Below are positions 1 through 64,000 of a stretch of 64,000 nt of DNA, one piece after another. The stretch is from positions 62,001-126,000 of the forward strand of contig NZ_BBRI01000003.1 in assembly GCF_002090075.1 (NCBI RefSeq). The letters run 5' to 3'. A model generated the notes under the pieces. The model searched no databases and had not been told where the DNA came from. It worked only from the letters and a program-made list of their open reading frames with translations. The translations under genes were made by a program, and so were the position numbers. How positions within the stretch are numbered: the stretch's first letter is position 1; every line of letters begins with the position of its first letter. This stretch comes from Demequina sp. NBRC 110052. Lineage in GTDB: Bacteria; Actinomycetota; Actinomycetes; Actinomycetales; Demequinaceae.

Positions 1-1
1 C

Positions 2-1360
2 GCGAAGCACCACTGGGACGTCGTGAAGACCCGCGAGGCGGAACTCACGCACAACCCCACCACGCTCGCAGGCCTCGCCGACGAGGCGCCCGGCTTCCCG
101 TGGCGCGCATGGGCGGAGGCAATCCTGCTGCCCGAGGCCGCGCACGACCTGCTGATCGCGAGCGAGCCCAGTTACCTCGAGGCCTTCGCGGCGCTGTGGG
201 AGGAGATCGACCTCGAGACGTGGAAGACGTACCTGCGGTGGCGCATCGTCAACTCGCGCGCCCCCTACCTGACGCAGGAGATCTCGAAGGCGAACTTCGA
301 GTTCTACGGCACCGTGCTGTCCGGCGCGACCGAGCAGCGGGCCCGCTGGAAGCGCGGCGTGGGCTTCGTGGAGGCCGTCGCGGGCGAGCTCGTGGGCCAG
401 GAGTACGTGAAGGAGCACTTCCCGCCGGACCACAAGCAGCACATGGACCGCCTCGTGGCGAACCTCATCGAGGCGTACCGCACGTCCATCGAGAGCCTGC
501 CGTGGATGACGCCGCAGACTCGCGAGCGCGCGCTGGCCAAGCTCGCGCAGTTCACCCCGAAGATCGGCTATCCCGAGAAGTGGCGCGACTACACGGGCCT
601 CGCCGTGAGCTCGGAGGACCTGCTCGGGAACGTGCGTTCAGCGTCGGCGTTCGAGGAGGACTGGGAGTGGTCCAAGATCGGCAAGCCCGTGGATCACACC
701 GAGTGGCTCATGACGCCGCAGACGGTCAACGCGTACTACCTGCCGATGGCCAACGAGATCGTGTTCCCCGCCGCGATCCTGCAGCCCCCGTTCTTCCACC
801 CCGAGGCGGACGACGCCGTGAACTACGGCGGAATCGGCTCCGTGATCGGCCACGAGATCGGCCACGGCTTCGACGACCAGGGCTCCAAGTACGACGGCAC
901 CGGCAAGCTCGACGACTGGTGGACCGAGGCGGACCGCGAGGCATTCATGGAGCGCGCCAAGGCCCTCATCGCGCAGTACGACGGCTACTCCCCCGCGCAG
1001 CTGTCCGACGAGCACAAGGTCAACGGCGCACTCACGGTCGGCGAGAACATCGGCGATCTCGCGGGCGTCGAGATCGCGCTCAAGGCGTACGAGATCGCGC
1101 TGGGTCACCCCATTGCAGAGGCCCCCGAGGTCGGCGGACTGACCGCCGCGCAGCGGTTCTTCATCGGATACGCGCTGACCGAGCGCATGGTCACGCGCGA
1201 CGAGGCGCTCATCACGCGACTCAACACCGACCCGCACTCGCCGAGCGAGTTCCGCGTCAACGGCATCGTGCGCAACGTCGCCGCCTGGTACGAGGCGTTC
1301 GGCGTGACCGAGGGTGACGACCTGTGGCTCGATCCCGAGGAGCGCGTCAGCATCTGGTGA
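2..1360 (+). CDS. pepO: M13 family zinc metallopeptidase (PepO/neprilysin-like), 5' truncated
   Basis: The gene enters from the left edge, since the open frame continues to base 2 with no convincing start. Only the C-terminal part of what is normally a protein of about 650 residues is present. M13 enzymes cut short peptides. The zinc motif HEIGH is encoded at 851-865, followed by the family's FDDQGS. Upstream lies the conserved NAYY...EIVFPAA segment, and downstream VNGALTVGENIGDLAG carries the third zinc ligand and the ENIGDL block. The protein ends in the typical RVSIW. All catalytic motifs are intact, so the enzyme should be active. Intracellular PepO-like or exported cannot be decided without the N-terminus. 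Confidence 0.93.
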   Translation, partial: AKHHWDVVKTREAELTHNPTTLAGLADEAPGFPWRAWAEAILLPEAAHDLLIASEPSYLEAFAALWEEIDLETWKTYLRWRIVNSRAPYLTQEISKANFEFYGTVLSGATEQRARWKRGVGFVEAVAGELVGQEYVKEHFPPDHKQHMDRLVANLIEAYRTSIESLPWMTPQTRERALAKLAQFTPKIGYPEKWRDYTGLAVSSEDLLGNVRSASAFEEDWEWSKIGKPVDHTEWLMTPQTVNAYYLPMANEIVFPAAILQPPFFHPEADDAVNYGGIGSVIGHEIGHGFDDQGSKYDGTGKLDDWWTEADREAFMERAKALIAQYDGYSPAQLSDEHKVNGALTVGENIGDLAGVEIALKAYEIALGHPIAEAPEVGGLTAAQRFFIGYALTERMVTRDEALITRLNTDPHSPSEFRVNGIVRNVAAWYEAFGVTEGDDLWLDPEERVSIW

Positions 1361-1407
1361 CGTCCACACGTGCGCGCCGGGGCGTTCCGCGCGGCGCGCA
1401 CGTGACG

Positions 1408-1413
1408 TACAGT
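1408..1413 (+). promoter_or_regulatory. candidate -10 box (TACAGT) of the Cys-rich mini-gene
   Basis: TACAGT fits the actinobacterial TANNNT -10 pattern. It lies 48 bases after the peptidase stop and 47 bases before the ATG at 1461. TTCCGC, 17 bases upstream, is a poor -35. The intervening leader holds a small GGACC/GGTCC hairpin. This is an inference from pattern only. Confidence 0.35.
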
Positions 1414-1460
1414 GTCGCTACGGACCTGTACCGGTCCGCCCCGAGAGATTGGAGCACCCT

Positions 1461-1568
1461 ATGGCAGACGTGAAGAGCATCGACCTGATCGACATCAAGG
1501 CCGAGACGCCCGCTGCCGAGCAGTCCTCGGGCGGATGCGCCTGTGGAGGCTGCGGCTGCGGCCAGTGA
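1461..1568 (+). CDS. small cysteine-rich protein, 35 residues, function unknown
   Basis: The 35-residue protein begins at an ATG with GGAG six bases upstream. It is followed at once by a strong hairpin terminator, so it looks like a deliberate monocistronic gene. The first 22 residues are ordinary and acidic (MADVKSIDLIDIKAE...). The C-terminus is a dense Gly/Cys tail, GGCACGGCGCGQ, with four cysteines in CxCxxCxC spacing. Such a tail could bind a metal, form an Fe-S or thiol centre, or be modified. I do not recognise a named family. It lies about 100 bases after the M13 peptidase gene and may be independent of it. Confidence 0.7.
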   Translation: MADVKSIDLIDIKAETPAAEQSSGGCACGGCGCGQ

Positions 1569-1593
1569 GTCGACCCTAGAACTTCAAGACCGG

Positions 1594-1627
1594 AAGCGGG
1601 ATCGAGCCTGAGGGCTCGGTCCCGCTT
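1594..1627. terminator. hairpin terminator between convergent genes
   Basis: AAGCGGGATCGAGCC and GGCTCGGTCCCGCTT form a 15-bp stem with one mismatch and a 4-base loop. The hairpin starts 26 bases after the mini-gene and faces the 3' end of the GH13 gene. It probably serves both strands. Confidence 0.8.
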
Positions 1628-1684
1628 TCGGCGTTCCGGGGCGCTCACGCCTCCTCACACCCCGTGCGGCCTCAGCCAGGGCGC

Positions 1685-3385
1685 TCACGCCTCCTGCAGG
1701 AGGACGCGCACCTCCCACGGCGCCAGCGCGACCGAGCCGGCCCCCGCGTCGGGCAGGCGATCCGCCTGGGCGACGTTCGCGAGGACCTCCTCGCCCTCGA
1801 GCGCGATCGGCGCGGTCACCTGCTCTCCGGAGAGGTTCGCGACCACCGTCAGCTCAGCGCCGCCCAGCGTGCGTCGATACGCGAACACCTGCGGATCGTC
1901 AGGCACGAGCATCGTGAAGTCTCCGTCTGCGACCACGGGCTCGCGATGGCGCAGCGCGATGAGGTCGCGGTGGAAGGTCCACACCGAGTCCGGGTCGCCC
2001 ACCTGAGATTCGGCATTGAGCCACGTGTGGTTCGCCGTGACCTTCAGCCACGGCTCCCCCGTCGTGAAGCCCGCATGGCGCGACGAGTCCCACTGCACCG
2101 GCGTGCGCGCATTGTCGCGGCTCTGCGCGCGCAGGCCCGCGAGGATGCGGCCCGCCTCCCATCCGTGGGAGGTCAGCTCGTCGTACGCGTTGAGCGACTC
2201 GACGTCGCGATAGTCCTCGATCGAGCCGAACCCCGCGTTCGTCATGCCGAGTTCCTCGCCCTGATAGACGTATGGCGTGCCGCGCATGAGATGCAGCACG
2301 GCCGAGAGCGCCTTCGCCGAGCGCGCCCAGTGCTCGCCGTCGTCGCCGTAGCGCGACACGATGCGCGGCTGGTCGTGGTTGTCCCAGTACAGGCTGTTCC
2401 AGCCGCGCTCTCCCAGCTCTGTCTGCCATCGGCCCAGGATCGCCTTGAGGCGCGCGAGATCGAGTGGGCGGGGATCGAACTTGCCGCCGGGCCCGTGGTC
2501 CACGCCCACATGGTCGAACTGGAAGACCATGTCGAGCTCGCGCCTGTCGGGGTCGGTGACGAGCAGTGCGTCCTCGAGGGTCACGCCTGGCATCTCGCCG
2601 ACGGTGAGCAGCTGCGCCTCGCGCTCCGCGAAGACCTCCCGGTGCATCTCCTGGAGGAACTCGTGCATCCGCGGCCCCGAGGTGTACTGAGCCGAGCCAT
2701 CCGCGTGGCCGACCGCGCCGGGCTCGCCATCCGCGAGCGGCAGCACCTTGGAGATGAGATTGATGACGTCCATCCGGAAGCCGTCGACGCCCTTGTCGAG
2801 CCACCAGCGCATCATGTCGTACACCGCCTCGCGCACCTCCGGGTTCTCCCAGTTGAGGTCCGGCTGTTTGGTGTGGAACAGGTGCAGGTAGTACTCCTGC
2901 GTGTCGTCGTCGCCCTCCCATACGGGGCCGGAGAAGAAGCTGCGCCAGTTCGTGGGCTCAGCGCCAGGGTCGCCGTACTCGCGCCCCTCGCGCGGTGGGC
3001 GCCACCAGTACCAGTCGCGCTTCGCGCTGTGCCTGGAGGCGCGCGACTCGAGGAACCACGGGTGCTCGTCCGAGGTGTGGTTGACGACGAGGTCCATGAC
3101 GATCCTGATGCCACGTGCGTGCGCGTCCGCGAGCAGCGCGTCGAAGTCCGCCATGGTGCCGAACGCTGGATCGATCGCGCGGTAATCGGAGATGTCGTAG
3201 CCGTTGTCCGCGTGCGGGGAGGCGTAGATGGGCGAGAGCCACAGCACGTCGATGCCGAGCGCCTCCAGGTAGGGAAGGCGACGACGAATGCCGGGAAGGT
3301 CGCCGATCCCGTCCCCGTTCGAGTCCTGGAAGCTGCGCGGATAGATCTGATAGACCACCGCAGACCTGAACCAGTCGGCACCCAT
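1685..3385 (-). CDS. GH13 alpha-glucosidase / oligo-1,6-glucosidase
   Basis: The 566-residue cytoplasmic enzyme hydrolyses short alpha-glucosides such as maltose, isomaltose or sucrose-type oligosaccharides. The N-terminus WFRSAVVYQIYPRSFQDSNG is the classic alpha-glucosidase entry. VMDLVVNHTSDEHPWF is GH13 region I, GFRMDVIN carries nucleophile D206, TVGE the acid/base E264, and NHD the third carboxylate D338. The length fits the oligo-1,6-glucosidase group rather than trehalose synthase or amylase. The start ATG has a GAAGGGAA ribosome site. It is monocistronic and convergent with the Cys-rich gene. Together with MalQ further along, it suggests maltodextrin use. The exact substrate cannot be read from sequence. 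Confidence 0.92.
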   Translation of the reverse strand: MGADWFRSAVVYQIYPRSFQDSNGDGIGDLPGIRRRLPYLEALGIDVLWLSPIYASPHADNGYDISDYRAIDPAFGTMADFDALLADAHARGIRIVMDLVVNHTSDEHPWFLESRASRHSAKRDWYWWRPPREGREYGDPGAEPTNWRSFFSGPVWEGDDDTQEYYLHLFHTKQPDLNWENPEVREAVYDMMRWWLDKGVDGFRMDVINLISKVLPLADGEPGAVGHADGSAQYTSGPRMHEFLQEMHREVFAEREAQLLTVGEMPGVTLEDALLVTDPDRRELDMVFQFDHVGVDHGPGGKFDPRPLDLARLKAILGRWQTELGERGWNSLYWDNHDQPRIVSRYGDDGEHWARSAKALSAVLHLMRGTPYVYQGEELGMTNAGFGSIEDYRDVESLNAYDELTSHGWEAGRILAGLRAQSRDNARTPVQWDSSRHAGFTTGEPWLKVTANHTWLNAESQVGDPDSVWTFHRDLIALRHREPVVADGDFTMLVPDDPQVFAYRRTLGGAELTVVANLSGEQVTAPIALEGEEVLANVAQADRLPDAGAGSVALAPWEVRVLLQEA

Positions 3386-3452
3386 GGCGGTTCCCTTCGT
3401 CGACGACGTCGTCGCCTCTCAGCCTAGGACGGCCGCTCGGCCGCGCTGCCCT

Positions 3453-5300
3453 CTAGTGACTCTGACCGGCGGCGAGCGTCGCGTACAGGCCCCCGCGCTC
3501 GACCAGCTCCGCGTGGCTGCCTGACTCGACGATGCGGCCGCGCTCGACGACGTGGATCACGTCGGCGCCGGCCACGGTCGAGAGCCGATGCGCGACGACG
3601 AGCGTAGTCCTGCCGCGCGCGGCCGCGTCGAGCGCCTCCTGGACCACGCGCTCGCTCACGGTGTCGAGAGCGCTCGTGGCCTCGTCGAGAAGGAGCACCG
3701 GCGGGTCCTTGAGGAGCACGCGCGCGATCGCGATGCGCTGCTTCTCGCCTCCCGAGAGTCTGTAGCCGCGCTCGCCCACCACGGTCTCGTAGCCCTCGGC
3801 GAAGCCCTCGATGGTGGTGTGGATGTTCGCCGCGCGGCACGCGGCCTCGAGCTCGGCGTCCGTCGCGTCTGGTTTCGCGTATCGCAGGTTCGCGGCGATC
3901 GTGTCATGGAAGAGGTAGGTCTCCTGCGTGACGACCCCGATGCGGTCCACCACGGACTCCTGCGTCAGATTGCGCACGTCCTCGCCTGCGAACAGCACCG
4001 CACCCTCCGACGCCTCGTGGAGACGAGCGGCCAGGTACACGACGGTGGTCTTGCCGGCCCCCGAGGGGCCCACGAACGCGTGCGTCTCGCCCGGGCGCGC
4101 CACGAAGGACACGTCGGCGAGAGTCGGCGGCGCGTCCTCGCGCGCGCCGGGATACGTGAACCCGACGCCGCGGAACTCGACCTGCCCCATGGGGCCTGGC
4201 GCATCGTCGGCGGCCACCGCGTCGGGCGCGTCCGCGATCTGCGGCTCCAGGTCCAGGTACTCGAAGATGCGCGCGAACAGCGCGCGCGAGGTCTGCACCT
4301 CGAGCGCGACGCGCATGAGCGCCATCAGCGGGAACAGCAGCCGCGCCTGAAGAGTGGTGAACGCGACGATGGTTCCCGCCGTGAGAGTGGTGCCGGCCGC
4401 ATCGCCAGAGCCGCGCGCGATGAGCCAGCCGGCGGCGAGGTAGACCACGGCGGGGACAGACGACATGACCACGTTGACCAGACCGAAGAACCACTGCCCA
4501 CTCATGGCCTGGCTGACCTGGAGGCGGATCTGGTTCGAGTTCTCGTCGGAGTAGCGCGCGGTCTCGAACCGCTGCCTGTTGTACGTCTTCGACAGCAGGA
4601 TGCCGCTGACCGACAGCGTCTCCTGCGTGATCGCCGTCATCTCGGACAGGCTCTCCTGCGTGCGCGCGGCGATGCGCTGGCGCACGCGGCCCACGCGGCG
4701 CTGCACCACGACGAGCGCGGGCATGAGGATCACCGCGAGCACCGTGAGCCGCCAGTCGAGCAGCAGCATCGCCACGAGGCTCGCGACGACCGTGACGACA
4801 TTGCCGACGATCGACTGCACGAACGTGGTCAGCACGCCCGCGACCCCGCCCACATCGTTCTGGAGGCGCGACTGGATCACTCCGGTCTTGGTGCGCGTGA
4901 AGAAGGCGAGCTCCATCGACTGCAGGCGCGTGAACAGGCGCACGCGGAGGTCGCCGGTGACGCGATTGCCGACGGTGGAGGTGACGTACGTCTGCCAGAC
5001 GCCGAGCATCGCGGCCGCGATGAAGATCGCGATCATGATGCCGACCAGCTCGGCGAGCAGGCCCAGATCCGGCGTGCCGGTGCCACCGAGCGAATCAGCC
5101 GGGAACAGCGCCTCGTCGAAGATGCGCTCCACGATCAGGGGCGGCACCACGGTCGCACCGGAGGCCGCGATCACGAGAGCCGCCGTCAGCACCAGGTGCC
5201 CGCGGTAGGGCGCGAACAGACGCCCGATGCGGCTCCACAGGTGCGGGATCGCGGGCGCCTCCGCGATGAGGCGGCGCGCCTCGTCCTCGTTCCGGACCAT
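3453..5300 (-). CDS. ABC exporter half-transporter (MsbA/LmrA type)
   Basis: The 615-residue protein combines an N-terminal six-helix exporter domain (about 20-320) with a C-terminal ATPase. The ATPase has Walker A GPSGAGKTT near residue 409, signature LSGGEKQR near 515 and Walker B VLLLDEATSALD. Half-transporters of this type dimerise and export drugs or lipids. I chose the ATG at 5300 because it gives MVRNEDEARR and the standard family length, with AGGGGA just before it; the open frame continues upstream only as shadow sequence. A MarR regulator gene lies 104 bases upstream on the same strand, the usual arrangement for a locally controlled efflux pump. Confidence 0.92.
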   Translation of the reverse strand: MVRNEDEARRLIAEAPAIPHLWSRIGRLFAPYRGHLVLTAALVIAASGATVVPPLIVERIFDEALFPADSLGGTGTPDLGLLAELVGIMIAIFIAAAMLGVWQTYVTSTVGNRVTGDLRVRLFTRLQSMELAFFTRTKTGVIQSRLQNDVGGVAGVLTTFVQSIVGNVVTVVASLVAMLLLDWRLTVLAVILMPALVVVQRRVGRVRQRIAARTQESLSEMTAITQETLSVSGILLSKTYNRQRFETARYSDENSNQIRLQVSQAMSGQWFFGLVNVVMSSVPAVVYLAAGWLIARGSGDAAGTTLTAGTIVAFTTLQARLLFPLMALMRVALEVQTSRALFARIFEYLDLEPQIADAPDAVAADDAPGPMGQVEFRGVGFTYPGAREDAPPTLADVSFVARPGETHAFVGPSGAGKTTVVYLAARLHEASEGAVLFAGEDVRNLTQESVVDRIGVVTQETYLFHDTIAANLRYAKPDATDAELEAACRAANIHTTIEGFAEGYETVVGERGYRLSGGEKQRIAIARVLLKDPPVLLLDEATSALDTVSERVVQEALDAAARGRTTLVVAHRLSTVAGADVIHVVERGRIVESGSHAELVERGGLYATLAAGQSH

Positions 5301-5404
5301 TCCCCTGCCGCCTGGTGCCACCGTGCCTCGCGTTCGTCGTGCGGCGGCTGACGCGCCGCCGTGTGCATGCCAGCGTACGGCCAGCCTCCGGCATTCCCTC
5401 CCGG

Positions 5405-5878
5405 CTAGAGCCCGAGCTCGAGCAGCTCGTCCGGGGCGGCCTCGCCTGCGGCGGCGGCGAACAGCTCCATGCCGCGGCGCACGGCCTCGCGATCGTCTGC
5501 GCTCATCGTCGCGAGGGTGCCGGCGATTTCCTCCCTGCGGCGACGGGTGACCTGGGCGACGAGGTCGCGCGCGCGCGGCGTGAGGTCCACGCGGACCTCG
5601 CGGCGGTTGCCCTCGACCGAGGTACGGGTGACCCAGCCGCCCGCCTCGAGCCTCTCGATGGTGCGCGTGAGGGTGGAGGGATGCACCCCCAGGCGGGCCG
5701 CCACGTCGGACATGCGCGCACCCTCGTGCCCGTCGAGCACGACGAGCGCGCGGAACTGGACCAGCGTGAGCTCCTCGAGCGCGGGGGCGAGCGAGCGCAC
5801 CACGTAGCCCAGGAGCGAGCGGGAGGCGAGGATCGTGGCGCTCGCGGTGTCGTCGAGCGGTGAGGTGGGCCGTGCCAT
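5405..5878 (-). CDS. MarR family transcriptional regulator
   Basis: The 157-residue winged-helix protein carries the MarR DNA-recognition segment MSDVAARLGVHPSTLTRTIE, followed by the wing VEGNRREVRVDLTPRARDL. It precedes the ABC exporter gene on the same strand and diverges from the ClC channel gene, so it probably controls both and itself. A TAGCCT hexamer ends 7 bases before its ATG and no ribosome site is visible, which suggests a leaderless message. A 13-bp perfect palindrome lies in the shared promoter region. The inducer is unknown. Confidence 0.9.
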   Translation of the reverse strand: MARPTSPLDDTASATILASRSLLGYVVRSLAPALEELTLVQFRALVVLDGHEGARMSDVAARLGVHPSTLTRTIERLEAGGWVTRTSVEGNRREVRVDLTPRARDLVAQVTRRRREEIAGTLATMSADDREAVRRGMELFAAAAGEAAPDELLELGL

Positions 5879-5884
5879 CCGTCC

Positions 5885-5890
5885 AGGCTA
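5885..5890 (-). promoter_or_regulatory. candidate -10 box (TAGCCT) of marR, leaderless
   Basis: On the minus strand TAGCCT ends 7 bases before the MarR ATG at 5878. TTGCAC, 19 bases upstream, could be the -35 and overlaps the palindrome at 5911-5923. Confidence 0.5.
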
Positions 5891-5905
5891 GCCGGACTCG
5901 CGTGC

Positions 5906-5911
5906 TACCGT
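5906..5911 (+). promoter_or_regulatory. candidate -10 box (TACCGT) for the ClC gene
   Basis: TACCGT places a transcription start near 5918, inside the palindrome at 5911-5923. That leaves about 29 bases of leader before the GTG at 5947, which contains the GAGGAA ribosome site. Confidence 0.4.
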
Positions 5912-5923
5912 GCAACAGTTGCA
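5911..5923. promoter_or_regulatory. probable MarR operator, 13-bp perfect palindrome
   Basis: TGCAACAGTTGCA is a perfect inverted repeat around a central A, of the CAAC-GTTG type seen in MarR-family operators. It overlaps the putative -35 of marR and the putative start site of the ClC gene, so a bound repressor would block both directions. Confidence 0.6.
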
Positions 5924-5946
5924 TGTCTACACGTGAGGAATCACCC

Positions 5947-7701
5947 GTGCCGCCCGCCCCCGTATCCCTGCCGCAGCGCGCCCTCGCCTGGGTCCGCCGC
6001 TCCGAGAACTCGGCGCTCATCGCGCTCTCGCTCGTCGTCGGCGCCGCCGCCGGGCTCGGCGCGATCGCGTTCCGCTGGTTGATCGAGTCCGCCACGCTGT
6101 TCTTCTCGGGCCACGCTGACTACTCGGCTGTCACGGACCACGCGCCGCACCCGTGGGTGCCGTGGCTCGGCGGCCTCTTCGTGGTGCTCGCTCCCGCCGT
6201 AGGCGGCCTCATCTACGGCCCGATCATCCACCGCTGGGCACGCGAGGCGCGTGGCCACGGCGTGCCCGAGGTCATGTACGCGATCTCCAAGCGCGGCGGG
6301 CGCATCCCGGTGAAGGTCGCGTTCGTCAAGGCGTTCGCCTCGGCCATCACGATCGGTTCGGGCGGCTCGGTGGGGCGCGAGGGCCCGATCGTGCAGATCG
6401 GCTCCGCGCTGGGCTCGAGCCTCGCCCGCGCCGTGAGGCTCAACGAGTCGCAGGTCCGGCTGCTCGTCGCCTGCGGCGCTGCGGGCGGCATCGCGGCCAC
6501 CTTCAACGCCCCCATCGCGGGCGTGTTCTTCGCGATGGAGCTGCTCCTGGTGAGCTTCGCGGCGCGCACGTTCGCCGCGGTCGTCCTGTCCTCCGTGACC
6601 GCGTCGGTGATCGCGCGCGCGGTCCTGGGCGACGAGGCGTTCCTTGTGCTGCCCGAGTTCCACGTCGCGCACGTGTGGGAGTACGGCATGTATGCGCTGT
6701 TGGGCCTGGTCGCTGCGCTCGTCGCCGTCGGGTTCACGAAGGCGCTGTACTGGTTCGAGGACGCTGCGGACAGGATCTGGAAGGGGCCCGAGTGGCTGCG
6801 GCCCGGCGTCGGAGGCCTGTTGCTGGGCCTGTTGCTGCTCGCGATCCCGCAGATGTACGGGGTGGGCTACCCCGTGCTCGAGAACGCCGTCATGGGCGGT
6901 TACGTCATCGGCTTCCTGGTGCTCCTGCTGCTCGCGAAGATCGTCGCGACGTCGCTGACGATCGCGATCGGCGGCTCGGGCGGCGTCTTCGCCCCCTCGC
7001 TCTTCCTAGGCGCGATGCTGGGCGCGGCGTTCGGCCAGTCGCTCGATGCGATCCTGCCCGACGCGGGGCTCACCCCTGGCGCGTACGCCCTCGTGGGAAT
7101 GGCGGCCGTCTTCGCGGGCGCCTCGCGGGCACCCATCACCGCGGTCATCATCCTGTTCGAGCTCACGGGCGAGTACACGATCATCCTGCCGCTGCTGCTG
7201 GCCGTGGTCGTCTCCACCATGCTGTCCTCGCACGTGTCGAAGGACTCGATCTACACGGCGAAGCTGCGTCGCCGCGGCGTCGACCTGACGCGCCGGCCGG
7301 GCGCCGCCGCGCTCGCCGGCGTCTCGGTCGAGTCCCTCATGCGCACGGCGCCGCGCACCGTGTCCACGCGCATGTCGGCCACCGAGGCCGTCGACAGGCT
7401 GCTCAAGTCCGGTCGCAAGTCGTTGCCCGTCGTCACAGAGCACGGCGAGTACGTGGGCGTGGTCACGTTGGCCGCCGCAGCGTCGGCCATCACTGAGGAT
7501 GAGGACGCGCGCGAAGTCACGGTCTCCCAGCTGATCGAATGGCGCGACTACGTCGCTCCCGAGGCGCCCGTCGAGGAGGTGCTGGACCGCCTGCTCGAGG
7601 GCGAGTCCAACGATGGCCTCCCGGTGCTGGATGCCGAAGGCGCGCTCGTCGGGTGGCTGCGCGCCGAGGCGGTGCTGCGGCGCATGTCAGCCAGGGCGTG
7701 A
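5947..7701 (+). CDS. ClC family chloride channel/transporter with C-terminal CBS pair
   Basis: This is a 584-residue membrane protein of the ClC family, which exchanges or conducts chloride. It shows the three selectivity motifs: GSGGSVGREGP, with gating glutamate E145; an FNAPIAGVFFAMEL segment; and GGSGGVFAPSLFLGA. Residues from about 460 form two CBS domains, expected to sense nucleotides. I prefer the GTG at 5947, with GAGGAA six bases upstream. The earlier ATG at 5923 lies inside the MarR-type palindrome and has no ribosome site. The intact gating glutamate argues for H+/Cl- exchange, but ion coupling is not certain. Confidence 0.92.
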   Translation: MPPAPVSLPQRALAWVRRSENSALIALSLVVGAAAGLGAIAFRWLIESATLFFSGHADYSAVTDHAPHPWVPWLGGLFVVLAPAVGGLIYGPIIHRWAREARGHGVPEVMYAISKRGGRIPVKVAFVKAFASAITIGSGGSVGREGPIVQIGSALGSSLARAVRLNESQVRLLVACGAAGGIAATFNAPIAGVFFAMELLLVSFAARTFAAVVLSSVTASVIARAVLGDEAFLVLPEFHVAHVWEYGMYALLGLVAALVAVGFTKALYWFEDAADRIWKGPEWLRPGVGGLLLGLLLLAIPQMYGVGYPVLENAVMGGYVIGFLVLLLLAKIVATSLTIAIGGSGGVFAPSLFLGAMLGAAFGQSLDAILPDAGLTPGAYALVGMAAVFAGASRAPITAVIILFELTGEYTIILPLLLAVVVSTMLSSHVSKDSIYTAKLRRRGVDLTRRPGAAALAGVSVESLMRTAPRTVSTRMSATEAVDRLLKSGRKSLPVVTEHGEYVGVVTLAAAASAITEDEDAREVTVSQLIEWRDYVAPEAPVEEVLDRLLEGESNDGLPVLDAEGALVGWLRAEAVLRRMSARA

Positions 7702-7726
7702 CCCGGCGCGTGGGAGACTTGCGGCC

Positions 7727-8200
7727 ATGAACGCGCTGCCCGCCATCGCCTTCTTCGAGCCGCGGATCCCGAACAACACCGGGAACGCGATCCGCACGTC
7801 GGCCGTCACGGGCTCGCCGCTGAGGCTGATCGAGCCGCTCGGCTTCGACCTGTCCGAGCCGAAGCTGCGCCGCGCCGGCCTCGACTACCACGACCTCGCG
7901 ACGGTCACGGTGCACCCGAGCCTGGACGCGATGCTCGAGGAGTTCCCCGAGGCGCGCGTGTTCGCCTTCACCGGCCGCGGCGAGACGCGCTACACGGACG
8001 TGACCTACGAGCCGACGGACATCCTGCTGTTCGGGCCCGAGCCCACGGGCCTGCCCGACGCGGTGCTCGCCCACCCTCGCATCACGGCCTGGGTGCGCAT
8101 CCCGATGCTGCCGGGGCGCCGTTCGCTCAACCTGTCCAACTCGGCGGCGATCGCCGCGTACGAAGCCGCGCGACAGGCAGGCTTCGACGGTCACGTCTGA
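7727..8200 (+). CDS. trmL: tRNA (cytidine/uridine(34)-2'-O)-methyltransferase TrmL (SPOUT)
   Basis: The 157-residue SPOUT methyltransferase 2'-O-methylates the wobble base of tRNA-Leu isoacceptors. It opens with IAFFEPRIPNNTGNAIRT. The SAM-binding trefoil knot is visible as LLFGPEPTGLP and IPMLPGRRSLNLSNSAAIAAYEA, matching the E. coli TrmL/YibK blocks at the expected length. It starts 25 bases after the ClC stop. A GAGACT hexamer ends 8 bases before the ATG, and GGGAG could also act as a ribosome site, so it may be read both from the ClC promoter and from its own. Confidence 0.94.
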   Translation: MNALPAIAFFEPRIPNNTGNAIRTSAVTGSPLRLIEPLGFDLSEPKLRRAGLDYHDLATVTVHPSLDAMLEEFPEARVFAFTGRGETRYTDVTYEPTDILLFGPEPTGLPDAVLAHPRITAWVRIPMLPGRRSLNLSNSAAIAAYEAARQAGFDGHV

Positions 8201-8204
8201 CCCG

Positions 8205-8219
8205 GCCCGAGCGTCGGGC
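8205..8219. terminator. short GC hairpin between convergent genes
   Basis: GCCCGA-GCG-TCGGGC follows the trmL stop by 4 bases and the reductase stop on the other strand by 5. There is no T tract. It is a plausible bidirectional terminator. Confidence 0.5.
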
Positions 8220-8224
8220 GGGCG

Positions 8225-8800
8225 CTAGCGGCGGCAGTAGTGGATCTGGACGTAGCCGTCGCCGTACTTGCGCACGTCGGCGACGGCGAGATCCGTGCGC
8301 GGCAGCGGTGACTCGAAGAGCCTCACCCCGTCGCCGAGGACCGTGGGCAGCACCGTCACGATGAGTTCGTCCAGCAGGCCCGCGACGAGTGCCTGCCGCA
8401 CGAGCGAGCCGCCGTCGACGTAGACATGCGCACTGCCGGCGACCGCCTGCGCCTGCTCCACGAGCTCGACGATGTCGCCCGAGCAGGACGTCACGGAGCC
8501 GGGGGCCTGCGACAGGTCGCGGTGCGTCGCGACGAGCACCGGGGTCTCGCCGTAGGGCCATGTGCCGAAATCGCACGCGATGTCGAACGTGCGGCGCCCC
8601 ATCAGCAGGCAGCCCACGCCTTCGATGAACTCCTCGAACTGCAGCCCGTCGGACTCGCGCTCGGCCCACGCGCCCACCGCCATGGGGACGCCCGAGTTGC
8701 GAGGCTCCTGGAGCCAGCCGACCGCGTCGTCGGGGCCCGCGATGCATCCGTCGGCGGAGGTGGCGAGGTACGCGACGAGACGGCCGGGGGGTGCGGTCAT
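8225..8800 (-). CDS. dihydrofolate reductase-fold protein (RibD C-terminal domain family)
   Basis: The 191-residue single-domain protein has the DHFR/RibD-C fold: an N-terminal VAYLATSADGCIAG strand-turn, GVGCLLMGRRTFDIA in the middle, and the NADPH-side HVYVDGGSLVRQAL segment. This family includes YyaP/YwjB-type proteins of unknown substrate. It is neither the housekeeping FolA nor a full RibD. The start is an ATG with TACCGT ending 7 bases upstream and no ribosome site, so it is probably leaderless. The gene diverges from an MFS transporter across a 105-base gap containing a 14-bp palindrome. Confidence 0.85.
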   Translation of the reverse strand: MTAPPGRLVAYLATSADGCIAGPDDAVGWLQEPRNSGVPMAVGAWAERESDGLQFEEFIEGVGCLLMGRRTFDIACDFGTWPYGETPVLVATHRDLSQAPGSVTSCSGDIVELVEQAQAVAGSAHVYVDGGSLVRQALVAGLLDELIVTVLPTVLGDGVRLFESPLPRTDLAVADVRKYGDGYVQIHYCRR

Positions 8801-8806
8801 GCCCCT

Positions 8807-8812
8807 ACGGTA
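8807..8812 (-). promoter_or_regulatory. candidate -10 box (TACCGT), leaderless
   Basis: On the minus strand TACCGT ends 7 bases before the reductase ATG at 8800, matching the TANNNT pattern and spacing seen at other genes here. Confidence 0.5.
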
Positions 8813-8882
8813 CCGGCGAGTTGTGTCCGGTCTGTTGCATGGTGCACCTTCCCCGTCGCGAGAATGGCGCGCGGCGCATTGC

Positions 8883-8896
8883 CTGACATATGTCAG
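8883..8896. promoter_or_regulatory. 14-bp perfect palindrome, candidate operator
   Basis: CTGACATATGTCAG is fully self-complementary. It lies 10 bases before the MFS GTG and overlaps that gene's candidate -10 box CAGACT. No regulator gene is immediately adjacent, so its protein is unknown. Confidence 0.5.
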
Positions 8897-8899
8897 ACT
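8894..8899 (+). promoter_or_regulatory. candidate -10 box (CAGACT) of the first MFS gene
   Basis: CAGACT ends 7 bases before the GTG at 8906, and there is no ribosome site between. It overlaps the right edge of the palindrome at 8883-8896. Confidence 0.4.
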
Positions 8900-8905
8900 C
8901 TCTTC

Positions 8906-10285
8906 GTGACGGCAGAGACGGAGACCACCCCTTCCCTCTGGCGCAATCGCAGCTTCACCACCCTGATCACCGGCGAGGCGATCTCGCACGCCGGCGTGCA
9001 GGTGGCGCGACTCGCACTGCCGATCACCGCCGTCAACTACCTGGGCGCGGACGAGCGCCAGTCCGGTCTCATCATGGCGGCGTCGACCGCGGCGTTCCTG
9101 TTCATCGGGCTGCCGGCCGGCGCCTGGGTGGACCGCCTTCCCAAGCGGCGCGTCATGATTGCGGCCAACCTCGCGCGCGCCGGACTCATGGCCACGATCC
9201 CCGTCATGCACCTCACCGGCCACCTCACGATCGAGTGGCTCATCGGAATCGCGCTCGCGCTCGGTTTCGCCACCGTGTTCTTCGACGTGGCGTACCTGTC
9301 CGTGGTGCCTTCACTCGTGCGCAAGGAGCATCTGGGCCAGGCGAACGCGAACCTCGAGACCGTCGGGATCGTGGCGCAGGTCGCCGGCCCCGGCGCTGCG
9401 GGACTGCTCACCAAGGTCATGGCGGCGCCCAACCTGCTGGGCGCCGGAGCCGTCGGCTATCTCGCGAGCGCGTTCGCCGTCTCGCGCATCCGCGGAGAAG
9501 AGGCGCGGGGCGAGCGCTCCGCGGCCGGGCTGTGGGGAGAGGTCCGCGAGGGCGCATCGTTCGTGTTCCGCCACCCGCTGCTGTCCCGCACCACGGCCTC
9601 GGCCGCGGTCGTGGGCCTGTTCGACAACCTGGCGCGCGCCCTCCTGGCGATCCTGATCCTGCGCGAGATGGGCATCTCCGAGACGGCCTATGGACTGCTG
9701 TTCACGCTCGCGGCGTTCGCGTCGCTCGGCGGGGCCCGGCTCGCGCCATGGCTGCAACGCCGGTTCGGCACGGGCCGCACGCTCGTATGGGGCTTCGGAC
9801 TCTCCGTCGCCGGCACCGCCGCCTACCCGATCGCGCTGGTCGTCTCGCCCGCGGCGGGATACACCGTCATCCTCGTGTCGATGCTGCTCGGCTTCGGCGG
9901 CATCACGGTGTTCAACATCTCCCACGTCACCATGCGTCAGCAGCTGTGCCCGCCTCGCATGCTGGGCCGCATGACCGCGACGATGCGCTTCGCGATGTGG
10001 GGCGTCATGCCCATCGGCGCGCTCGTCGGCGGAGAGCTCGGCGCGCGCCTGGGGCTGGGCCCCACGTTCGTGATCGCGCTCGTCGGGTCGGTGATCGGCT
10101 GGCTCATCGTGGCCCTGTCCCCCGTGATCCGCGTGCGCTCCGCCGAGGACTGGCTCGCACGCCAGGACCACCCGGCGACGTGGCGGAGGGACCGGTCGGC
10201 GGGATCGCGCATCAAGGATGTCAAGCCCGGCGAACCGTGGGAGACGAAGGCCGCGTCCGACCTGGACGACACGCTCCCCGAGTAG
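8906..10285 (+). CDS. MFS transporter 1 (EntS/MFS_3-type exporter)
   Basis: This is a 459-residue major facilitator with 12 predicted helices and the EntS-like block structure, in which a conserved VTMRQQLCPPRMLGRMTA loop lies between helices 10 and 11. GAWVDRLPKRRVM after helix 2 is the motif-A equivalent. Such proteins export siderophores, macrolides or peptides; the substrate here is unknown. I chose the GTG at 8906 because it yields VTAETETTPSLWRNR, aligned with the start of the paralogue at 11339. The tail after the last helix is hydrophilic, about 50 residues long and rich in acidic residues. Confidence 0.88.
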   Translation: MTAETETTPSLWRNRSFTTLITGEAISHAGVQVARLALPITAVNYLGADERQSGLIMAASTAAFLFIGLPAGAWVDRLPKRRVMIAANLARAGLMATIPVMHLTGHLTIEWLIGIALALGFATVFFDVAYLSVVPSLVRKEHLGQANANLETVGIVAQVAGPGAAGLLTKVMAAPNLLGAGAVGYLASAFAVSRIRGEEARGERSAAGLWGEVREGASFVFRHPLLSRTTASAAVVGLFDNLARALLAILILREMGISETAYGLLFTLAAFASLGGARLAPWLQRRFGTGRTLVWGFGLSVAGTAAYPIALVVSPAAGYTVILVSMLLGFGGITVFNISHVTMRQQLCPPRMLGRMTATMRFAMWGVMPIGALVGGELGARLGLGPTFVIALVGSVIGWLIVALSPVIRVRSAEDWLARQDHPATWRRDRSAGSRIKDVKPGEPWETKAASDLDDTLPE

Positions 10286-10314
10286 CAGCCGCGCGACCGC
10301 CAGTCCCAATCATT

Positions 10315-10348
10315 GTGCACATCGTCCAGCCAAGTGGACGTTGTGCAC
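10315..10348. promoter_or_regulatory. 14-bp interrupted inverted repeat upstream of the AraC gene
   Basis: GTGCACATCGTCCA (10315-10328) and TGGACGTTGTGCAC (10335-10348) are inverted copies with one mismatch, separated by six bases. The repeat ends 22 bases before the AraC start, covering its -35 region. It could be an autoregulatory operator. As a 14-bp stem it could also end transcription from the upstream MFS gene, but no T run follows. Confidence 0.55.
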
Positions 10349-10358
10349 CCTCGTGCGC

Positions 10359-10364
10359 GACGAT
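10359..10364 (+). promoter_or_regulatory. candidate -10 box (GACGAT) of the AraC gene
   Basis: GACGAT ends 7 bases before the ATG at 10371 and directly follows the inverted repeat. It is a weak match to TANNNT, supported mainly by the spacing. Confidence 0.3.
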
Positions 10365-10370
10365 CGGGGC

Positions 10371-11342
10371 ATGTCCCCGGAACCCGCCGCCTCCCCCGTC
10401 GGCGACAGGCCAGAGCTGCGGGACACCCTGCGCTCGCTGCGCCTCGCATCCTCGAGCTTCCTCGACGCATCGCTCGAAGCTCCGTGGCGGTATCGTCGCG
10501 AGGAGGAACCCGGGAGCTTCCGGCTCTACGTCGTGACGGAGGGCGAGTGCGTCGTCGCTCCGATCGAGGGCATGGAAGTGACGCTCGGCCCGGGCGAGCT
10601 CGCGCTCGTGCCCGGCACCATGCCGCACGACGTGGCCTCGTCGGTCGACGCCCCGCGCAGCACCAGCGAACCGCTGCGCCACCCCGTCACCGACACGTTC
10701 GCCGCGGTGGCCGAGCGCGGCGAGGGGCCCCGCTGCCGCCTGCTCATGGGCACGCTCGAGATCGCTCCCGGGCCTGGCCTGCGGGTCCTCCGCCAGCTGC
10801 CGCCGGTCATCAAGGTGTTCCCCAAGGACGAGCTCGCCTCCCTGTGGGTGCCCGCCACCGTGCGGATGATCGTGCGCGAGGCCGTCGACCGGCGCACCGC
10901 CTCTGATGAGGTCATGACCCGCCTCGCTGACCTGCTCGTGCTCTTCATGACACGCACCTGGCTCGAGCAGGCCGACTACGACGGTGGGGCGCCTCGCGCG
11001 TGGACCGATGAGCGCATCGGCGCAGTCGTCGCGCGCATCCACGCCATGCCGGCCGAGCCATGGACCGTCGCCGACATGGCCGCAAGCGCGGGGATGTCGC
11101 GCTCGGCTTTCGCCGCTCGGTTCGCCGAGGTCACCGACACCACCCCGCTTCGCCTCGTCGCCGAGCGGCGACTCGCACTCGCCTCCCACATGCTTCGTAC
11201 GAGCGACGACACCGTCGCCGCAATCGCCGCCCGCTGCGGATACGGATCCGGGGCTGGCTTCGGCCGCGCCTTCCGGCGCGCGCACAGCACGTCCCCGGCG
11301 GCCTACCGGCGCGCCGCACGCACCGAAGGGAGCTCCGAGTGA
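10371..11342 (+). CDS. AraC family regulator with N-terminal cupin (Cupin_6)
   Basis: The 323-residue protein has an N-terminal cupin sensor of the Cupin_6 type (RDTLRSLRL...APWRY...VTEGECVV...GELALVPGTMPHDV, about residues 15-190). Two AraC helix-turn-helices follow from about 220: WTVADMAASAGMSRSAFAARF, then VAAIAARCGYGSGAGFGRAF. Its stop overlaps the GTG of the next MFS gene by 4 bases, so regulator and exporter are translationally coupled. It probably controls that exporter in response to a small molecule bound by the cupin. Regulators of this group often control stress or detoxification genes. Confidence 0.9.
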   Translation: MSPEPAASPVGDRPELRDTLRSLRLASSSFLDASLEAPWRYRREEEPGSFRLYVVTEGECVVAPIEGMEVTLGPGELALVPGTMPHDVASSVDAPRSTSEPLRHPVTDTFAAVAERGEGPRCRLLMGTLEIAPGPGLRVLRQLPPVIKVFPKDELASLWVPATVRMIVREAVDRRTASDEVMTRLADLLVLFMTRTWLEQADYDGGAPRAWTDERIGAVVARIHAMPAEPWTVADMAASAGMSRSAFAARFAEVTDTTPLRLVAERRLALASHMLRTSDDTVAAIAARCGYGSGAGFGRAFRRAHSTSPAAYRRAARTEGSSE

Positions 11343-12766
11343 GCCACGGATCCGACGACACCCCCGCCCCCGAGCACGTCGCGTCCACACGTCCCGCGCC
11401 TCTCAGCGGCGACGACCTCGACGACGGCGCCGTCACGATCGACCCGCGCCCCGGCGAGGCCGAGCCTGCCGAGGTGGTGACCGACGCGTCGGACCTGAGC
11501 GAGACCGAGCAGGCGCCGTCGCTGTGGCGCAACCGCCCGTACATGGCGCTGCTGACCGGCGAGACGGTCGGCAATGTCGCGGTGGAGATCGCGCAGGTCG
11601 CATGGCCCATCATCGCGATCACCTACCTCACGGCGACCGAGCTCGAAATCGGCATCCTGGGGATGGCGGAAGGGATCGCGTTCCTGGTCCTCAGCCTTCC
11701 GGTGGGCGCCTGGGTGGATCGCGTCTCGCGCCGCGCCGTCATGGTCGCTGCGAACGTCGTACGCGCGCTCACTATGGCGGCCATCCCGACGCTGTGGCTC
11801 CTGGGCGTGCTCGAGGTCCACTGGCTCATGCTCATCGCCCTCGTCATGTCGGGAGCGCAGGTCTTCTTTGACATGGCCTACATGTCGATCGTTCCGTCTC
11901 TCGTGCCCGAGCATCAGCTCAATGAGGCCAACTCGCGGCTGCAGATGACGAACGAGGTGGCGCGCGCCGCAGGGCCAGGGCTCGGCGGCGTGCTCGCGAA
12001 GGCGCTCACCGCTCCCCTGCTGCCTATCTTCGCGACCGTCGGCTACCTCGTGTCTGCCTTCGCCATCTGGCGCATCCCGGCCGACGAGCCGCCTCCCCGC
12101 GTGCACGACACGACGCTGCGCCGCGAGATCGCCGACGGCCTGGGTTTCGTGTTCCACCACCCGTTCATCAGGCCAGTCGTGATCGCGACCGCGGTGTCCA
12201 ACCTGTTCTCCTCCGTCGCGTTCACGATGTTCCCCGTGCTCGTGCTGCGCCACTTCGAGGTGGGTCCCATCGGCTGGGGCCTACTGCTCACGGCGGGTTC
12301 GATAGGCGGCATCCTCGGCGCGCTCGCCGCACCGTGGTTCGCTCGCCGCTTCGGCGCAGGTCACGCGATCCCCGTCACCTACGTCGTCAACGCCGTGTCG
12401 TTCGTGATGCCGATCCTCACGTTCCACCTGCCTCGCACCGTGGCGCTCGCGGTGCTGACCCTCAGCATGGTCGTGGGCCTGTTCTCCATCGTGTCGTTCA
12501 ACGTGGTCCAGGTGACCATGCGACAGAAGCAGTGCCCGCCGCGCATGATCGGCCGCATGACGGCGTCGATCCGCGTCGTGATCTGGGGCATCGGCCCCCT
12601 CGGCGCGCTCCTGTCCGGCGTGGTGGCCGAGCACTGGGGGCTCGAGCCTGCGTTCTGGATCGGCGGGATCGGCAACGCACTGGGCCTGCTCATCCTCATG
12701 GCGTCGCCCCTGTGGCGCATGGGTGACGTACCCGTCGTGCCTTCCGGACGACCGCCCCGCGCATAG
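11339..12766 (+). CDS. MFS transporter 2 (EntS/MFS_3-type exporter)
   Basis: The 475-residue transporter is a close paralogue of the one at 8906, sharing SLWRNRxxMALLTGE, GAWVDRVSRRAVMVAANVVRA and VTMRQKQCPPRMIGRMTASI. It carries an extra acidic, Pro-rich cytoplasmic N-terminal extension of about 55 residues before helix 1. The GTG start overlaps the AraC stop (GTGA), with GGGAG upstream inside the AraC gene. Export of a toxic compound or siderophore under AraC control is likely; the substrate is unknown. Confidence 0.88.
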   Translation: MSHGSDDTPAPEHVASTRPAPLSGDDLDDGAVTIDPRPGEAEPAEVVTDASDLSETEQAPSLWRNRPYMALLTGETVGNVAVEIAQVAWPIIAITYLTATELEIGILGMAEGIAFLVLSLPVGAWVDRVSRRAVMVAANVVRALTMAAIPTLWLLGVLEVHWLMLIALVMSGAQVFFDMAYMSIVPSLVPEHQLNEANSRLQMTNEVARAAGPGLGGVLAKALTAPLLPIFATVGYLVSAFAIWRIPADEPPPRVHDTTLRREIADGLGFVFHHPFIRPVVIATAVSNLFSSVAFTMFPVLVLRHFEVGPIGWGLLLTAGSIGGILGALAAPWFARRFGAGHAIPVTYVVNAVSFVMPILTFHLPRTVALAVLTLSMVVGLFSIVSFNVVQVTMRQKQCPPRMIGRMTASIRVVIWGIGPLGALLSGVVAEHWGLEPAFWIGGIGNALGLLILMASPLWRMGDVPVVPSGRPPRA

Positions 12767-12898
12767 GACGCGCCTGACACGCGGCCCAGGTACGGCAGCG
12801 GGGTGCGGAAGGGCTTATCCTGACGCGGTCGGCGTCACCGTCGACGCCTCCCTCGACTCGCCGCACCGCAGCGGCCACCCTCTCCAAGGAATCGCCCG

Positions 12899-13462
12899 AT
12901 GCGCTCCCGCACGTCCGTCGCCATCGCCCTCGCCCTGCTGGGCGCCGCAGCGCTGTCCGCCTGCTCGCCCGCCGAGGCAGAGGCTCCGGAGCCGACGGCC
13001 ACGGGTTACGTGGTCGAGGACGCGGCCGCGCAGGCGACGCGCGAAGCGGAGGCGGTCGCACCCGAGCTGCCCGATCCTTGCACCCTGCTGAGCGCGAGAG
13101 ACATCGCCGACGCGGTGGGCCTCGAGTTCGGCGCCGGGCTCTACAACGGCTTCCTCTCGAGCGAGACCGAGACGATCTGCGAGTGGAACGCGAGCGGCGA
13201 GGCCTACGCGTCCGTGCAGCTCACGCTGCGCGCGACGGACCGCGACCTGGCAGCGGAGCGCGCGTGGGCCGAGGAGTACTACGGCCCCACGGTGGACGTC
13301 TCCGTTGCGGGCGTCGATGGCGCGTTCTCCGCACAGGATGGCACGGTCGTGGGCCTGCTCGAGGACGGCATGGCCGTCTACGTGCTGCACTACACCGACG
13401 CGTGGGAGGACCTCACGGCCCAGACCTCCGCGATCGCCGCGCTGGTCGCCGCCGCTCTCTGA
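12899..13462 (+). CDS. putative lipoprotein with DPC motif (DUF3558-like)
   Basis: The 187-residue exported protein has a signal peptide ending in lipobox LSAC, so Cys22 should be lipidated. After a Glu/Ala/Thr-rich linker, the domain from about residue 58 begins with DPCTLLSARDIADAVG and has a second cysteine in TICEWNA. This pattern resembles actinobacterial DUF3558 lipoproteins, which are solute-associated but of unknown function. AAGGA lies 8 bases before the ATG. It is monocistronic and ends at a hairpin. Confidence 0.75.
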   Translation: MRSRTSVAIALALLGAAALSACSPAEAEAPEPTATGYVVEDAAAQATREAEAVAPELPDPCTLLSARDIADAVGLEFGAGLYNGFLSSETETICEWNASGEAYASVQLTLRATDRDLAAERAWAEEYYGPTVDVSVAGVDGAFSAQDGTVVGLLEDGMAVYVLHYTDAWEDLTAQTSAIAALVAAAL

Positions 13463-13472
13463 GCCCACGCCA

Positions 13473-13491
13473 CAGCCCGACGCTCGGGCTG
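13473..13491. terminator. hairpin terminator between convergent genes
   Basis: CAGCCCGA-CGC-TCGGGCTG is a perfect 8-bp stem with a 3-base loop. It lies 10 bases after the lipoprotein stop and 7 bases from the stop of the opposing MFS gene. Confidence 0.65.
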
Positions 13492-13498
13492 AGGCACC

Positions 13499-14893
13499 CT
13501 ACGGCCGCGGCTCGCGCGCGTCGTAGTCGAGGAAGCGCCGCAGGTCGGGCTTCCAGCGCACGCGCACGAGCACCGCGGTAGCGGCCACGATCACCAAGCC
13601 GCCGAGCAGCGGCGGGAACCACAGCGCCACGGCCGTGGCGAGCACCCCTGCGTACATGTCGCCCAGGCGCGGACCGCCGGTGACGACCACGATGAACACG
13701 CCCTGCATGCGGCCTCGCATCTGATCGGGCGCCGCCTGGATCATCATCGTCTGACGGAAGATCGCAGAGACCTCGTCCGAGGCGCCCATGCCCGCCATCG
13801 CGAGACACAGGGCGATGAGCGTGGGCCAATGGACACCTCCCCAGCCCTCCACGGGCTCGTGCTCGAGCCGCGTCGCGACGAGCACGATCACGCCGAACGC
13901 CACGGCGAACAGACCGAACACTGTGTTCGCGCGCCAGATCGCCACACCGTGCCGGTGCACGCGCGCGACCGGGCCGGAGAAAAGCGACGTGAGCATGGTC
14001 CCCACCGCGCCCGCGGCGGTCAGGGCACCCACGGCGAGCGCCCCGCCGCCCACGAGGGTCGCACCCAGCGCCGGAAACAGCACGTACGGGCGGAAGAACG
14101 TCATCGCGATGATGTCCACGAGGAAGTTCATGCGCAGGTTCGGCGCGTGGCGCAGGAAGCGCAGGCCTTCCATGAGCATCGCCCAGCCCGCGTCGGCCTT
14201 CTCGCCGAGTCGCGGAAGCGCCGGCAGCATCCACACGCCCAGGAATCCGGCCGTGAACAGCAGAGCGTCGATCGCGAAGGTCCAGACGAATCCGGAGGTC
14301 GCGACCAGCACGCCCGCGAGTGCAGGGCCCACGGTCAGCGCGATGCCGATCGAGATACCGTTCAGCGCGCTCGCCCGCGAGACGAGCTCGTGCGGGAGGA
14401 TGCGCCCCACGAGGGCTGATCGCGTCGCGCCCGAGATGGTGGCGGCGACCGCGTTGACGGTGGTGACGACGAGGAATGGCCACGCCTCAGCGCGACCCCC
14501 TGCGGCGATCGCGGCGACATCCCACAGCGCGAGGGCGACCAGGCCCAGCGTGGAGGCCCACGAGACCAGCGACGAGACGATCAGCAGGCGACGGCGGTCG
14601 AAGACGTCGGCCAGCATCCCGCCCCAGAGCCCGGCGATGATCATGGGGATCAGCGAGGCCCCGCCCACGAGCCCGACCATGAACGTCGACTCGGTGATGT
14701 CGTAGATCTGCAGGCCGACCGCGACGATCGACATCTGCGCACCGATGCTCGCGATCGCGCCGCCGATCCACAGCCGCGCGAAGGCCGGGCTCGCCTTGAG
14801 CGGGGCGAGGTCGACGAGTCTGCGTCCCTTGCCTGCGGGCGCTGCGCCGGAGTCGGCGGGCCGCTGCGCGGGGGTGTCGTCGGTCTCGGTCAC
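13499..14893 (-). CDS. MFS transporter 3 (EntS-type exporter)
   Basis: The 464-residue MFS protein resembles the enterobactin exporter group. It has a 35-residue hydrophilic N-terminus, then LWIGGAIASIGAQMSIVAVGLQIYDIT (helix 1) and LWGGMLADVFDRRRLL as the motif-A loop. The later loop QAAPDQMRGRMQGVFI replaces the CPP...GRM segment of the neighbouring MFS proteins. It starts at a GTG with TAGACT ending 7 bases upstream and no ribosome site, so it is probably leaderless. The substrate is unknown. Confidence 0.88.
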   Translation of the reverse strand: MTETDDTPAQRPADSGAAPAGKGRRLVDLAPLKASPAFARLWIGGAIASIGAQMSIVAVGLQIYDITESTFMVGLVGGASLIPMIIAGLWGGMLADVFDRRRLLIVSSLVSWASTLGLVALALWDVAAIAAGGRAEAWPFLVVTTVNAVAATISGATRSALVGRILPHELVSRASALNGISIGIALTVGPALAGVLVATSGFVWTFAIDALLFTAGFLGVWMLPALPRLGEKADAGWAMLMEGLRFLRHAPNLRMNFLVDIIAMTFFRPYVLFPALGATLVGGGALAVGALTAAGAVGTMLTSLFSGPVARVHRHGVAIWRANTVFGLFAVAFGVIVLVATRLEHEPVEGWGGVHWPTLIALCLAMAGMGASDEVSAIFRQTMMIQAAPDQMRGRMQGVFIVVVTGGPRLGDMYAGVLATAVALWFPPLLGGLVIVAATAVLVRVRWKPDLRRFLDYDAREPRP

Positions 14894-14899
14894 CGGAAG

Positions 14900-14905
14900 A
14901 GTCTA
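14900..14905 (-). promoter_or_regulatory. candidate -10 box (TAGACT), leaderless
   Basis: On the minus strand TAGACT ends 7 bases before the GTG at 14893, a good TANNNT match with no ribosome site after it. Confidence 0.5.
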
Positions 14906-14955
14906 GATCGCACGCGGGACGCCGAGCGGCCGTCGACTGCGAGGCGCTGCGGCAA

Positions 14956-15303
14956 CTACGAAGCCTCGGGAGGCTCCGCGTCTCCCTCGCGCTCGCCGTC
15001 GTCGTCCGCGGTGTCAGGTGGCTGGGGCAGCTCGCCGTGGAACATCCGGGAGACGGAGGCGCGCGCGTCGGGCTGGTTCTCGTTGCGACCGCTGATGCTG
15101 CCCGACTTCGTCGAGTAGCGCCCGCGCGGCTGGTCGTCGCCGGTGAGGCTCGAGACCGTGTACGCGACAGTCTGGTCGGGACGGTAGCGGGCCGCCCGGT
15201 TGCGGTAGCGCGCCTGGATCCACATGTACACGCCCACGCCGGAGGCTGGCCCGACCGCGAGGAGAAGCAGGCCGATGAGGCCGGAGTCCGAGTCGCCGCT
15301 CAT
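14956..15303 (-). CDS. small membrane protein, third gene of the SPFH operon
   Basis: The 115-residue protein has one N-terminal membrane segment (GLIGLLLLAVGPASGVGVYMWI), a basic patch ARYRNRAARYRP, and a soluble tail ending in an acidic Glu/Asp/Pro-rich stretch. It starts at an ATG overlapping the zinc-ribbon gene's stop by one base (TGATG), so it is translationally coupled to it. By position it is equivalent to ydjH in the Bacillus ydjGHI cluster. Similarity cannot be judged by eye and the function is unknown. Confidence 0.75.
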   Translation of the reverse strand: MSGDSDSGLIGLLLLAVGPASGVGVYMWIQARYRNRAARYRPDQTVAYTVSSLTGDDQPRGRYSTKSGSISGRNENQPDARASVSRMFHGELPQPPDTADDDGEREGDAEPPEAS

Positions 15304-16625
15304 CACGAGGCCGCCAGAATCATGAAGCCGATGGGCCACGTCACGAGGGACACGGCGATGCCGGTGCCCCACGCGGCCATGGCGGCCTTCTTGCGGTTGA
15401 TCGGGACGGATCCCATCGTGGAGCCAGTCCTTCCGTTGACGGCGATGTAGTGGGTGATCTCCTCGCCTCTCTTCGTCTTCTCGACGTACCCGTACAGCCA
15501 CACGGGCAGCAGCGCGGAGGTCCAGCGCGCGCCGTCGATGCGCACCTGCTCGGCGTCCCAGCGCACGCCTCGCCGGTAGCGGCTGACGGACTGCGTCGCG
15601 GCCCCGCGGGCGACGGTGAGGAAGTGTCCCCCTGCGATCGACTCGGCTTCGTCGATGTCCATGTCGCGGCGCTCCGAGGTGTAGTCGTCGCCCAGGAAGT
15701 GCGCGTCGAAGCGCACCAGGTTCTTGACGTCGAACGGCAGGATCGCGTTGATGATGTTGTTGGTGCTCATCGCGGAGTGGATGTTCGCCTTGTCGAACGA
15801 GGACTCGACGATGAGGTCGTCGATCTCGATGTCCAGCTCGCGCGTCACGGCGTAGCGGTCCACGTGATACGTCGTGCCGCGCTCCTTGGAGTGCGTGGTG
15901 TGCCGCAGGATCTCCCCCATGCCATCCAGCCGCGCACTGATGTTGCCATCCACCGTCATGTAGGGCAGGTACACGCCCATGACATTCTCGGGTGTGAAGG
16001 TGTCCGCGAACGCGGGCAGCGCGAACGCTTTGCGCTCCTGCACGAACGCGGCGATGTTCGCCATCGCCTGCTCGCGCGTGATCGCGAACGGCAGGATGCC
16101 GTCCGGCACCGCGCCGTTGGGCACCTTGTTGTTGAGCGACAGGGTGTGCTTGCACCAGTGGCACCGCGACTTCAAAGTGCGGGAGGTGTCGATGATGACG
16201 TCCGCCCCGCACCCGTCGCACTTGAGGGTGATGAGGGTGTCGTCGGAGGCGATGTCGGCGGCGGCGGTGGAGCGGTGCGTGCCGCGCAGGTCCGCGATGC
16301 CCTCGGACAGCCCCATGGCCTCGTCGATGCGCGTGAAACCCCACCGGTGGCGGCAGAACTCGCACATGAACTCGCCGCGGCCCTCGAGCTCCACTACGTC
16401 GCTCGCCCCGCACTTGGGGCACCGGTTGATGCCGTCGCGGCTTCCGTCAGGCGTCGCGATGACGTTGTCGCCGCCCGACGCGGCGGCCACCTGGTCCTCG
16501 TCGGCGCGGGCTTCGGCAGGCTCTCCTGCGGCCATCCGTCCGGGCTCCGCGGTCGAACCCGCGGCGCCGAGTCCGGGCACGATGCCGTGCGGAAGGAAGT
16601 CGGGCAGGTCGTCGTCTCGATTCAC
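15303..16625 (-). CDS. double zinc-ribbon (TFIIB-like) membrane-associated protein, YdjG-like
   Basis: The 440-residue protein carries two zinc ribbons: CPKCG...CEFC near residues 70-90 and CDGCG...CHWC near 135-160. A long conserved region of unknown fold follows. The C-terminus has hydrophobic segments (AAMAAWGTGIAVSLVTWPIGFMIL) that should anchor it in the membrane. Proteins with this layout pair with SPFH/virion-core-like proteins, as ydjG does with ydjI in Bacillus (established context). The gene lies 21 bases after the SPFH gene and overlaps the next one. A role in envelope-stress scaffolding is inference. Confidence 0.8.
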   Translation of the reverse strand: MNRDDDLPDFLPHGIVPGLGAAGSTAEPGRMAAGEPAEARADEDQVAAASGGDNVIATPDGSRDGINRCPKCGASDVVELEGRGEFMCEFCRHRWGFTRIDEAMGLSEGIADLRGTHRSTAAADIASDDTLITLKCDGCGADVIIDTSRTLKSRCHWCKHTLSLNNKVPNGAVPDGILPFAITREQAMANIAAFVQERKAFALPAFADTFTPENVMGVYLPYMTVDGNISARLDGMGEILRHTTHSKERGTTYHVDRYAVTRELDIEIDDLIVESSFDKANIHSAMSTNNIINAILPFDVKNLVRFDAHFLGDDYTSERRDMDIDEAESIAGGHFLTVARGAATQSVSRYRRGVRWDAEQVRIDGARWTSALLPVWLYGYVEKTKRGEEITHYIAVNGRTGSTMGSVPINRKKAAMAAWGTGIAVSLVTWPIGFMILAAS

Positions 16626-16646
16626 GGTGAGAGGCGTCTTCCGGGG

Positions 16647-17846
16647 CTAGAGGCCGAGGGCCTTCTTCTTGAGCGCGTCGTAGTCGTCCTGCGTGATGAG
16701 CCCGTCGTCGAGCATCTTCTTCGCGGAGGCGAGCTGCGCGTGCGGGTCCGGCGCGGCGGGAGCGGCAGGCTCCTGCGAGGCCGCGGCTGCTGCCATTCCT
16801 GCGGGCGCGCCGGGAGTCTGGGGAACCATGCCGCCGATCGCTCCCATGCCCATGCCCATCATGGCCAGGCCCGTGCCGCCGCCGGTCTCGCCTGCGGACT
16901 CCACGCCGCGCGCGACCGACTGCTTGAGGAACGTGTCCGCGCGCCCGCCGCTGAGCGCGTCGGCCTTGCGCACGTCGGACAGCAGCGCCTGCGTGTCGGC
17001 GTCGTACTCGATCGCGACGAGCGTGGCCGAGCTGATCTCCAGGCCACGTTCGGTGGTCCACTGGTAGTTCTTCTCGACCTCTTCTGACAGCGACTTCGCG
17101 AAGCCGACCGAGTCGCCCTGGATGGCGGTGATGCGGTGACCCTTGTCGGGGTCGTTGACGTAGCGCGAGAACGCGCCGGCGAGCGAGCCGACGACCTCGC
17201 TGAACAGCTGCTCGGACACAGGGTTGTCGGTCTGCGTGATGTCGAACGGACGCGCGCCCGCGGACAGGTAGCTCGCGGGCACCAGCGTCTTGACGAACAG
17301 GATCGGGTCGGCGATCTCCAGCACGTAGGTGCCGCGCGTGATCGCTCCCGCCTGGGTGTTGAGGTAGCGGTCGTCCCAGTAGATGGGGCTCTGCGTGCCG
17401 AACTTGTTGTTCGGGATCTCCTTGAGGTTCACGTAGAACGCGAGCTGCTGCCCCATGGGGCGCCCGCCGAACTTGAAGCGCTCCCACGAGGTCGTGAAGG
17501 TCGAGTTCAGCAGGCCGCCGCCGGAGAACACCGACTTGGAGTCCTGGGAGTCCGAGTCCCAGCGGTACGCGCCCGCCTCGGCGACCACAGAGGTGACCGC
17601 GCCGTCCTGGAACGTGAGCAGGCCGTAGCCCTCAGGCACCACGATCACGGAGCCGTTGGTGATGATGTTGTCCGAGCCGCGCGTGTTCTGGCCGCGTCCG
17701 GCGTTGGTCCCCTGGGTCACGGCGGGGAACAGCACGTCGGTGTCGCCGATGTTCGCGGGCGGCACGAGGAAGTCGAGGAACTGGTCCCCGAAGGACGACT
17801 TCAGCGCGTCCCATCCCGCTCCGAGCGCGATCTGAATGAATCCCAC
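16647..17846 (-). CDS. SPFH/virion-core-like protein with C-terminal SHOCT domain (YdjI-like)
   Basis: The 399-residue protein begins VGFIQIALGAGWDALKSSFG at a GTG with GGGAG six bases upstream; the frame runs further upstream but without family resemblance. An SPFH/Band-7-like region spans about 80-300. A Gly/Met/Ala/Pro linker follows, and then a SHOCT module (SAKKMLDDGLITQDDYDALKKKAL). SPFH proteins form ring-like membrane scaffolds. It heads a three-gene operon with the zinc-ribbon and small membrane proteins. The B. subtilis counterpart follows pspA and responds to cell-envelope stress; no pspA is present here. Confidence 0.85.
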   Translation of the reverse strand: MGFIQIALGAGWDALKSSFGDQFLDFLVPPANIGDTDVLFPAVTQGTNAGRGQNTRGSDNIITNGSVIVVPEGYGLLTFQDGAVTSVVAEAGAYRWDSDSQDSKSVFSGGGLLNSTFTTSWERFKFGGRPMGQQLAFYVNLKEIPNNKFGTQSPIYWDDRYLNTQAGAITRGTYVLEIADPILFVKTLVPASYLSAGARPFDITQTDNPVSEQLFSEVVGSLAGAFSRYVNDPDKGHRITAIQGDSVGFAKSLSEEVEKNYQWTTERGLEISSATLVAIEYDADTQALLSDVRKADALSGGRADTFLKQSVARGVESAGETGGGTGLAMMGMGMGAIGGMVPQTPGAPAGMAAAAASQEPAAPAAPDPHAQLASAKKMLDDGLITQDDYDALKKKALGL

Positions 17847-18018
17847 GGTCGACTCCCGTCGTCTCGCGCGGGCGGATGCGTTCCGCCCGCTCCCCTCCGA
17901 GCCCTGCCGGACCCGCTCAGCGAATCTATCCAAGCGCCCTGACGGTGACAACCGGTGACGCGCCGGTCGACCTCAACCCTCGGACGGCGTCGCACACGTG
18001 GCTCGCCGCCGTGTCGGT

Positions 18019-18038
18019 GCCACAGGCAATACTGTGGC
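18019..18038. promoter_or_regulatory. inverted repeat around the MFS -10 box, candidate operator
   Basis: GCCACAG and CTGTGGC flank GCAATA. The candidate -10 AATACT at 18028-18033 lies inside, and the ATG follows two bases after. A bound repressor would cover the start site. No regulator gene is adjacent. Confidence 0.45.
18028..18033 (+). promoter_or_regulatory. candidate -10 box (AATACT), leaderless
   Basis: AATACT ends 7 bases before the ATG at 18040, and there is no ribosome site. Confidence 0.45.
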
Positions 18039-18039
18039 C

Positions 18040-19254
18040 ATGCCCGACGCCCGGTCCCCCTTGCGCGCGCTCGTCACGGGCCGCGTGGCGGAGCGGCTGA
18101 CGGACGAGCTCGCGATGATGGGCATCCCGCTCGTCGCGACGGTGACTCTCGCGGCCTCTCCTCTGTGGATCGGCACGATCAATGCGGCGCTGTTCGTCGC
18201 GCCGCTGCTCGTGGCGCTGCCCGCGGGCCTGTGGGCGGATCGCACCTCGCCGCGGCGGCTGATGGCCGCTGGCGCCGCCCTCCGCGGCATCGCGCTCGCA
18301 CTGATCGCGGTCGCGTGGGGCGTCGGGTGGCTCACGGAGCCCTGGCTGCTCGGGCTCGCCTTCGTGGCGGGGCTCGCGTCCACGACGTACGTGGTGGTGG
18401 CGCAATCCGCCGTGCCGGCCATGGTCCCGGCCGGCACCCTCGGCGCGGCGAACGCGCGCATCGAGACCGGCGCCCACGTGTCGTCGACCGTCGGACCGCT
18501 GGCGGGCGGCGCGCTCGGGAGGTTCCTGGCCGCTCCCCTGCTACCGCTCGTGGCGGCCCTGGCGACCGTGGTGACCGCGGCGTCGGCACTGCGCCTGCCC
18601 GAGCCGCGCCGCCACGTCCACGCCTCGCCGCCGCGCATCCGCGACGGGCTGCGGTACGTGCTGTCGCATCCGCTGCAGCACCGCATCCTGCTGCGCAGCG
18701 CGACCGCGATGATCGGGATGATGGCGATCGTCACGATGATGCCGGTGGCGGTCGTGCGGACCATGGGCTACGACGCACTCGCGCTCGGCCTGGTGCTCGG
18801 CGTCTCGGGCGTCGGCGGCATTCTGGGCGCCGCGGCAAGCCCCGCACTCGCCCGACGCTTCGGCGATGGTGGCGTCGTGGTGGTCGCCTCGGTGGTGGGA
18901 GGGCTCTCAGCGCTGCTCTATCCCATGTCGCTCGCGCTGCCGCGCGGCTGGGACATCGCCACGCTGCTGCTGGCGGAGACCCTGAGCCTGGGAGCCGTGA
19001 CGGTGTACTCGGTCACGGGCCGCACGCTCCGGCAGGAGCTGTGCCCACCCGAGCTGCAGGGGCGCATGAACGCGTCGATGAGCTTCGCGGTCCAGGGCTC
19101 GGGCCCGCTGGGAGCGCTGCTGGGAGGCGCCGTCGCCTCGTGGGCAGGAGTCCCGGCGGCCTTCTGGCTAGGCGCGGCGATCATCCTCGGCTCGGTACCG
19201 ATCGTGCTGCTCTCGCCGCTGCGCGGCATGCGGGAGATCCCCGTGGAGCGCTGA
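18040..19254 (+). CDS. MFS transporter 4
   Basis: The 404-residue MFS protein is shorter than the other three because it lacks N- and C-terminal extensions. It shows GLWADRTSPRRLMAAGAALR as motif A. It also has TLRQELCPPELQGRMNASMSF, clearly related to the CPP...GRM loop of the transporters at 8906 and 11339. I chose the ATG at 18040 (MPDARSPLRALVTGR) rather than the GTG at 17998, because the first helix follows at normal distance and a -10-like box sits 7 bases upstream. The substrate is unknown. Confidence 0.85.
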   Translation: MPDARSPLRALVTGRVAERLTDELAMMGIPLVATVTLAASPLWIGTINAALFVAPLLVALPAGLWADRTSPRRLMAAGAALRGIALALIAVAWGVGWLTEPWLLGLAFVAGLASTTYVVVAQSAVPAMVPAGTLGAANARIETGAHVSSTVGPLAGGALGRFLAAPLLPLVAALATVVTAASALRLPEPRRHVHASPPRIRDGLRYVLSHPLQHRILLRSATAMIGMMAIVTMMPVAVVRTMGYDALALGLVLGVSGVGGILGAAASPALARRFGDGGVVVVASVVGGLSALLYPMSLALPRGWDIATLLLAETLSLGAVTVYSVTGRTLRQELCPPELQGRMNASMSFAVQGSGPLGALLGGAVASWAGVPAAFWLGAAIILGSVPIVLLSPLRGMREIPVER

Positions 19255-19270
19255 CGCGCTCGGCGGCAGC

Positions 19271-20620
19271 TCAGCTCAGCGTGAGCCACTCCGACGCCGC
19301 GGTCGCCGACGCGGGCGCAATCTCACCGTCCCGGATGAAGTCGCCCCACGCCTGCCGCAACGCGGCGCCGATCTTCCTCAGCCTGTCTGGGGTCTCCTTC
19401 TTCAACGCCTCGGCGTGCACCCACGCCTCGGGCTCGCCCAGCAGCACGGGGATGTCCATGCCATGGCCGTCCGCGATGCGGGAGCCGGTGGCGCGCCAGC
19501 CGAGCACGTAGTGCACCGCGCGACCGCCTGCCTCCCGATGGGATGCGACGAGCCGCGCGGCCGACCGCTCGTACACGGCCTCCTGCAGTCGGCCCGCAGT
19601 GGCCCTGCGCACCGTCCCGCCGACGACCGGCGCCCTGAACGCTCGCCCCAGCGCGGGGATGGCCGCGCCTGCAAGCACACCTTCGTCGCTCATGTGGCCC
19701 ACCATCAGGTCGACGTCGCGGGCCTCCTCGAGGGCGGCCGTCCGCTCGCGCTCAAGCGGAAGCGGGTAGTGGCCCCACTGCGGACCGAGCGGCATGAGCC
19801 CCTTGAGCCCATGCCGTCGCGCGACCGCATAGGTGCGCTCGTGGGCCTCGTGAAGACGGTCGATGTCGAGGTCGCCGTCACGCTCGGGGCGGTCGACGGC
19901 CCTGAGAATCGTGCGGTACATCGCGTCGCGTCGGCCTCCGATGCCGAGCGGCGCGGACTGGAGGATCGCGCGCCGGAAGAGCCCGCGCGCCTCCGGAACG
20001 GTCAGCAGCGCGGCGATCGCGTCCGCACCCGCCGACTGGCCCATCGCGGTGATGCGGGTCGGGTCGCCCCCGAAGCTCATCGCGCACGCCCGCACCCACC
20101 GCAGCGCCTCGAGGATGTCGAGCAGACCGAGATTCGCGGGGACATCGCCGCCGCCGACCCAACCCAGCAGCCCCAGCCGGTACGTGACGCTCACCACGAT
20201 GACGCGCTGCTCACGCGCGAGCAGCGCCGGGTCGAAGCCGTCGAGATCGCCGCCGCCGGTGAGATAGCTGCCGCCGTGGACCCACACGACGACCGGGAGG
20301 CCCCGCGCGGAGCCGTCCCCCGCGTCGGGCGCGGGCTCGGCGGGCCATGTGACGGTGACGCGCTGGCACTGCTCGTCCATGCCGAGCCGCTCAAGGTAGT
20401 CGGGGCTGACGGAGGCCATGAGCCCGTCCGGATGCTGCGGACTGACGGACGCGCGCCTGGAGGCGTCGAACGGCTCGGACCAAGGGGTGGCAGGCGAGGG
20501 CCGCGCGTAGCGCTCCGCCGTCGCGTAAGGGATGCCGCGAGCGCGCCACAGATCGCCGTCCCGATGCGCCACGACCGGTCCGAGCGCCGTCTCGACCACC
20601 GTCGTGTCTTCACTGGACAT
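19271..20620 (-). CDS. type-B carboxylesterase (COesterase family)
   Basis: The 449-residue alpha/beta-hydrolase of the carboxylesterase-B/PnbA family should hydrolyse carboxylic esters. The N-terminal TALGPVVAHRDGDLWRARGIPYA is the family entry. WVHGGSYLTGGG supplies the oxyanion hole, GQSAGADA holds the nucleophilic serine (the usual motif is GESAGG), and GHGMDIP carries the likely catalytic His. The start at 20620 has GGGAG eight bases upstream; the ATG at 20638 has none. It converges with MFS transporter 4 and is slightly short for the family. The substrate is unknown. Confidence 0.85.
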   Translation of the reverse strand: MSSEDTTVVETALGPVVAHRDGDLWRARGIPYATAERYARPSPATPWSEPFDASRRASVSPQHPDGLMASVSPDYLERLGMDEQCQRVTVTWPAEPAPDAGDGSARGLPVVVWVHGGSYLTGGGDLDGFDPALLAREQRVIVVSVTYRLGLLGWVGGGDVPANLGLLDILEALRWVRACAMSFGGDPTRITAMGQSAGADAIAALLTVPEARGLFRRAILQSAPLGIGGRRDAMYRTILRAVDRPERDGDLDIDRLHEAHERTYAVARRHGLKGLMPLGPQWGHYPLPLERERTAALEEARDVDLMVGHMSDEGVLAGAAIPALGRAFRAPVVGGTVRRATAGRLQEAVYERSAARLVASHREAGGRAVHYVLGWRATGSRIADGHGMDIPVLLGEPEAWVHAEALKKETPDRLRKIGAALRQAWGDFIRDGEIAPASATAASEWLTLS

Positions 20621-20740
20621 GGCTCGTTCTCCCTGCATTTTCTGCCCTCACCGCCCCCTCCTCGACTCTACGCCCGGAAGATGACTGGGCATCGTTCACC
20701 TGTGGGCGAACTCGGCCACCGCGACGTCACCCGGGCGTGA

Positions 20741-20746
20741 CAGAAT
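20741..20746 (+). promoter_or_regulatory. candidate -10 box (CAGAAT), leaderless pepN
   Basis: CAGAAT ends 7 bases before the pepN ATG at 20753. No ribosome site is visible. Confidence 0.4.
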
Positions 20747-20752
20747 CCATCC

Positions 20753-23359
20753 ATGCCAGGTACCAACCTCACACGCGCCGAGGCCGAGGCCCGCGCCAGC
20801 GTCGTCACCGTCGACGCCTACGACATCGAGCTCGATCTCACCACCTCTGAGAAGACGTTCCGCTCGACCTCCACCGTCCGCTTCTCCGCCACCCCCGGGG
20901 AGTCGACGTTCATCGACCTCATCGCGCCCGCCGTGCTGAGCATCACCCTCAATGGCGAGGAGCTGGACGCCGCTGAGCACTTCGCTGACAGCCGCATCGC
21001 GCTGCCGAACCTCAAGGTGGAGAACGAGCTGACGGTCGTCGCCGACTGCGCCTTCATGAACACCGGCGAGGGCCTGCACCGCTTCGTCGACCCCGAGGAC
21101 GACGAGGTCTACCTCTACTCGCAGTTCGAGGTCGCCGACACTCGCCGCGTGTACGCGGTGTTCGAGCAGCCCGACCTCAAGGCGAGCTTCACGTTCCACG
21201 TCACTGCGCCGGCGCACTGGCACGTGCTGTCCAACTCGCCCTCCACCCGCACCGAGGTCGAGGGCACGGTCATCAACGCGGGCCAGCAGCGTGGCATCGC
21301 GCGCTGGGACTTCTCCCCCACGACTCGCATCCCCTGCTACGTCACCGCGATCGTCGCGGGCCCGTACCACGAGGTGCCCGGCACCGTGGAGTCGCGCAAG
21401 GGCACGCTGAGCGCCAACGTGTACTGCCGCAAGGCTCTGGCCGAGTTCCTCGACGCCGACGTCATCCTCGACGACACCCAGAAGGGCTTCTCTTTCTACG
21501 AGGAGAAGTTCCAGATGGACTACCCGTTCGAGAAGTACGACCAGATCTTCGTGCCCGAGTTCAATGCGGGCGCCATGGAGAACGCGGGCTGCGTCACGTT
21601 CCTCGAGGACTACGTGTTCCGCTCCAAGACCGCGCAGGCGCGCATCGAGCGCCGCACCGTGACCGTGCTTCACGAGCTCGCGCACATGTGGTTCGGCGAC
21701 CTGGTCACCATGAAGTGGTGGAACGACCTGTGGCTCAACGAGTCGTTCGCCGAGTTCGCCTCGACGCTCGCCACCGCGGAGACCACCAAGTACGCCGACG
21801 CGTGGGTCACGTTCAACTCGCTCGAGAAGTCGTGGGCGTACCGCCAGGACCAGCTGCCGTCGACGCACCCGATCATGGCCGACATCAAGGACCTCGAGGA
21901 CGTCGAGGTGAACTTCGACGGCATCACGTACGCCAAGGGCGCGTCCGTGCTACGCCAGCTCGTCGCCTACGTGGGCCAGGACGAGTTCTTCGCGGGCGTC
22001 GCGGAGTACTTCCGCAAGCACCACCACGCGAACGCGACGCTCAAGGACCTGCTGGTCGAGCTCGAGGCCGCTTCCGGCCGTGACCTCGCGTCGTGGTCCG
22101 ACGTGTGGCTGCAGAAGGCGGGCGTCACGACGCTGCGACCCGTCATCGAGGAGGACAGCAACGGCGACATCGCCGCGTTCTCGGTGGTGCAGGAGGTGCC
22201 CGAGGAGTGGCCGACGCAGCGTCCCCACCGCATCGGCATCGGAGGCTACGACGTCGTCACCGACGACGCCGGCGAGCACGTGCTCAAGCAGACGCTGTTC
22301 GTCGAGGTGGACATCGCGGGCGAGCGCACCGAGATCCCCGAGCTCGTCGGCATCGCCCGGCCCGCGCTGATCCTCGTCAACGACGGGGACCTGGCCTACG
22401 CGAAGGTGCGCCTCGACGAGGTGTCGCTCGCGACGGCCGTCGAGCACGTGGGCGGCTTCACCGAAGCGCTGCCGCGCTCCATGGTGCTCGCGGCGGCCTG
22501 GGACATGACGCGCGACGGCGAGATGCCCGCGCGTCAGTACATCGCGCTGGTGCTCGGCTGCATCGCCGCCGAGGACCAGTCGACCGTGACCATGATGCTG
22601 CTGCGCCAGCTGCAGACGGCACTGTCGCTGTACGTCGCGCCCGCCAAGGCGGACGAGGTGTCGGAGGATGCGGCCGATGCACTGTGGTCGCTCGCACTCG
22701 GCGCGGAGGCCGGCTCGGACAACCAGTTGCAGTTCCTCAAGGCTTTCGCGGCGCTCGCCTCGTCGGGCTCGCAGCTCGACACCGTGCAGGCGATCCTCGA
22801 CGACAAGATCCACCTCGAGGGCCTTCCCATCGACACGGATCTCGCGTGGGATCTGCTGACCGCGCTCGTCGCGGGCGGCCGTGCCGGAGAGGTCGCGATC
22901 GAGCTGCAGCTGTCCAAGGACGCCACCGCGTCGGGCCAGCGCCGCGCCGCGCACGCCCGCGCCGCACTGCCCACGCCCGAGGGCAAGCAGGCCGCGTGGG
23001 ACGCGCTCGTGAACGCCCCCGAGGGCGAGGATCTGCCCAACGCACTGCAGTTCGCTGCCACCGCGGGCTTCAACCACGTGCATGACGTGCACGTGCTCGA
23101 GCCCTTCGTCGACCAGTACTTCTCGATGCTGCGCCGCATCTACAAGGACAAGACGAACGAGATGGCGACCAACCTGATCGAGGGGCTCTACCCGACCCTC
23201 CTCGCGGGCCGCGTGCCGGACCTGCAGGACCGCGCTTTCGCGTGGCTCGAGGCGAACGCCGACGCGCACGACGCGCTCAAGCGTCTGGTGATCGAGGGCA
23301 AGGACGGCGTGCGCCGGTCGCTCGTGAACCAGGCCGCGGACGCGGCGTACGAGGCGTAG
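20753..23359 (+). CDS. pepN: aminopeptidase N (M1 family), copy 1
   Basis: The 868-residue zinc aminopeptidase removes N-terminal residues from peptides in the cytoplasm. It opens MPGTNLTRAEAEARA, typical of actinobacterial PepN. GAMEN at residues 273-277 binds the substrate N-terminus. HELAH at 307-311 and E330 are the zinc ligands and catalytic Glu (HExxH-18-E). The C-terminal half is the helical ERAP1-like domain. No signal peptide is present. A paralogue lies 2.3 kb downstream in the same orientation, with an oppositely oriented surface-protein gene between them. A strong hairpin follows the stop. Confidence 0.96.
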   Translation: MPGTNLTRAEAEARASVVTVDAYDIELDLTTSEKTFRSTSTVRFSATPGESTFIDLIAPAVLSITLNGEELDAAEHFADSRIALPNLKVENELTVVADCAFMNTGEGLHRFVDPEDDEVYLYSQFEVADTRRVYAVFEQPDLKASFTFHVTAPAHWHVLSNSPSTRTEVEGTVINAGQQRGIARWDFSPTTRIPCYVTAIVAGPYHEVPGTVESRKGTLSANVYCRKALAEFLDADVILDDTQKGFSFYEEKFQMDYPFEKYDQIFVPEFNAGAMENAGCVTFLEDYVFRSKTAQARIERRTVTVLHELAHMWFGDLVTMKWWNDLWLNESFAEFASTLATAETTKYADAWVTFNSLEKSWAYRQDQLPSTHPIMADIKDLEDVEVNFDGITYAKGASVLRQLVAYVGQDEFFAGVAEYFRKHHHANATLKDLLVELEAASGRDLASWSDVWLQKAGVTTLRPVIEEDSNGDIAAFSVVQEVPEEWPTQRPHRIGIGGYDVVTDDAGEHVLKQTLFVEVDIAGERTEIPELVGIARPALILVNDGDLAYAKVRLDEVSLATAVEHVGGFTEALPRSMVLAAAWDMTRDGEMPARQYIALVLGCIAAEDQSTVTMMLLRQLQTALSLYVAPAKADEVSEDAADALWSLALGAEAGSDNQLQFLKAFAALASSGSQLDTVQAILDDKIHLEGLPIDTDLAWDLLTALVAGGRAGEVAIELQLSKDATASGQRRAAHARAALPTPEGKQAAWDALVNAPEGEDLPNALQFAATAGFNHVHDVHVLEPFVDQYFSMLRRIYKDKTNEMATNLIEGLYPTLLAGRVPDLQDRAFAWLEANADAHDALKRLVIEGKDGVRRSLVNQAADAAYEA

Positions 23360-23382
23360 CCGCTGCGCGACGCACACGCGCG

Positions 23383-23419
23383 ACGAGGCCCGGGATCTGG
23401 CAGTGGTCCCGGGCCTCGT
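23383..23419. terminator. strong hairpin terminator between convergent genes
   Basis: ACGAGGCCCGGGA and TCCCGGGCCTCGT form a perfect 13-bp stem with an 11-base loop, 23 bases after the pepN stop. It also faces the 3' end of the surface-protein gene. Confidence 0.85.
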
Positions 23420-23481
23420 GCTTCCTCAGCACTGCCTCAGCGGAGCTCAGCTCCCCGCGTCAGCAGGAGTTCTTCTCTCAC

Positions 23482-25422
23482 TCACCCGCCGGCGACGTCG
23501 TCGTCGGCCGTGATGGTCGTGGTCTCGTTGCAGTACGTGACCGCGTTGTTGTAGTCGTCCGCGGGACGGACGATCTTCCAGTACCACGTGCCCGGCGCGC
23601 TCACAGAGATGCCCGTGCTGGTCGCGGCGGTCTCGTCAGCGTTGAGCGTCACGGTCTCAGTGCCCACGGGCGTGCCGGTGCAGTCCGCGGTGGTGTAGAG
23701 CCCGAACGTGACCTGAGTCGGCGCGTCGGACGCGCCCGCCCTGACGCCGGTGAACGTCACCGCGTCGTGCAGCACCCAGGACTGGGTCGTGCTCGCCGTC
23801 GGCGAGGCAGGCGTGTCGGCGTTCGTGATGTAGCACTCGGCCGTTCCTCCTGCGGGCACCACGACGCTGGCACAGCTGGCGACCGGCCCGTTCCCGTCAT
23901 CGTAGGAGTAGGTCGGGCTCGTGGAGTAGCCGTCTGGGAAGTCGTACGGACTGTCATCCGCAAGGTCCTCGGTCACAGCGTATGCGCCTGCAGGCACCGT
24001 GTACTCGAGGTACCCGGTCAGCGGGTCAGCGTCGCTCGGAGTCTCGTCGCCGAACACCTGGTTGAGCATCGAGTACGAGTTCGGCCCCGTGATGTCCACG
24101 CGGAACGCGGACGCCGTCGCTGTCAGGCCGTCGTCGTTGACCACGGTCTTGTAGACCTTGAGGGTTCCGATCTGCTCCTTGTTGGTGATGACGCACGAGG
24201 TGGTCTGGCCTGCGACCACGGGGAACGTCGTCGAGATGGTCGCCGTAGAGCCAGGAGTGTTGTCGACGAGCGTGTACGCCGTGCCGGCGCCGTCGTTCGT
24301 GGTGCACACGAGGCTCACGAGTTCAGTCGACACGGTGCCATCGGTTCCGGCCTCGATGAGCTCGGCGAGCGTGTAGTCGGTGCCGGCCTTGAGCTTGGTC
24401 TCCACCACGGCCGTCCCGGGGACTCCGCTCGCACCTGGGACGACGTAACCCGTGTCTACGTTGGCGGGGTTCTCCGTGGTCACGTCGTCCGCGTAACGCA
24501 TGGTGCCGCCGGTGCGGTCGAGCGTGTACTTGTATAGGTCGTCGTACGAGTTGGTCGTATTGAGGATCTTCGTGATCTTCACCGAGCCGCACGACTGCAA
24601 CGTGATGTAGTCGGTGATGTCGACGAGCGCCACGTCCTTGTAGTCGGCCTCATCGGAGTTGCCGGTCAGGGTGCTCGGGATGATGTTTCCGATGGTCAGA
24701 CACTTGTCCTGCGCTCCTCCGTACACGGCCTGCGTGATGTTGACGGCCATCTCGACCCATCCCGAGCCGCCATCGACGGAGCCGATGCCGTACTCCTCGG
24801 TGATGTCGAAGAGCGGACCGAGCCTGAGCGCGCCCTCGGGCCCGTCGGGATCGTCCTCCCAGACGCGGTAGCCGAGCTCAACCCCGTTGCCCTGGTAGTC
24901 CGCGACGAGGATGAAATCGCCGGCCTGGCGGTGGAGCCACGGGTTGCAGTTGGCCTTGAGGTAGTCGTCACTCTGCTCGTAGTCGCACTCGGGCGGCGCT
25001 GGATCCTGCATGAACTCCCACGCCGACTGGCCTGTGCTGAACTTCTCGATGTTGAACGCGAAGTAGCCCCACAGGTCGGAGCCGTCGGTGGCGAAGTCCA
25101 TGAGAACCCGGGTGAAGTCGGTGCCAGGGTTCGGGTTGGAGGTGTCGAGCACTGGGAGCGGTGCGAGGTTGATCGGGGCGACCTTGGTCGCGGCGCCGTT
25201 CTTGGGGCCGAGCTCCTTGTCGTTGCCCGAGCCCTCGTCGGGATACCCGAGATCGACGGTCACGCCGTCACTGAGCTCCGACGAGGGATCTGCATCCGTC
25301 GGGTCCCACGTGAAGGCTGCGGGCAACGCGGCATTGGCTGGCAGCGCCGTCAGCACGGCGATGACGAGTGCCGCCACCGCGAGCAGTGCGAGGCGCGCTC
25401 GCATGGGGACTGTGATATTCAC
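23482..25422 (-). CDS. secreted surface protein with SpaA/prealbumin-like repeats, no sorting signal
   Basis: The 646-residue exported protein starts at a GTG behind a strong GAGGAGAG site. The signal peptide is VNITVPMRARLALLAVAA... with cleavage after PANA. Residues from about 30 to 290 form a Cys-containing adhesin-like N-terminal domain. About three prealbumin-like modules of roughly 100 residues follow, two of them ending in the characteristic C-x-ITN (SCVITNKEQ, ECYITNADTP). Such modules occur in pilins and adhesins. The chain stops at ITADDDVAGG with no LPXTG, membrane helix or basic tail, so it would be released or held by other contacts unless a neighbouring frame was lost. Confidence 0.75.
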   Translation of the reverse strand: MNITVPMRARLALLAVAALVIAVLTALPANAALPAAFTWDPTDADPSSELSDGVTVDLGYPDEGSGNDKELGPKNGAATKVAPINLAPLPVLDTSNPNPGTDFTRVLMDFATDGSDLWGYFAFNIEKFSTGQSAWEFMQDPAPPECDYEQSDDYLKANCNPWLHRQAGDFILVADYQGNGVELGYRVWEDDPDGPEGALRLGPLFDITEEYGIGSVDGGSGWVEMAVNITQAVYGGAQDKCLTIGNIIPSTLTGNSDEADYKDVALVDITDYITLQSCGSVKITKILNTTNSYDDLYKYTLDRTGGTMRYADDVTTENPANVDTGYVVPGASGVPGTAVVETKLKAGTDYTLAELIEAGTDGTVSTELVSLVCTTNDGAGTAYTLVDNTPGSTATISTTFPVVAGQTTSCVITNKEQIGTLKVYKTVVNDDGLTATASAFRVDITGPNSYSMLNQVFGDETPSDADPLTGYLEYTVPAGAYAVTEDLADDSPYDFPDGYSTSPTYSYDDGNGPVASCASVVVPAGGTAECYITNADTPASPTASTTQSWVLHDAVTFTGVRAGASDAPTQVTFGLYTTADCTGTPVGTETVTLNADETAATSTGISVSAPGTWYWKIVRPADDYNNAVTYCNETTTITADDDVAGG

Positions 25423-25563
25423 TTCTCTCTCCTCAGACTGGATCGCATGAATGCGGTTGGCACCAGTCGAGGCGCCGGACCGTCGTCGGCCTGTGAATCC
25501 CCTTCGAGGACAGGCGGCGTCCGTGTGCCTTGGAGCGTCGGCGGTGTGGACATGCGACGTCTT

Positions 25564-25579
25564 TGTGACATATCTCACA
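25564..25579. promoter_or_regulatory. CRP/GlxR-type site, perfect TGTGA-N6-TCACA
   Basis: TGTGACATATCTCACA matches the CRP/GlxR consensus in all ten conserved positions. It lies 71 bases before the second pepN and 142 bases before the divergent surface-protein gene, so either or both could be controlled by a cAMP-responsive regulator. Confidence 0.65.
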
Positions 25580-25649
25580 TTTCGCGCGACACCTCATCGT
25601 CATCCCGCTCGCCTCATGTCGCAAGTCGAGCCGTGGGAGACTCGTAGCC

Positions 25650-28232
<2,583 letters not shown>

Positions 28233-28285
28233 ACGCGCGCGAACGCCCCATGCGGGACGTGACGACTGCCTCACATCCCTCTCGC

Positions 28286-28298
28286 TTGCCATTGGCAA
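28286..28298. repeat. 13-bp palindrome in a convergent gap
   Basis: TTGCCATTGGCAA is a perfect inverted repeat around a central T. It lies between the 3' ends of pepN and malQ, where no promoter is needed. The 240-base gap shows no convincing gene. Confidence 0.4.
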
Positions 28299-28394
28299 AC
28301 GCCGCGCCGCCTGGCACTCTGGCGAAGCGTAGTTCGACGGCGTCGCGGCTGTACCGTTCCGGCGGTCGCACCCTCAGGACGCTGCGCTGCGCGG

Positions 28395-28431
28395 CGCGCC
28401 GGGCGGACCGAAGGGGGGACTGCCCGGCGCG
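28395..28431. terminator. hairpin terminator between pepN and malQ
   Basis: CGCGCCGGGC and GCCCGGCGCG form a perfect 10-bp stem with a 17-base loop, 42 bases from the malQ stop on the opposite strand. Confidence 0.5.
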
Positions 28432-28472
28432 TCTCCCGCGTGCGCACCTCACGGTCGAGGGCGCGGTGGGGA

Positions 28473-30617
28473 TCAGGACCGCGCCGCGCGCAGCCTCTCC
28501 ACAAGGCGTCGCATTCGCGGGTGCTCGAACAGGTCGTCGAGCAGCACAGGAACACCATTCGAGTCGGTGAGCGGGATGCGCCAGTTGGGGTATTCGAGGA
28601 ACGTGCCGGGCTGATTCTGCGTCCGGGTCTCCCCCACCGCGTCCGCGAGCGAGACCGCCGTGAGCAACGCAGGAGAGGACAGCACGAGCGAGTGCATCGC
28701 GCCGAGCACATCCTCGTCCTCGTGCTCCACCGGGAGCAGGCCGCGCTCGTCGAGGAACTCCGTGAGCGCCTCGACCTGACGCCGGCCCTCGGCCCGCATC
28801 TCGTCCACGTCCCCGACGAGGAGCCCCAGCTCCTCCGGAAGGTCGAGGTCCGTGCCCGCGAGGTACGCGGCCGTGGGCGGGTGGTCGTGCGTCGTGATCG
28901 CGACGAGCACATCGGACCTGTAGTCCTCTGGCGCGAGCGGCCTGCCGTCGCGCCACTCGAACCGCTGCACCACGGTGCCGAGCAGCCCGCGCGCGTTGAG
29001 ATACTCCATCACCCACGGCTCGACCGTGCCGAGATCCTCGCCGATGACGATCGCACCCTCACGGTGCGCCTCGAGAGCGACGATGCCGATCAGAGCCTCG
29101 TGGTCCACCTGCACGTACGCGCCGTCCACGGGGCTGTGCCCTTGGGGCACCCACCACTGCCGGAACAAGCCCAGCACATGGTCGATGCGCAGCGCGCCGG
29201 AGTGCCGCACCGCGGCGCGCACCAGATCGCGGAACGGCATGTAGGCGACCGCCTCGAGCGCACGCGGGTTCCACGGCGGAAGGGACCAGTCCTGACCCTT
29301 CTGATTGAACGCATCGGGCGGGGCGCCGATGCCGACGCCGCGCGCGAGCACGCCCTGCAGGGACCACGAGTCGGCACCCTCGGGGTGCACGCCCACGGCC
29401 AGATCCATCATGATGCCCAGTCGCATGCCCGACTCGAGCGCGCGATCCTGCGCTCGCGCGAGCTGCTCCTCGGCGACCCACTGCAACCACGCGTAGTAGA
29501 GGATGCGGTCCGCATGCTCGTCCCGCCACGCCGACACCGCAGGCGAGTTCGGCCGCGACATCTCGTCGGGCCACGGCACGCCGCGATGTGCCTCCGCGAG
29601 CGCGCACCATGTCGCGAAATCCTCGAGCGCCCGGCCCTCGCGCAGGCAGAATGCCTCGAACTGCGCGTCGCGCCCGGGGGTGCGCGGAGCGAGGAAGACC
29701 TGCTCGAGCGCCGCGGACTTGGCGCGCCACGCGCCGTCGCGATCCAGCAGGTCGGCGGTGTCGTTCACGGCACGCGGCCGCTCCGACTCCCACTCGAGCA
29801 GCGCCCGCTGCTGACTCGGCAAATACGCGACCTCGGGGATGTCCTCGACGCGGATGTAGGTGGGGTTGAGGAAGCGCCGCGACGATGGGCTGTACGGCGA
29901 GTTCGAGAGCGGCGGCACGGGCTCGGGCGCATGCAACGGGTTCACGAGCACGAAGTCGGCGCCAGCGCGCACCTTCGCGAGCGCGCACAGGTCGCCCAGG
30001 TCGGCGAAGTCGCCCAGACCCCACGAGCGTGAGGACCGTACCGAGTACAGCTGCGTGTGGAAGCCGTAGGGTCGCGCCTCGCGGATCTCGCGCGGCACCT
30101 CGAGGCGCGCGGGGGTCACGATCACCCACCCGCGACCGCGCATGCCGGTCGTGGTGCCCTCGAGACGGTGATAGCCGAGCGGCAGGTCCGCAGGCAACCG
30201 GAACGTCGCGCGACCCACCTCGCGGCCGCCGACGGTGCGCGGCGGCACATACACGTCGAGCTGTTCGAGCTCGCGCTCCTCGCCGGTCTCGAGGCGCACG
30301 CGCGCCGTGGCCGGCGAGCCATGCGGCACGTGCACGGGAAGGTCACGTGGCTCGCCCTGGGTCGCCACCGTCACGGCAGGCACGATGCGCTCCCACCGGG
30401 CGTCCTCGAGACGCACCAGGGACTCGGCGCACGCCTCGTCGTCGTGCGCGTCGACGCCCTGGGCACGCAGCACCGCGCGGATCGCCTCGGCCGTGCATCG
30501 AGTGCGTTCGCCGGACGCCGCCGTGTACTCGAGCGAGACCCTGCAGGCCCGCGCGAGCTCCTCGAGCGCGGGCGACGGGAGGGCCTCCAAGGCGTCGGGT
30601 TCTGTCACCTCCACCAT
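28473..30617 (-). CDS. malQ: 4-alpha-glucanotransferase (amylomaltase, GH77)
   Basis: The 714-residue GH77 enzyme transfers maltosyl units between malto-oligosaccharides in the cytoplasm. The N-terminal extension (about residues 1-180), with a beta-sandwich segment (HVPHGSPATARV), marks the long actinobacterial/E. coli-type MalQ. LYSVRSSRSWGLGDFADL starts the barrel. IDHVLGLFRQWWVP holds the nucleophile Asp, VIGEDLGTV the acid/base Glu, and ITTHDHPPTAAYL the third carboxylate. I chose the ATG at 30617 (MVEVTEPDALEALP); the upstream frame is not conserved-looking. It works with the GH13 alpha-glucosidase at 1685 in maltodextrin breakdown, but there is no mal transporter in the window. Confidence 0.94.
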   Translation of the reverse strand: MVEVTEPDALEALPSPALEELARACRVSLEYTAASGERTRCTAEAIRAVLRAQGVDAHDDEACAESLVRLEDARWERIVPAVTVATQGEPRDLPVHVPHGSPATARVRLETGEERELEQLDVYVPPRTVGGREVGRATFRLPADLPLGYHRLEGTTTGMRGRGWVIVTPARLEVPREIREARPYGFHTQLYSVRSSRSWGLGDFADLGDLCALAKVRAGADFVLVNPLHAPEPVPPLSNSPYSPSSRRFLNPTYIRVEDIPEVAYLPSQQRALLEWESERPRAVNDTADLLDRDGAWRAKSAALEQVFLAPRTPGRDAQFEAFCLREGRALEDFATWCALAEAHRGVPWPDEMSRPNSPAVSAWRDEHADRILYYAWLQWVAEEQLARAQDRALESGMRLGIMMDLAVGVHPEGADSWSLQGVLARGVGIGAPPDAFNQKGQDWSLPPWNPRALEAVAYMPFRDLVRAAVRHSGALRIDHVLGLFRQWWVPQGHSPVDGAYVQVDHEALIGIVALEAHREGAIVIGEDLGTVEPWVMEYLNARGLLGTVVQRFEWRDGRPLAPEDYRSDVLVAITTHDHPPTAAYLAGTDLDLPEELGLLVGDVDEMRAEGRRQVEALTEFLDERGLLPVEHEDEDVLGAMHSLVLSSPALLTAVSLADAVGETRTQNQPGTFLEYPNWRIPLTDSNGVPVLLDDLFEHPRMRRLVERLRAARS

Positions 30618-30682
30618 CCTGCCAGAGCAGGCACGTCGCCGACAGGGCCGCAGCGAGGGTTTGCCGTGTCGGGAGGCCTGGA

Positions 30683-30688
30683 TACCCT
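30683..30688 (+). promoter_or_regulatory. leaderless promoter of the MscS operon (TTGCCG/TACCCT)
   Basis: The -10 TACCCT ends 7 bases before the GTG at 30695. TTGCCG at 30661-30666 gives a -35 with a 16-base spacer. No ribosome site precedes the GTG. Confidence 0.55.
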
Positions 30689-30694
30689 GGTCGG

Positions 30695-31873
30695 GTGCTC
30701 TCGAATCTGATCCCCACCGCCCTGCTGCCACTGTCGACCACGGATCCCTCGGCGGAACCGTCGGCGGGTCCCGCGCTTCAGCAGACCGGTGAGACGATCG
30801 AGGACGCCCAGAAGTGGTTCCAGGACCTCTTCGGCGACGGCGTGGGCAACCTCGCCTTCATCGGCGCGATCATCCTCGTCGGCGTCATCGTGCTCGCGCT
30901 GGGCCGCTGGTTCATCAAGATCTTCACGCGGTCGATCGAAGAGGGCCTTCCGGTCACGGAGCGCAAGGCGCGTGCGGCGCTCAAGAAGGCACGGATCGCG
31001 CTGCCCGAGGTCGACACCCTCGACGCGCGGCTCGAGCGTGAGCGGCGAAAGCAGCGCGCACGCACCATCCGGGTGGTCCTGAACTCGGTGCTCGCCGTCG
31101 TCGTCGTGACCACCGTGACGCTCATCGTGCTCGACATGATCGGCATCTCGATCGCCCCGCTGCTCGCGTCCGCGGGAATCATCGGCGTCGCGCTGGGATT
31201 CGGCGCCCAGTCGCTCGTGAAGGACCTGCTCTCCGGGCTGTTCATGCTGGTCGAGGACCAGTACGGCGTGGGCGACATCATCGACGTGGGAGAGGCCTCC
31301 GGCGTGGTCGAGGAGATCGGCCTGCGGTCAGTGCGACTCCGCTCGATCGACGGCACCATGTGGTACGTCCCCAACGGCAACATCGTCCGCGTGGGCAACA
31401 TGACACGCCTGTGGTCGCGCGCGCTGATCGAGGTGCGCCTGAGCTACGACACGGACCTCGAGGAGGCCCGCCAGGCCATGCTCGACGCGGTGCAGGCCGC
31501 GCGCGAGGCCGACGAGGGCATCGACCAGTCGATTCTGTCCGAACCAGAGGTGCCCGGCATCGAGTCCTTCGACTACGACGCCGTGACGGTGCGACTGCTG
31601 ATCCAGGTGCAGCCCGTGTCGCAGTGGGACGTCATGCGCACCGTGCGCCGCGAGATGCGCCGCATCTTCGACGAGCGCGGCATCCGCATGGCGATCCCCC
31701 ACCAGGCGTTCAAGCTCGACACGCCGCCCGCCGCACCGGCCGGAGGCGACCGCCGCCCGAAGTCGAAGTCGACCGAGGCGCCGACCGACACCGCCGCCCA
31801 CCAGGGCATCGGAGAGACCACACGCGGCGGGCACGTCGTGCGTGGCGACGTCGCTCCCGAGGGAGACGAGTGA
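30695..31873 (+). CDS. MscS family mechanosensitive channel
   Basis: The 392-residue small-conductance mechanosensitive channel relieves turgor during hypo-osmotic shock. Membrane segments are at about 50-70, 130-150 and 150-180. The pore helix reads LLASAGIIGVALGFGAQSLVKDLLSGLFM, the MscS TM3 glycine/alanine pattern. GDIIDVGEASGVVEEIGLRSVRLRSIDG and WYVPNGNI are the cytoplasmic beta-domain blocks. The C-terminal 60 residues are a charged, Thr/Lys-rich tail not seen in E. coli MscS. It heads an operon overlapping glbO by 4 bases. Confidence 0.93.
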   Translation: MLSNLIPTALLPLSTTDPSAEPSAGPALQQTGETIEDAQKWFQDLFGDGVGNLAFIGAIILVGVIVLALGRWFIKIFTRSIEEGLPVTERKARAALKKARIALPEVDTLDARLERERRKQRARTIRVVLNSVLAVVVVTTVTLIVLDMIGISIAPLLASAGIIGVALGFGAQSLVKDLLSGLFMLVEDQYGVGDIIDVGEASGVVEEIGLRSVRLRSIDGTMWYVPNGNIVRVGNMTRLWSRALIEVRLSYDTDLEEARQAMLDAVQAAREADEGIDQSILSEPEVPGIESFDYDAVTVRLLIQVQPVSQWDVMRTVRREMRRIFDERGIRMAIPHQAFKLDTPPAAPAGGDRRPKSKSTEAPTDTAAHQGIGETTRGGHVVRGDVAPEGDE

Positions 31874-32337
31874 GCGCGACCGAGCCCGCTCCCGGCATGA
31901 CCGTCGGATCAGGAGCGCCCCAGGAACCCGGAGAGAGCTTCTTCGACGCGGTCGGCGGACACGAGACCTTCGAGGGCATCGTCCGACGCTTCTACGAGGG
32001 CGTCCAGGCGGACGACGTGCTCGCACCGATGTACCCCGCGCACGACTGGGAGGGCGCGATCTGGCGCCTCACGGCCTTCCTGGAGCAGTACTGGGGCGGT
32101 CCGACGACGTACTCGGAGCAGCGCGGGCACCCACGGCTGCGCATGCGCCACCAGCCCTTCCACGTGAACCCCGAAGCGCGCGACCGCTGGATCGGCCACA
32201 TGCGCGCGGCCGTCGCGGGAGCGAATCTGGCCCCGCTGCACGCCGTCACCCTGATGGACTACCTCGAGCGCGCCGCGCACTCGATGATCAACACCTTCGA
32301 GGACACCCCGCGCGCGGCCGCGGGCGAGGAGAAGTGA
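31870..32337 (+). CDS. glbO: group II truncated hemoglobin (trHbO)
   Basis: The 155-residue oxygen-binding globin of the GlbO class is 2-on-2 folded. The conserved FYEGVQADDVLAPMYP, WRLTAFLEQYWGGPTTYSEQ and proximal-His RMRHQPF are all visible. The GTG start overlaps the MscS stop (GTGA). The ATG at 31897 would remove nine residues before the globin fold and is an alternative. It is followed at a 1-base overlap by a thioesterase gene. In actinobacteria glbO often sits beside housekeeping genes and is linked to oxygen or redox handling and to lipid association in mycobacteria. Confidence 0.93.
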   Translation: MSATEPAPGMTVGSGAPQEPGESFFDAVGGHETFEGIVRRFYEGVQADDVLAPMYPAHDWEGAIWRLTAFLEQYWGGPTTYSEQRGHPRLRMRHQPFHVNPEARDRWIGHMRAAVAGANLAPLHAVTLMDYLERAAHSMINTFEDTPRAAAGEEK

Positions 32338-33227
32338 TGGTCGAGCACCGCGAGGACACCTGGGCGGACAGCGCCGTCGCGTCGGGCCTGTCCGCTCTCG
32401 AGTTGGAGCGCACGGGCGACACGAGCTTCACCGGCATCTCGCTGCCGATGCCGGGAGGCAGGGTCTTCGGCGGGCAGGTGCTCGCGCAGGCGATCGTCGC
32501 CGCAGGCCTCACGGTCGACGAGGCGCGCCAGGTGCATTCGATGCACGGCTACTTCCTGCGGCCAGGCGACACAGGCAAGGAGATCGACTTCGAGGTCGAG
32601 GTGCTGCGAGACGGAAGGTCGTTCTCCGCGCGGCGCACGCACGCGCTCCAGGACGGAAAGCCGATCCTGTCGATGATCGCGTCGTTCCAGGAGGAGCAGA
32701 CGGGGCCCGAGCACGCGGTCGCGATGCCCGAGGTGCCCGGCCCCGACGAGCTGCCCTCCGGCGTGGACATCTTCGCGCCGTTCGCCGGACACCCGCAGGC
32801 CGACTTCTGGCTCGAGCGCGCGCCGTTCGACGTGCGTCAGGTCGAGGGTTCGATCTTCCTCAAGCCGGATCCGCAGCCGCGCCAGTACCAGTCCGCCTGG
32901 GTGCGCGCACGTCGGCCCGTTGACGTCCCCCAGCTGAAGCATCGGGCGCTGCTCGCCTTCGCCTCCGACCAGATCATCCTGGAGCCCGTGCTGCGCCGCC
33001 ACGGCCTGTCGTGGGCCACGCGGGACATCTCGTTCGCGAGCCTTGACCACGCGATGTGGTGGCACCGCCCCGCGCGCGCCGACGAGTGGCTGCTCTACGT
33101 GCAGGACGCCCCGACAGCGCAGGGCGGGCGGGGCCTCGCCGGCGCCTGGGTCTTCGCCGAGGACGGCAGTCTCGTGGCCTCCGTCGCGCAGGAGGGCATG
33201 TTCCGCGTCTCGAAGCCGTCTGCCTGA
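32337..33227 (+). CDS. tesB: acyl-CoA thioesterase II (TesB family)
   Basis: The 296-residue double-hotdog thioesterase hydrolyses acyl-CoAs to free acid and CoA. The family segments GRVFGGQVLAQAIVAAG, VHSMHGYFLRPGD and RTHALQDGKPI are in the N-terminal hotdog. SLDHAMWWHRPARADEWLLY and the end segment EGMFRV are in the C-terminal hotdog. ATG overlaps the glbO stop by one base (TGATG). Length and order match TesB, and the usual catalytic Asp/Thr/Gln set appears retained. It is probably a third member of the MscS operon. Confidence 0.92.
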   Translation: MVEHREDTWADSAVASGLSALELERTGDTSFTGISLPMPGGRVFGGQVLAQAIVAAGLTVDEARQVHSMHGYFLRPGDTGKEIDFEVEVLRDGRSFSARRTHALQDGKPILSMIASFQEEQTGPEHAVAMPEVPGPDELPSGVDIFAPFAGHPQADFWLERAPFDVRQVEGSIFLKPDPQPRQYQSAWVRARRPVDVPQLKHRALLAFASDQIILEPVLRRHGLSWATRDISFASLDHAMWWHRPARADEWLLYVQDAPTAQGGRGLAGAWVFAEDGSLVASVAQEGMFRVSKPSA

Positions 33228-33252
33228 GAACCGCCGAGCCAGGGACCTCACG

Positions 33253-34014
33253 ATGATCGAGCTCGCGCACTGCTCCTGGACCGACGTCGAGTCCCACGTG
33301 GCGCGCGGCGGAACACTGGCGATCCTGCCGTTCGGCGCTCTCGAACAGCACGGCCCGCACCTGCCCCTGTCGACGGATACGCTCCAGGCGGAGGCCATCG
33401 CCCGGCGGGTCGCGCAGGAGTTCAATGCTCTTCTGCTCCCTGCAGTGCCGTACGGACAGACGTGGGACAACGCTGGCTTCCCCGGAACGCTCTCCCTCTC
33501 GCCCGCGACGACCACGGCCGTGTGCCTCGACATCGTGCGAGCCGCGCACGGATTCGGGGTGACGACGGTGGTCATCGTCAACGGCGACTACGGCAACCGC
33601 CTGCCTCTTCACACCGCGGCACACCAGCTCGTCACGGAGGGCCTCGACGCCATCGTGCTCGACTATCCAGGTCTGACGGACATCGGCGACGAGGTCAAGG
33701 ACACGCCGTGGGCCGCTCCCGGCCTGTGCCACGCCGACGAGATCGAGACCTCGATGGTGATGGCGCTGCGCCCCGAGCTGGTGCAGGGCGACCGCATGGT
33801 CGAGTGCTATCCGGAGATGCCCGAGGACTTCGGGATGCGCCCCCTCCGTTTCGACGCGCTGTCGCCTTCAGGCGTGTTCGGCGACCCGCGCTCCGCCACG
33901 GCGGGCAAGGGAGAACGGATCCTCGAGGGCGTCACCGCGCGCTCGATCGCGGCAGTGCAGGCGCACCTGGCGGCGATGGCACGCTCATCGGCGTCGGATC
34001 CGGGCCAGCGCTGA
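33253..34014 (+). CDS. creatininase family amidohydrolase with altered metal motif
   Basis: The 253-residue protein has the creatininase fold. The first metal motif is intact (FGALEQHGPHLPLSTDT), and CHADEIETSMVM resembles the HAG..ETS block. The central NGHGGN-type motif reads NGDYGN instead, so the usual histidine metal ligand is replaced by aspartate. Family members open cyclic amides (creatinine, formamidopyrimidines) or process peptides (MftE). The substrate here is unknown. It follows the thioesterase by 25 bases and converges on a BMP-type nucleoside-like importer, which may be related in function; that link is inference. Confidence 0.82.
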   Translation: MIELAHCSWTDVESHVARGGTLAILPFGALEQHGPHLPLSTDTLQAEAIARRVAQEFNALLLPAVPYGQTWDNAGFPGTLSLSPATTTAVCLDIVRAAHGFGVTTVVIVNGDYGNRLPLHTAAHQLVTEGLDAIVLDYPGLTDIGDEVKDTPWAAPGLCHADEIETSMVMALRPELVQGDRMVECYPEMPEDFGMRPLRFDALSPSGVFGDPRSATAGKGERILEGVTARSIAAVQAHLAAMARSSASDPGQR

Positions 34015-34022
34015 CAGCGCTG
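34006..34022. terminator. hairpin at the convergent ends of the creatininase and BMP operons
   Basis: CAGCGCT-GAC-AGCGCTG is a perfect 7-bp stem that includes the creatininase stop codon and ends 11 bases from the opposing permease stop. Confidence 0.5.
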
Positions 34023-34032
34023 ATCCTCGACG

Positions 34033-34944
34033 TCACGCGCGCATGGGCGCGAGGCGAGCACGCACGAGTGCGCGCGAGGACAGTACGAGCACCACGAGCG
34101 TGACGACATAGGGAAGGGTCGTGTACACCTCGCTCGGCAGTCCCAGCCCCAGCCCCTGACCAAGCAACGCGAAGCTCTGGAACAGCGCGAACAGCAGGGA
34201 GCCTCCCGTGACACCGAGCGGCGAGAGCCTCCCCATGATCACCACGGCGAGCACGATGTAGCCCCTGCCTGCGGTGATGTCCGGTGTGAAGGAGCCGATG
34301 GAGCCGGCCGTGATGACTCCGCCGGCGAGTCCCGCCATCGCGCCGCCAGCGAGCAGGGTCCCCCGGCCCACGCGCTCGACGCGCACCCCGCGCAGCCGCG
34401 CCGACTCGGGGTCCGTGCCGACCGCGTGAATGCGCAGCCCCACCGTGGTGTGGCGCATCAGGGCCCAGAAGCCGAGGACTAGAGGCACGAGCAGGTACAC
34501 CATGATGTCGTGCTGGAAGAGCACAGGGCCGAGGACGGGGACATCGGCGAGAGGGCCCAGGGAGACCGTCGGGAGGGTCTCCACGGATCGGTTGACCTCG
34601 CCCGCAGGGATCCACATCAGGTACAGGTACGTGCTCAGGCCGAGGCCCAGGATGGTCATCGCGAGGCCGACGACCACCTCGTTCGCGCCGAATCGGTAGA
34701 CGGCGAGGTTCATCGCCGCGGCCATGACCACGCCTGCAGCGAGAGCAGCGAGCAGCCCCATCCATGGGCCGACCGCGCTCGCGGCCCAGATGCCGACGAA
34801 CGCACCCATGGCCATCATGCCTTCGATGCCGAGGTTGAGGCGCCCCGCACGCTCCACCAGAGTCTCGCCGAGCCCGGCGATGATCAGCGGGGTCGCGAGC
34901 GCGATCGCGCCGGCGGCGATCGCGATCCAGAGTGCGGAGTTCAT
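34033..34944 (-). CDS. ABC importer permease 2 (BMP/nucleoside type, NupQ/YufQ-like)
   Basis: The 303-residue inner-membrane permease has about eight to nine helices. LIIAGLGETLVERAGRLNLGIEGMMAMGA and the later GRGYIVLAVVIMGRLSPLG are signatures of the BPD_transp_2 family partner of BMP lipoproteins. It is the last gene of a five-gene minus-strand operon and overlaps the preceding permease by 4 bases. With the other permease it should form the heterodimeric pore for a nucleoside-like or other purine/riboside substrate. Specificity cannot be read from sequence. Confidence 0.9.
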   Translation of the reverse strand: MNSALWIAIAAGAIALATPLIIAGLGETLVERAGRLNLGIEGMMAMGAFVGIWAASAVGPWMGLLAALAAGVVMAAAMNLAVYRFGANEVVVGLAMTILGLGLSTYLYLMWIPAGEVNRSVETLPTVSLGPLADVPVLGPVLFQHDIMVYLLVPLVLGFWALMRHTTVGLRIHAVGTDPESARLRGVRVERVGRGTLLAGGAMAGLAGGVITAGSIGSFTPDITAGRGYIVLAVVIMGRLSPLGVTGGSLLFALFQSFALLGQGLGLGLPSEVYTTLPYVVTLVVLVLSSRALVRARLAPMRA

Positions 34945-36080
34945 GACGTTCCCCTCTCACCGAGCTGGCCGATGGCGGCGTTCTCCCCGGCCGACGCGTC
35001 GGGTCTTCCGTCGGGCGGTTCCGGGTCCTCTCGCGGCAGTTGGGCGGCGCGTCGTGCCTCGCGGCGCGACGTCGCGCCCATGGCGCCGGCGATGCCGAGC
35101 AGGATCACCGCCTTGATCACGTCCGCGATGGACGACGGGATCGAGCCCGTCGCGGATTGGATGCCGGCGGCGCCGACCGTCAGCGCGGAGAACAGCAACG
35201 CGGAGACGACGATGCCTGCCGGCAGCAGCGCGCCGAGCAGTGCCACGGCGATTCCGCTGAAGCCGACGCCACCGGTCACCGACGTGTAGAGGCGGGAGTT
35301 GAGTCCCGCCAGCTGCAGATAGCCGACGAGCCCGGCTCCGAGCCCGGAGACGAGCATGGTGCGGTAGATGGTGCGTGCGCGGGACACTCCCAGGCGCCTC
35401 GCGAACGCGGGGCGCTCGGCGAAGACGGCGATGCGCGTCGCGGACGCGGTGCGACGCCACCACGCGAACGCGACGGCGATCACGATGACCAGCAGGACAC
35501 CCACATGCGCACGGGTCTGGGGGATGAGCGCGGGGAGCTCAGCGGATTCGGGAAGTGGGTCGCTCTGCGGGGTCGCGACGTTCTCCTCCGTGCCGAGGTA
35601 GGTGCGCAGGGAGAAGGCGAGGAATCCTGCGGCGATGTAGTTCAGCAGCAGGGTCGAGAGGATCTCGTTGACGCCCCAGCGCTCCAGCAGGAACGCCGGC
35701 AGGAGCGCGCAGATCGCGCCACCGAGCGCGCCCGCGAGCGCGCCGAGCAACCAGTGCACGGGAGCGGGGACGCCGTCGCCGAGTGAGAGCATCACCGCGC
35801 CCGAGGCGAGGGCGCCGATGGCGACCTGCCCCTCGGCACCGATCGAGAAGATCCCGGCCCTCAGCGCGGGGATCAGCGTGAGCGCGACGATGCCGATGGG
35901 CACCGCTCCCACGAGCAGCTCGCCGAAGCGGTACGGCGATGCGACGATTCCCTCGACGAAGCCTTGCAGTCCGACCAGGGGGTTGGCCCCGCTGAGAGCG
36001 ATGAGCGCGCCGGCCGCGACGAATGATCCGAGGACGACGGCGATGATGGTGGTCAGACGGCGCAGCGTGGCGGCGCTCAT
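34941..36080 (-). CDS. ABC importer permease 1 (BMP/nucleoside type, NupP/YufP-like)
   Basis: This 379-residue permease is the longer subunit of the pair, as is usual for this system. It shows PIGIVALTLIPALRAGIFSIGAEGQVAIGA, then WGVNEILSTLLLNYIAAGFL. A cytoplasmic tail of about 40 residues follows the last helix. It overlaps both the ATPase gene upstream and the second permease downstream by 4 bases, so expression is tightly coupled. Confidence 0.9.
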   Translation of the reverse strand: MSAATLRRLTTIIAVVLGSFVAAGALIALSGANPLVGLQGFVEGIVASPYRFGELLVGAVPIGIVALTLIPALRAGIFSIGAEGQVAIGALASGAVMLSLGDGVPAPVHWLLGALAGALGGAICALLPAFLLERWGVNEILSTLLLNYIAAGFLAFSLRTYLGTEENVATPQSDPLPESAELPALIPQTRAHVGVLLVIVIAVAFAWWRRTASATRIAVFAERPAFARRLGVSRARTIYRTMLVSGLGAGLVGYLQLAGLNSRLYTSVTGGVGFSGIAVALLGALLPAGIVVSALLFSALTVGAAGIQSATGSIPSSIADVIKAVILLGIAGAMGATSRREARRAAQLPREDPEPPDGRPDASAGENAAIGQLGERGTS

Positions 36081-37633
36081 GAGTTCGCTCCTGCCCGCGC
36101 CAGCCCCGACATGGCGCGGCCGATGCGCGCCGCGGTGGCCTCGTCGGCGGGGATGTCGTCGGCGATGCGGCCGCCGACCAGCACGACGACGCGGTCGGCG
36201 ATGTCGAGCAGCTCATCGAGGTCGTGGGACGCGACGAGCACGCCGGCGCCGCGCTCCGCCGCGGTGACGAGTCGCGCGCGGATCGCCTGGGAGGCGCGCA
36301 GATCCATGCCCTGCGTGGGTCCGTTGGCGACGACGAGGGATGCCGGCGACTCGGCGCTCCACGCGGCGTCGAGCTCGCGCGCGACCAGCAGCTTCTGCTG
36401 GTTGCCGCCCGAGAGGTTGCCTGCCGCCAATGTCGGATCGTGGGGACGCACGTCATACTCGGTGAGCACCGCGGCCTGGGCAGCGACGGCCTGCGCGCGG
36501 CGTCCGGAGAAGCGCGTACGGACGCGCGCACGCGGAGCCGGGTCCACCGAGGCGGCGTAGACAGTGAGATTCTCGCCGACGCTCATGCCGGGCACGACGG
36601 CGTCGGCGCGATGGTCCGGGATCCAGGCGACGCCCGCGGCGAGCGCTCCGGAAGCATCCGACGCCGTGGAGCCTGCCCGCACGACCTCGCCTGCCTGCGT
36701 CGGCGCAATCCCGACCGCCACTTCGGCGAGCAGGTTCTGGCCTGAGCCTGCGACGCCCGCGACTCCCACGATCTCGCCGCGGCGCACCTCCAGGCTCACC
36801 TGCTGCAGATCGGAATCCACGTCGGAGACCGCATCGACCTCGGTGAGGGTGAGCACGGCATCACCGCGCTCGCGGGGCGCGCGTGCGATCGCTTCCGGGA
36901 GTTCGCCCACCATGAGGTGAGCGATGCGGTTGGCGTCGAGCCCCTCCGTGGGACCGGTGAAGACCTGGTGTCCGTGGGAGAGCACGGTGACGTCGTCCGC
37001 GACGGTCAGCACCTCGTCCACGCGGTGCGTGATCAGCAGAATCGCGGTGCCCTGGGCGCACAGCGCGCGCAGGTGCGCGAAGAGGCCTCCCACCTCATGC
37101 GGCCCCAGGCTGGCGGTGGGCTCGTCGAGGATCAGCAGGCGTGCGCCCTCCGCGAGCGCCACCACGATCTCGCCCAGCTGCCGGTGAGCAAGCCCGAGCC
37201 TTCCGGTGGGCGCATCGATGTCCACCTGGACCCCCGCGGAGTCGAGCGTGCGCGAGAGGGCGGCGCGCGCGTCGGACCTGCGGGCGCGAAGGCGCGGCGA
37301 GGCGAGCAGCAGGTTGTCCACGAGCGAGAGGTCATGCACGAGGCTGAGCTGCTGGGGAACCATGTTGATGCCGAGGCTCTTCGCGTGAGCGCGCCCGCTG
37401 ATCTCGACCTCGCGGTCGTTGAGCAGCAGCTGCCCCGAGTCCGCGGGCTGAATGCCCGCGAGAATCTTGGCGAGCGTCGACTTGCCCGCGCCGTTCTCGC
37501 CGACGAGCGCGTGCACGCGGCCCGGCTGAACATCGATCCCCACCTTGGTAAGAGCCTGAACGGCTCCGAAGGACTTGGAGACGGACCACGCCGCGAGCGC
37601 GACGTGGTCCGTCTCCTGGTGCGATGCGACCAT
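36077..37633 (-). CDS. ABC importer ATPase with two nucleotide-binding domains (NupO/YufO-like)
   Basis: The 518-residue ATPase contains two fused NBDs. The first has an intact Walker A (GENGAGKST), a Q-loop, and Walker B LLILDEPTASLG. The second has a degenerate Walker A (GVAGSGQN) but a clear LSGGNQQK signature. This asymmetry is normal for RbsA/NupO-type importers, in which the second site is weakly active. Its ATG overlaps the stop of the binding-protein gene by one base. It energises the two permeases that follow. Confidence 0.92.
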   Translation of the reverse strand: MVASHQETDHVALAAWSVSKSFGAVQALTKVGIDVQPGRVHALVGENGAGKSTLAKILAGIQPADSGQLLLNDREVEISGRAHAKSLGINMVPQQLSLVHDLSLVDNLLLASPRLRARRSDARAALSRTLDSAGVQVDIDAPTGRLGLAHRQLGEIVVALAEGARLLILDEPTASLGPHEVGGLFAHLRALCAQGTAILLITHRVDEVLTVADDVTVLSHGHQVFTGPTEGLDANRIAHLMVGELPEAIARAPRERGDAVLTLTEVDAVSDVDSDLQQVSLEVRRGEIVGVAGVAGSGQNLLAEVAVGIAPTQAGEVVRAGSTASDASGALAAGVAWIPDHRADAVVPGMSVGENLTVYAASVDPAPRARVRTRFSGRRAQAVAAQAAVLTEYDVRPHDPTLAAGNLSGGNQQKLLVARELDAAWSAESPASLVVANGPTQGMDLRASQAIRARLVTAAERGAGVLVASHDLDELLDIADRVVVLVGGRIADDIPADEATAARIGRAMSGLARAGANS

Positions 37634-38646
37634 CAGCCGTCGATCGTGATCGAGCCGTCCTGCAGACCCGCGATGAGGTCTTCCACCGCGGCCGCGATCT
37701 CGGCATCCGCGATCTCGGTGGCGACGAGCCCGCCGTTGGCGATCGTCGACGTGACTCCGCGACCTCCGAAGTCGCCCGCGGCGACCTCCTCGATCCAGGT
37801 GCGGAAGATCGGGGTCATGTCGAGGTTCACCGTCGCGATGTTGACCGCCTGGGCCGCCTCGCCGGCAGCCTCGGAGACGCCGACCGTGGCGACGCCCGCG
37901 TCGGACGCTGCAGACCCCACACCGGTGGCGATGCCGTCACCGGTGGTGAAGATGAGCTCGGCGCCCTGCGCGATGAGGCCGGACGTGGCAGACGCAGCCG
38001 CCTCGGCGTCGTCGAAGCTGCCCGTGTAGATGACGTCCAGCGCGGTGGCGTCAGGGTTCGCGTCGGCGAGCCCCTCCATGAACGCCACGTCGGTGGCGAC
38101 GACGAAGTCGAGCTCGAGGCTCTCGACACGACCGACGGGGCTGAGGCCCGACGCGCCGGCGATGTAGCCGGACAGGTAGCCCTGGTCCGCGGACGAGTAG
38201 GTCCACGTCTCCACGTTATCCGTGTGCTTGTCGAGGATGTCCATGCCGCCCGACGCGGTGAACATGACGTCCGGGAAGTCCTCGGCGACAGCGAAGACTG
38301 CGTCGCCGAGCTCGATGCCGTGACCGATGATCAGGTCGTAGCCCTGGCTCGCGTAGTCGGCCATGATGGGCTCCGCGGTCGCGGAGTCGGAGACCTCGTC
38401 ACGGATCTCGAACTCGATGAGACCCTCGCTCTCGAGAGCCGTAAGCGCCTCGAGCACGACCTGGTTGAAGCCGCCGTCGGTGGTGGTGCCCGGGGTGAGC
38501 GCTGCGACCTTGAGGACCTCGGCACCCTCCCCCGCCTCTGCGGCGGGAGTGGCACCCTCCGTCTCGGTGGCGCAGGCGGAGAGCGCGAGCGCCGAAGCTG
38601 CGGCGAAGCCAGCGCCGAGTGCGGCGCGTCGGTGGGTGTTGAACAT
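37633..38646 (-). CDS. BMP family substrate-binding lipoprotein
   Basis: The 337-residue lipoprotein has signal peptide MFNTHRRAALGAGFAAASAL with lipobox LSAC. The mature protein starts with an acidic linker, then LKVAALTPGTTTDGGFNQ, the BMP-family entry, and later TYSSADQGYLSGYIAG and IATVNLDM. BMP proteins (BmpA, PnrA, NupN) usually bind nucleosides, the probable substrate here by family. The strong aromatic ring-stacking residues of PnrA are not obvious by eye, so another ligand is possible. Confidence 0.88.
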   Translation of the reverse strand: MFNTHRRAALGAGFAAASALALSACATETEGATPAAEAGEGAEVLKVAALTPGTTTDGGFNQVVLEALTALESEGLIEFEIRDEVSDSATAEPIMADYASQGYDLIIGHGIELGDAVFAVAEDFPDVMFTASGGMDILDKHTDNVETWTYSSADQGYLSGYIAGASGLSPVGRVESLELDFVVATDVAFMEGLADANPDATALDVIYTGSFDDAEAAASATSGLIAQGAELIFTTGDGIATGVGSAASDAGVATVGVSEAAGEAAQAVNIATVNLDMTPIFRTWIEEVAAGDFGGRGVTSTIANGGLVATEIADAEIAAAVEDLIAGLQDGSITIDG

Positions 38647-38679
38647 GGGGAGTGTTCCTTTCGGGTTCGGGGCGAGCAG

Positions 38680-39381
38680 TCAGGAGGAGGACGGCACGCC
38701 TGCGAGGAGGCGCACAGCGGGCTGCGAGCTCTCATCGATCGTGGTCGCGCTCATGGTCGCGCCCACGAAGGCGGCGACCTGAGGCGAGTAGTGGCCGAGC
38801 ACCGCGCCGGTAGTGACGGAGAAGCACGGCTCGAGGTCGAGAGTGGCGGGGGCATCGGGGTGGAGAGCCGCGTCGGTGACGCACACGACGTCATGGGAGC
38901 CGAGCGTGCGCAGGGTTCCGGTCGCGGGGAGCCGCCCCTGCTGCTGCGCGGACACGATCAGCGCCGTGGACAGGAAGCCCCGCAGAGTGCGCGCGTCGTC
39001 GCAGTCGCTCGCCGTGCAGCCCTGGCCCCAGACGATGGCGCCGTCTGCGCTCACCTGGACCTGCGCATGCGAGGTGCCTCCCGCGCCGGTCCCCTGTGCT
39101 GTCATCACGATCTCGAGGGCGAAGTCATCGCCGTCGCGGGTGCTGGTGATGTGCTCCACGTACGTGGGCTCGGACTTGGTCGCGGTGACCGTGTAGGCGT
39201 GGGGCCACTGCGCGACGATGCCGGCAAGATCCACCGTGTCACCGTCTGCGGCTCCCGCTGCGGCAGGCGTCAGAAGCAGAGGCAGTCCGACGCCCACCGC
39301 AGCGATGCCGATCAGGAGCAGGCGCACGCCGCCGACGCGGGGCAGGGAGGCCCCCTGCGTTGCGGCGGTGATGGAGCTCAT
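38680..39381 (-). CDS. exported protein of unknown function heading the BMP operon
   Basis: The 233-residue protein has an N-terminal hydrophobic segment (VRLLLIGIAAVGVGLPLLL) followed by AAAGA, either a signal peptide or a membrane anchor. The extracytoplasmic domain contains four cysteines (CTASDC, VVCVTD, EPCFSV) that could form two disulfides, and is otherwise Ala/Thr-rich. I recognise no family. A GGAGAGGG ribosome site precedes the ATG. The gene is only 33 bases ahead of the BMP lipoprotein gene, so it is probably co-transcribed and may assist ligand capture; that role is inference. Confidence 0.7.
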   Translation of the reverse strand: MSSITAATQGASLPRVGGVRLLLIGIAAVGVGLPLLLTPAAAGAADGDTVDLAGIVAQWPHAYTVTATKSEPTYVEHITSTRDGDDFALEIVMTAQGTGAGGTSHAQVQVSADGAIVWGQGCTASDCDDARTLRGFLSTALIVSAQQQGRLPATGTLRTLGSHDVVCVTDAALHPDAPATLDLEPCFSVTTGAVLGHYSPQVAAFVGATMSATTIDESSQPAVRLLAGVPSSS

Positions 39382-39436
39382 GCGCCCTCTCCAGACTCGG
39401 GTGCGCCACCGTCAGGGGTGTGGCGGCATTGCGATC

Positions 39437-39442
39437 ACCGTA
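39437..39442 (-). promoter_or_regulatory. candidate -10 box (TACGGT) of the BMP operon
   Basis: TACGGT on the minus strand lies 56 bases ahead of the first gene of the operon and 5 bases from the palindrome at 39447-39460. No clear -35 is visible. Confidence 0.35.
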
Positions 39443-39446
39443 CGCA

Positions 39447-39460
39447 ACTTGTTGACAAGT
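39447..39460. promoter_or_regulatory. palindrome ACTTGT-TG-ACAAGT, candidate operator of the BMP operon
   Basis: The 6-bp arms are perfect. A related imperfect copy, CTTGTTAACATG, occurs at 39553-39564. TTGT...ACAA words are typical of GntR-type operators; the regulator is not encoded nearby. Confidence 0.5.
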
Positions 39461-39564
39461 ACGTGACGATTGGCCCAGGAATTTACATGGAAGTAACGTC
39501 ACATGGCTCTCCAAGCACGGAACTGAGCCCGCCCGCGCCGCCCGGGAAACTGCTTGTTAACATG

Positions 39565-39784
39565 TCGGCAATGTGATGCGTGCGGCGGCCGCGCTTCACG
39601 CCCACCACAACCCTGCCCTTCACGCCCCCTTCACGTCACGAAGAGCACACGAGGGGCACGCCTCGGAGGTGCACCGATCGGCGGGAGGTCCCCAGGCACC
39701 TCATCGCCCACGAGATTGGCCCCATAGCAGGCGCGATGACTCGATCGACATATGGACCTCGAATGTCACAATTTGGTCAAGGAA
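39565..39784. other. non-coding stretch between the two importer operons
   Basis: The gap from 39382 to 40048 carries divergent promoters and a leader (listed separately). This middle part shows no convincing gene. The open frames lack coding character and ribosome sites, and I see no repeat in it. Confidence 0.5.
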
Positions 39785-39814
39785 TTGCATTGCCTGTTTT
39801 GCAGTTGTTACCTT
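39785..39814 (+). promoter_or_regulatory. promoter of the betaine importer operon (TTGCAT/TACCTT)
   Basis: TTGCAT at 39785-39790 and TACCTT at 39809-39814 are separated by 18 bases, inside an unusually AT-rich patch. Transcription would start near 39821, leaving a leader of about 230 bases before the GTG at 40049. Confidence 0.5.
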
Positions 39815-39820
39815 CGACAA

Positions 39821-40048
39821 GGATCCGTGCCAGGACTGCACCTCGCCGTGCAGGTCGCGCGGGTCAATGAAACCCAGGTCCGCGGGCCTCGCTCTCTGAG
39901 GCGAGGCGCGTATGGCCACCCGCGTTGGTGCCGCTATCCGGCGGCGCAGCGAGGGATCGTGCGGGCGCTTCGCGTCCCGATCTCCGCGCGGGGCCCGGAC
40001 CGCGACTGAAGTTTCGTGCAGACATGCGCGAAAGCTGAGGACGAATCT
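39821..40048 (+). promoter_or_regulatory. long structured 5' leader, candidate cis-regulatory RNA
   Basis: The predicted leader holds at least three perfect stems: CTGCAC/GTGCAG at 39836-39853, GCCTCGC/GCGAGGC at 39886-39907 and GCCGC/GCGGC at 39930-39945. A short GGGT/ACCC pair lies between the first two. No open frame with a ribosome site runs through it. I could not match it to a known class such as ydaO/c-di-AMP. Its place before an osmolyte importer makes a regulatory RNA plausible. Confidence 0.4.
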
Positions 40049-41344
40049 GTGAGCGACAGCATCGCTTTGCGTGCGGAAGGCCTGTTCAAGGTATTCGGCA
40101 AGCACGCTGACCAGGCCGTGAACCGTCTGCGCGAGGGCACCCCTCGCGACCAGCTCGGCTCCGGCACCACCGCCGCCGTGATCGACGCCTCCTTCGAGGT
40201 GCAGCGCGGCGAGATCTTCGTCGTGATGGGCCTGTCCGGCTCGGGCAAGTCGACGCTCATCCGCATGCTCAACGGCCTGCACGACGTGACCGCGGGCACC
40301 GTCACCATCGCCGACGACACCATCACCGACATCCCGGCCGCGAAGCTGCGCGAGATCCGCCGCAAGCGCGTGTCCATGGTGTTCCAGCACTTCGCGCTCC
40401 TGCCCCACCGCACCGTGCTCGACAACGTCGCCTACGGACTCGAGATCCAGGGCATGCCGAGGGCCGAGCGCGAAGCGAAGGCCCGCGAGGTCACCCAGAT
40501 CGTCGGCCTCGCCGGCTGGGAGGACAAGGTCCCCAGCCAGCTCTCCGGCGGCATGCAGCAGCGCGTCGGCCTCGCCCGCGCACTCGCCGCTGACACCGAG
40601 GTGCTCCTCATGGACGAGGCGTTCTCCGCGCTCGACCCGCTGATCCGACGCGAGATGCAGGAGCAGCTGCTCGAGCTCCAGAGCACGCTCGGCAAGACCA
40701 TCATCTTCATCACGCACGACCTGAACGAGGCCATGTTCCTGGGTGACCGCATCGCCGTCATGCGCGACGGCCGCATCGTCCAGATCGGCTCGCCGGAGGA
40801 CATCCTCACGGACCCGGCGAACGAGTACGTCGAGCAGTTCGTGGCCGACGTGGACCGCACCCGCGTGCTGACCGCTGAGTCGGTCATGCGCAAGCCGCGC
40901 GCCGTCGTGCACCCCTCCGCAGGACCGCACGGCGCCCTCAAGATCATGCGCGACGAGCAGCTCAGCGCGGTGTACGTCACCAAGCGCGACCGCAGCCTCG
41001 TCGGCTGGGTCAGCGACCGCGACGCACTCGAGCTGGTACGCAAGGGCGAGCGCGACCTCACCAGCATCGTGCGCGAGGACCACGGCGCCGTACCCGCCGA
41101 CACCTCGCTGTCCGACTTGTTCATCCCCGCGCTCGAGTCGCAGCTGCCGCTCGGCGTGCAGGACGACAAGGGCCGCCTCGTGGGAGTCATCCCGCGCGTC
41201 ACGCTCCTCGCGACGCTGGGTGGCGAGCCAGACGCGGCGGCGCAGGCGGCCGCGCGCCCTGACCCGCTTCCCACCGACGTGGTCGACAAGGCCCTGGAGG
41301 CCGCCGTCGACTCAGGTTCGATCGACACCAAGGAGGTGCAGTGA
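40049..41344 (+). CDS. proV: glycine betaine/proline ABC importer ATPase with CBS domains
   Basis: The 431-residue ATPase of the OpuAA/ProV family powers uptake of compatible solutes. Walker A is GLSGSGKST at 61-69, the signature [15 protein letters not shown], and Walker [13 protein letters not shown]. The N-terminal LFKVFGKH plus a long insert before the first strand is typical of ProV. Residues from about 285 form a CBS pair, which senses ionic strength in OpuA. I chose the GTG at 40049 because GAGGA sits 7-8 bases upstream; the earlier GTG at 40016 lacks a site. It overlaps the permease ATG by one base. Confidence 0.95.
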
Positions 41345-42294
41345 TGGAATTCCGCATCCCCTTCGGCACGTGGATCGAGACCGGCAAGGACTGGATCGAG
41401 AACAACCTCGACTGGCTGCTGAGCTTCCTCGGCGACCTGTGGACCGGCATGTACGACGCGGTCAACTGGGTCTTCGCGACGCCCCCCGCGATCGCGATCA
41501 TCATCGTGCTTGCCATCGCGGCACTCTTCGCCCGCGGCTGGAAGTTCGCGCTCGGGACCGTGGCCGGCCTGGTGTTCATCATCGGCGTCGACCAGTGGGA
41601 GAACTCCATGGACTCGCTGTCCCTGGTGCTCGTCTCCGCAGTGCTCGCACTGCTCCTGGGCATCCCGCTCGGCATCTGGGCGGCGCGCAACCAGCATGTG
41701 TCCAACATCGTGAAGCCCGTCATGGACTTCCTGCAGACCATGCCCGCGTTCGTCTACCTGATCCCCGCGATCGCCTTCTTCGGCGTGGGCGTGGCCCCGG
41801 GAATCTTCGCCACCGTGCTGTTCGCGATCGCTCCCGGCGTGCGCCTGACCGAGCTCGGCATCCGCAACGTGGACAAGGAGGTAGTCGAGGCCGGCCAGGC
41901 CTTCGGCGCCTCGCCTCGACGCATCCTGCGCCAGATCCAGCTGCCCCTGGCGATGCCGTCCATCATGGCCGGCGTCAACCAGGTCATCATGCTGTCGCTG
42001 TCGATGGTCGTCATCGCCGGAATGGTCGGCGCCGGCGGACTCGGTGGCCAGGTCACCCGCGCCGTCTCGGGCCTCGACATCGCCATCGGGGCCGAGGCAG
42101 GCATCTCCGTGGTGATCCTCGCGATCATCCTGGACCGCTTCACCGGCGCGTTCGGGCAGAAGCGCGGCCTGCACCTCATCCGCAGGATCCGCGGCACCGT
42201 GCTCAAGGACTCCCCCATCAAGGAGACCGAGGGCAAGGACACCGAGCGCATCCTCGCGGAGAACTCGGGCAACCGCCGCAACCCCGGCCGCTGA
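41344..42294 (+). CDS. proW: glycine betaine/proline ABC importer permease
   Basis: The 316-residue permease of the ProW/OpuAB family begins [25 protein letters not shown], the typical amphipathic start. The helices from about 50 on include [19 protein letters not shown] and the coupling loop [26 protein letters not shown]. Translation is coupled to proV by TGATG. The C-terminal 50 residues are hydrophilic. Two inverted repeats lie between it and the binding-protein gene. Confidence 0.95.
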
Positions 42295-42326
42295 CCCCCA
42301 TCCCCTGACCGCACACCACTAGACCT

Positions 42327-42404
42327 CGCGATTCGTGTCGGATCGCGCGCACCCCGCCCCGACCGATGGGCGGAACCGGTGCTCACGACGTGGGGAGACT
42401 CCCC
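42327..42404 (+). promoter_or_regulatory. two intercistronic hairpins between proW and proX
   Basis: CGCGAT/ATCGCG at 42327-42347 (9-base loop) and GGGGA-GAC-TCCCC at 42392-42404 occupy the 132-base gap ahead of the binding-protein gene. They could stabilise the downstream message or attenuate read-through; neither has a T tract. Confidence 0.4.
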
Positions 42405-42426
42405 TCGTTGGGAAAGGACACTCATC

Positions 42427-43335
42427 ATGAAGATGCGCTCTTTCGCGCCTCTCGCCCTCACCGCCGCCGCGGGCCTCGTGCTCGCGGGCTGCTCCTCGAC
42501 CGGGGACGACGCCGAGCCCACTGACTCGGCCACCTCGACCGAGGACACCGCCGGCGGCGAGATCACCTTCGGCGTGTTCAACGGCTGGGACGAGTCGGTT
42601 GCCTCGTCGCTGCTGTGGGAGGCCATCCTCGAGGACAAGGGCTACGACGTCACCCTCGAGTACGCGGACCCCGCCGTGACCTTCCAGGCCCTCGCCGACG
42701 GCGACTACGACCTGGTCACCGACGTGTGGCTGCCCGCGACGCACGCCTCATACCTCGAGGAGTTCGGCGACGACATCACCGAGGTGGGAGCCTGGTTCGA
42801 CAGCGCCGCCCTGACGGTCGCCGTGAACGCCGACGCCCCGATCGACTCGCTCGCCGAGCTCGCAGACAACGCGGACGCGTTCGGCAACCGCATCGTCGGC
42901 ATCGAGCCCGGCGCCGGCCTCACCGCCGCCGTCGAGGGTGCGATCCCGGTCTACGGCCTTGAGGGCATGGACTTCATCACCTCGTCGACCCCGGCCATGC
43001 TCGCCGAGCTCGACTCGGCCATGGCGGATGGCGAGAACATCGCCGTCACGCTGTGGGAGCCGCACTGGGCCTACGGCGCCTACGACCTCAAGAACCTTGA
43101 GGACCCGGAGGGCACCCTGGGTGACGCCGAGTCGATCTACACCTACTCCCGCAACGGCTTCGGTGACGACTTCGCCGAGGTCGAGGGCTGGCTCGCCGGC
43201 TTCACCATGGAGTCCGACCTGCTGTACGACCTCGAGAACCGCCTCAACGCGGCCTCGGGTGAGTCGGAGTACCCCGAGATCGTCGCCGGCTTCATCGCCG
43301 ACAACCAGGAGTGGGTCGACTCGCTCACCGCGTAA
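42427..43335 (+). CDS. proX: glycine betaine/proline-binding lipoprotein
   Basis: The 302-residue lipoprotein has signal MKMRSFAPLALTAAAGLVLA with lipobox LAGC. The mature OpuAC domain starts ITFGVFNGWDESVASSLLWEAIL and contains the Trp residues expected to box the quaternary ammonium group: VWLPATHASYL, TLWEPHWAYGAYDLK, and VEGWLAGF. AAAGGA lies about 8 bases before the ATG. It is separated from proW by 132 bases but has the same orientation and ends at a strong terminator, so it is probably the third operon member with extra expression of its own. Confidence 0.94.
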   Translation: MKMRSFAPLALTAAAGLVLAGCSSTGDDAEPTDSATSTEDTAGGEITFGVFNGWDESVASSLLWEAILEDKGYDVTLEYADPAVTFQALADGDYDLVTDVWLPATHASYLEEFGDDITEVGAWFDSAALTVAVNADAPIDSLAELADNADAFGNRIVGIEPGAGLTAAVEGAIPVYGLEGMDFITSSTPAMLAELDSAMADGENIAVTLWEPHWAYGAYDLKNLEDPEGTLGDAESIYTYSRNGFGDDFAEVEGWLAGFTMESDLLYDLENRLNAASGESEYPEIVAGFIADNQEWVDSLTA

Positions 43336-43365
43336 GTCTCACTCGCGGCGCTGACGCGTCGGAAC

Positions 43366-43401
43366 ACGAAGGCCCCGGGGCGCATGCCCCGGGGCCTTCG
43401 T
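43366..43401. terminator. strong hairpin terminator after proX
   Basis: A 16-bp perfect stem begins ACGAAGGCCCCGGGGC, followed by loop GCAT and its exact complement. It starts 31 bases after the proX stop. Confidence 0.9.
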
Positions 43402-43462
43402 CGTGCATACGGGCAGTCGCGCGGTACAGAACTGTCCACTGCGATGCACGGCGGGCTCCGGA

Positions 43463-43480
43463 GCGTCACTGGCGGTCCAC
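43463..43480 (-). repeat. inverted diverged copy of the 41-bp repeat core
   Basis: On the minus strand it reads GTGGACCGCCAGTGACGC. This matches the repeat core GTGGAC-GCT-CAGTGACG except for the three middle bases. Confidence 0.6.
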
Positions 43481-43500
43481 TTCCCTGCACCCGTGCCCCT

Positions 43501-43598
43501 GTGGACGCTCAGTGACGTTCCCGCCGCCAGCGCGCGCGGCAGTGGACGCTCAGTGACGTTCCCGCCGCCAGCGCGCGCGGCAGTGGACGCTCAGTGAC
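43501..43598 (+). repeat. 41-bp tandem repeat, 2.4 copies
   Basis: Units start at 43501, 43542 and 43583; the third is cut after 16 bases. The two full units are identical and begin GTGGACGCTCAGTGACG. They lie in the 340-base gap between the proX and ettA terminators, which holds no gene. The related word GTCCACTG occurs again at 43434-43441. Confidence 0.85.
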
Positions 43599-43631
43599 CG
43601 GCGAGTCTGTGCGACACGCGCACTGGACATG

Positions 43632-43664
43632 CGAACGCCCCCACCACAGAGGCGGGGGCGTTCG
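43632..43664. terminator. hairpin terminator of ettA
   Basis: CGAACGCCCCC and GGGGGCGTTCG form a perfect 11-bp stem with an 11-base loop, 12 bases beyond the ettA stop. Confidence 0.8.
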
Positions 43665-43675
43665 GCGGAGCGCTA

Positions 43676-45358
43676 TCAGTCGCGTGTGAGCTTGCGGTAG
43701 GTCACGCGGTGCGGGCGCGCGGCCTCGGCGCCGAGGCGCTCGACCTTGTTCTTCTCGTACGCCTCGAAGTTGCCCTCGAACCAGAACCAGTTCGCGGGGT
43801 CCTCGTCGGTGCCCTCGTACGCGAGGATGTGCGTCGCGACGCGGTCCAGGAACCAGCGGTCGTGGCTGACGACGACTGCGCAGCCGGGGAACTCGAGCAG
43901 CGCGTTCTCGAGCGAGCCGAGCGTCTCGACGTCGAGGTCGTTGGTCGGCTCGTCGAGCAGCAGCACGTTGCCGCCCTCCTTGAGCGTGAGCGCGAGGTTG
44001 AGGCGGTTGCGCTCACCACCGGACAGCACGCCTGCGGGCTTCTGCTGGTCCGGGCCCTTGAATCCGAACGCGCTCACGTATGCGCGCGAGGGCATCTCGA
44101 CCTTGCCGACCTGGATGTAGTCGAGCCCGTCGGAGACCACCTCCCACAGCGACTTGTTCGGGTCGATGCCTCCGCGGCTCTGGTCGACGTACGAGATGCT
44201 GACTGTCTCGCCGACCTTGAGGTCTCCCCCGTCGAGCGGCTCGAGACCCACGATGGTCTTGAACAGCGTGGTCTTGCCGACGCCGTTGGGGCCGATGACG
44301 CCGACGATGCCATTGCGCGGCAGCGTGAACGACAGTCCGTCGATGAGCTTGCGATCGCCGAAGCCCTTCTGGAGGTTCTTCGCCTCGAGCACGATGTTGC
44401 CCAGTCGGGGGCCCGGCGGGATCTGGATCTCCTCGAAGTCGAGCTTCTTGGTGCGCTCTGCCTCGGCGGCCATCTCCTCGTAGCGGTTGAGTCGCGCCTT
44501 GGACTTGGTCTGACGGCCCTTGGCGTTCTGACGCACCCACTCGAGCTCGTCCTTGAGTCGCTTGGCGAGCTTGGCGTCCTTCTTGCCCTGCACCTGCAGG
44601 CGCTCCTGCTTCTTCTCGAGGTAGGTCGAGTAGTTGCCCTCGTACGGGTACAGGCGACCGCGGTCGACCTCACAGATCCACTCTGCGACGTGGTCGAGGA
44701 AGTAGCGGTCGTGCGTGACGGCAAGCACGGCGCCGGGGTACTTGGCTAGGTGCTGCTCGAGCCACTGCACGGACTCGGCGTCCAGGTGGTTGGTGGGCTC
44801 GTCGAGCAACAGCAGGTCGGGCTTCTCGAGCAGCAGCTTGCACAGCGCGACGCGGCGGCGCTCACCGCCGGACAGCACCTTCACATCGGCGTCCCCTGGC
44901 GGGCACTGGAGCGCGTCCATGGCCTGCTCGATCTGGGAGTCGAGGTCCCACGCGTTCGCGTTGTCGAGGTCCTCCTGCAGCGCGCCCATCTCGGCGAGCA
45001 GGGTGTCGTAGTCGGCGTCGGGGTTCGCCATCTCCTCGGAGATCGCGTTGAAGCGCTCAAGCTTGCCGTACAGCTCGCCCATGCCCTCCCGCACGTTGCC
45101 GATGACGTCCTTCTCCTCGTTCAGCGGCGGCTCCTGCAGCAGGATGCCGACGCTGTAGCCCGGCGTGAGGCGCGCCTCTCCGTTGGACGGCTGCTCGAGC
45201 CCCGCCATGATCTTGAGGATCGTGGACTTTCCTGCGCCGTTGGGTCCGACGACGCCGATCTTGGCGCCGGGGTAGAAGGCCATGGTGACGTCATCGAGGA
45301 TGACCTTGTCGCCGTGCGCCTTGCGCGCCTTCTGCATGGTGTAGATGAACTCAGCCAC
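43676..45358 (-). CDS. ettA: ABC-F protein, energy-dependent translational throttle EttA
   Basis: The 560-residue ABC-F ATPase binds the ribosomal E site and gates the first elongation steps according to ATP/ADP ratio. Two full ABC domains are present: GPNGAGKST and LSGGERRR in the first, GPNGVGKTT and LSGGERNR in the second. They are joined by a long arginine/lysine-rich P-site tether (KKQERLQVQGKKDAKLAKRL). The N-terminus AEFIYTMQKARKAHGDKVIL is characteristic of EttA rather than other ABC-F types. The start is GTG with GGAG five bases upstream. It is monocistronic. Confidence 0.95.
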   Translation of the reverse strand: MAEFIYTMQKARKAHGDKVILDDVTMAFYPGAKIGVVGPNGAGKSTILKIMAGLEQPSNGEARLTPGYSVGILLQEPPLNEEKDVIGNVREGMGELYGKLERFNAISEEMANPDADYDTLLAEMGALQEDLDNANAWDLDSQIEQAMDALQCPPGDADVKVLSGGERRRVALCKLLLEKPDLLLLDEPTNHLDAESVQWLEQHLAKYPGAVLAVTHDRYFLDHVAEWICEVDRGRLYPYEGNYSTYLEKKQERLQVQGKKDAKLAKRLKDELEWVRQNAKGRQTKSKARLNRYEEMAAEAERTKKLDFEEIQIPPGPRLGNIVLEAKNLQKGFGDRKLIDGLSFTLPRNGIVGVIGPNGVGKTTLFKTIVGLEPLDGGDLKVGETVSISYVDQSRGGIDPNKSLWEVVSDGLDYIQVGKVEMPSRAYVSAFGFKGPDQQKPAGVLSGGERNRLNLALTLKEGGNVLLLDEPTNDLDVETLGSLENALLEFPGCAVVVSHDRWFLDRVATHILAYEGTDEDPANWFWFEGNFEAYEKNKVERLGAEAARPHRVTYRKLTRD

Positions 45359-45464
45359 TGAAGCTCCGTGTGGGATGGGGTGGGAGGGCCTCTGCGGCCC
45401 GCGTTCGACGCCCCTAGCCTACGCGGCACCGGGGACGACGGGCCATCGGCCCGCCGCCCTGGGA

Positions 45465-46055
45465 TCAGCGCGCGGCCGCAGGCTCGAGGTCGTCGTCCTC
45501 GACCGCGTCACCGGTCTGCTCGTCCTCGAGATCGAGGTCCGCGTAGCCGTCGTCCTGCTGCTCGCCGTCGGGCACCTCGAGCGCGTCGGTCGGGGCCTCG
45601 TCGACGGAACGCACGCTTGCCGCGCCCTCGTCCGCCGCGCCGTCTGCGTCTGCTGGCGCGCCCGGTGTGGCCGGCTCGGCGTCGAGCGTGGCGTCCCCCG
45701 TGGCTCGCGTGAACGTGGCGATGCCCTTGGTGAGGTCGTGGCCCACCGCGTGCGCGTCGATCACGAGGTCGGTGCGCGGGCCTGACTGCGACTCCCACAC
45801 GTTCGTCCGCAGCCGCCCGGTGACGACGACCGGCTGGCCCTTGAACAGCGACTTCTCGACCGTGATCGCGTTGCCGCGGAAGACCCTGACGTTGAACCAC
45901 TCCGTCTTGCTGTCCACCCACTGCTTCCGATCGCGATCGAAATATCGCGCGGTGGAAGCGATGCGGAACGTGGTCATGGTGGTGCCGCCGGCACCGATGC
46001 GCAGCGTGGGGTCGGTGGCGACCCACCCGCTCACTGCGATGGTCAGTTCATTCAT
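45465..46055 (-). CDS. ssb: single-stranded DNA-binding protein
   Basis: The 196-residue protein has an OB-fold in residues 1-110 (MNELTIAVSGWVATDPTLR, TEWFNVRVFRGNAITVEKSLFKGQPVVVTGRL). A long acidic, disordered tail follows. It starts behind a very strong AGGAGGGG site. The tail ends in DDDLEPAAAR rather than the usual DDDIPF tip through which SSB recruits repair proteins, so this is probably a secondary, SsbB-type SSB. The replicative ssb is normally next to rpsF/rpsR, which are not here. Confidence 0.92.
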   Translation of the reverse strand: MNELTIAVSGWVATDPTLRIGAGGTTMTTFRIASTARYFDRDRKQWVDSKTEWFNVRVFRGNAITVEKSLFKGQPVVVTGRLRTNVWESQSGPRTDLVIDAHAVGHDLTKGIATFTRATGDATLDAEPATPGAPADADGAADEGAASVRSVDEAPTDALEVPDGEQQDDGYADLDLEDEQTGDAVEDDDLEPAAAR

Positions 46056-46186
46056 GCGCCCCTCCTGGGATCCGTGCGCCGCACGGTGCGGCCAGGTCCA
46101 GGGTGAGGCGACGCTCCCGCCAGCCCGACGCGTCGCGCCGGATCCGTGGAGAGGCGGGGGTGCGCGCGGGGCTGGGGACGACGTTC

Positions 46187-46223
46187 GGTGCGGGGCCCCG
46201 GCGAACACGTAGGACCCCGCACC
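46187..46223. terminator. hairpin terminator after the LPXTG gene
   Basis: GGTGCGGGG and CCCCGCACC form a perfect 9-bp stem, 20 bases beyond the stop of the LPXTG gene and ahead of ssb. Confidence 0.6.
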
Positions 46224-46242
46224 GTCGCTGAGCGCTAGAGAC

Positions 46243-48807
46243 TCACGAGAGCCGCGCCTTCTGCGAGCGTCGCAGCCCGTACAGGGCCAATCCACCTGCT
46301 CCGATCAGCACACCCGAGATCAGCAGCGTGGCCCACACGGTGTCGTCCACTCCCGTGCGCGGGAGGTCTCCGCCCACGGCGCCGTCTGCGCCGCCGCCAT
46401 CGGGACCGTCGCCGGCACTGCCGCCTCCGGAACCGCCATCGCCGCCTCCACCAGGTTCGCCGCCGCCCGTTCCTGGCTCAGACGGCGCCGCGATGCTGAA
46501 GACGAGGGACCCCGGCGCTCCGTCGCGCGTACCGATGCTCTGTACGAGGTTGAGCAGATGCGCACCGGAGCCGGCCACGGGGGTCGCGAGCGACATGGAC
46601 CACGTGCCGTTCGGAGCAACCGTCGCGGTGCCGAGCACCGTGCCGACGGTGGGCGCGGTGAGGATGCCTGCTCCGGCGCCCACAGCATCGGTCACCTCGA
46701 CACGCACAGCCGCACCCGGGTAGCCGGTGCCGGACAGCTGCGCGATCTCGGTGCCGGCGGGAAGCTCGCCCGAGGGCGCGTCGTCGACCGAGAAGTGCTC
46801 GCCCGTCGCGTCGAGGTCGGCGCGGGCCGTCAGGAACTCGTCCGCCGTCAGCGCATGATCGACGATGCGCGTCTCGCCGACGCATCCGAACCAGCCGTGA
46901 TCAGGCTCGGTGTTCCACGTGGACGTGCCGATGACCCAGGGCATGTAGTCGGCCGCCATCATGCCGGCCACGTTCGAGGCGTTGCGCAGCACGGGCACGC
47001 CGTCGACGTACATGATCGCGGTGCGGTCCACGGGATCGTTGACGATCGCCACGTGGTGCCACGCGGTGGGCATGATCTCGCCCGACCACAGGGTGTACGA
47101 GTTGCCGGAGGTGCTGTCGCCTGCGGAGAACTGGTACTCGCGCAGACTCGAGATGCCGAGCCACGAGGCGCCCGCGCCGGGGTCTGCCGAGTCGTTGATG
47201 CCGATCCATGATCGAGCTCCGCCGCGGGTGAGCGCCGCGCCCCACCGGTTGTCGCCCTCGGCCCAGTCGGCGTCGAGCTTGAGGAACGTCTCGATCGTGT
47301 ATCCGGACCCGGCGTCGAGTTCGGCGAAGGTGGCCGGCGCGCCGAACTCGGTGGAGACGTAGGCGAGTCGCTCCCCTCCCTGCGCGTTGCGGGAGACGTT
47401 GTCGAAGCAGATGGCGCCAGCGTCGGAGGAGTAGAACGGGACGTCGTCGTGGGTGATCGTCACGTCCTCCACCTCGTCGGGAGCGTCGGTGGCGTCGATC
47501 GGGCTGCGGCGCATCGGCGAGGCGCCTGCGACGTCGGGGATCTCCACGCTCTCGTCCACGACACCCTCCGCGAGGCCTCCGAAGCGCCAGTGCGCGATGG
47601 TGCCGTCGACCTGGATGTAGTCCTCACGCGCGCCTGCGGCCTCGATGGCGCTGCCGGAGCCCTCGCCGTCCCAGCCTGCGGAGACGAGCGTCTTCGCCAG
47701 CTCGGAGAGGTCAGGGCCGTCGGCAACAGCCTGATCGGACCAACCGAAGCGCGCACCGAAGTCCATGTCGACTGAGAAGGACTGCCAGGTGCCGTCAAGC
47801 ACGGGCGTGTCGCTCGATGCGCGCGCCTCGGGCTTCTTGACCGTCACCCACGGCGAGATGGTCTCGACGTCGATGCGGTCGTGGGTGAGGTCGAACTCGA
47901 GCATCGTCATGATGCCGTTGCCCCCGTCAGCGGCCATCTGCGCGTCGGTGAGGATCTGGTAGACGGGGTTGCCGGCATCGTTGGTGCGTTGCTGCATCGT
48001 GGAGCCGTGGAAGTGCCCGTTGAGGGTCACGATGATCTGGTCGTTGCCGCGGATGAGGTTCTCCCACAGGTTGTCGCCCCACCACCAGTACGCAGGCGAT
48101 ACCTGATCCTCGGCGATGTTGATGATGGCGTGGGAGGACAGCACGACGGGCGTGTTCGGGTGCGCGTCCAGGATGCCCTGAGCCCACGCGAAGGTGTCGT
48201 CGGACGCGTTCCAGGCGATCGCGAGCGAGATCCACTCGTGACCCTCGGCCTCGAACAGGTAGGCGGACGAGAGCCCCTCCTGGAAGGTACCGAGCAGCGC
48301 ATCGCCGCCCTGCGCCTGCAGCTGGCTCGCACCGAAGCGCTGCAGGTACTGCCACGAGTTGCCGACGGATGAGCGGGCCCCCATGTCCGCGACGTCGTGG
48401 TTGCCCGGGAGCACCGAGTAGGTGAGTCCGCCGTCGGTCAGGATGTTCATGGCCTTGACTGCGGCGTCCCACTCGCCGCCGACCCATTCCTGGTCGACGA
48501 CGTCGCCAACGTGCACGACGAAGGGGATGTCGAGCTCGTCCTGGTGGTCGACGAGCCACTGGGTCTGCACCTCGAACGGGTTGGTGCCGTACTGCGGGTA
48601 GAACTGCGACGCGCTGTAGCGCGAGTAGAACTGGGTGTCCGGCAGCACGGGCAGCGTGAAGCTCGACGTGGCGGCCGGCTCCTCGGGCGCCGCGGGGGCG
48701 GACGCGGTGGCAGCGCTGGTCGCGGAGGCGGCGGTCGGCGCGAGCACCACGGCGCCCGCGAGCAACGCCGCGGCGGCCGCGGCGGATCTGGTGAAGCGCG
48801 AAGTCAT
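46243..48807 (-). CDS. LPXTG-anchored calcineurin-like phosphoesterase with LamG domain
   Basis: The 854-residue cell-wall protein has a signal peptide (MTSRFTRSAAAAAALLAGAV). It then has a metallophosphoesterase domain at about 50-330: PDTQFYS, GDVVDQ, GNHD, SSHA and NGHFHG mark the dimetal centre. A LamG-type concanavalin fold (about 500-680, WHHVAIVNDPVDRTAIMYVDG) and a short Ig-like segment follow, then a Gly/Ser/Asp-rich spacer. The sorting signal LPRTG is encoded at 46351-46365, followed by a membrane helix and RRSQKARLS. It should be attached to peptidoglycan by a sortase not in this window. The substrate could be extracellular nucleotides or phosphodiesters. Confidence 0.88.
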   Translation of the reverse strand: MTSRFTRSAAAAAALLAGAVVLAPTAASATSAATASAPAAPEEPAATSSFTLPVLPDTQFYSRYSASQFYPQYGTNPFEVQTQWLVDHQDELDIPFVVHVGDVVDQEWVGGEWDAAVKAMNILTDGGLTYSVLPGNHDVADMGARSSVGNSWQYLQRFGASQLQAQGGDALLGTFQEGLSSAYLFEAEGHEWISLAIAWNASDDTFAWAQGILDAHPNTPVVLSSHAIINIAEDQVSPAYWWWGDNLWENLIRGNDQIIVTLNGHFHGSTMQQRTNDAGNPVYQILTDAQMAADGGNGIMTMLEFDLTHDRIDVETISPWVTVKKPEARASSDTPVLDGTWQSFSVDMDFGARFGWSDQAVADGPDLSELAKTLVSAGWDGEGSGSAIEAAGAREDYIQVDGTIAHWRFGGLAEGVVDESVEIPDVAGASPMRRSPIDATDAPDEVEDVTITHDDVPFYSSDAGAICFDNVSRNAQGGERLAYVSTEFGAPATFAELDAGSGYTIETFLKLDADWAEGDNRWGAALTRGGARSWIGINDSADPGAGASWLGISSLREYQFSAGDSTSGNSYTLWSGEIMPTAWHHVAIVNDPVDRTAIMYVDGVPVLRNASNVAGMMAADYMPWVIGTSTWNTEPDHGWFGCVGETRIVDHALTADEFLTARADLDATGEHFSVDDAPSGELPAGTEIAQLSGTGYPGAAVRVEVTDAVGAGAGILTAPTVGTVLGTATVAPNGTWSMSLATPVAGSGAHLLNLVQSIGTRDGAPGSLVFSIAAPSEPGTGGGEPGGGGDGGSGGGSAGDGPDGGGADGAVGGDLPRTGVDDTVWATLLISGVLIGAGGLALYGLRRSQKARLS

Positions 48808-48839
48808 CAGGGGTCTCTCTCGTAGGTGACGGAGCCGGG

Positions 48840-50381
48840 TCAACGGGCCTGGGCGGATCGCGGACCGAGGATCTCGATCTCGCTGAGGCCCATCCACGTG
48901 TCGTTCGACTTGTTCCAGAAGCGGACGCGCACGGCGGTCGCGACGACGGGCTCAGCGGCCTCGACCTCGAGCGAGAGCCCCGCGCCCTCGTTGGCGAGGG
49001 GCCAGGCGCCGTCGGCGATCGGCAGGTCGTACCAGCCGCCGATGAGGTCGCGGTACTGCACGGTCACGGCGCCGACGTTGCGGTTCTGGGGGTCATCGAC
49101 GAGGGCGTAGACGCCCGCGCCGGTGATCTGCTGCGGGACGTCCAGGTAGAACGTGACGAGGTTGGGGTTCGCACGGTTGCCCGCGCCTCCGCTTCGCCAG
49201 TCGTACAGTCCTCCCGAGGTGCGGCTGCCGTCCGTGAGGCCGCCGACGCCGCTGCCGACCTCCGCGATCGCGTGGAAGGCCACACCGGAGCGCAGCAGGT
49301 TGACCGGCTCGGCCTCGGCCACGGTGACCACGAGGGTGGCGGCGAAGCCAGTGCCCTCGACGGCGGGGATCCGCACCTCGCCGACGGACGAGAAGTCGGC
49401 ATCGGACACGCTCGCCCAATCCCAGGTGACGTCTGCGGTCACCGTGAGCGTCGAGCCCGAGATGGGCCGCTCGACGGTGCGCGGCGCCGCCATCCTCAGC
49501 TGGCTCACGGTCACTCCGACGTACGTGTCGAGTGTGCTGTCGACCGCGTCGCCCACGGTGCCGACCCGGTAGGAGGCCTCGACCGTGACGGTCTCGCCGA
49601 AGGCACCGGGCGCGGTGCCCGTGAACTCGACCACGCCGTCCGCGTCCCATACCGTCGCTTCGGGCATTGTCCAGTCGATGCCGACAAGCTCGGTAGTCAT
49701 CCCCCAGCTGTAGGTGGCTGTCGCTGTGGTCGGGACGTCCGGGACGGTACCGGGCTCGACGAGGGAACCGACGGTGTCGGTCTGCGCGTCGAAGCTGTGC
49801 ACGGTCCATGACTGCACTGCCGCACCGCTGTCGTCCCACGTATTGACGTCAGCGTTCTCGCTGGTATCCCAGTCGTAGAGGTCGAGCGCTTGGATGATGC
49901 CGTCGAACGGTGCGACGTTGAGGAACTTGGCCGACGAGCCGTTGGCCCCCTGGATCCAGGTGGACAGGCCGGATTCGGCGGCCTCGTCGCCGGTGATGTC
50001 GAGCAGCTCGACCATGCGTGAGCCGTCCTGGCGGCTGAGGACCTCGCCGTCGCCGGCCGCGAGCACGAAGGTGTCGTCAGCACCGACGACGGGGTACATC
50101 CATACGGTCTGCGCGAGCACGCCAGCGGCGTCGTCCGCGATCGTGCGGCTCTCGACGGGCGCCGCGTCCCCGATGATCGTTGCCACCTTTCCCGTGGCAT
50201 ATGCGCTCTCCAGCAGCACCGGCGTCGGTGCGCCGATGAGCTCGCCAGTGAGCTGCTCGCCCTGCGGCAGCAGTCCGCCTGCTCCGGCGGCGTGCACCAT
50301 CGCGCCGACTCCCGCTGTGAGCGCCATCGCGGTCAGCGCAGCGGCGGCGCCTGCCCTGAGACCAGGTCTCTTCCAAGCCAT
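48840..50381 (-). CDS. secreted lectin-like protein (ricin-type, Ig-like and F5/8C domains)
   Basis: The 513-residue exported protein has a signal peptide near residues 10-32. The region at about 50-200 resembles a ricin-type beta-trefoil (ALDLYDWDTSENADVNTWDDSG, AAVQSWTVHSF). Two Ig-like segments of the bacterial Big_4 kind follow, and then a C-terminal discoidin-like carbohydrate-binding domain (about 370-510, VRVRFWNKSNDTWMGLSEIEI). No catalytic domain is visible. Proteins with these modules are usually glycosidases, so this may be a binding subunit or a remnant. It is 32 bases ahead of the LPXTG gene and probably co-expressed. It has no cell-wall sorting signal. Confidence 0.72.
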   Translation of the reverse strand: MAWKRPGLRAGAAAALTAMALTAGVGAMVHAAGAGGLLPQGEQLTGELIGAPTPVLLESAYATGKVATIIGDAAPVESRTIADDAAGVLAQTVWMYPVVGADDTFVLAAGDGEVLSRQDGSRMVELLDITGDEAAESGLSTWIQGANGSSAKFLNVAPFDGIIQALDLYDWDTSENADVNTWDDSGAAVQSWTVHSFDAQTDTVGSLVEPGTVPDVPTTATATYSWGMTTELVGIDWTMPEATVWDADGVVEFTGTAPGAFGETVTVEASYRVGTVGDAVDSTLDTYVGVTVSQLRMAAPRTVERPISGSTLTVTADVTWDWASVSDADFSSVGEVRIPAVEGTGFAATLVVTVAEAEPVNLLRSGVAFHAIAEVGSGVGGLTDGSRTSGGLYDWRSGGAGNRANPNLVTFYLDVPQQITGAGVYALVDDPQNRNVGAVTVQYRDLIGGWYDLPIADGAWPLANEGAGLSLEVEAAEPVVATAVRVRFWNKSNDTWMGLSEIEILGPRSAQAR

Positions 50382-50438
50382 CGTTTCCGTCCCTTTCCGC
50401 CGCCCCGGGGGAAGGGGCGCGCCACTGCGAAGGGGCGC

Positions 50439-50533
50439 GAGAGATCAGATGTCTCTCCAAGACATTGCCGCCCCCACGCAGACGCGGTGACTCTAGGTCG
50501 CGCAGGTGACGGCACGGTGCTGGTCAGATGTCT
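50439..50533. promoter_or_regulatory. repeated TCAGATGTCT words upstream of the secreted-protein operon
   Basis: TCAGATGTCT occurs at 50445-50454, inside a GAGAGA/TCTCTC inverted repeat (50439-50457), and again at 50524-50533. Both copies lie in the 222-base gap upstream of the minus-strand operon and may be regulator sites. The gap holds no other visible gene. Confidence 0.35.
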
Positions 50534-50603
50534 AGCGGGTGACGGTCCGGTGGCCAGTGGGAACGTTGTCGCGTCCGCCGCACGAACTGTCGGGCGAGGA
50601 GGC

Positions 50604-51917
50604 TCAGTCGAGTTCGGTGAGCTCGTCGAGGTTGCGGTAGGCCTGGTGGATCATCAGCGTCGGGTCGTGCAGTGAGCGGCGCACCACGCGCGCGACCGCC
50701 TCGCGGCCAATCGCCGCGACCGCCTTCGACTCGGCGCCTCCGCGCAGTCCACGGCTCAGGCGCGCACGCCAGCCAGAGGGAGCGGTCACCTCGGGCCACT
50801 CGATCGCCGCGAGCTCCTCGTTGAGGGATGCGGTGAGCTCCTCGCCGGTCGCGATGGTGTCAGTCAGGACGCGACGCCACGTGAGCGGCAGCCCGTCCGT
50901 GGCGGCGTCGACCCAGTCGAGCCGCTCGCGCTCGACTGACGCGAGCGAGATCGGCTCGAGCGAGGGGATGGCGTGGGCGCGCCCCGCAGCGACAGCGGCG
51001 GCCGCCTCGGCGCGCGCGTCGATGCCGGCAAGGCGCGCGAGCGACCCGACGATCTCGGCCGGGTCGGGCATCGTGGGCTCGGCGTCCTTCGCGAGCGCAC
51101 GAGCCAGAGCCTTGCCTGCGGATACCAGGTCGGCGCGCACGGCCTCCGACGCGACGGTGCGGGACTCGACGGCGCCTGCGAGCTCGGCGCGCAGGTTGTC
51201 GAGCCCGCGTCCCGTGCGTGCGCTGACGGGGATCACAGGCACCTCCACGAGGCCGTCCTCGCCGAGCAGGCGCTGCAGGTCCTGGACGATCGCCATCGTG
51301 TCCTCGTCGGAGAGGCGGTCCGTGTGGTTGAGCGCCACGAGCGACGGCTGCCCGTGCACGGAAGCCACCTGCAGGTACGCGGAGTGCAGCGCGTGGTCGG
51401 CGTACTTCTGCGGGTCGACGACCCACACGAGCAGGTCCGCGAGCGGCACGATGCGGTCGGCGACGTCGCGGTTGGCGACGTTGATCGAGTCGTGGTCGGG
51501 CAGGTCGATGAGGACCAAGCCCGCGAGCGCCTCGGGCGCGTGCGGCACTTCGAAGCGGTGCTCATCCTGCACCCCCAGCCAGTCGAGCAGCCCGCCGGAG
51601 CCGCGCGACCACGAGGCCGACGACGCGTGGGACGTCGTGGGTCGCGTCACGCCCGGCACGGCAAAATCGGAGCCGGTGATGGCGTTGAACAGGCTGGACT
51701 TCCCCGAGCCGGTGCCGCCCGCGAGCGCGACGATGGTCCAGTCGACCCCCAGAGAGAGTCGCTCGTCGCAGCGGCCGATGGTCTCGCGCACTTCGGCGCG
51801 CACGTCGCGCGGGATCGCGTCGGACGCCCACTCCATGGAGGCGCGCAGGCGGTCGAGCCGCTCGCGCAGCCGCGTCGTCTCGGTGCGGGGCTCCAGCTCG
51901 CGGAAGGTGGGGCTCAC
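50604..51917 (-). CDS. dynamin-like/YfjP-type GTPase, second of pair
   Basis: The 437-residue GTPase has P-loop GGTGSGKSS (G1), the switch-I threonines in VTRPTTSHASS (G2), DLPDHDS (G3) and NHTD (G4). The C-terminal half is helical and Ala/Glu-rich with a basic end (ARVVRRSLHDP). I see no transmembrane helix. The GTG overlaps the preceding GTPase stop (GTGA), with GAGG upstream. Paired GTPases of this kind in streptomycetes (DynA/DynB) stabilise division rings. A membrane-remodelling role here is inference. Confidence 0.82.
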   Translation of the reverse strand: MSPTFRELEPRTETTRLRERLDRLRASMEWASDAIPRDVRAEVRETIGRCDERLSLGVDWTIVALAGGTGSGKSSLFNAITGSDFAVPGVTRPTTSHASSASWSRGSGGLLDWLGVQDEHRFEVPHAPEALAGLVLIDLPDHDSINVANRDVADRIVPLADLLVWVVDPQKYADHALHSAYLQVASVHGQPSLVALNHTDRLSDEDTMAIVQDLQRLLGEDGLVEVPVIPVSARTGRGLDNLRAELAGAVESRTVASEAVRADLVSAGKALARALAKDAEPTMPDPAEIVGSLARLAGIDARAEAAAAVAAGRAHAIPSLEPISLASVERERLDWVDAATDGLPLTWRRVLTDTIATGEELTASLNEELAAIEWPEVTAPSGWRARLSRGLRGGAESKAVAAIGREAVARVVRRSLHDPTLMIHQAYRNLDELTELD

Positions 51918-53503
51918 AGCAGGCCTCTGAGCTCGGCGCGTCGCAGGCGCACCTTGGCGGAGGCCTCGGGAAGCAGGGACGTGACGTCGGTGGGCTTCAT
52001 CATGTCGAGCGCCTCCCGGTTGATCACGTATCTGCGCGCGGAGGTGAGCTCGGCGCGTGCCTCGGTCGCCGCGTCGGACACGGAACCAGAGACGACCACG
52101 GTCAGGAACGTGCGCGCAGGCTCGATGCCGAGCGCCACCGAGGCGAGGCACGTGGAGACCCCCTGCGAGCCGAGCAGCTCGGCGGCGCGCTCGGCTCCGG
52201 GAAGGGAGGCGGCGAGCTCGTCGACGCGCGCGAGCCAGCTGCGCACCGCGTCGGCCGCGTTGCGTTCGCGCACCTCGCGTGCGGTGCGGGGGTCGCGCTG
52301 CGCGGCGAGCCACGGGCCGGGACCGCTGCCGGCCTCGGTGAGGGCGTTCACCATCGCGTCGGACGCGTCCGACGCGGCGAGGACCAGGTGCGCCTCGACG
52401 GCCTCGACGATCTCCTTGCGGACGGCGTCGAGCACCTCCTCGCGCTCCTCGCGCGCGAGCCGGCGCTTGGTCCACATGGAGCGGCGCAGGCGGAACAGCG
52501 GGCCACCCTCGCTGGCAGCGCGCTGCCATCGCGCCTGCAGCGACGACGTGGGCACTCCGAGGTACCACTCGTCGCCGCCGCGCGCCTCGGCCTGGGCAGC
52601 GCAGCGGCGCACCTCGGCTCGGACGTCCTTCGCGGCGGCGGACTGGTCGTCCATGATCTCGGCGAGCCGCTCGAGCCACTCCTTGAGGGACTCTGCGGCG
52701 CCGTGCAGCGTTCGCTCCACGATGGACTCGGCCGAGGCGGCGGCGACGGACTCGAGCCAGCGCGCGAGCGAGCCGACCACATCACGCGGCACCGAGCCGC
52801 GGCCGTCCGGGTCCTCGGGGATGACGAACAGCGGGAGCCCCTCGAGCCCCTCGGCCTGGAGCCTGTCCACGAGATCGCGGCGCACCTGCGCGGCCACATC
52901 CGCGGTGACACGGTTGAGCACGACCGCGATCGACGCGCCGCGCTCTGCTCCCCTGCGCAGCGCCTCCCACGGCACGGCGTCACCGTAGCGCGCGGCAGTA
53001 GTGACGAAGAGCCACAGGTCTGCCGTCTCGAGCAGCTCGTGCGCGACGTCGCGGTTCTCGCCGGACACGGAGTCGATGTCGGGGCTGTCGACGATCGCGA
53101 GACCGCGCGGCACCTCCTCGGTCGAGATCACCTTCGCGCGGCGCTCCACCTCGGTGAGCAGCTGAGTGTCGAGGGGGTGGTGGAACAGGTGCGGCACCTT
53201 CGTCGTGGGACGCAGCACGCCCGACGCGGTGAGCTCGGCTCCCATGAGGGCGTTCACCACGGTCGACTTGCCGGCCCCGGTAGAGCCGGCCACGACCACG
53301 ATCGCGGGCGACGCCTCTTCGCGCACGCGCGGGATCAGATGGTGGTCCAGCTGGTCGAGCATGTGCTCCATGAGCTCGCCCGACTCGCCCGCGTGACCGG
53401 TCGGCAAAGGCAGCTCCGTCGTCGCCACGACCCTGCGCGTGTCGACGAGAGCGTCCAGGAGCGCACCGGGGTACGACCACGTCTTGATCGGCCGGATGCT
53501 CAT
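51914..53503 (-). CDS. dynamin-like GTPase, first of pair
   Basis: The 529-residue GTPase has P-loop GSTGAGKST, TKVPHLFHHP in the switch-I region, and DSPDIDSVSGENRD as G3. G4 reads NRVT, lacking the aspartate of NKxD, so guanine specificity may be relaxed. From about 250 the protein is predominantly helical with coiled-coil character, as in dynamin stalks. It overlaps the second GTPase gene by 4 bases, so the two probably act as a heteromer. The promoter may lie in the 35-base gap after the LacI gene, or transcription may read through from it. Confidence 0.82.
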   Translation of the reverse strand: MSIRPIKTWSYPGALLDALVDTRRVVATTELPLPTGHAGESGELMEHMLDQLDHHLIPRVREEASPAIVVVAGSTGAGKSTVVNALMGAELTASGVLRPTTKVPHLFHHPLDTQLLTEVERRAKVISTEEVPRGLAIVDSPDIDSVSGENRDVAHELLETADLWLFVTTAARYGDAVPWEALRRGAERGASIAVVLNRVTADVAAQVRRDLVDRLQAEGLEGLPLFVIPEDPDGRGSVPRDVVGSLARWLESVAAASAESIVERTLHGAAESLKEWLERLAEIMDDQSAAAKDVRAEVRRCAAQAEARGGDEWYLGVPTSSLQARWQRAASEGGPLFRLRRSMWTKRRLAREEREEVLDAVRKEIVEAVEAHLVLAASDASDAMVNALTEAGSGPGPWLAAQRDPRTAREVRERNAADAVRSWLARVDELAASLPGAERAAELLGSQGVSTCLASVALGIEPARTFLTVVVSGSVSDAATEARAELTSARRYVINREALDMMKPTDVTSLLPEASAKVRLRRAELRGLL

Positions 53504-53538
53504 GCCTGGTATCCCCGCCTAAGCATCATGGTCCCAGG

Positions 53539-54546
53539 CTACCGTCCCGTGGACTCCCTCACGATGAGGCTGGTCGGCAGCGGCGTCTCCACGGTTGACT
53601 GCTCGCCCTCCTCCAGATCGACGAGCGCCTTCTGCACGATGCTGCGGCCCAACGCCGCGAAGTCCTGCCTCACGGTCGTCAGCGGCGGATACAGGAAGCC
53701 CGCCTCGGGGATGTCATCGAAGCCGACGATGGACACGTCGTCAGGGACGCGCAGTCCGCGCTGGCGCAGCGCTGACAGCAGGCCGATCGCCATGTGGTCG
53801 TTGCCCACGAAGACGGCCGTGCCCGGCGTGATCTCGAGCTCCCCGCCGATGCGGTGACCGCTCGCGGCGGACCAGTCGCCGTGCGTCGGCTCGATCACCT
53901 CGAGCCTGCGAGCGCCGAGCTCGTCGCGCCATCCGCGCACCCTCTCCGACGCGTCGGGCGCATGCTCGGGCCCGGCGAGGTGGAGGATGCGCTCGTATCC
54001 CAGCTCGGCGAGATGCGTGACCGCGCTGCGCGCGCCGCGGTACTGATCGATCGCGACCAGGCGCGGCCCGCGCCGTGGCGCGGAGGCGGAGGCGACGAGG
54101 GGGATCGAGACGTCGATCGAGTTGACCACCTCGAGCGCGGCATCGTGCGCCACGACGACCACGACGGCGTCGACCCGCTGCCGCAGGAGCGCCTCGATGC
54201 TCGCGCGCACCGCGGGCCCGTCGTCGCTCGCGACGGACACCGCATCCACGCTGTAGCGAGCCTCGCGCGCCGCGATGTTGACCTGCATCGCGATGGACGC
54301 CGGCCCGTAGTCGACGTTGTTGGGCATGATGAGGCCGATCGTGCGCGTGCGGCGGGTCACGAGCGCGCGGGCAGCCGGCGACGGACTGTAGTCGAGCTGC
54401 GCGATCGCCTTCTCGACGCGCTCCTTGGTGGCGGGGCGCACGTTCGGCAGGCCGTTCAGGACGCGCGACACGGTCTGGTGGGACACGCCCGCGAGGCGCG
54501 CCACATCGAAGATGTTCGCGGCCTTGCCGTTGCGCTCCTCCGCCAC
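53539..54546 (-). CDS. LacI family transcriptional repressor of the furanose operon
   Basis: The 335-residue regulator has the N-terminal helix-turn-helix NIFDVARLAGVSHQTVSRVLNG with hinge helix SPSPAARALVTRRT. A periplasmic-binding-protein-like sugar domain follows (IGLIMPNNVDYGP..., VFVGNDHMAIGLLSALRQRG, IVGFDDIPEAGFLYPPLTTV). The GTG start has GGGGAG upstream inside the ATPase gene, four bases after whose stop it begins. It closes the sugar ABC operon and probably binds the lac-like operators at its promoter (60933-61047), with the imported sugar as inducer. Confidence 0.92.
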   Translation of the reverse strand: MAEERNGKAANIFDVARLAGVSHQTVSRVLNGLPNVRPATKERVEKAIAQLDYSPSPAARALVTRRTRTIGLIMPNNVDYGPASIAMQVNIAAREARYSVDAVSVASDDGPAVRASIEALLRQRVDAVVVVVAHDAALEVVNSIDVSIPLVASASAPRRGPRLVAIDQYRGARSAVTHLAELGYERILHLAGPEHAPDASERVRGWRDELGARRLEVIEPTHGDWSAASGHRIGGELEITPGTAVFVGNDHMAIGLLSALRQRGLRVPDDVSIVGFDDIPEAGFLYPPLTTVRQDFAALGRSIVQKALVDLEEGEQSTVETPLPTSLIVRESTGR

Positions 54547-54550
54547 GCGC

Positions 54551-56071
54551 CTACTCCCCTTCGTCCTCGGGCTGCGCGACCAGGGCGAGCAGCGCGTCGG
54601 CCGTGAGCTCGCCGGAGGCGAGGGTGTCGACGATGCGCCCGTCACGCAGCACCGCCACCCGATCCCCGACCCGCATGACCTCTTCGAGCTCGGCGGAGAT
54701 GAACACGACGGAGACGCCGTTGTCAGCGAGCTCGCCCACGAGGTTCTGCACCTCGACCTTCGCCCCCACATCGATGCCGCGGGTGGGCTCGTCGAGCACG
54801 AGCAGCCGCGGCGACAGCGCGAGCAGACGCGCCAGGAGCACCTTCTGCTGATTGCCGCCCGACAGCAGCCCCGCAGGCCGGTCAAGGTCGGCGGGTCGAA
54901 TGTCCAGCGCATCGACCCAGCTCTGCGCGAGCTCGCGACGCCTGTCCATCGGAATGGGTTTGAGCGCACCGCGCTCGGCCTGCAGCGCGAGCGTGATGTT
55001 CTCGAGCACCGAGAGCTCGGCGACGATGCCGTCCCGCAGTCGGTTCTCCGACGAGTACACGACGCCGAGAGTGATCGCGCGCCGAGGCGAGTCGAGATCG
55101 ACCGCATGCTCCTCGATGCGGATGATCCCCGCGTCGGCCCTTGCGACGCCCGTGAGCGCCCGCGCGAGCGACGTCCGGCCCGAGCCCAGCAGGCCGGCGA
55201 CCCCCAGCACCTCCCCTTTGCCGAGATCGACGTCCGCGGCCTCGAGCGACTGCCCGACGCGCAGCCCCCTGGCGCTCAGCAGAACCTCGCCTTCGGGCCT
55301 GTCCGCGCTCGGATTCTCGCGCTCGCGGTGCGCGGTGGCGTCGTGACCGAGCATCTTGTGCACCAGATCGATGCGGAGCAGCTCGCGCGTGAGGTACTCC
55401 CCCACGAGCACGCCGTCGCGGAGCACCGTGATGCGGTCGCAGATCTCGTAGACCTGCTCGATGAAGTGCGACACGAACAGGATCGCGACGCCGCGGGACT
55501 GCAGCTCGCGGATCACGCGGAACAGCTCGGCGACCTCATCGACGTCGAGGCTCGAGGTCGGCTCGTCGAGCACCAGCACCCTCACGTCCGCCGTGACGGC
55601 GCGCGCGATGGCGACGAGCTGCTGCACAGCGACCGAGTGCGAGCCGAGGAGCGCGCGCGGATCGACGTCGGTGAGACCGAGCCCGCCCAGCACCTCGCGC
55701 GCCCGCGCGACCATCTCGCCGCGGCTCACGAGGCCCGAGCGACCCACGTCGCGGCCGATGAAGATGTTCTCTGCGACCGAGAGGTTCGGCAGGAGCTCGA
55801 TCTCCTGATACACCGTGCTGATGCCGGCGCGCTGCGCCTCGTGCGGCGTCGCAAACTCCACGCGCTCGCCGTCGAGCCGCAGCTCGCCCTCATCCATCCG
55901 CAGCGCGCCCGTGACGGCCTTGATCAGCGTCGACTTGCCCGCGCCGTTCTCACCCATGAGCGAGTGGACCTCACCGGGAAAGAGCCTGAGGCTGACATCC
56001 CGCAGCGCCGCGTCCGCGCCGAAGCGCACCGTCGCACCGGTGAGCTCGAGAAGCGGATGTGCCTGGTCCAC
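54551..56071 (-). CDS. second tandem-NBD sugar ABC ATPase of the furanose operon
   Basis: The 506-residue RbsA/YtfR-type ATPase has two fused NBDs. NBD1 is complete: GENGAGKST, SHSVAVQQ in the signature position, and VLVLDEPTSSLD. NBD2 has GLLGSGRT and LSGGNQQK. It is closely similar to the ATPase at 58202, so the operon carries two complete ATPases for one binding protein. I chose the GTG at 56071 (VDQAHPLLELTGATV), preceded by a CCCCC/GGGGG hairpin; GTG 56101 is an alternative. It may serve the same permeases, a lost partner set, or another transporter. Confidence 0.88.
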   Translation of the reverse strand: MDQAHPLLELTGATVRFGADAALRDVSLRLFPGEVHSLMGENGAGKSTLIKAVTGALRMDEGELRLDGERVEFATPHEAQRAGISTVYQEIELLPNLSVAENIFIGRDVGRSGLVSRGEMVARAREVLGGLGLTDVDPRALLGSHSVAVQQLVAIARAVTADVRVLVLDEPTSSLDVDEVAELFRVIRELQSRGVAILFVSHFIEQVYEICDRITVLRDGVLVGEYLTRELLRIDLVHKMLGHDATAHRERENPSADRPEGEVLLSARGLRVGQSLEAADVDLGKGEVLGVAGLLGSGRTSLARALTGVARADAGIIRIEEHAVDLDSPRRAITLGVVYSSENRLRDGIVAELSVLENITLALQAERGALKPIPMDRRRELAQSWVDALDIRPADLDRPAGLLSGGNQQKVLLARLLALSPRLLVLDEPTRGIDVGAKVEVQNLVGELADNGVSVVFISAELEEVMRVGDRVAVLRDGRIVDTLASGELTADALLALVAQPEDEGE

Positions 56072-56121
56072 GCCCCCATTATCGGGGGGAGGACCAGGCA
56101 CACCCGTGACCGACGCGGCGG

Positions 56122-57156
56122 TCAGCCTCGACCCTCCGAGCGTGCGACGATCGCGCGCTGCACCACGATGAACAGCAGTAGCAGCGCTCCGACGATGATC
56201 TGCATCCACGACTGCTCGGCGCCCATGAACGTGATGATCGTCTTGATCGTGCCGTAGACGAACACGCCGATCATCGAGCCGATCACGTAGCCGCGACCTC
56301 CCGTGAGGAGTGTGCCGCCGATCACGACGGCGGCGATCGCGTCGAGCTCCGTGCCGATGCCGTTGCGGGGATAGCCCGCACCCGAGTATGCGGTGAGCAC
56401 CAGGCCCGCGAGTCCGGCGCAGAAGCCCGAGATGACGTAGACCATCACCTTGGTGCGCGCGACCTTGAGACCCATGAGCCGGGCGGAGCTCTCGGAGCCA
56501 CCGATCGCATACACGGTGCGACCCATGCGGGTCAGGTGCATGACGAAGGCAGCGACCGCCACGGCGAGCAGCGCGATGATGCCCGTGGGCGTGATGTACC
56601 AGCCGCCCACGCTGAAACGCGTGGACTGCAGCCACAGGATCGCCGGCTCCTCGACCTTGATCGACGACAGGCTCACCACGAACGCGAGGCCGCGGGCGAG
56701 GAACAGTCCCGCGAGAGAGGCGATGAACGGCTGCACGTTGAAGTACTGGACGAGCACGCCGATGATCAGACCGATCACCGCGCCGCCCGCGAGGATCACC
56801 GGGATCGCGATCGCGACGGGCATTCCCTCCGCAAGCAGCTTGGCGCCGAGGATTCCTGTGAAGGCCATCACCGAGCCCACCGAGAGGTCGATGCCTCCGG
56901 TGACGATCACGAACGTCATGCCGACCGCGAGGATCAGCAAATACGCGTTGTCGAGCAGCAGTGCCGAGATGTTGCGCGGCGTGATGAAGTCGCCCCTGAG
57001 GAACGCCTCCGCGCCGGCGAACAGCAGCAGGAGGATCGCGAGTGCGGCGAACGTGGGCATCAGCGCGGAGTGCCGCGTGAAGAATCCCTGGACGGACACG
57101 GAGGCGCCGGTGCGCTTCTCGCTGCGACCCTCGCTGCGGGTCATCGTCGCGGTCAT
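56122..57156 (-). CDS. yjfF: galactofuranose-type ABC importer permease YjfF
   Basis: The 344-residue permease of the BPD_transp_2 family has about ten helices. Its sequence follows E. coli YjfF block by block: DNAYLLILAVGMTFVIVTGGIDLSVGSVMAFTG, then YAIGGSESSARLMGLKV, and IGTELDAIAAVVIGGTLLTGGRG. It overlaps the YtfT-type permease by 4 bases and forms the heterodimeric channel with it. The N-terminus has an extra basic cytoplasmic segment of about 25 residues. Confidence 0.9.
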   Translation of the reverse strand: MTATMTRSEGRSEKRTGASVSVQGFFTRHSALMPTFAALAILLLLFAGAEAFLRGDFITPRNISALLLDNAYLLILAVGMTFVIVTGGIDLSVGSVMAFTGILGAKLLAEGMPVAIAIPVILAGGAVIGLIIGVLVQYFNVQPFIASLAGLFLARGLAFVVSLSSIKVEEPAILWLQSTRFSVGGWYITPTGIIALLAVAVAAFVMHLTRMGRTVYAIGGSESSARLMGLKVARTKVMVYVISGFCAGLAGLVLTAYSGAGYPRNGIGTELDAIAAVVIGGTLLTGGRGYVIGSMIGVFVYGTIKTIITFMGAEQSWMQIIVGALLLLFIVVQRAIVARSEGRG

Positions 57157-58205
57157 CGCGCCACCTCCACCTTCTCGTCGTCGCGCTCGGGCGCGTCCTG
57201 CTTCCTGAATGCGTCACCGACTCGCGCGATCGCCCCTCGCATGCGCTGCGACTGTGCGACCACGACCACCACCACGACCACCGCGAAGAACACGGGGCTC
57301 TGCGCGGACGGCACTCCGAGGAAGAGGATCGTCGACTCGAGCGTCTGGATGATGAACACGCCGATCACGGTGCCGGCGATGGAGAACTTCCCTCCAGCGA
57401 GCGACGTGCCACCGAGCACGACCGCGAGGATCGCGTACAGCTCGATGAACAGTCCCGCCGCGTTCGCGTCAGCCGCCTTGATGTTGGACGCGTAGATGAC
57501 TCCGGCCGCGCCCGCGAGCGTGCCCGAGACCATGTAGGCCCCCCAGATGATGCCGCGCGAGCGCACGCCCGCGAGCCTGCTCGCCTCGGGATTGATGCCG
57601 ACCGACTCGGTGAGCACGCCCAGCGCCGTGCGTCGCTCCACAAGGGCGACGGCGGCGATCGCCGCGATCGAGATGAAGAAGGCGACGGGAAGCAGCAGCA
57701 CGTATCCGCTCGCGATGAACGCGAACGGCTCCGAGTTCACGGTGGTGATGAAGCCGCCGGTGATGAGCAGCGCGACGCCGCGGCCCGCGAGCATCAGCAC
57801 CAGGGTCGCGATGATCGGTTGGATCTTGAGCACGGAAACCAGGAACCCGTTCCATGCTCCGAGCACGAGCGACACGAGGATCGCGACGATCACTGCCACG
57901 AACACGGTCCCGACGGCGCCAGGGGACCCAGACCTGTCGATGATCGTGAGCGCGACCGCGCCGGAGACGGCCATCACGGCGCCGACGGAGAGGTCGATGC
58001 CGCGGGTAGCGATGACGATGGTCATGCCCAGCGCGACCAGCATCAGCGGAGCGCTGTTGCGCAGGATGTCGATCAACGCACCGTACAGACGGCCGTCCTG
58101 CAGCGTGATCTCGATGAACTGGGGGCGCGCGATCGTGTTGACCACGATGAGCACCAGGAGCGAGAGCACCGGCCAGAAGAGCCGATGCTTGTAGATGCGG
58201 TTCAT
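57153..58205 (-). CDS. ytfT: galactofuranose-type ABC importer permease YtfT
   Basis: The 350-residue permease has ITLQDGRLYGALIDILRNSAP and LGMTIVIATRGIDLSVGAVMAV, matching the YtfT segment VVLQDGRLFGSPIDIL. A later stretch of valines (FFAVVVVVVVVAQSQR) forms the last helix. It overlaps both the ATPase upstream and the YjfF permease downstream by 4 bases. The C-terminal tail is charged and about 30 residues long. Confidence 0.9.
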   Translation of the reverse strand: MNRIYKHRLFWPVLSLLVLIVVNTIARPQFIEITLQDGRLYGALIDILRNSAPLMLVALGMTIVIATRGIDLSVGAVMAVSGAVALTIIDRSGSPGAVGTVFVAVIVAILVSLVLGAWNGFLVSVLKIQPIIATLVLMLAGRGVALLITGGFITTVNSEPFAFIASGYVLLLPVAFFISIAAIAAVALVERRTALGVLTESVGINPEASRLAGVRSRGIIWGAYMVSGTLAGAAGVIYASNIKAADANAAGLFIELYAILAVVLGGTSLAGGKFSIAGTVIGVFIIQTLESTILFLGVPSAQSPVFFAVVVVVVVVAQSQRMRGAIARVGDAFRKQDAPERDDEKVEVAR

Positions 58206-59737
58206 GCTGCGCTCCCCTCGCCCTCGTTGGCGATGTAGTCGATGAGGCCGTCGATGTCGACGTCGGCGGACTCGAGCTCCCCGATCTTGCGACGGTCGCG
58301 CATCACGGCGATCCTCTGTGCCAATCGAAGCACTTCCTCGAGCTCGGAGGAGATGAACACGACGGCGAGTCCGTCGGCGGACAGCTCGGACACCTTGCGC
58401 TGGATGTCGGCCTTCGCGCCGACGTCGATGCCGCGAGTGGGCTCGTCGAGCACGAGGAGTTCGGGTGCGGTGGCAAGCCAGCGTGCGAGCAGCACCTTCT
58501 GCTGGTTGCCCCCGGACAGGTTGCCGACGAGCGCGTGCGGGTTCGCGGGGCGGACGCCGAGCGCCTCGATCCATCCGTGGACGACCGCATCGGACTCTGC
58601 CTTGCCCAGGCGCCGCACCCACCCCTGGCGGGCCTGCATGCCGAGCACGATGTTCTCTGCGACGGTCAGGTCGGGGACGAGGCCCTCCTCGCGTCGGTTC
58701 TCAGACGAGAAGGCGATCCGGTGGTCGATGGCGTGGCGCGGGGAGTGCACCTTCGCGTGCTGCCCGTGGATCTCCATCGAGCCCTCGTCGGCCCGATCGG
58801 CACCATAGAGCAGGCGGACCAACTCGGTCCGTCCTGACCCGAGGAGGCCGGCGAGGCCGACGACCTCGCCCGGGTACACCTCGAGGTCAGCGGGCTCGAG
58901 GATCCCTCGCTTGCCCAGGCCGCTCGCCTTGACGACGGGCGTGCCGGTGCGGTCGATGTCGCGGTGCGCCGAGCTCGACAGCGTCGCGAGGTCGTCGAGC
59001 TCGCGGCCGATCATCTTGGTCACCAGGGCGTCGCGCGGGAGCTCCGCGATGGGATGCTCACCGACGAGCGCGCCGTTGCGCAGCACGGTGATGCGGTCGG
59101 AGATCTCGTACACCTGCTCCAGGAAGTGGGAGACGAAGAGAATGGCGACGCCCTTGTCCCGCAGGCCGCGGATGACGTCGAAGAGTCGCTCGACCTCGCC
59201 GCGGTCCAGGCTGGAGGTGGGCTCGTCGAGCACGAGCACCTTGGACTCGAGCACCATCGCGCGGCTGATCGCGACGAGTTGCTGGATGGCGATCGAGTGG
59301 CTCGAGAGGCGCGAGCGCGGATCGATGCGCAGTCCAAGGCTGTCGAGGTGGTGGGTCGCGGCCTCGTGGGTCGCGCGCCAGTCGATCACGCCGCCGACGC
59401 GCGGCTCGTGACCGAGCATGACGTTCTCGCCCACGGTGAGGTTCTCGCAGAGATTGACCTCCTGGTACACCGTGGAGATGCCGGCCTCCTGCGCGTCCGC
59501 GGCCGTCGCGAATGCGCGACGCTCACCGCCGACCACGATGGTGCCGGAGTCGATGGAGTAGACGCCGGTGAGCGCCTTGATCAGCGTGGACTTGCCGGCT
59601 CCGTTCTCGCCCATGAGCGAGTGCACCTCGCCGGGTCGGAGCGTGAAGTCGACGCCGTCGAGCGCGAGGACGCCTGGGAACCGGATGGTGATTCCCCGCA
59701 TCTCGACGATCGGGGGGACGTCATTGTCCGCGGTCAT
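58202..59737 (-). CDS. ytfR: galactofuranose-type ABC importer ATPase YtfR
   Basis: The 511-residue ATPase has two NBDs: GENGAGKST with SHSIAIQQ and VLVLDEPTSSLD, then GLLGSGRTELVR with LSGGNQQK and LLVLDEPTRGID. This is the ATPase expected directly after the binding protein in ytfQRT-yjfF. The ATG at 59737 (MTADNDVPPIVEMRG) has only a weak ribosome site. The hairpin between it and the binding-protein gene may lower its expression relative to the binding protein. Confidence 0.92.
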   Translation of the reverse strand: MTADNDVPPIVEMRGITIRFPGVLALDGVDFTLRPGEVHSLMGENGAGKSTLIKALTGVYSIDSGTIVVGGERRAFATAADAQEAGISTVYQEVNLCENLTVGENVMLGHEPRVGGVIDWRATHEAATHHLDSLGLRIDPRSRLSSHSIAIQQLVAISRAMVLESKVLVLDEPTSSLDRGEVERLFDVIRGLRDKGVAILFVSHFLEQVYEISDRITVLRNGALVGEHPIAELPRDALVTKMIGRELDDLATLSSSAHRDIDRTGTPVVKASGLGKRGILEPADLEVYPGEVVGLAGLLGSGRTELVRLLYGADRADEGSMEIHGQHAKVHSPRHAIDHRIAFSSENRREEGLVPDLTVAENIVLGMQARQGWVRRLGKAESDAVVHGWIEALGVRPANPHALVGNLSGGNQQKVLLARWLATAPELLVLDEPTRGIDVGAKADIQRKVSELSADGLAVVFISSELEEVLRLAQRIAVMRDRRKIGELESADVDIDGLIDYIANEGEGSAA

Positions 59738-59767
59738 GTGATGTGCAGCTTTCTGGTCGAGTGGGCC

Positions 59768-59807
59768 GGCCCGCCGGGGACCTGGAGAGGTGAGTCCCCG
59801 GCGGGCC
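59768..59807 (-). promoter_or_regulatory. 14-bp intercistronic hairpin between binding protein and ATPase genes
   Basis: GGCCCGCCGGGGAC and GTCCCCGGCGGGCC are perfect complements with a 12-base loop in the 100-base gap. Such hairpins protect the upstream message or partly terminate, giving excess binding protein over ATPase. Confidence 0.75.
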
Positions 59808-59837
59808 AGCGCCGTCACTGGCTGTCTCTGGAGGAGA

Positions 59838-60842
59838 TCAGTACTTGCGGTCCGGCAGGGCTGCCTCAGCAGCGGCCTGGTCGAACGCCTGGTCCTCGAC
59901 GATGGTGCGCTTGTCGACGTCGTCGCCAGCAAGCACGGCCTTCACCAGCTCGGCCGCCTTCTCGCCCAGGAGCGGGTTGCACTCGACGATGTAGTTGATC
60001 TTGCCGTCGGCAAGAGCCTGCATGCCGTCACGCACGGCGTCGATCGACACGATCTTGATGTCGACGCCCGGCTCAGCACCGGCAGCCTCGATCGCCTCGA
60101 TGGCGCCGAGCGCCATGTCGTCGTTGTGCGCGTAGACCAGGTCGATCTCGTCGACGCCGTACTTCTGCAGGAAGCCCTCCATCACCGTCTTGCCGCCGTC
60201 GCGGGTGAAGTCACCCGTCTGCGAGTCGAGCTTGGTGATGGACGAGCCTGCGATGGCGTTGTCGAAGCCGGTGGCACGGTCGTTCGCAGGAGCCGAGCCC
60301 GTGGTGCCCTCGAGGACGACCATGTTGGTCGGCTCCGTGAACTCCGCCGCGGCCCACTCGCCGGCCTTCTGGCCCTCGAGCTCGAAGTCGAGGCCGACCC
60401 ACGAGGCGTAGAGGTCGTCACTGGCGGTGACGGTACGGTCCTCGAGGATGACGGGGATGCCCGCGTCCTTGGCCTCCTGCAGCACGTCGTCCCAGCCGTC
60501 CTCGACGATGGGAGCGATGACGATGGCGTCGACGCCCTGGTTGATGAAGCTACGGACTGCCTGGATCTGTGCGGCGGGGTCGTTGTCCGCAGCGTTGAAG
60601 ACCAGGTCGAAGCCGTTCTCTGCGGAGAACGCCGTCTTCATGGACTCGGTGTTGGCCGAGCGCCAGCCGCTCTCCGAGCCGGTCTGGGCGAAGCCGACGG
60701 TGATGACGTCGCCGCTGGAGCCTCCGTCGGAGCCTCCGTCGGTGCCTGCGTCGGTGCCGCCGTCAGAGCCGCTCGAGCAAGCGGCAAGTGCGAGCGCTGC
60801 CGTGGCAGTGAACGCGAGGGTGGACAGGAAACGCTTCTTCAT
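59838..60842 (-). CDS. ytfQ: galactofuranose-type sugar-binding lipoprotein YtfQ
   Basis: The 334-residue lipoprotein has signal MKKRFLSTLAFTATAALALA with lipobox LAAC. A Gly/Ser/Asp linker follows, and then ITVGFAQTGSESGWRSANTESM, the hallmark of YtfQ-type binding proteins. FINQGVDAIVIAPIVEDGW is the next family block. The strong AAGGAGG site lies 8 bases before the ATG at 60842. It heads the operon with ytfR, ytfT, yjfF, a second ATPase and lacI. In E. coli YtfQ binds galactofuranose; the ligand here may be another furanose such as arabinofuranose. Confidence 0.93.
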   Translation of the reverse strand: MKKRFLSTLAFTATAALALAACSSGSDGGTDAGTDGGSDGGSSGDVITVGFAQTGSESGWRSANTESMKTAFSAENGFDLVFNAADNDPAAQIQAVRSFINQGVDAIVIAPIVEDGWDDVLQEAKDAGIPVILEDRTVTASDDLYASWVGLDFELEGQKAGEWAAAEFTEPTNMVVLEGTTGSAPANDRATGFDNAIAGSSITKLDSQTGDFTRDGGKTVMEGFLQKYGVDEIDLVYAHNDDMALGAIEAIEAAGAEPGVDIKIVSIDAVRDGMQALADGKINYIVECNPLLGEKAAELVKAVLAGDDVDKRTIVEDQAFDQAAAEAALPDRKY

Positions 60843-60928
60843 GCTCAGAACCTCCTTGTTCCGTTCCGGCGACGTTGCCGGATCGAGAGCGATGATCCAC
60901 GGCGTCGTCGATGACACCGTGTACTCGC

Positions 60929-60959
60929 ATATTAGCGCTCACAATGTGAGCGCTATCAA
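60929..60959 (-). promoter_or_regulatory. promoter of the furanose operon (TTGATA/TAATAT)
   Basis: On the minus strand TTGATA (60959-60954) and TAATAT (60934-60929) are separated by 19 bases. This spacer is filled by the operator palindrome. Both boxes match the consensus better than any other promoter in the window. Confidence 0.65.
60933..60955. promoter_or_regulatory. LacI-type operator, 23-bp perfect palindrome (inside-out half-sites)
   Basis: TAGCGCTCACA, a central A, and its mirror TGTGAGCGCTA. Each arm is a lac-operator-like half-site, but the two are arranged back to front compared with the TGTGAGCGCTCACA form. It lies between the -35 and -10. Confidence 0.8.
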
Positions 60960-60960
60960 C

Positions 60961-60968
60961 TGCTCACA
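60961..60968. promoter_or_regulatory. isolated LacI half-site TGCTCACA
   Basis: The half-site lies directly upstream of the -35 of the furanose operon, and resembles the right half of the operator at 61034-61047. Confidence 0.4.
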
Positions 60969-61033
60969 GGTCACGTTTCTGTAACGGCACACGCACACGC
61001 GGGCGTCGAACCGGTATCCGCCCACGTCGCAAA

Positions 61034-61047
61034 TGTGAGTGCTCACA
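61034..61047. promoter_or_regulatory. distal LacI-type operator TGTGAGTGCTCACA
   Basis: It has the classic lac-operator orientation, TGTGAG-TG-CTCACA, flanked by AAA and ATTTT. It lies about 97 bases upstream of the core operator (centre to centre), a distance suited to looping by a tetrameric repressor. The rest of the 324-base gap between ytfQ and the tRNA holds no gene. Confidence 0.7.
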
Positions 61048-61166
61048 ATTTTCCGGCCACGCGCACCCAAGCGCCCTCCTCCCGCGCGCGACGACTCTCA
61101 CACGCGCGGGAGGCGCCTGAGCGCCCCGCGCACTTGGATACGCTGGTGCCGCGCACGAGCGCGCCC

Positions 61167-61243
61167 GCCCCCGTAGCTCAGCTGGATAGAGCGTCGGACT
61201 TCTAATCCGTTGGTCGCAGGTTCGAATCCTGCCGGGGGCGCCA
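61167..61243 (+). tRNA. tRNA-Arg(TCT)
   Basis: A complete cloverleaf is present: acceptor GCCCCCG pairs with CGGGGGC, D-arm TAGCTCAGCTGGATAGAGC, anticodon loop CTTCTAA with anticodon TCT, T-arm GCAGG-TTCGAAT-CCTGC. The discriminator G and encoded CCA (61241-61243) follow. It reads the rare AGA arginine codon. Confidence 0.97.
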
Positions 61244-61324
61244 CCTCTTGCCGAGCCGCGCCGGCCGTACGACGATCGTGCCGTGGACCGGCCCGCCCCG
61301 GAGCCGGCCGCTCGAGGAGGCGTC

Positions 61325-61696
61325 ATGGCTCACGGCGACATCACCCACATCGACATCCCCGTCGCGGACATCGACGCGGCGAAGGAGTTCTACGCCGCGC
61401 TGTTCGGCTGGCAGATCGCGGCGCCGCCCGGCTTCGAGGGCTACCCCATGTGGCAGGCGCCGAACGAGATCAGCGGCGGCGGGCTCGCTCCTCGGTCCGA
61501 GGGCTTCTCGCAGCCGCGCAGCTACGTGGAGGTCGACTCCATAGACGCCACGCTCGCGGCCGCGGTCGAGCGCGGGGTGATCGTGCTGATCCCGAAGGAC
61601 CCGATCTCCGACACGAGCTGGTGGGCGGCGTTCGCCGACCCCGACGGCAACGTCATCGGCCTGTACGAGGGCACCACCGACGTCGGCGAGGCCTGA
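61325..61696 (+). CDS. VOC (glyoxalase/bleomycin resistance-like) protein
   Basis: The 123-residue single vicinal-oxygen-chelate protein has [23 protein letters not shown] at the start and [18 protein letters not shown] at the end. These are the two beta-alpha-beta-beta-beta modules that form a small-ligand or metal-binding cup. GAGGAGG lies directly upstream of the ATG. Family members include antibiotic-binding proteins and lyases, and no specific substrate can be assigned. It starts 82 bases after the tRNA. Confidence 0.88.
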
Positions 61697-61916
61697 ATGC
61701 AGCTGGCCGCAGCGTCGGGCAATCGCGGTGACGACGTGCACACCGGGCCTTAGGTACCACGTCGGGGACCTGTCCACTTGGATAGGGTGCGAGCGACGGA
61801 AGTCCACAGACGGCCCGCGCTCCCCCGGCGCGACGGCCGCCCGACTCAGCAAGGTCGCCCCGGACCCGCGTGCCGCCGCACGGCGGTCCGCCTGGGGCGG
61901 CGGACAAGGACCGCGC

Positions 61917-63470
61917 ATGAGAATCGGTGTCCCTCGGGAGACCCGCGCCGGAGAGCGGCTGGTCGCCGCGAGCCCGGCGTCAGTCGAGAAGCTCATCAAG
62001 CTGGGCTACGAGGTCGCCGTCGAGGCGGGCGCAGGCACGCAGGCGAGCTTCCTCGACGAGCAGTACCAGGCCGCTGGCGCGACGCTGGTCGACGCGGCCG
62101 ATGCGTGGGGCGCTGACATCGTCACGTGCGTCAACGCGCCCAAGCCCGCGCAGATCAAGCTGCTGCGCGAGGGAGCGACCCTCGTCGCCACGATGGCGCC
62201 GCAGTCCAACGAGAAGCTGGTCGGGACGCTCGCGAAGAAGGGCGTCACGGCCCTCGCGCTCGACGCAGTGCCGCGCATCTCCCGCGCACAGTCGATCGAC
62301 GTGCTGTCCACCATGTCCAACGTCGCGGGCTACCGCGCGGTGATCGAGGCGGCCGAGGTCTACGGCGGCATGTTCACGGGCCAAGTGACGGCGGCGGGCA
62401 AGACCGCGCCGGCCAAGGTGTTCGTCATCGGCGCTGGCGTCGCGGGCCTTGCGGCGATCGGCGCGGCGGCCTCGCTCGGCGCCCAGGTGCGCGCGTTCGA
62501 TGTCCGGCCTGAGGTTGCGGAGCAGATCGGCTCGATGGGCGGCGAGTTCGTCGTCGCCCCCGAGGCGCAGCAGGAGATCAGCGCCGACGGCTACGCGAAG
62601 CCCCTCACCGCAGAGCAGCAGGCGGCGGCGATGGACGTGTACGCCAAGGAGGCCGCGAACGCCGACGTGGTGATCACCACCGCGCTCGTGCGCGGCTCTG
62701 CTCCCACCACCATCACCGCCGCGATGGTCGCGTCGATGCGGCCCGGCTCTGTGGTGGTGGACCTCGCGGCCTCGGGCGGCGGCAACTGCGAGCTCACCGT
62801 GCCTGGCAAGACCGTCACCTCCGACAACGAGGTCACGATCGTCGGCTACACCGACCTCACGAGCCGCATGCCGCGCCACACGTCCACGCTGCTGGGCACC
62901 AACATCGTGCACCTCATGGAGCTGCTCACCCCAGGCAAGGACGGTGAGCTCACGCTCGACCTCGAGGACGTGGTGCAGCGCGGCATGACCGTCGCACATG
63001 CCGGCGAGATCCTGTGGCCGCCGCCGCCCGTCTCGGTCTCCGCCGCTCCCCCGGCGCCCGCGGGGCCCTCCGACGAGGAGCTCGCGGCGAAGGCCGCTGC
63101 CGCAGCCGAGGAGGCGGATCGCAAGTCCAAGCGGCGCAACATCCTGTACGGGCTCGGCGCCGTCGCCTCGCTCCTGCTGCTGTCGTTCGCCGACTCCGCG
63201 ACGGTGCAGCACCTCACGGTGTTCGCCCTCGCCGTGATCGTCGGCTTCTACGTCATCAGCAACGTCAAGCACTCGCTGCACACGCCGCTCATGAGCCAGA
63301 CCAACGCGATCTCCGGCATCATCCTGGTCGGCGCGCTCCTGCAGATCGGCTCGTCCGACGCGCTGGTGTCCACGCTCGCGTTCGTCGCCGCGGCGGTCGC
63401 CAGCATCAACATCTTCGGAGGCTTCCTGGTGACGTACCGGATGCTCGGCATGTTCAGGAAGGACGCGTGA
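61917..63470 (+). CDS. pntA: NAD(P) transhydrogenase alpha subunit (undivided PntA)
   Basis: The 517-residue subunit of the proton-translocating transhydrogenase transfers hydride from NADH to NADP+. The NAD(H)-binding domain I is complete ([41 protein letters not shown], and [17 protein letters not shown]). The membrane part follows from about 410 with four helices. In many actinobacteria PntA is split into two genes, but here the E. coli-like fused form is kept. AAGGA lies six bases before the ATG. Its stop overlaps the pntB start (TGATG). The 220-base gap before it shows no clear gene. Confidence 0.95.
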
Positions 63471-64000
63471 TGACCCTCACCTCGCTCGCCCAGGCCACCT
63501 ACGTCGTGGCAGCCGTCCTCTTCGTCCTGTCCCTCGCGGGCCTGTCCAAGCAGGAGACTGCCCGACGCGGCAACATGCTCGGCATGGTCGGGATGGGTCT
63601 CGCGCTGGCCGCCACGGTCATCCTCTCCCTCGACGTGTCGGAGCGCTCCGTGCTGGTCACGGCGCTGTTGATCGCGTGCGTGTTCGCCATCGGCGCAGGC
63701 GTGGGCATCTGGCGGGCACGCACCGTCGAGATGACGCAGATGCCCGAACTCATCGCCATGCTCCACAGCTTCGTGGGCGCGGCCGCGGTGCTGGTGGGCT
63801 TCAACTCGCACCTCACCGCCACCCACGCCGACGCGATCCACCAGATCGAGGTCTTCCTCGGCATCTTCATCGGCGCCGTCACCCTCACCGGATCGATCGT
63901 CGCGTTCCTCAAGCTCTCCGCGCGCATGAAGTCCAGCCCGCTGACCCTGCCTGGCCGCAACTGGCTGAACCTCGGCGCGATCGTCGTCAGCGTCGGACTC
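63470..64000 (+). CDS. pntB: NAD(P) transhydrogenase beta subunit (PntB), 3' truncated
   Basis: The first 177 residues of the beta subunit are present before the window ends. Several N-terminal helices include [45 protein letters not shown] with the conserved proton-pathway histidine (LHSFVG), and [23 protein letters not shown]. The NADP(H)-binding domain III lies outside the window. The start overlaps the pntA stop by one base. Confidence 0.95.

Follow-up and report, generated by a model that had tools for sequence, protein, structure and literature searches.

A conserved, candidate riboswitch-like RNA in the proVWX leader of Demequina

Introduction

Does the long leader that precedes the proVWX importer genes of Demequina sp. 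NBRC 110052 act as a regulatory RNA? We addressed this question in a window of 64,000 nt, by which we mean the whole stretch of DNA analysed; it is part of a 2.6 Mb high-GC genome (G000) of the genus Demequina (Micrococcales, Demequinaceae). In the open-access literature on betaine or osmolyte riboswitches of actinobacteria, on Demequina riboswitches and on proV leaders, we found no description of such an element, which leaves room for an unnamed motif in a supplement; PMC2864571 and PMC6429828 gave no betaine, opuA or osmo passage.

Results

Genomic setting of the leader

The features of the locus are collected in Table 1. The original prediction of about 230 gene-free bases before proV holds, since the 228 nt of the leader contain no likely gene and the overlapping ORFs are mechanical only. 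The product of proV scores 416 bits with TIGR01186 (cut-off 326.6) and carries ABC_tran and CBS domains. The cargo of the importer (betaine, choline or proline) is not settled, as the choline-transporter and ProX models score under their cut-offs.

Table 1 Predicted features of the proVWX leader and the genes that follow it (positions in the window)
Feature	Position	Strand	Details
Promoter	39785-39814	+	weak -35 TTGCAT 39785-39790; extended -10, hexamer TACCTT 39809-39814
Whole leader RNA	39821-40048	+	from approximate start (putative transcription start) to start codon
P1, 5′ hairpin	39822-39865	+	39822-39830 with 39857-39865; 39833-39839 with 39850-39856; compensatory pairs among 5 close relatives
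Conserved linker AATGAAACCCA	39866-39876	+	GACCAG within it in relatives; alignments A1, A2, A6, A7
P2 5′ strand GGTCCG	39877-39882	+	closes three-way junction
P3 hairpin	39883-39910	+	strongest covariation of the window-type alignments
Junction J3/4, UAU	39911-39913	+	UAY in family, motif GUAYGG; alignments A6, A7
P4 arm	39914-39995	+	base GGC/GCC; inner hairpins 39926-39949 and 39954-39983, based on clade A only
P2 3′ strand CGGACC	39996-40001	+	
Conserved 3′ flank GCGACTG	40002-40008	+	about CGYRAY in family; alignments A2, A6, A7
P6 hairpin TTTCGTGCA-gaca-TGCGCGAAA	40012-40033	+	ends 3 nt upstream of the Shine-Dalgarno sequence
Shine-Dalgarno GAGGA	40037-40041	+	
proV, ABC ATPase with CBS domain	40049-41344	+	downstream of leader; start codon GTG 40049
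Permease, proW-like	41341-42294	+	PF00528; TIGR03416 316 bits, under cut-off 363
Substrate-binding protein, OpuAC domain	42394-43335	+	PF04069 190 bits

The promoter had been called near-consensus, which overstates it: its -35 element is weak, and a promoter scan listed just one other weak site (39745-39772) and not the promoter itself. What stands is the extended -10, which recurs in 40/40 relatives. Specifically, all 40 Demequina loci carry a TAnnnT -10 box 215-253 nt upstream of the proV start codon; for L039 the regex match at 251 is a non-homologous box, and the homologous TACGAT was placed by eye. For clades A, B and C, which cover 32 of the 40 loci, pairwise identity is 0.60-0.94 within the leader and 0.68-0.89 over the first 90 nt of proV, and falls to 0.39-0.47 upstream of about -245, with the exception of clade B (0.64 at -280 to -245).

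Two forms of the leader within the genus

A ProV orthologue was found in 40 of 44 genus genomes, 41 of which reach 90% completeness or more with no more than 5% contamination, and all 40 carry the leader in one form or the other. The remaining four (G032, G035, G036 and G037) gave no ProV at E<=1e-60; G035 is 88% and G036 85% complete. The canonical form, with a near-invariant core CGTGAYTGCCGTNCGACGGCTGCG, accounts for 34 of the 40 leaders; 33 have the exact core and one, L027 (G041), has a variant whose changes are mostly pair-preserving. When this core without its first base was searched with up to three mismatches across 47 genomes of the family, 44 of them Demequina, it occurred exactly at 33 places, one per genome, in just those genomes whose proV leader carries it; 5 additional places had 3 mismatches each.

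The second, window-type form lacks the canonical core and is found in clade A, comprising the window and G004, G021, G028 and G043. A divergent member of this form, L032 (G040), is known only as a weak match, at the homologous place, to R2 (23.7 bits, E 2.2e-4), the covariance model of the window-type form trained on 11 leaders; the corresponding model of the canonical form, R1, was trained on 21. The two forms recognise each other weakly. R1 scores 17.8 bits (E 0.032) at the homologous position of the window leader and 16.0 bits for clade-A leader L011, comparable to a chance match elsewhere at 16.3 bits. Over 34 loci, the top two matches of R2 are leaders of canonical clade E (L042 and L043; E 0.022 and 0.024), at the homologous place; R2 puts L035 and L021 there too, but with E above 1. 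Given these cross-matches, and a promoter spacing, linker and P2 position common to both, we take the two forms, with good confidence, to be one family.

Additionally, a direct repeat GTCA-n7-GTCA of 11-bp period lies at 39765-39779, directly before the promoter. Upstream of the promoters of the remaining clade-A leaders, GTCA-n7 is followed by GTCA (L012), GTTA (L011), ATTA (L010) or GTAA (L009), so that a regulator site may add transcriptional control.

Predicted fold and its covariation

In the predicted overall plan, conserved flanks border a three-way junction, one hairpin lies at the 5′ end and another close to the Shine-Dalgarno (SD) sequence. The count of three perfect stems in the original prediction was loose, as a local stem search gives one perfect 6-bp stem (39836-39841 with 39848-39853), one 10-nt stem at 90% (39883-39892 with 39901-39910), and others that are shorter or contain G-U pairs; the stems themselves are borne out as conserved and covarying. 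The window leader folds with -124 kcal/mol (z -2.25; 5 of 200 shuffles equally good), the minus strand has a folding z of -0.15, and the median z over 40 genus leaders is -1.79, with 16 of them below -2. Folding energy alone is modest evidence, and the case therefore rests on conservation and covariation. RNAalifold on the five clade-A sequences yields 73 pairs, 19 of them with compensatory changes, and the window sequence folded alone is much like this consensus fold.

We then considered the alignments of both forms. Alignment A1 holds the 34 canonical leaders among the 40, excluding L032 and the five clade-A leaders; A5 holds 21 of these 34 and omits clade B on account of a one-base offset in its P2. 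For A5 and A6, the tested structures had been derived from those same sequences. A6 and a 19-sequence MAFFT alignment were not model-fitted, while A7 was fitted to the R2 structure, so that counts on it lean towards that structure. P2 of the canonical leaders is a long-range helix closing the domain; on A5, both sides have changed in 5/6 of its pairs, with 97.6% of cells paired. Window-type leaders of two other families (f13 and f19), aligned to clade A, repeat its plan, including P2, a P3 opening with CG/CG, the junction UAY, a P4 opening with GGC/GCC or GGU/ACC, and the conserved flanks. On all 21 rows of A7, the first two P4 pairs are G-C wherever both letters are present. The third P4 pair is C-G in 10 and U-A in 9 of 19. 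G-U cells outnumber A-C cells by 96 to 17 on A5 and by 22 to 15 on A7, which favours the plus strand.

The covariation score of A6 is 0.348, compared with 0.131 when shuffled and at most 0.136 when partners are slid by 1-3 columns; that of A5 is 0.201, compared with 0.130 when shuffled and at most 0.162 (+3) upon sliding. None of 500 shuffles reaches either score. The shuffle measure is weaker for further pair types, where 54/500 shuffles reach A5 and 54/500 reach A6, and for pairs changed on both sides, where 103/500 reach A6. We also applied an R-scape-like tree-based test (G-test with APC, E<=0.05), whose null redistributes parsimony-inferred substitutions on a FastTree tree; the off-target rows L164:1824 and L227:1030 were dropped from A7 and the 19-sequence alignment. 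The proposal to align proV leaders of relatives and look for covariation was borne out: the leader is conserved in relatives, and on the unfitted MAFFT alignment of 19 window-type members 3/16 pairs exceed the tree-based null, versus 20/9437 other column pairs. The corresponding numbers are 3/16 versus 19/10569 for A6, 4/15 versus 17/9715 for the model-fitted A7, 1/6 versus 117/24084 for P1 of A1, and 0/37 versus 1/9554 for A5. The significant pairs lie in P3 and P1; a P4 base pair passes on the fitted A7 only, with E of 0.053 and 0.072 on the unfitted alignments. No P2 pair passes this test, its support coming from the counts, and an all-against-all covariation search on A1 gave nothing significant. 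We attribute the null results on A1 and A5 to few deep clades and to MAFFT misalignment of the variable hairpins.

Matches in untrained genomes

R1 recovered 13 of 13 clade-B leaders, none of them in its training set, each where expected (E 1.7e-13 to 2.9e-16), and in the order sample its matches fall in 28 of 396 genomes, all Demequina. R2, run on the 396 whole order genomes, matched 20 at E<=0.01, a threshold at which a few chance matches are expected; 10 of these were training genomes and 10 untrained. The untrained matches ranked 1-6 (G363, G402, G287, G301, G196 and G202; E 3.0e-19 to 3.2e-8) and 8 (G355; 6.5e-4) end 33-82 nt upstream of proV on the same strand. For the others, G115 (rank 7; 1.5e-4), G339 and G290 (0.006-0.008), no ProV match was found within 3-kb loci. 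The proV-adjacent R2 matches cover families f1, f13 and f19. Scans of more than 40 genomes used stricter filters, at which weak matches are lost.

Among the best-scoring 49 of 61 proV upstream regions from other genera, 6 contain the window-type pattern, written as a regex after the sequences were inspected, where dinucleotide shuffles predict 0.25; a recognisable copy of the leader is thus absent before most proV genes in the order. A canonical pattern scan of genome contigs returned 45 records, 31 of them Demequina. The 14 non-Demequina records carry the core by selection and reach best R1 scores of 11.7-27.5 bits (best E 1.9e-4); the two whose surroundings were viewed, L118 and L147, both overlap long ORFs with no adjoining proV-like ORF by eye. 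In the class sample of 197 genomes, R2 gave 6 matches outside the order (E 0.002-0.007), and around the 5 examined as loci no match to proV, proW or proX was found.

Another pattern is shared upstream of proV, namely AGGTCA (AGGACA in L178) followed by GCAYGGTRGA. With a regex likewise written after inspection, it occurs in 5 of the same 49 regions (L169 and L174 of family f3, L171 and L179 of f13, L178 of f9); dinucleotide shuffles predict 0. The pattern may mark an element of its own or a more distant variant of the leader; a quick alignment did not convince.

Likely output and known RNA families

Helices of ≥6 bp that end no more than 6 nt from the SD sequence occur in 20/39 leaders versus 21% of shuffles, and those of ≥5 bp in 29/39 versus 46%; L036 was omitted here because its SD sequence was not recognised. 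No single SD-sequestering partner is common to the leaders, the best column pairing with the SD in 17/33, and the unpaired probability of the SD is middling (median 0.39 over 39 leaders). The attenuator offered as an option by the original prediction was rejected as an intrinsic terminator, as 39000-43500 of the window contains no intrinsic-terminator-like site and T-rich stretches are few: the most T-rich 8 nt of each leader contain 3-4 T in 32 of 40 cases, 5 T in 7 and 6 T in 1, so 8/40 have 5-6 T. Since helices adjoining the SD are enriched and no terminator-like site occurs, control at translation initiation is the likeliest output. A conserved upstream ORF was also rejected as a candidate, an SD-like sequence upstream being rare and frame lengths inconsistent among canonical and clade-A leaders. 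In clade-C leaders such as L040, L045, L047, L021 and L028, we observed by eye that the stems of the SD-adjacent hairpin vary and its loop often keeps TGACGC, which looks like a contact site.

The Rfam search that had been suggested gave no Rfam 15 match in the window leader at gathering or permissive thresholds. Six genus loci gave none at E<=1, and 16 order loci gave two tRNAs and one chance miRNA match, none in a leader. This agrees with the idea of an unclassified regulatory RNA, given the conserved, covarying stems, although the regulation itself is presumed from sequence. The ydaO-yuaA riboswitch controls potassium and osmolyte genes elsewhere, and a parallel with this c-di-AMP sensor had been drawn for the leader. 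The parallel fails in Demequina: its family RF00379 has no match over the gathering threshold in the window leader or in any of the 44 genus genomes, and the diadenylate cyclase (DAC) domain PF02457 was likewise found in 0/44. Controls were positive for RF00379 in Bacillus subtilis and Corynebacterium glutamicum, and for PF02457 in 11/14. With neither found, c-di-AMP is unlikely as the ligand, and the genus may lack c-di-AMP signalling.

Discussion

Our analysis places a conserved structured RNA in the 5′ leader of what would be transcribed as one unit; the RNA, its helices, its place before proV and its spread across families are supported by computation. On balance, we lean towards an undescribed riboswitch-like structured RNA of proVWX, with ligand, switching and regulation being putative. 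The proVWX mRNA would begin about 228 nt before proV and carry a cis-acting RNA consisting, in order, of the 5′ hairpin, the linker, the three-way junction (P2, P3, P4 and the 3-nt UAY), the CGYRAY tail and the hairpin adjoining the ribosome-binding site. The junction and its conserved flanks could bind a signal of osmotic state other than c-di-AMP, either a compatible solute (betaine, choline, proline) or an ion, and the stability of P2 might be coupled through the tail and P6 to ribosome access at the proV SD. Since the strong matches precede proV, the natural candidates are a solute that the importer carries or a direct signal of osmotic state; with a single gene context found, the ligand is not readable from varied genes. 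A tentative and rather doubtful reading is a new Actinomycetota riboswitch class whose direct input is a compatible solute (betaine, choline, proline or similar) or the ionic state of the cell and which sets osmolyte import without c-di-AMP.

A different picture, less probable but to be taken seriously, is that protein binding or nuclease cleavage of the leader sets mRNA stability or translation without any small-molecule ligand. The variable P6 stems with kept TGACGC loops of canonical clade C fit this picture, as does the RNase III dependence of the osmolyte-importer mRNA betT in E. coli, reported in PMC4067347. However, no candidate protein is known, and the strongest conservation falls on junction and internal-loop nucleotides of an extended multi-helix fold, which seems more than a simple protein site would need. 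It is improbable that the fold senses ionic strength or temperature physically, melting or tightening to alter access to the ribosome-binding site: osmotic stress does alter internal ion levels and a hairpin does adjoin the SD, but a pure melting device would presumably not need near-invariant unpaired nucleotides.

Classic attenuation through an upstream peptide or terminator appears very improbable. A GTG is present at the core in 34/34 canonical (A1 column 156) and 5/5 clade-A leaders (A2 column 141), yet it is preceded by an SD-like sequence in just 2/34 and 2/5, respectively; its frames end at many lengths, inside the leader in 22/34 canonical and 3/5 clade-A leaders, loop indels shift the frame in clade A, and the lack of a terminator-like site in 39000-43500 of the window weighs on the same side. 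That conservation acts on the DNA, through regulator sites such as the GTCA repeat, with an incidental fold, is extremely unlikely given that conservation rises from the -10 onward and that compensatory pairs and the G-U asymmetry are present. Finally, the modest single-sequence z scores would suit an ordinary untranslated leader with chance stems in high-GC DNA, which is scarcely credible when the models find the leader again, ahead of proV, in genomes outside their training sets.

The nearest known RNAs, compared by description, are the proX motif of the gammaproteobacterial Spiribacter and the opuB motif of Enterobacteriaceae. As PMC8632094 describes it, the proX motif (SRC-29-1) is a riboswitch candidate with 17 representatives, mainly from Spiribacter and saltwater samples, and resembles the Demequina leader as a structured RNA directly before a betaine-transport gene (proX) with proposed translational control. 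Its ribosome-binding site can be occluded by its P2 (PMC8632094), whereas the Demequina leader is actinobacterial and has a three-way junction, a distinction drawn from description. Similarly, PMC11109978 places the opuB motif (SRC-50-1) before a compatible-solute ABC importer, with a complex fold that involves the SD; by description it differs in phylum and in its five paired elements, of which P1 is built in part from the SD, and its authors report a ligand with relevance to shikimate and aromatic amino acids. According to PMC8632094, ydaO-yuaA is comparable as a riboswitch whose signal is linked to osmotic distress, but it is set apart by the lack of RF00379 matches and of the diadenylate cyclase domain described above.

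If the riboswitch-class reading is true, an importer would be read out, through RNA, by the cargo that it carries, which bears on how osmolyte uptake is tuned in bacteria apparently without c-di-AMP. A leader that binds a compatible solute would be a direct RNA sensor of osmoprotectants. The leader could also be of use in actinobacterial engineering, as a control element responding to salt or solutes. Its clear boundaries, testable three-way junction and one constant target gene offer a direct route to a ligand.

Elsewhere in the window, the minus strand at 36077-38646 encodes a divergent ABC importer with a Bmp-type binding protein, for which the closest NCBIfam models (putative B6 transporter) score well under their cut-offs, and a tRNA gene at 61167-61240 is the sole Rfam gathering-level match.
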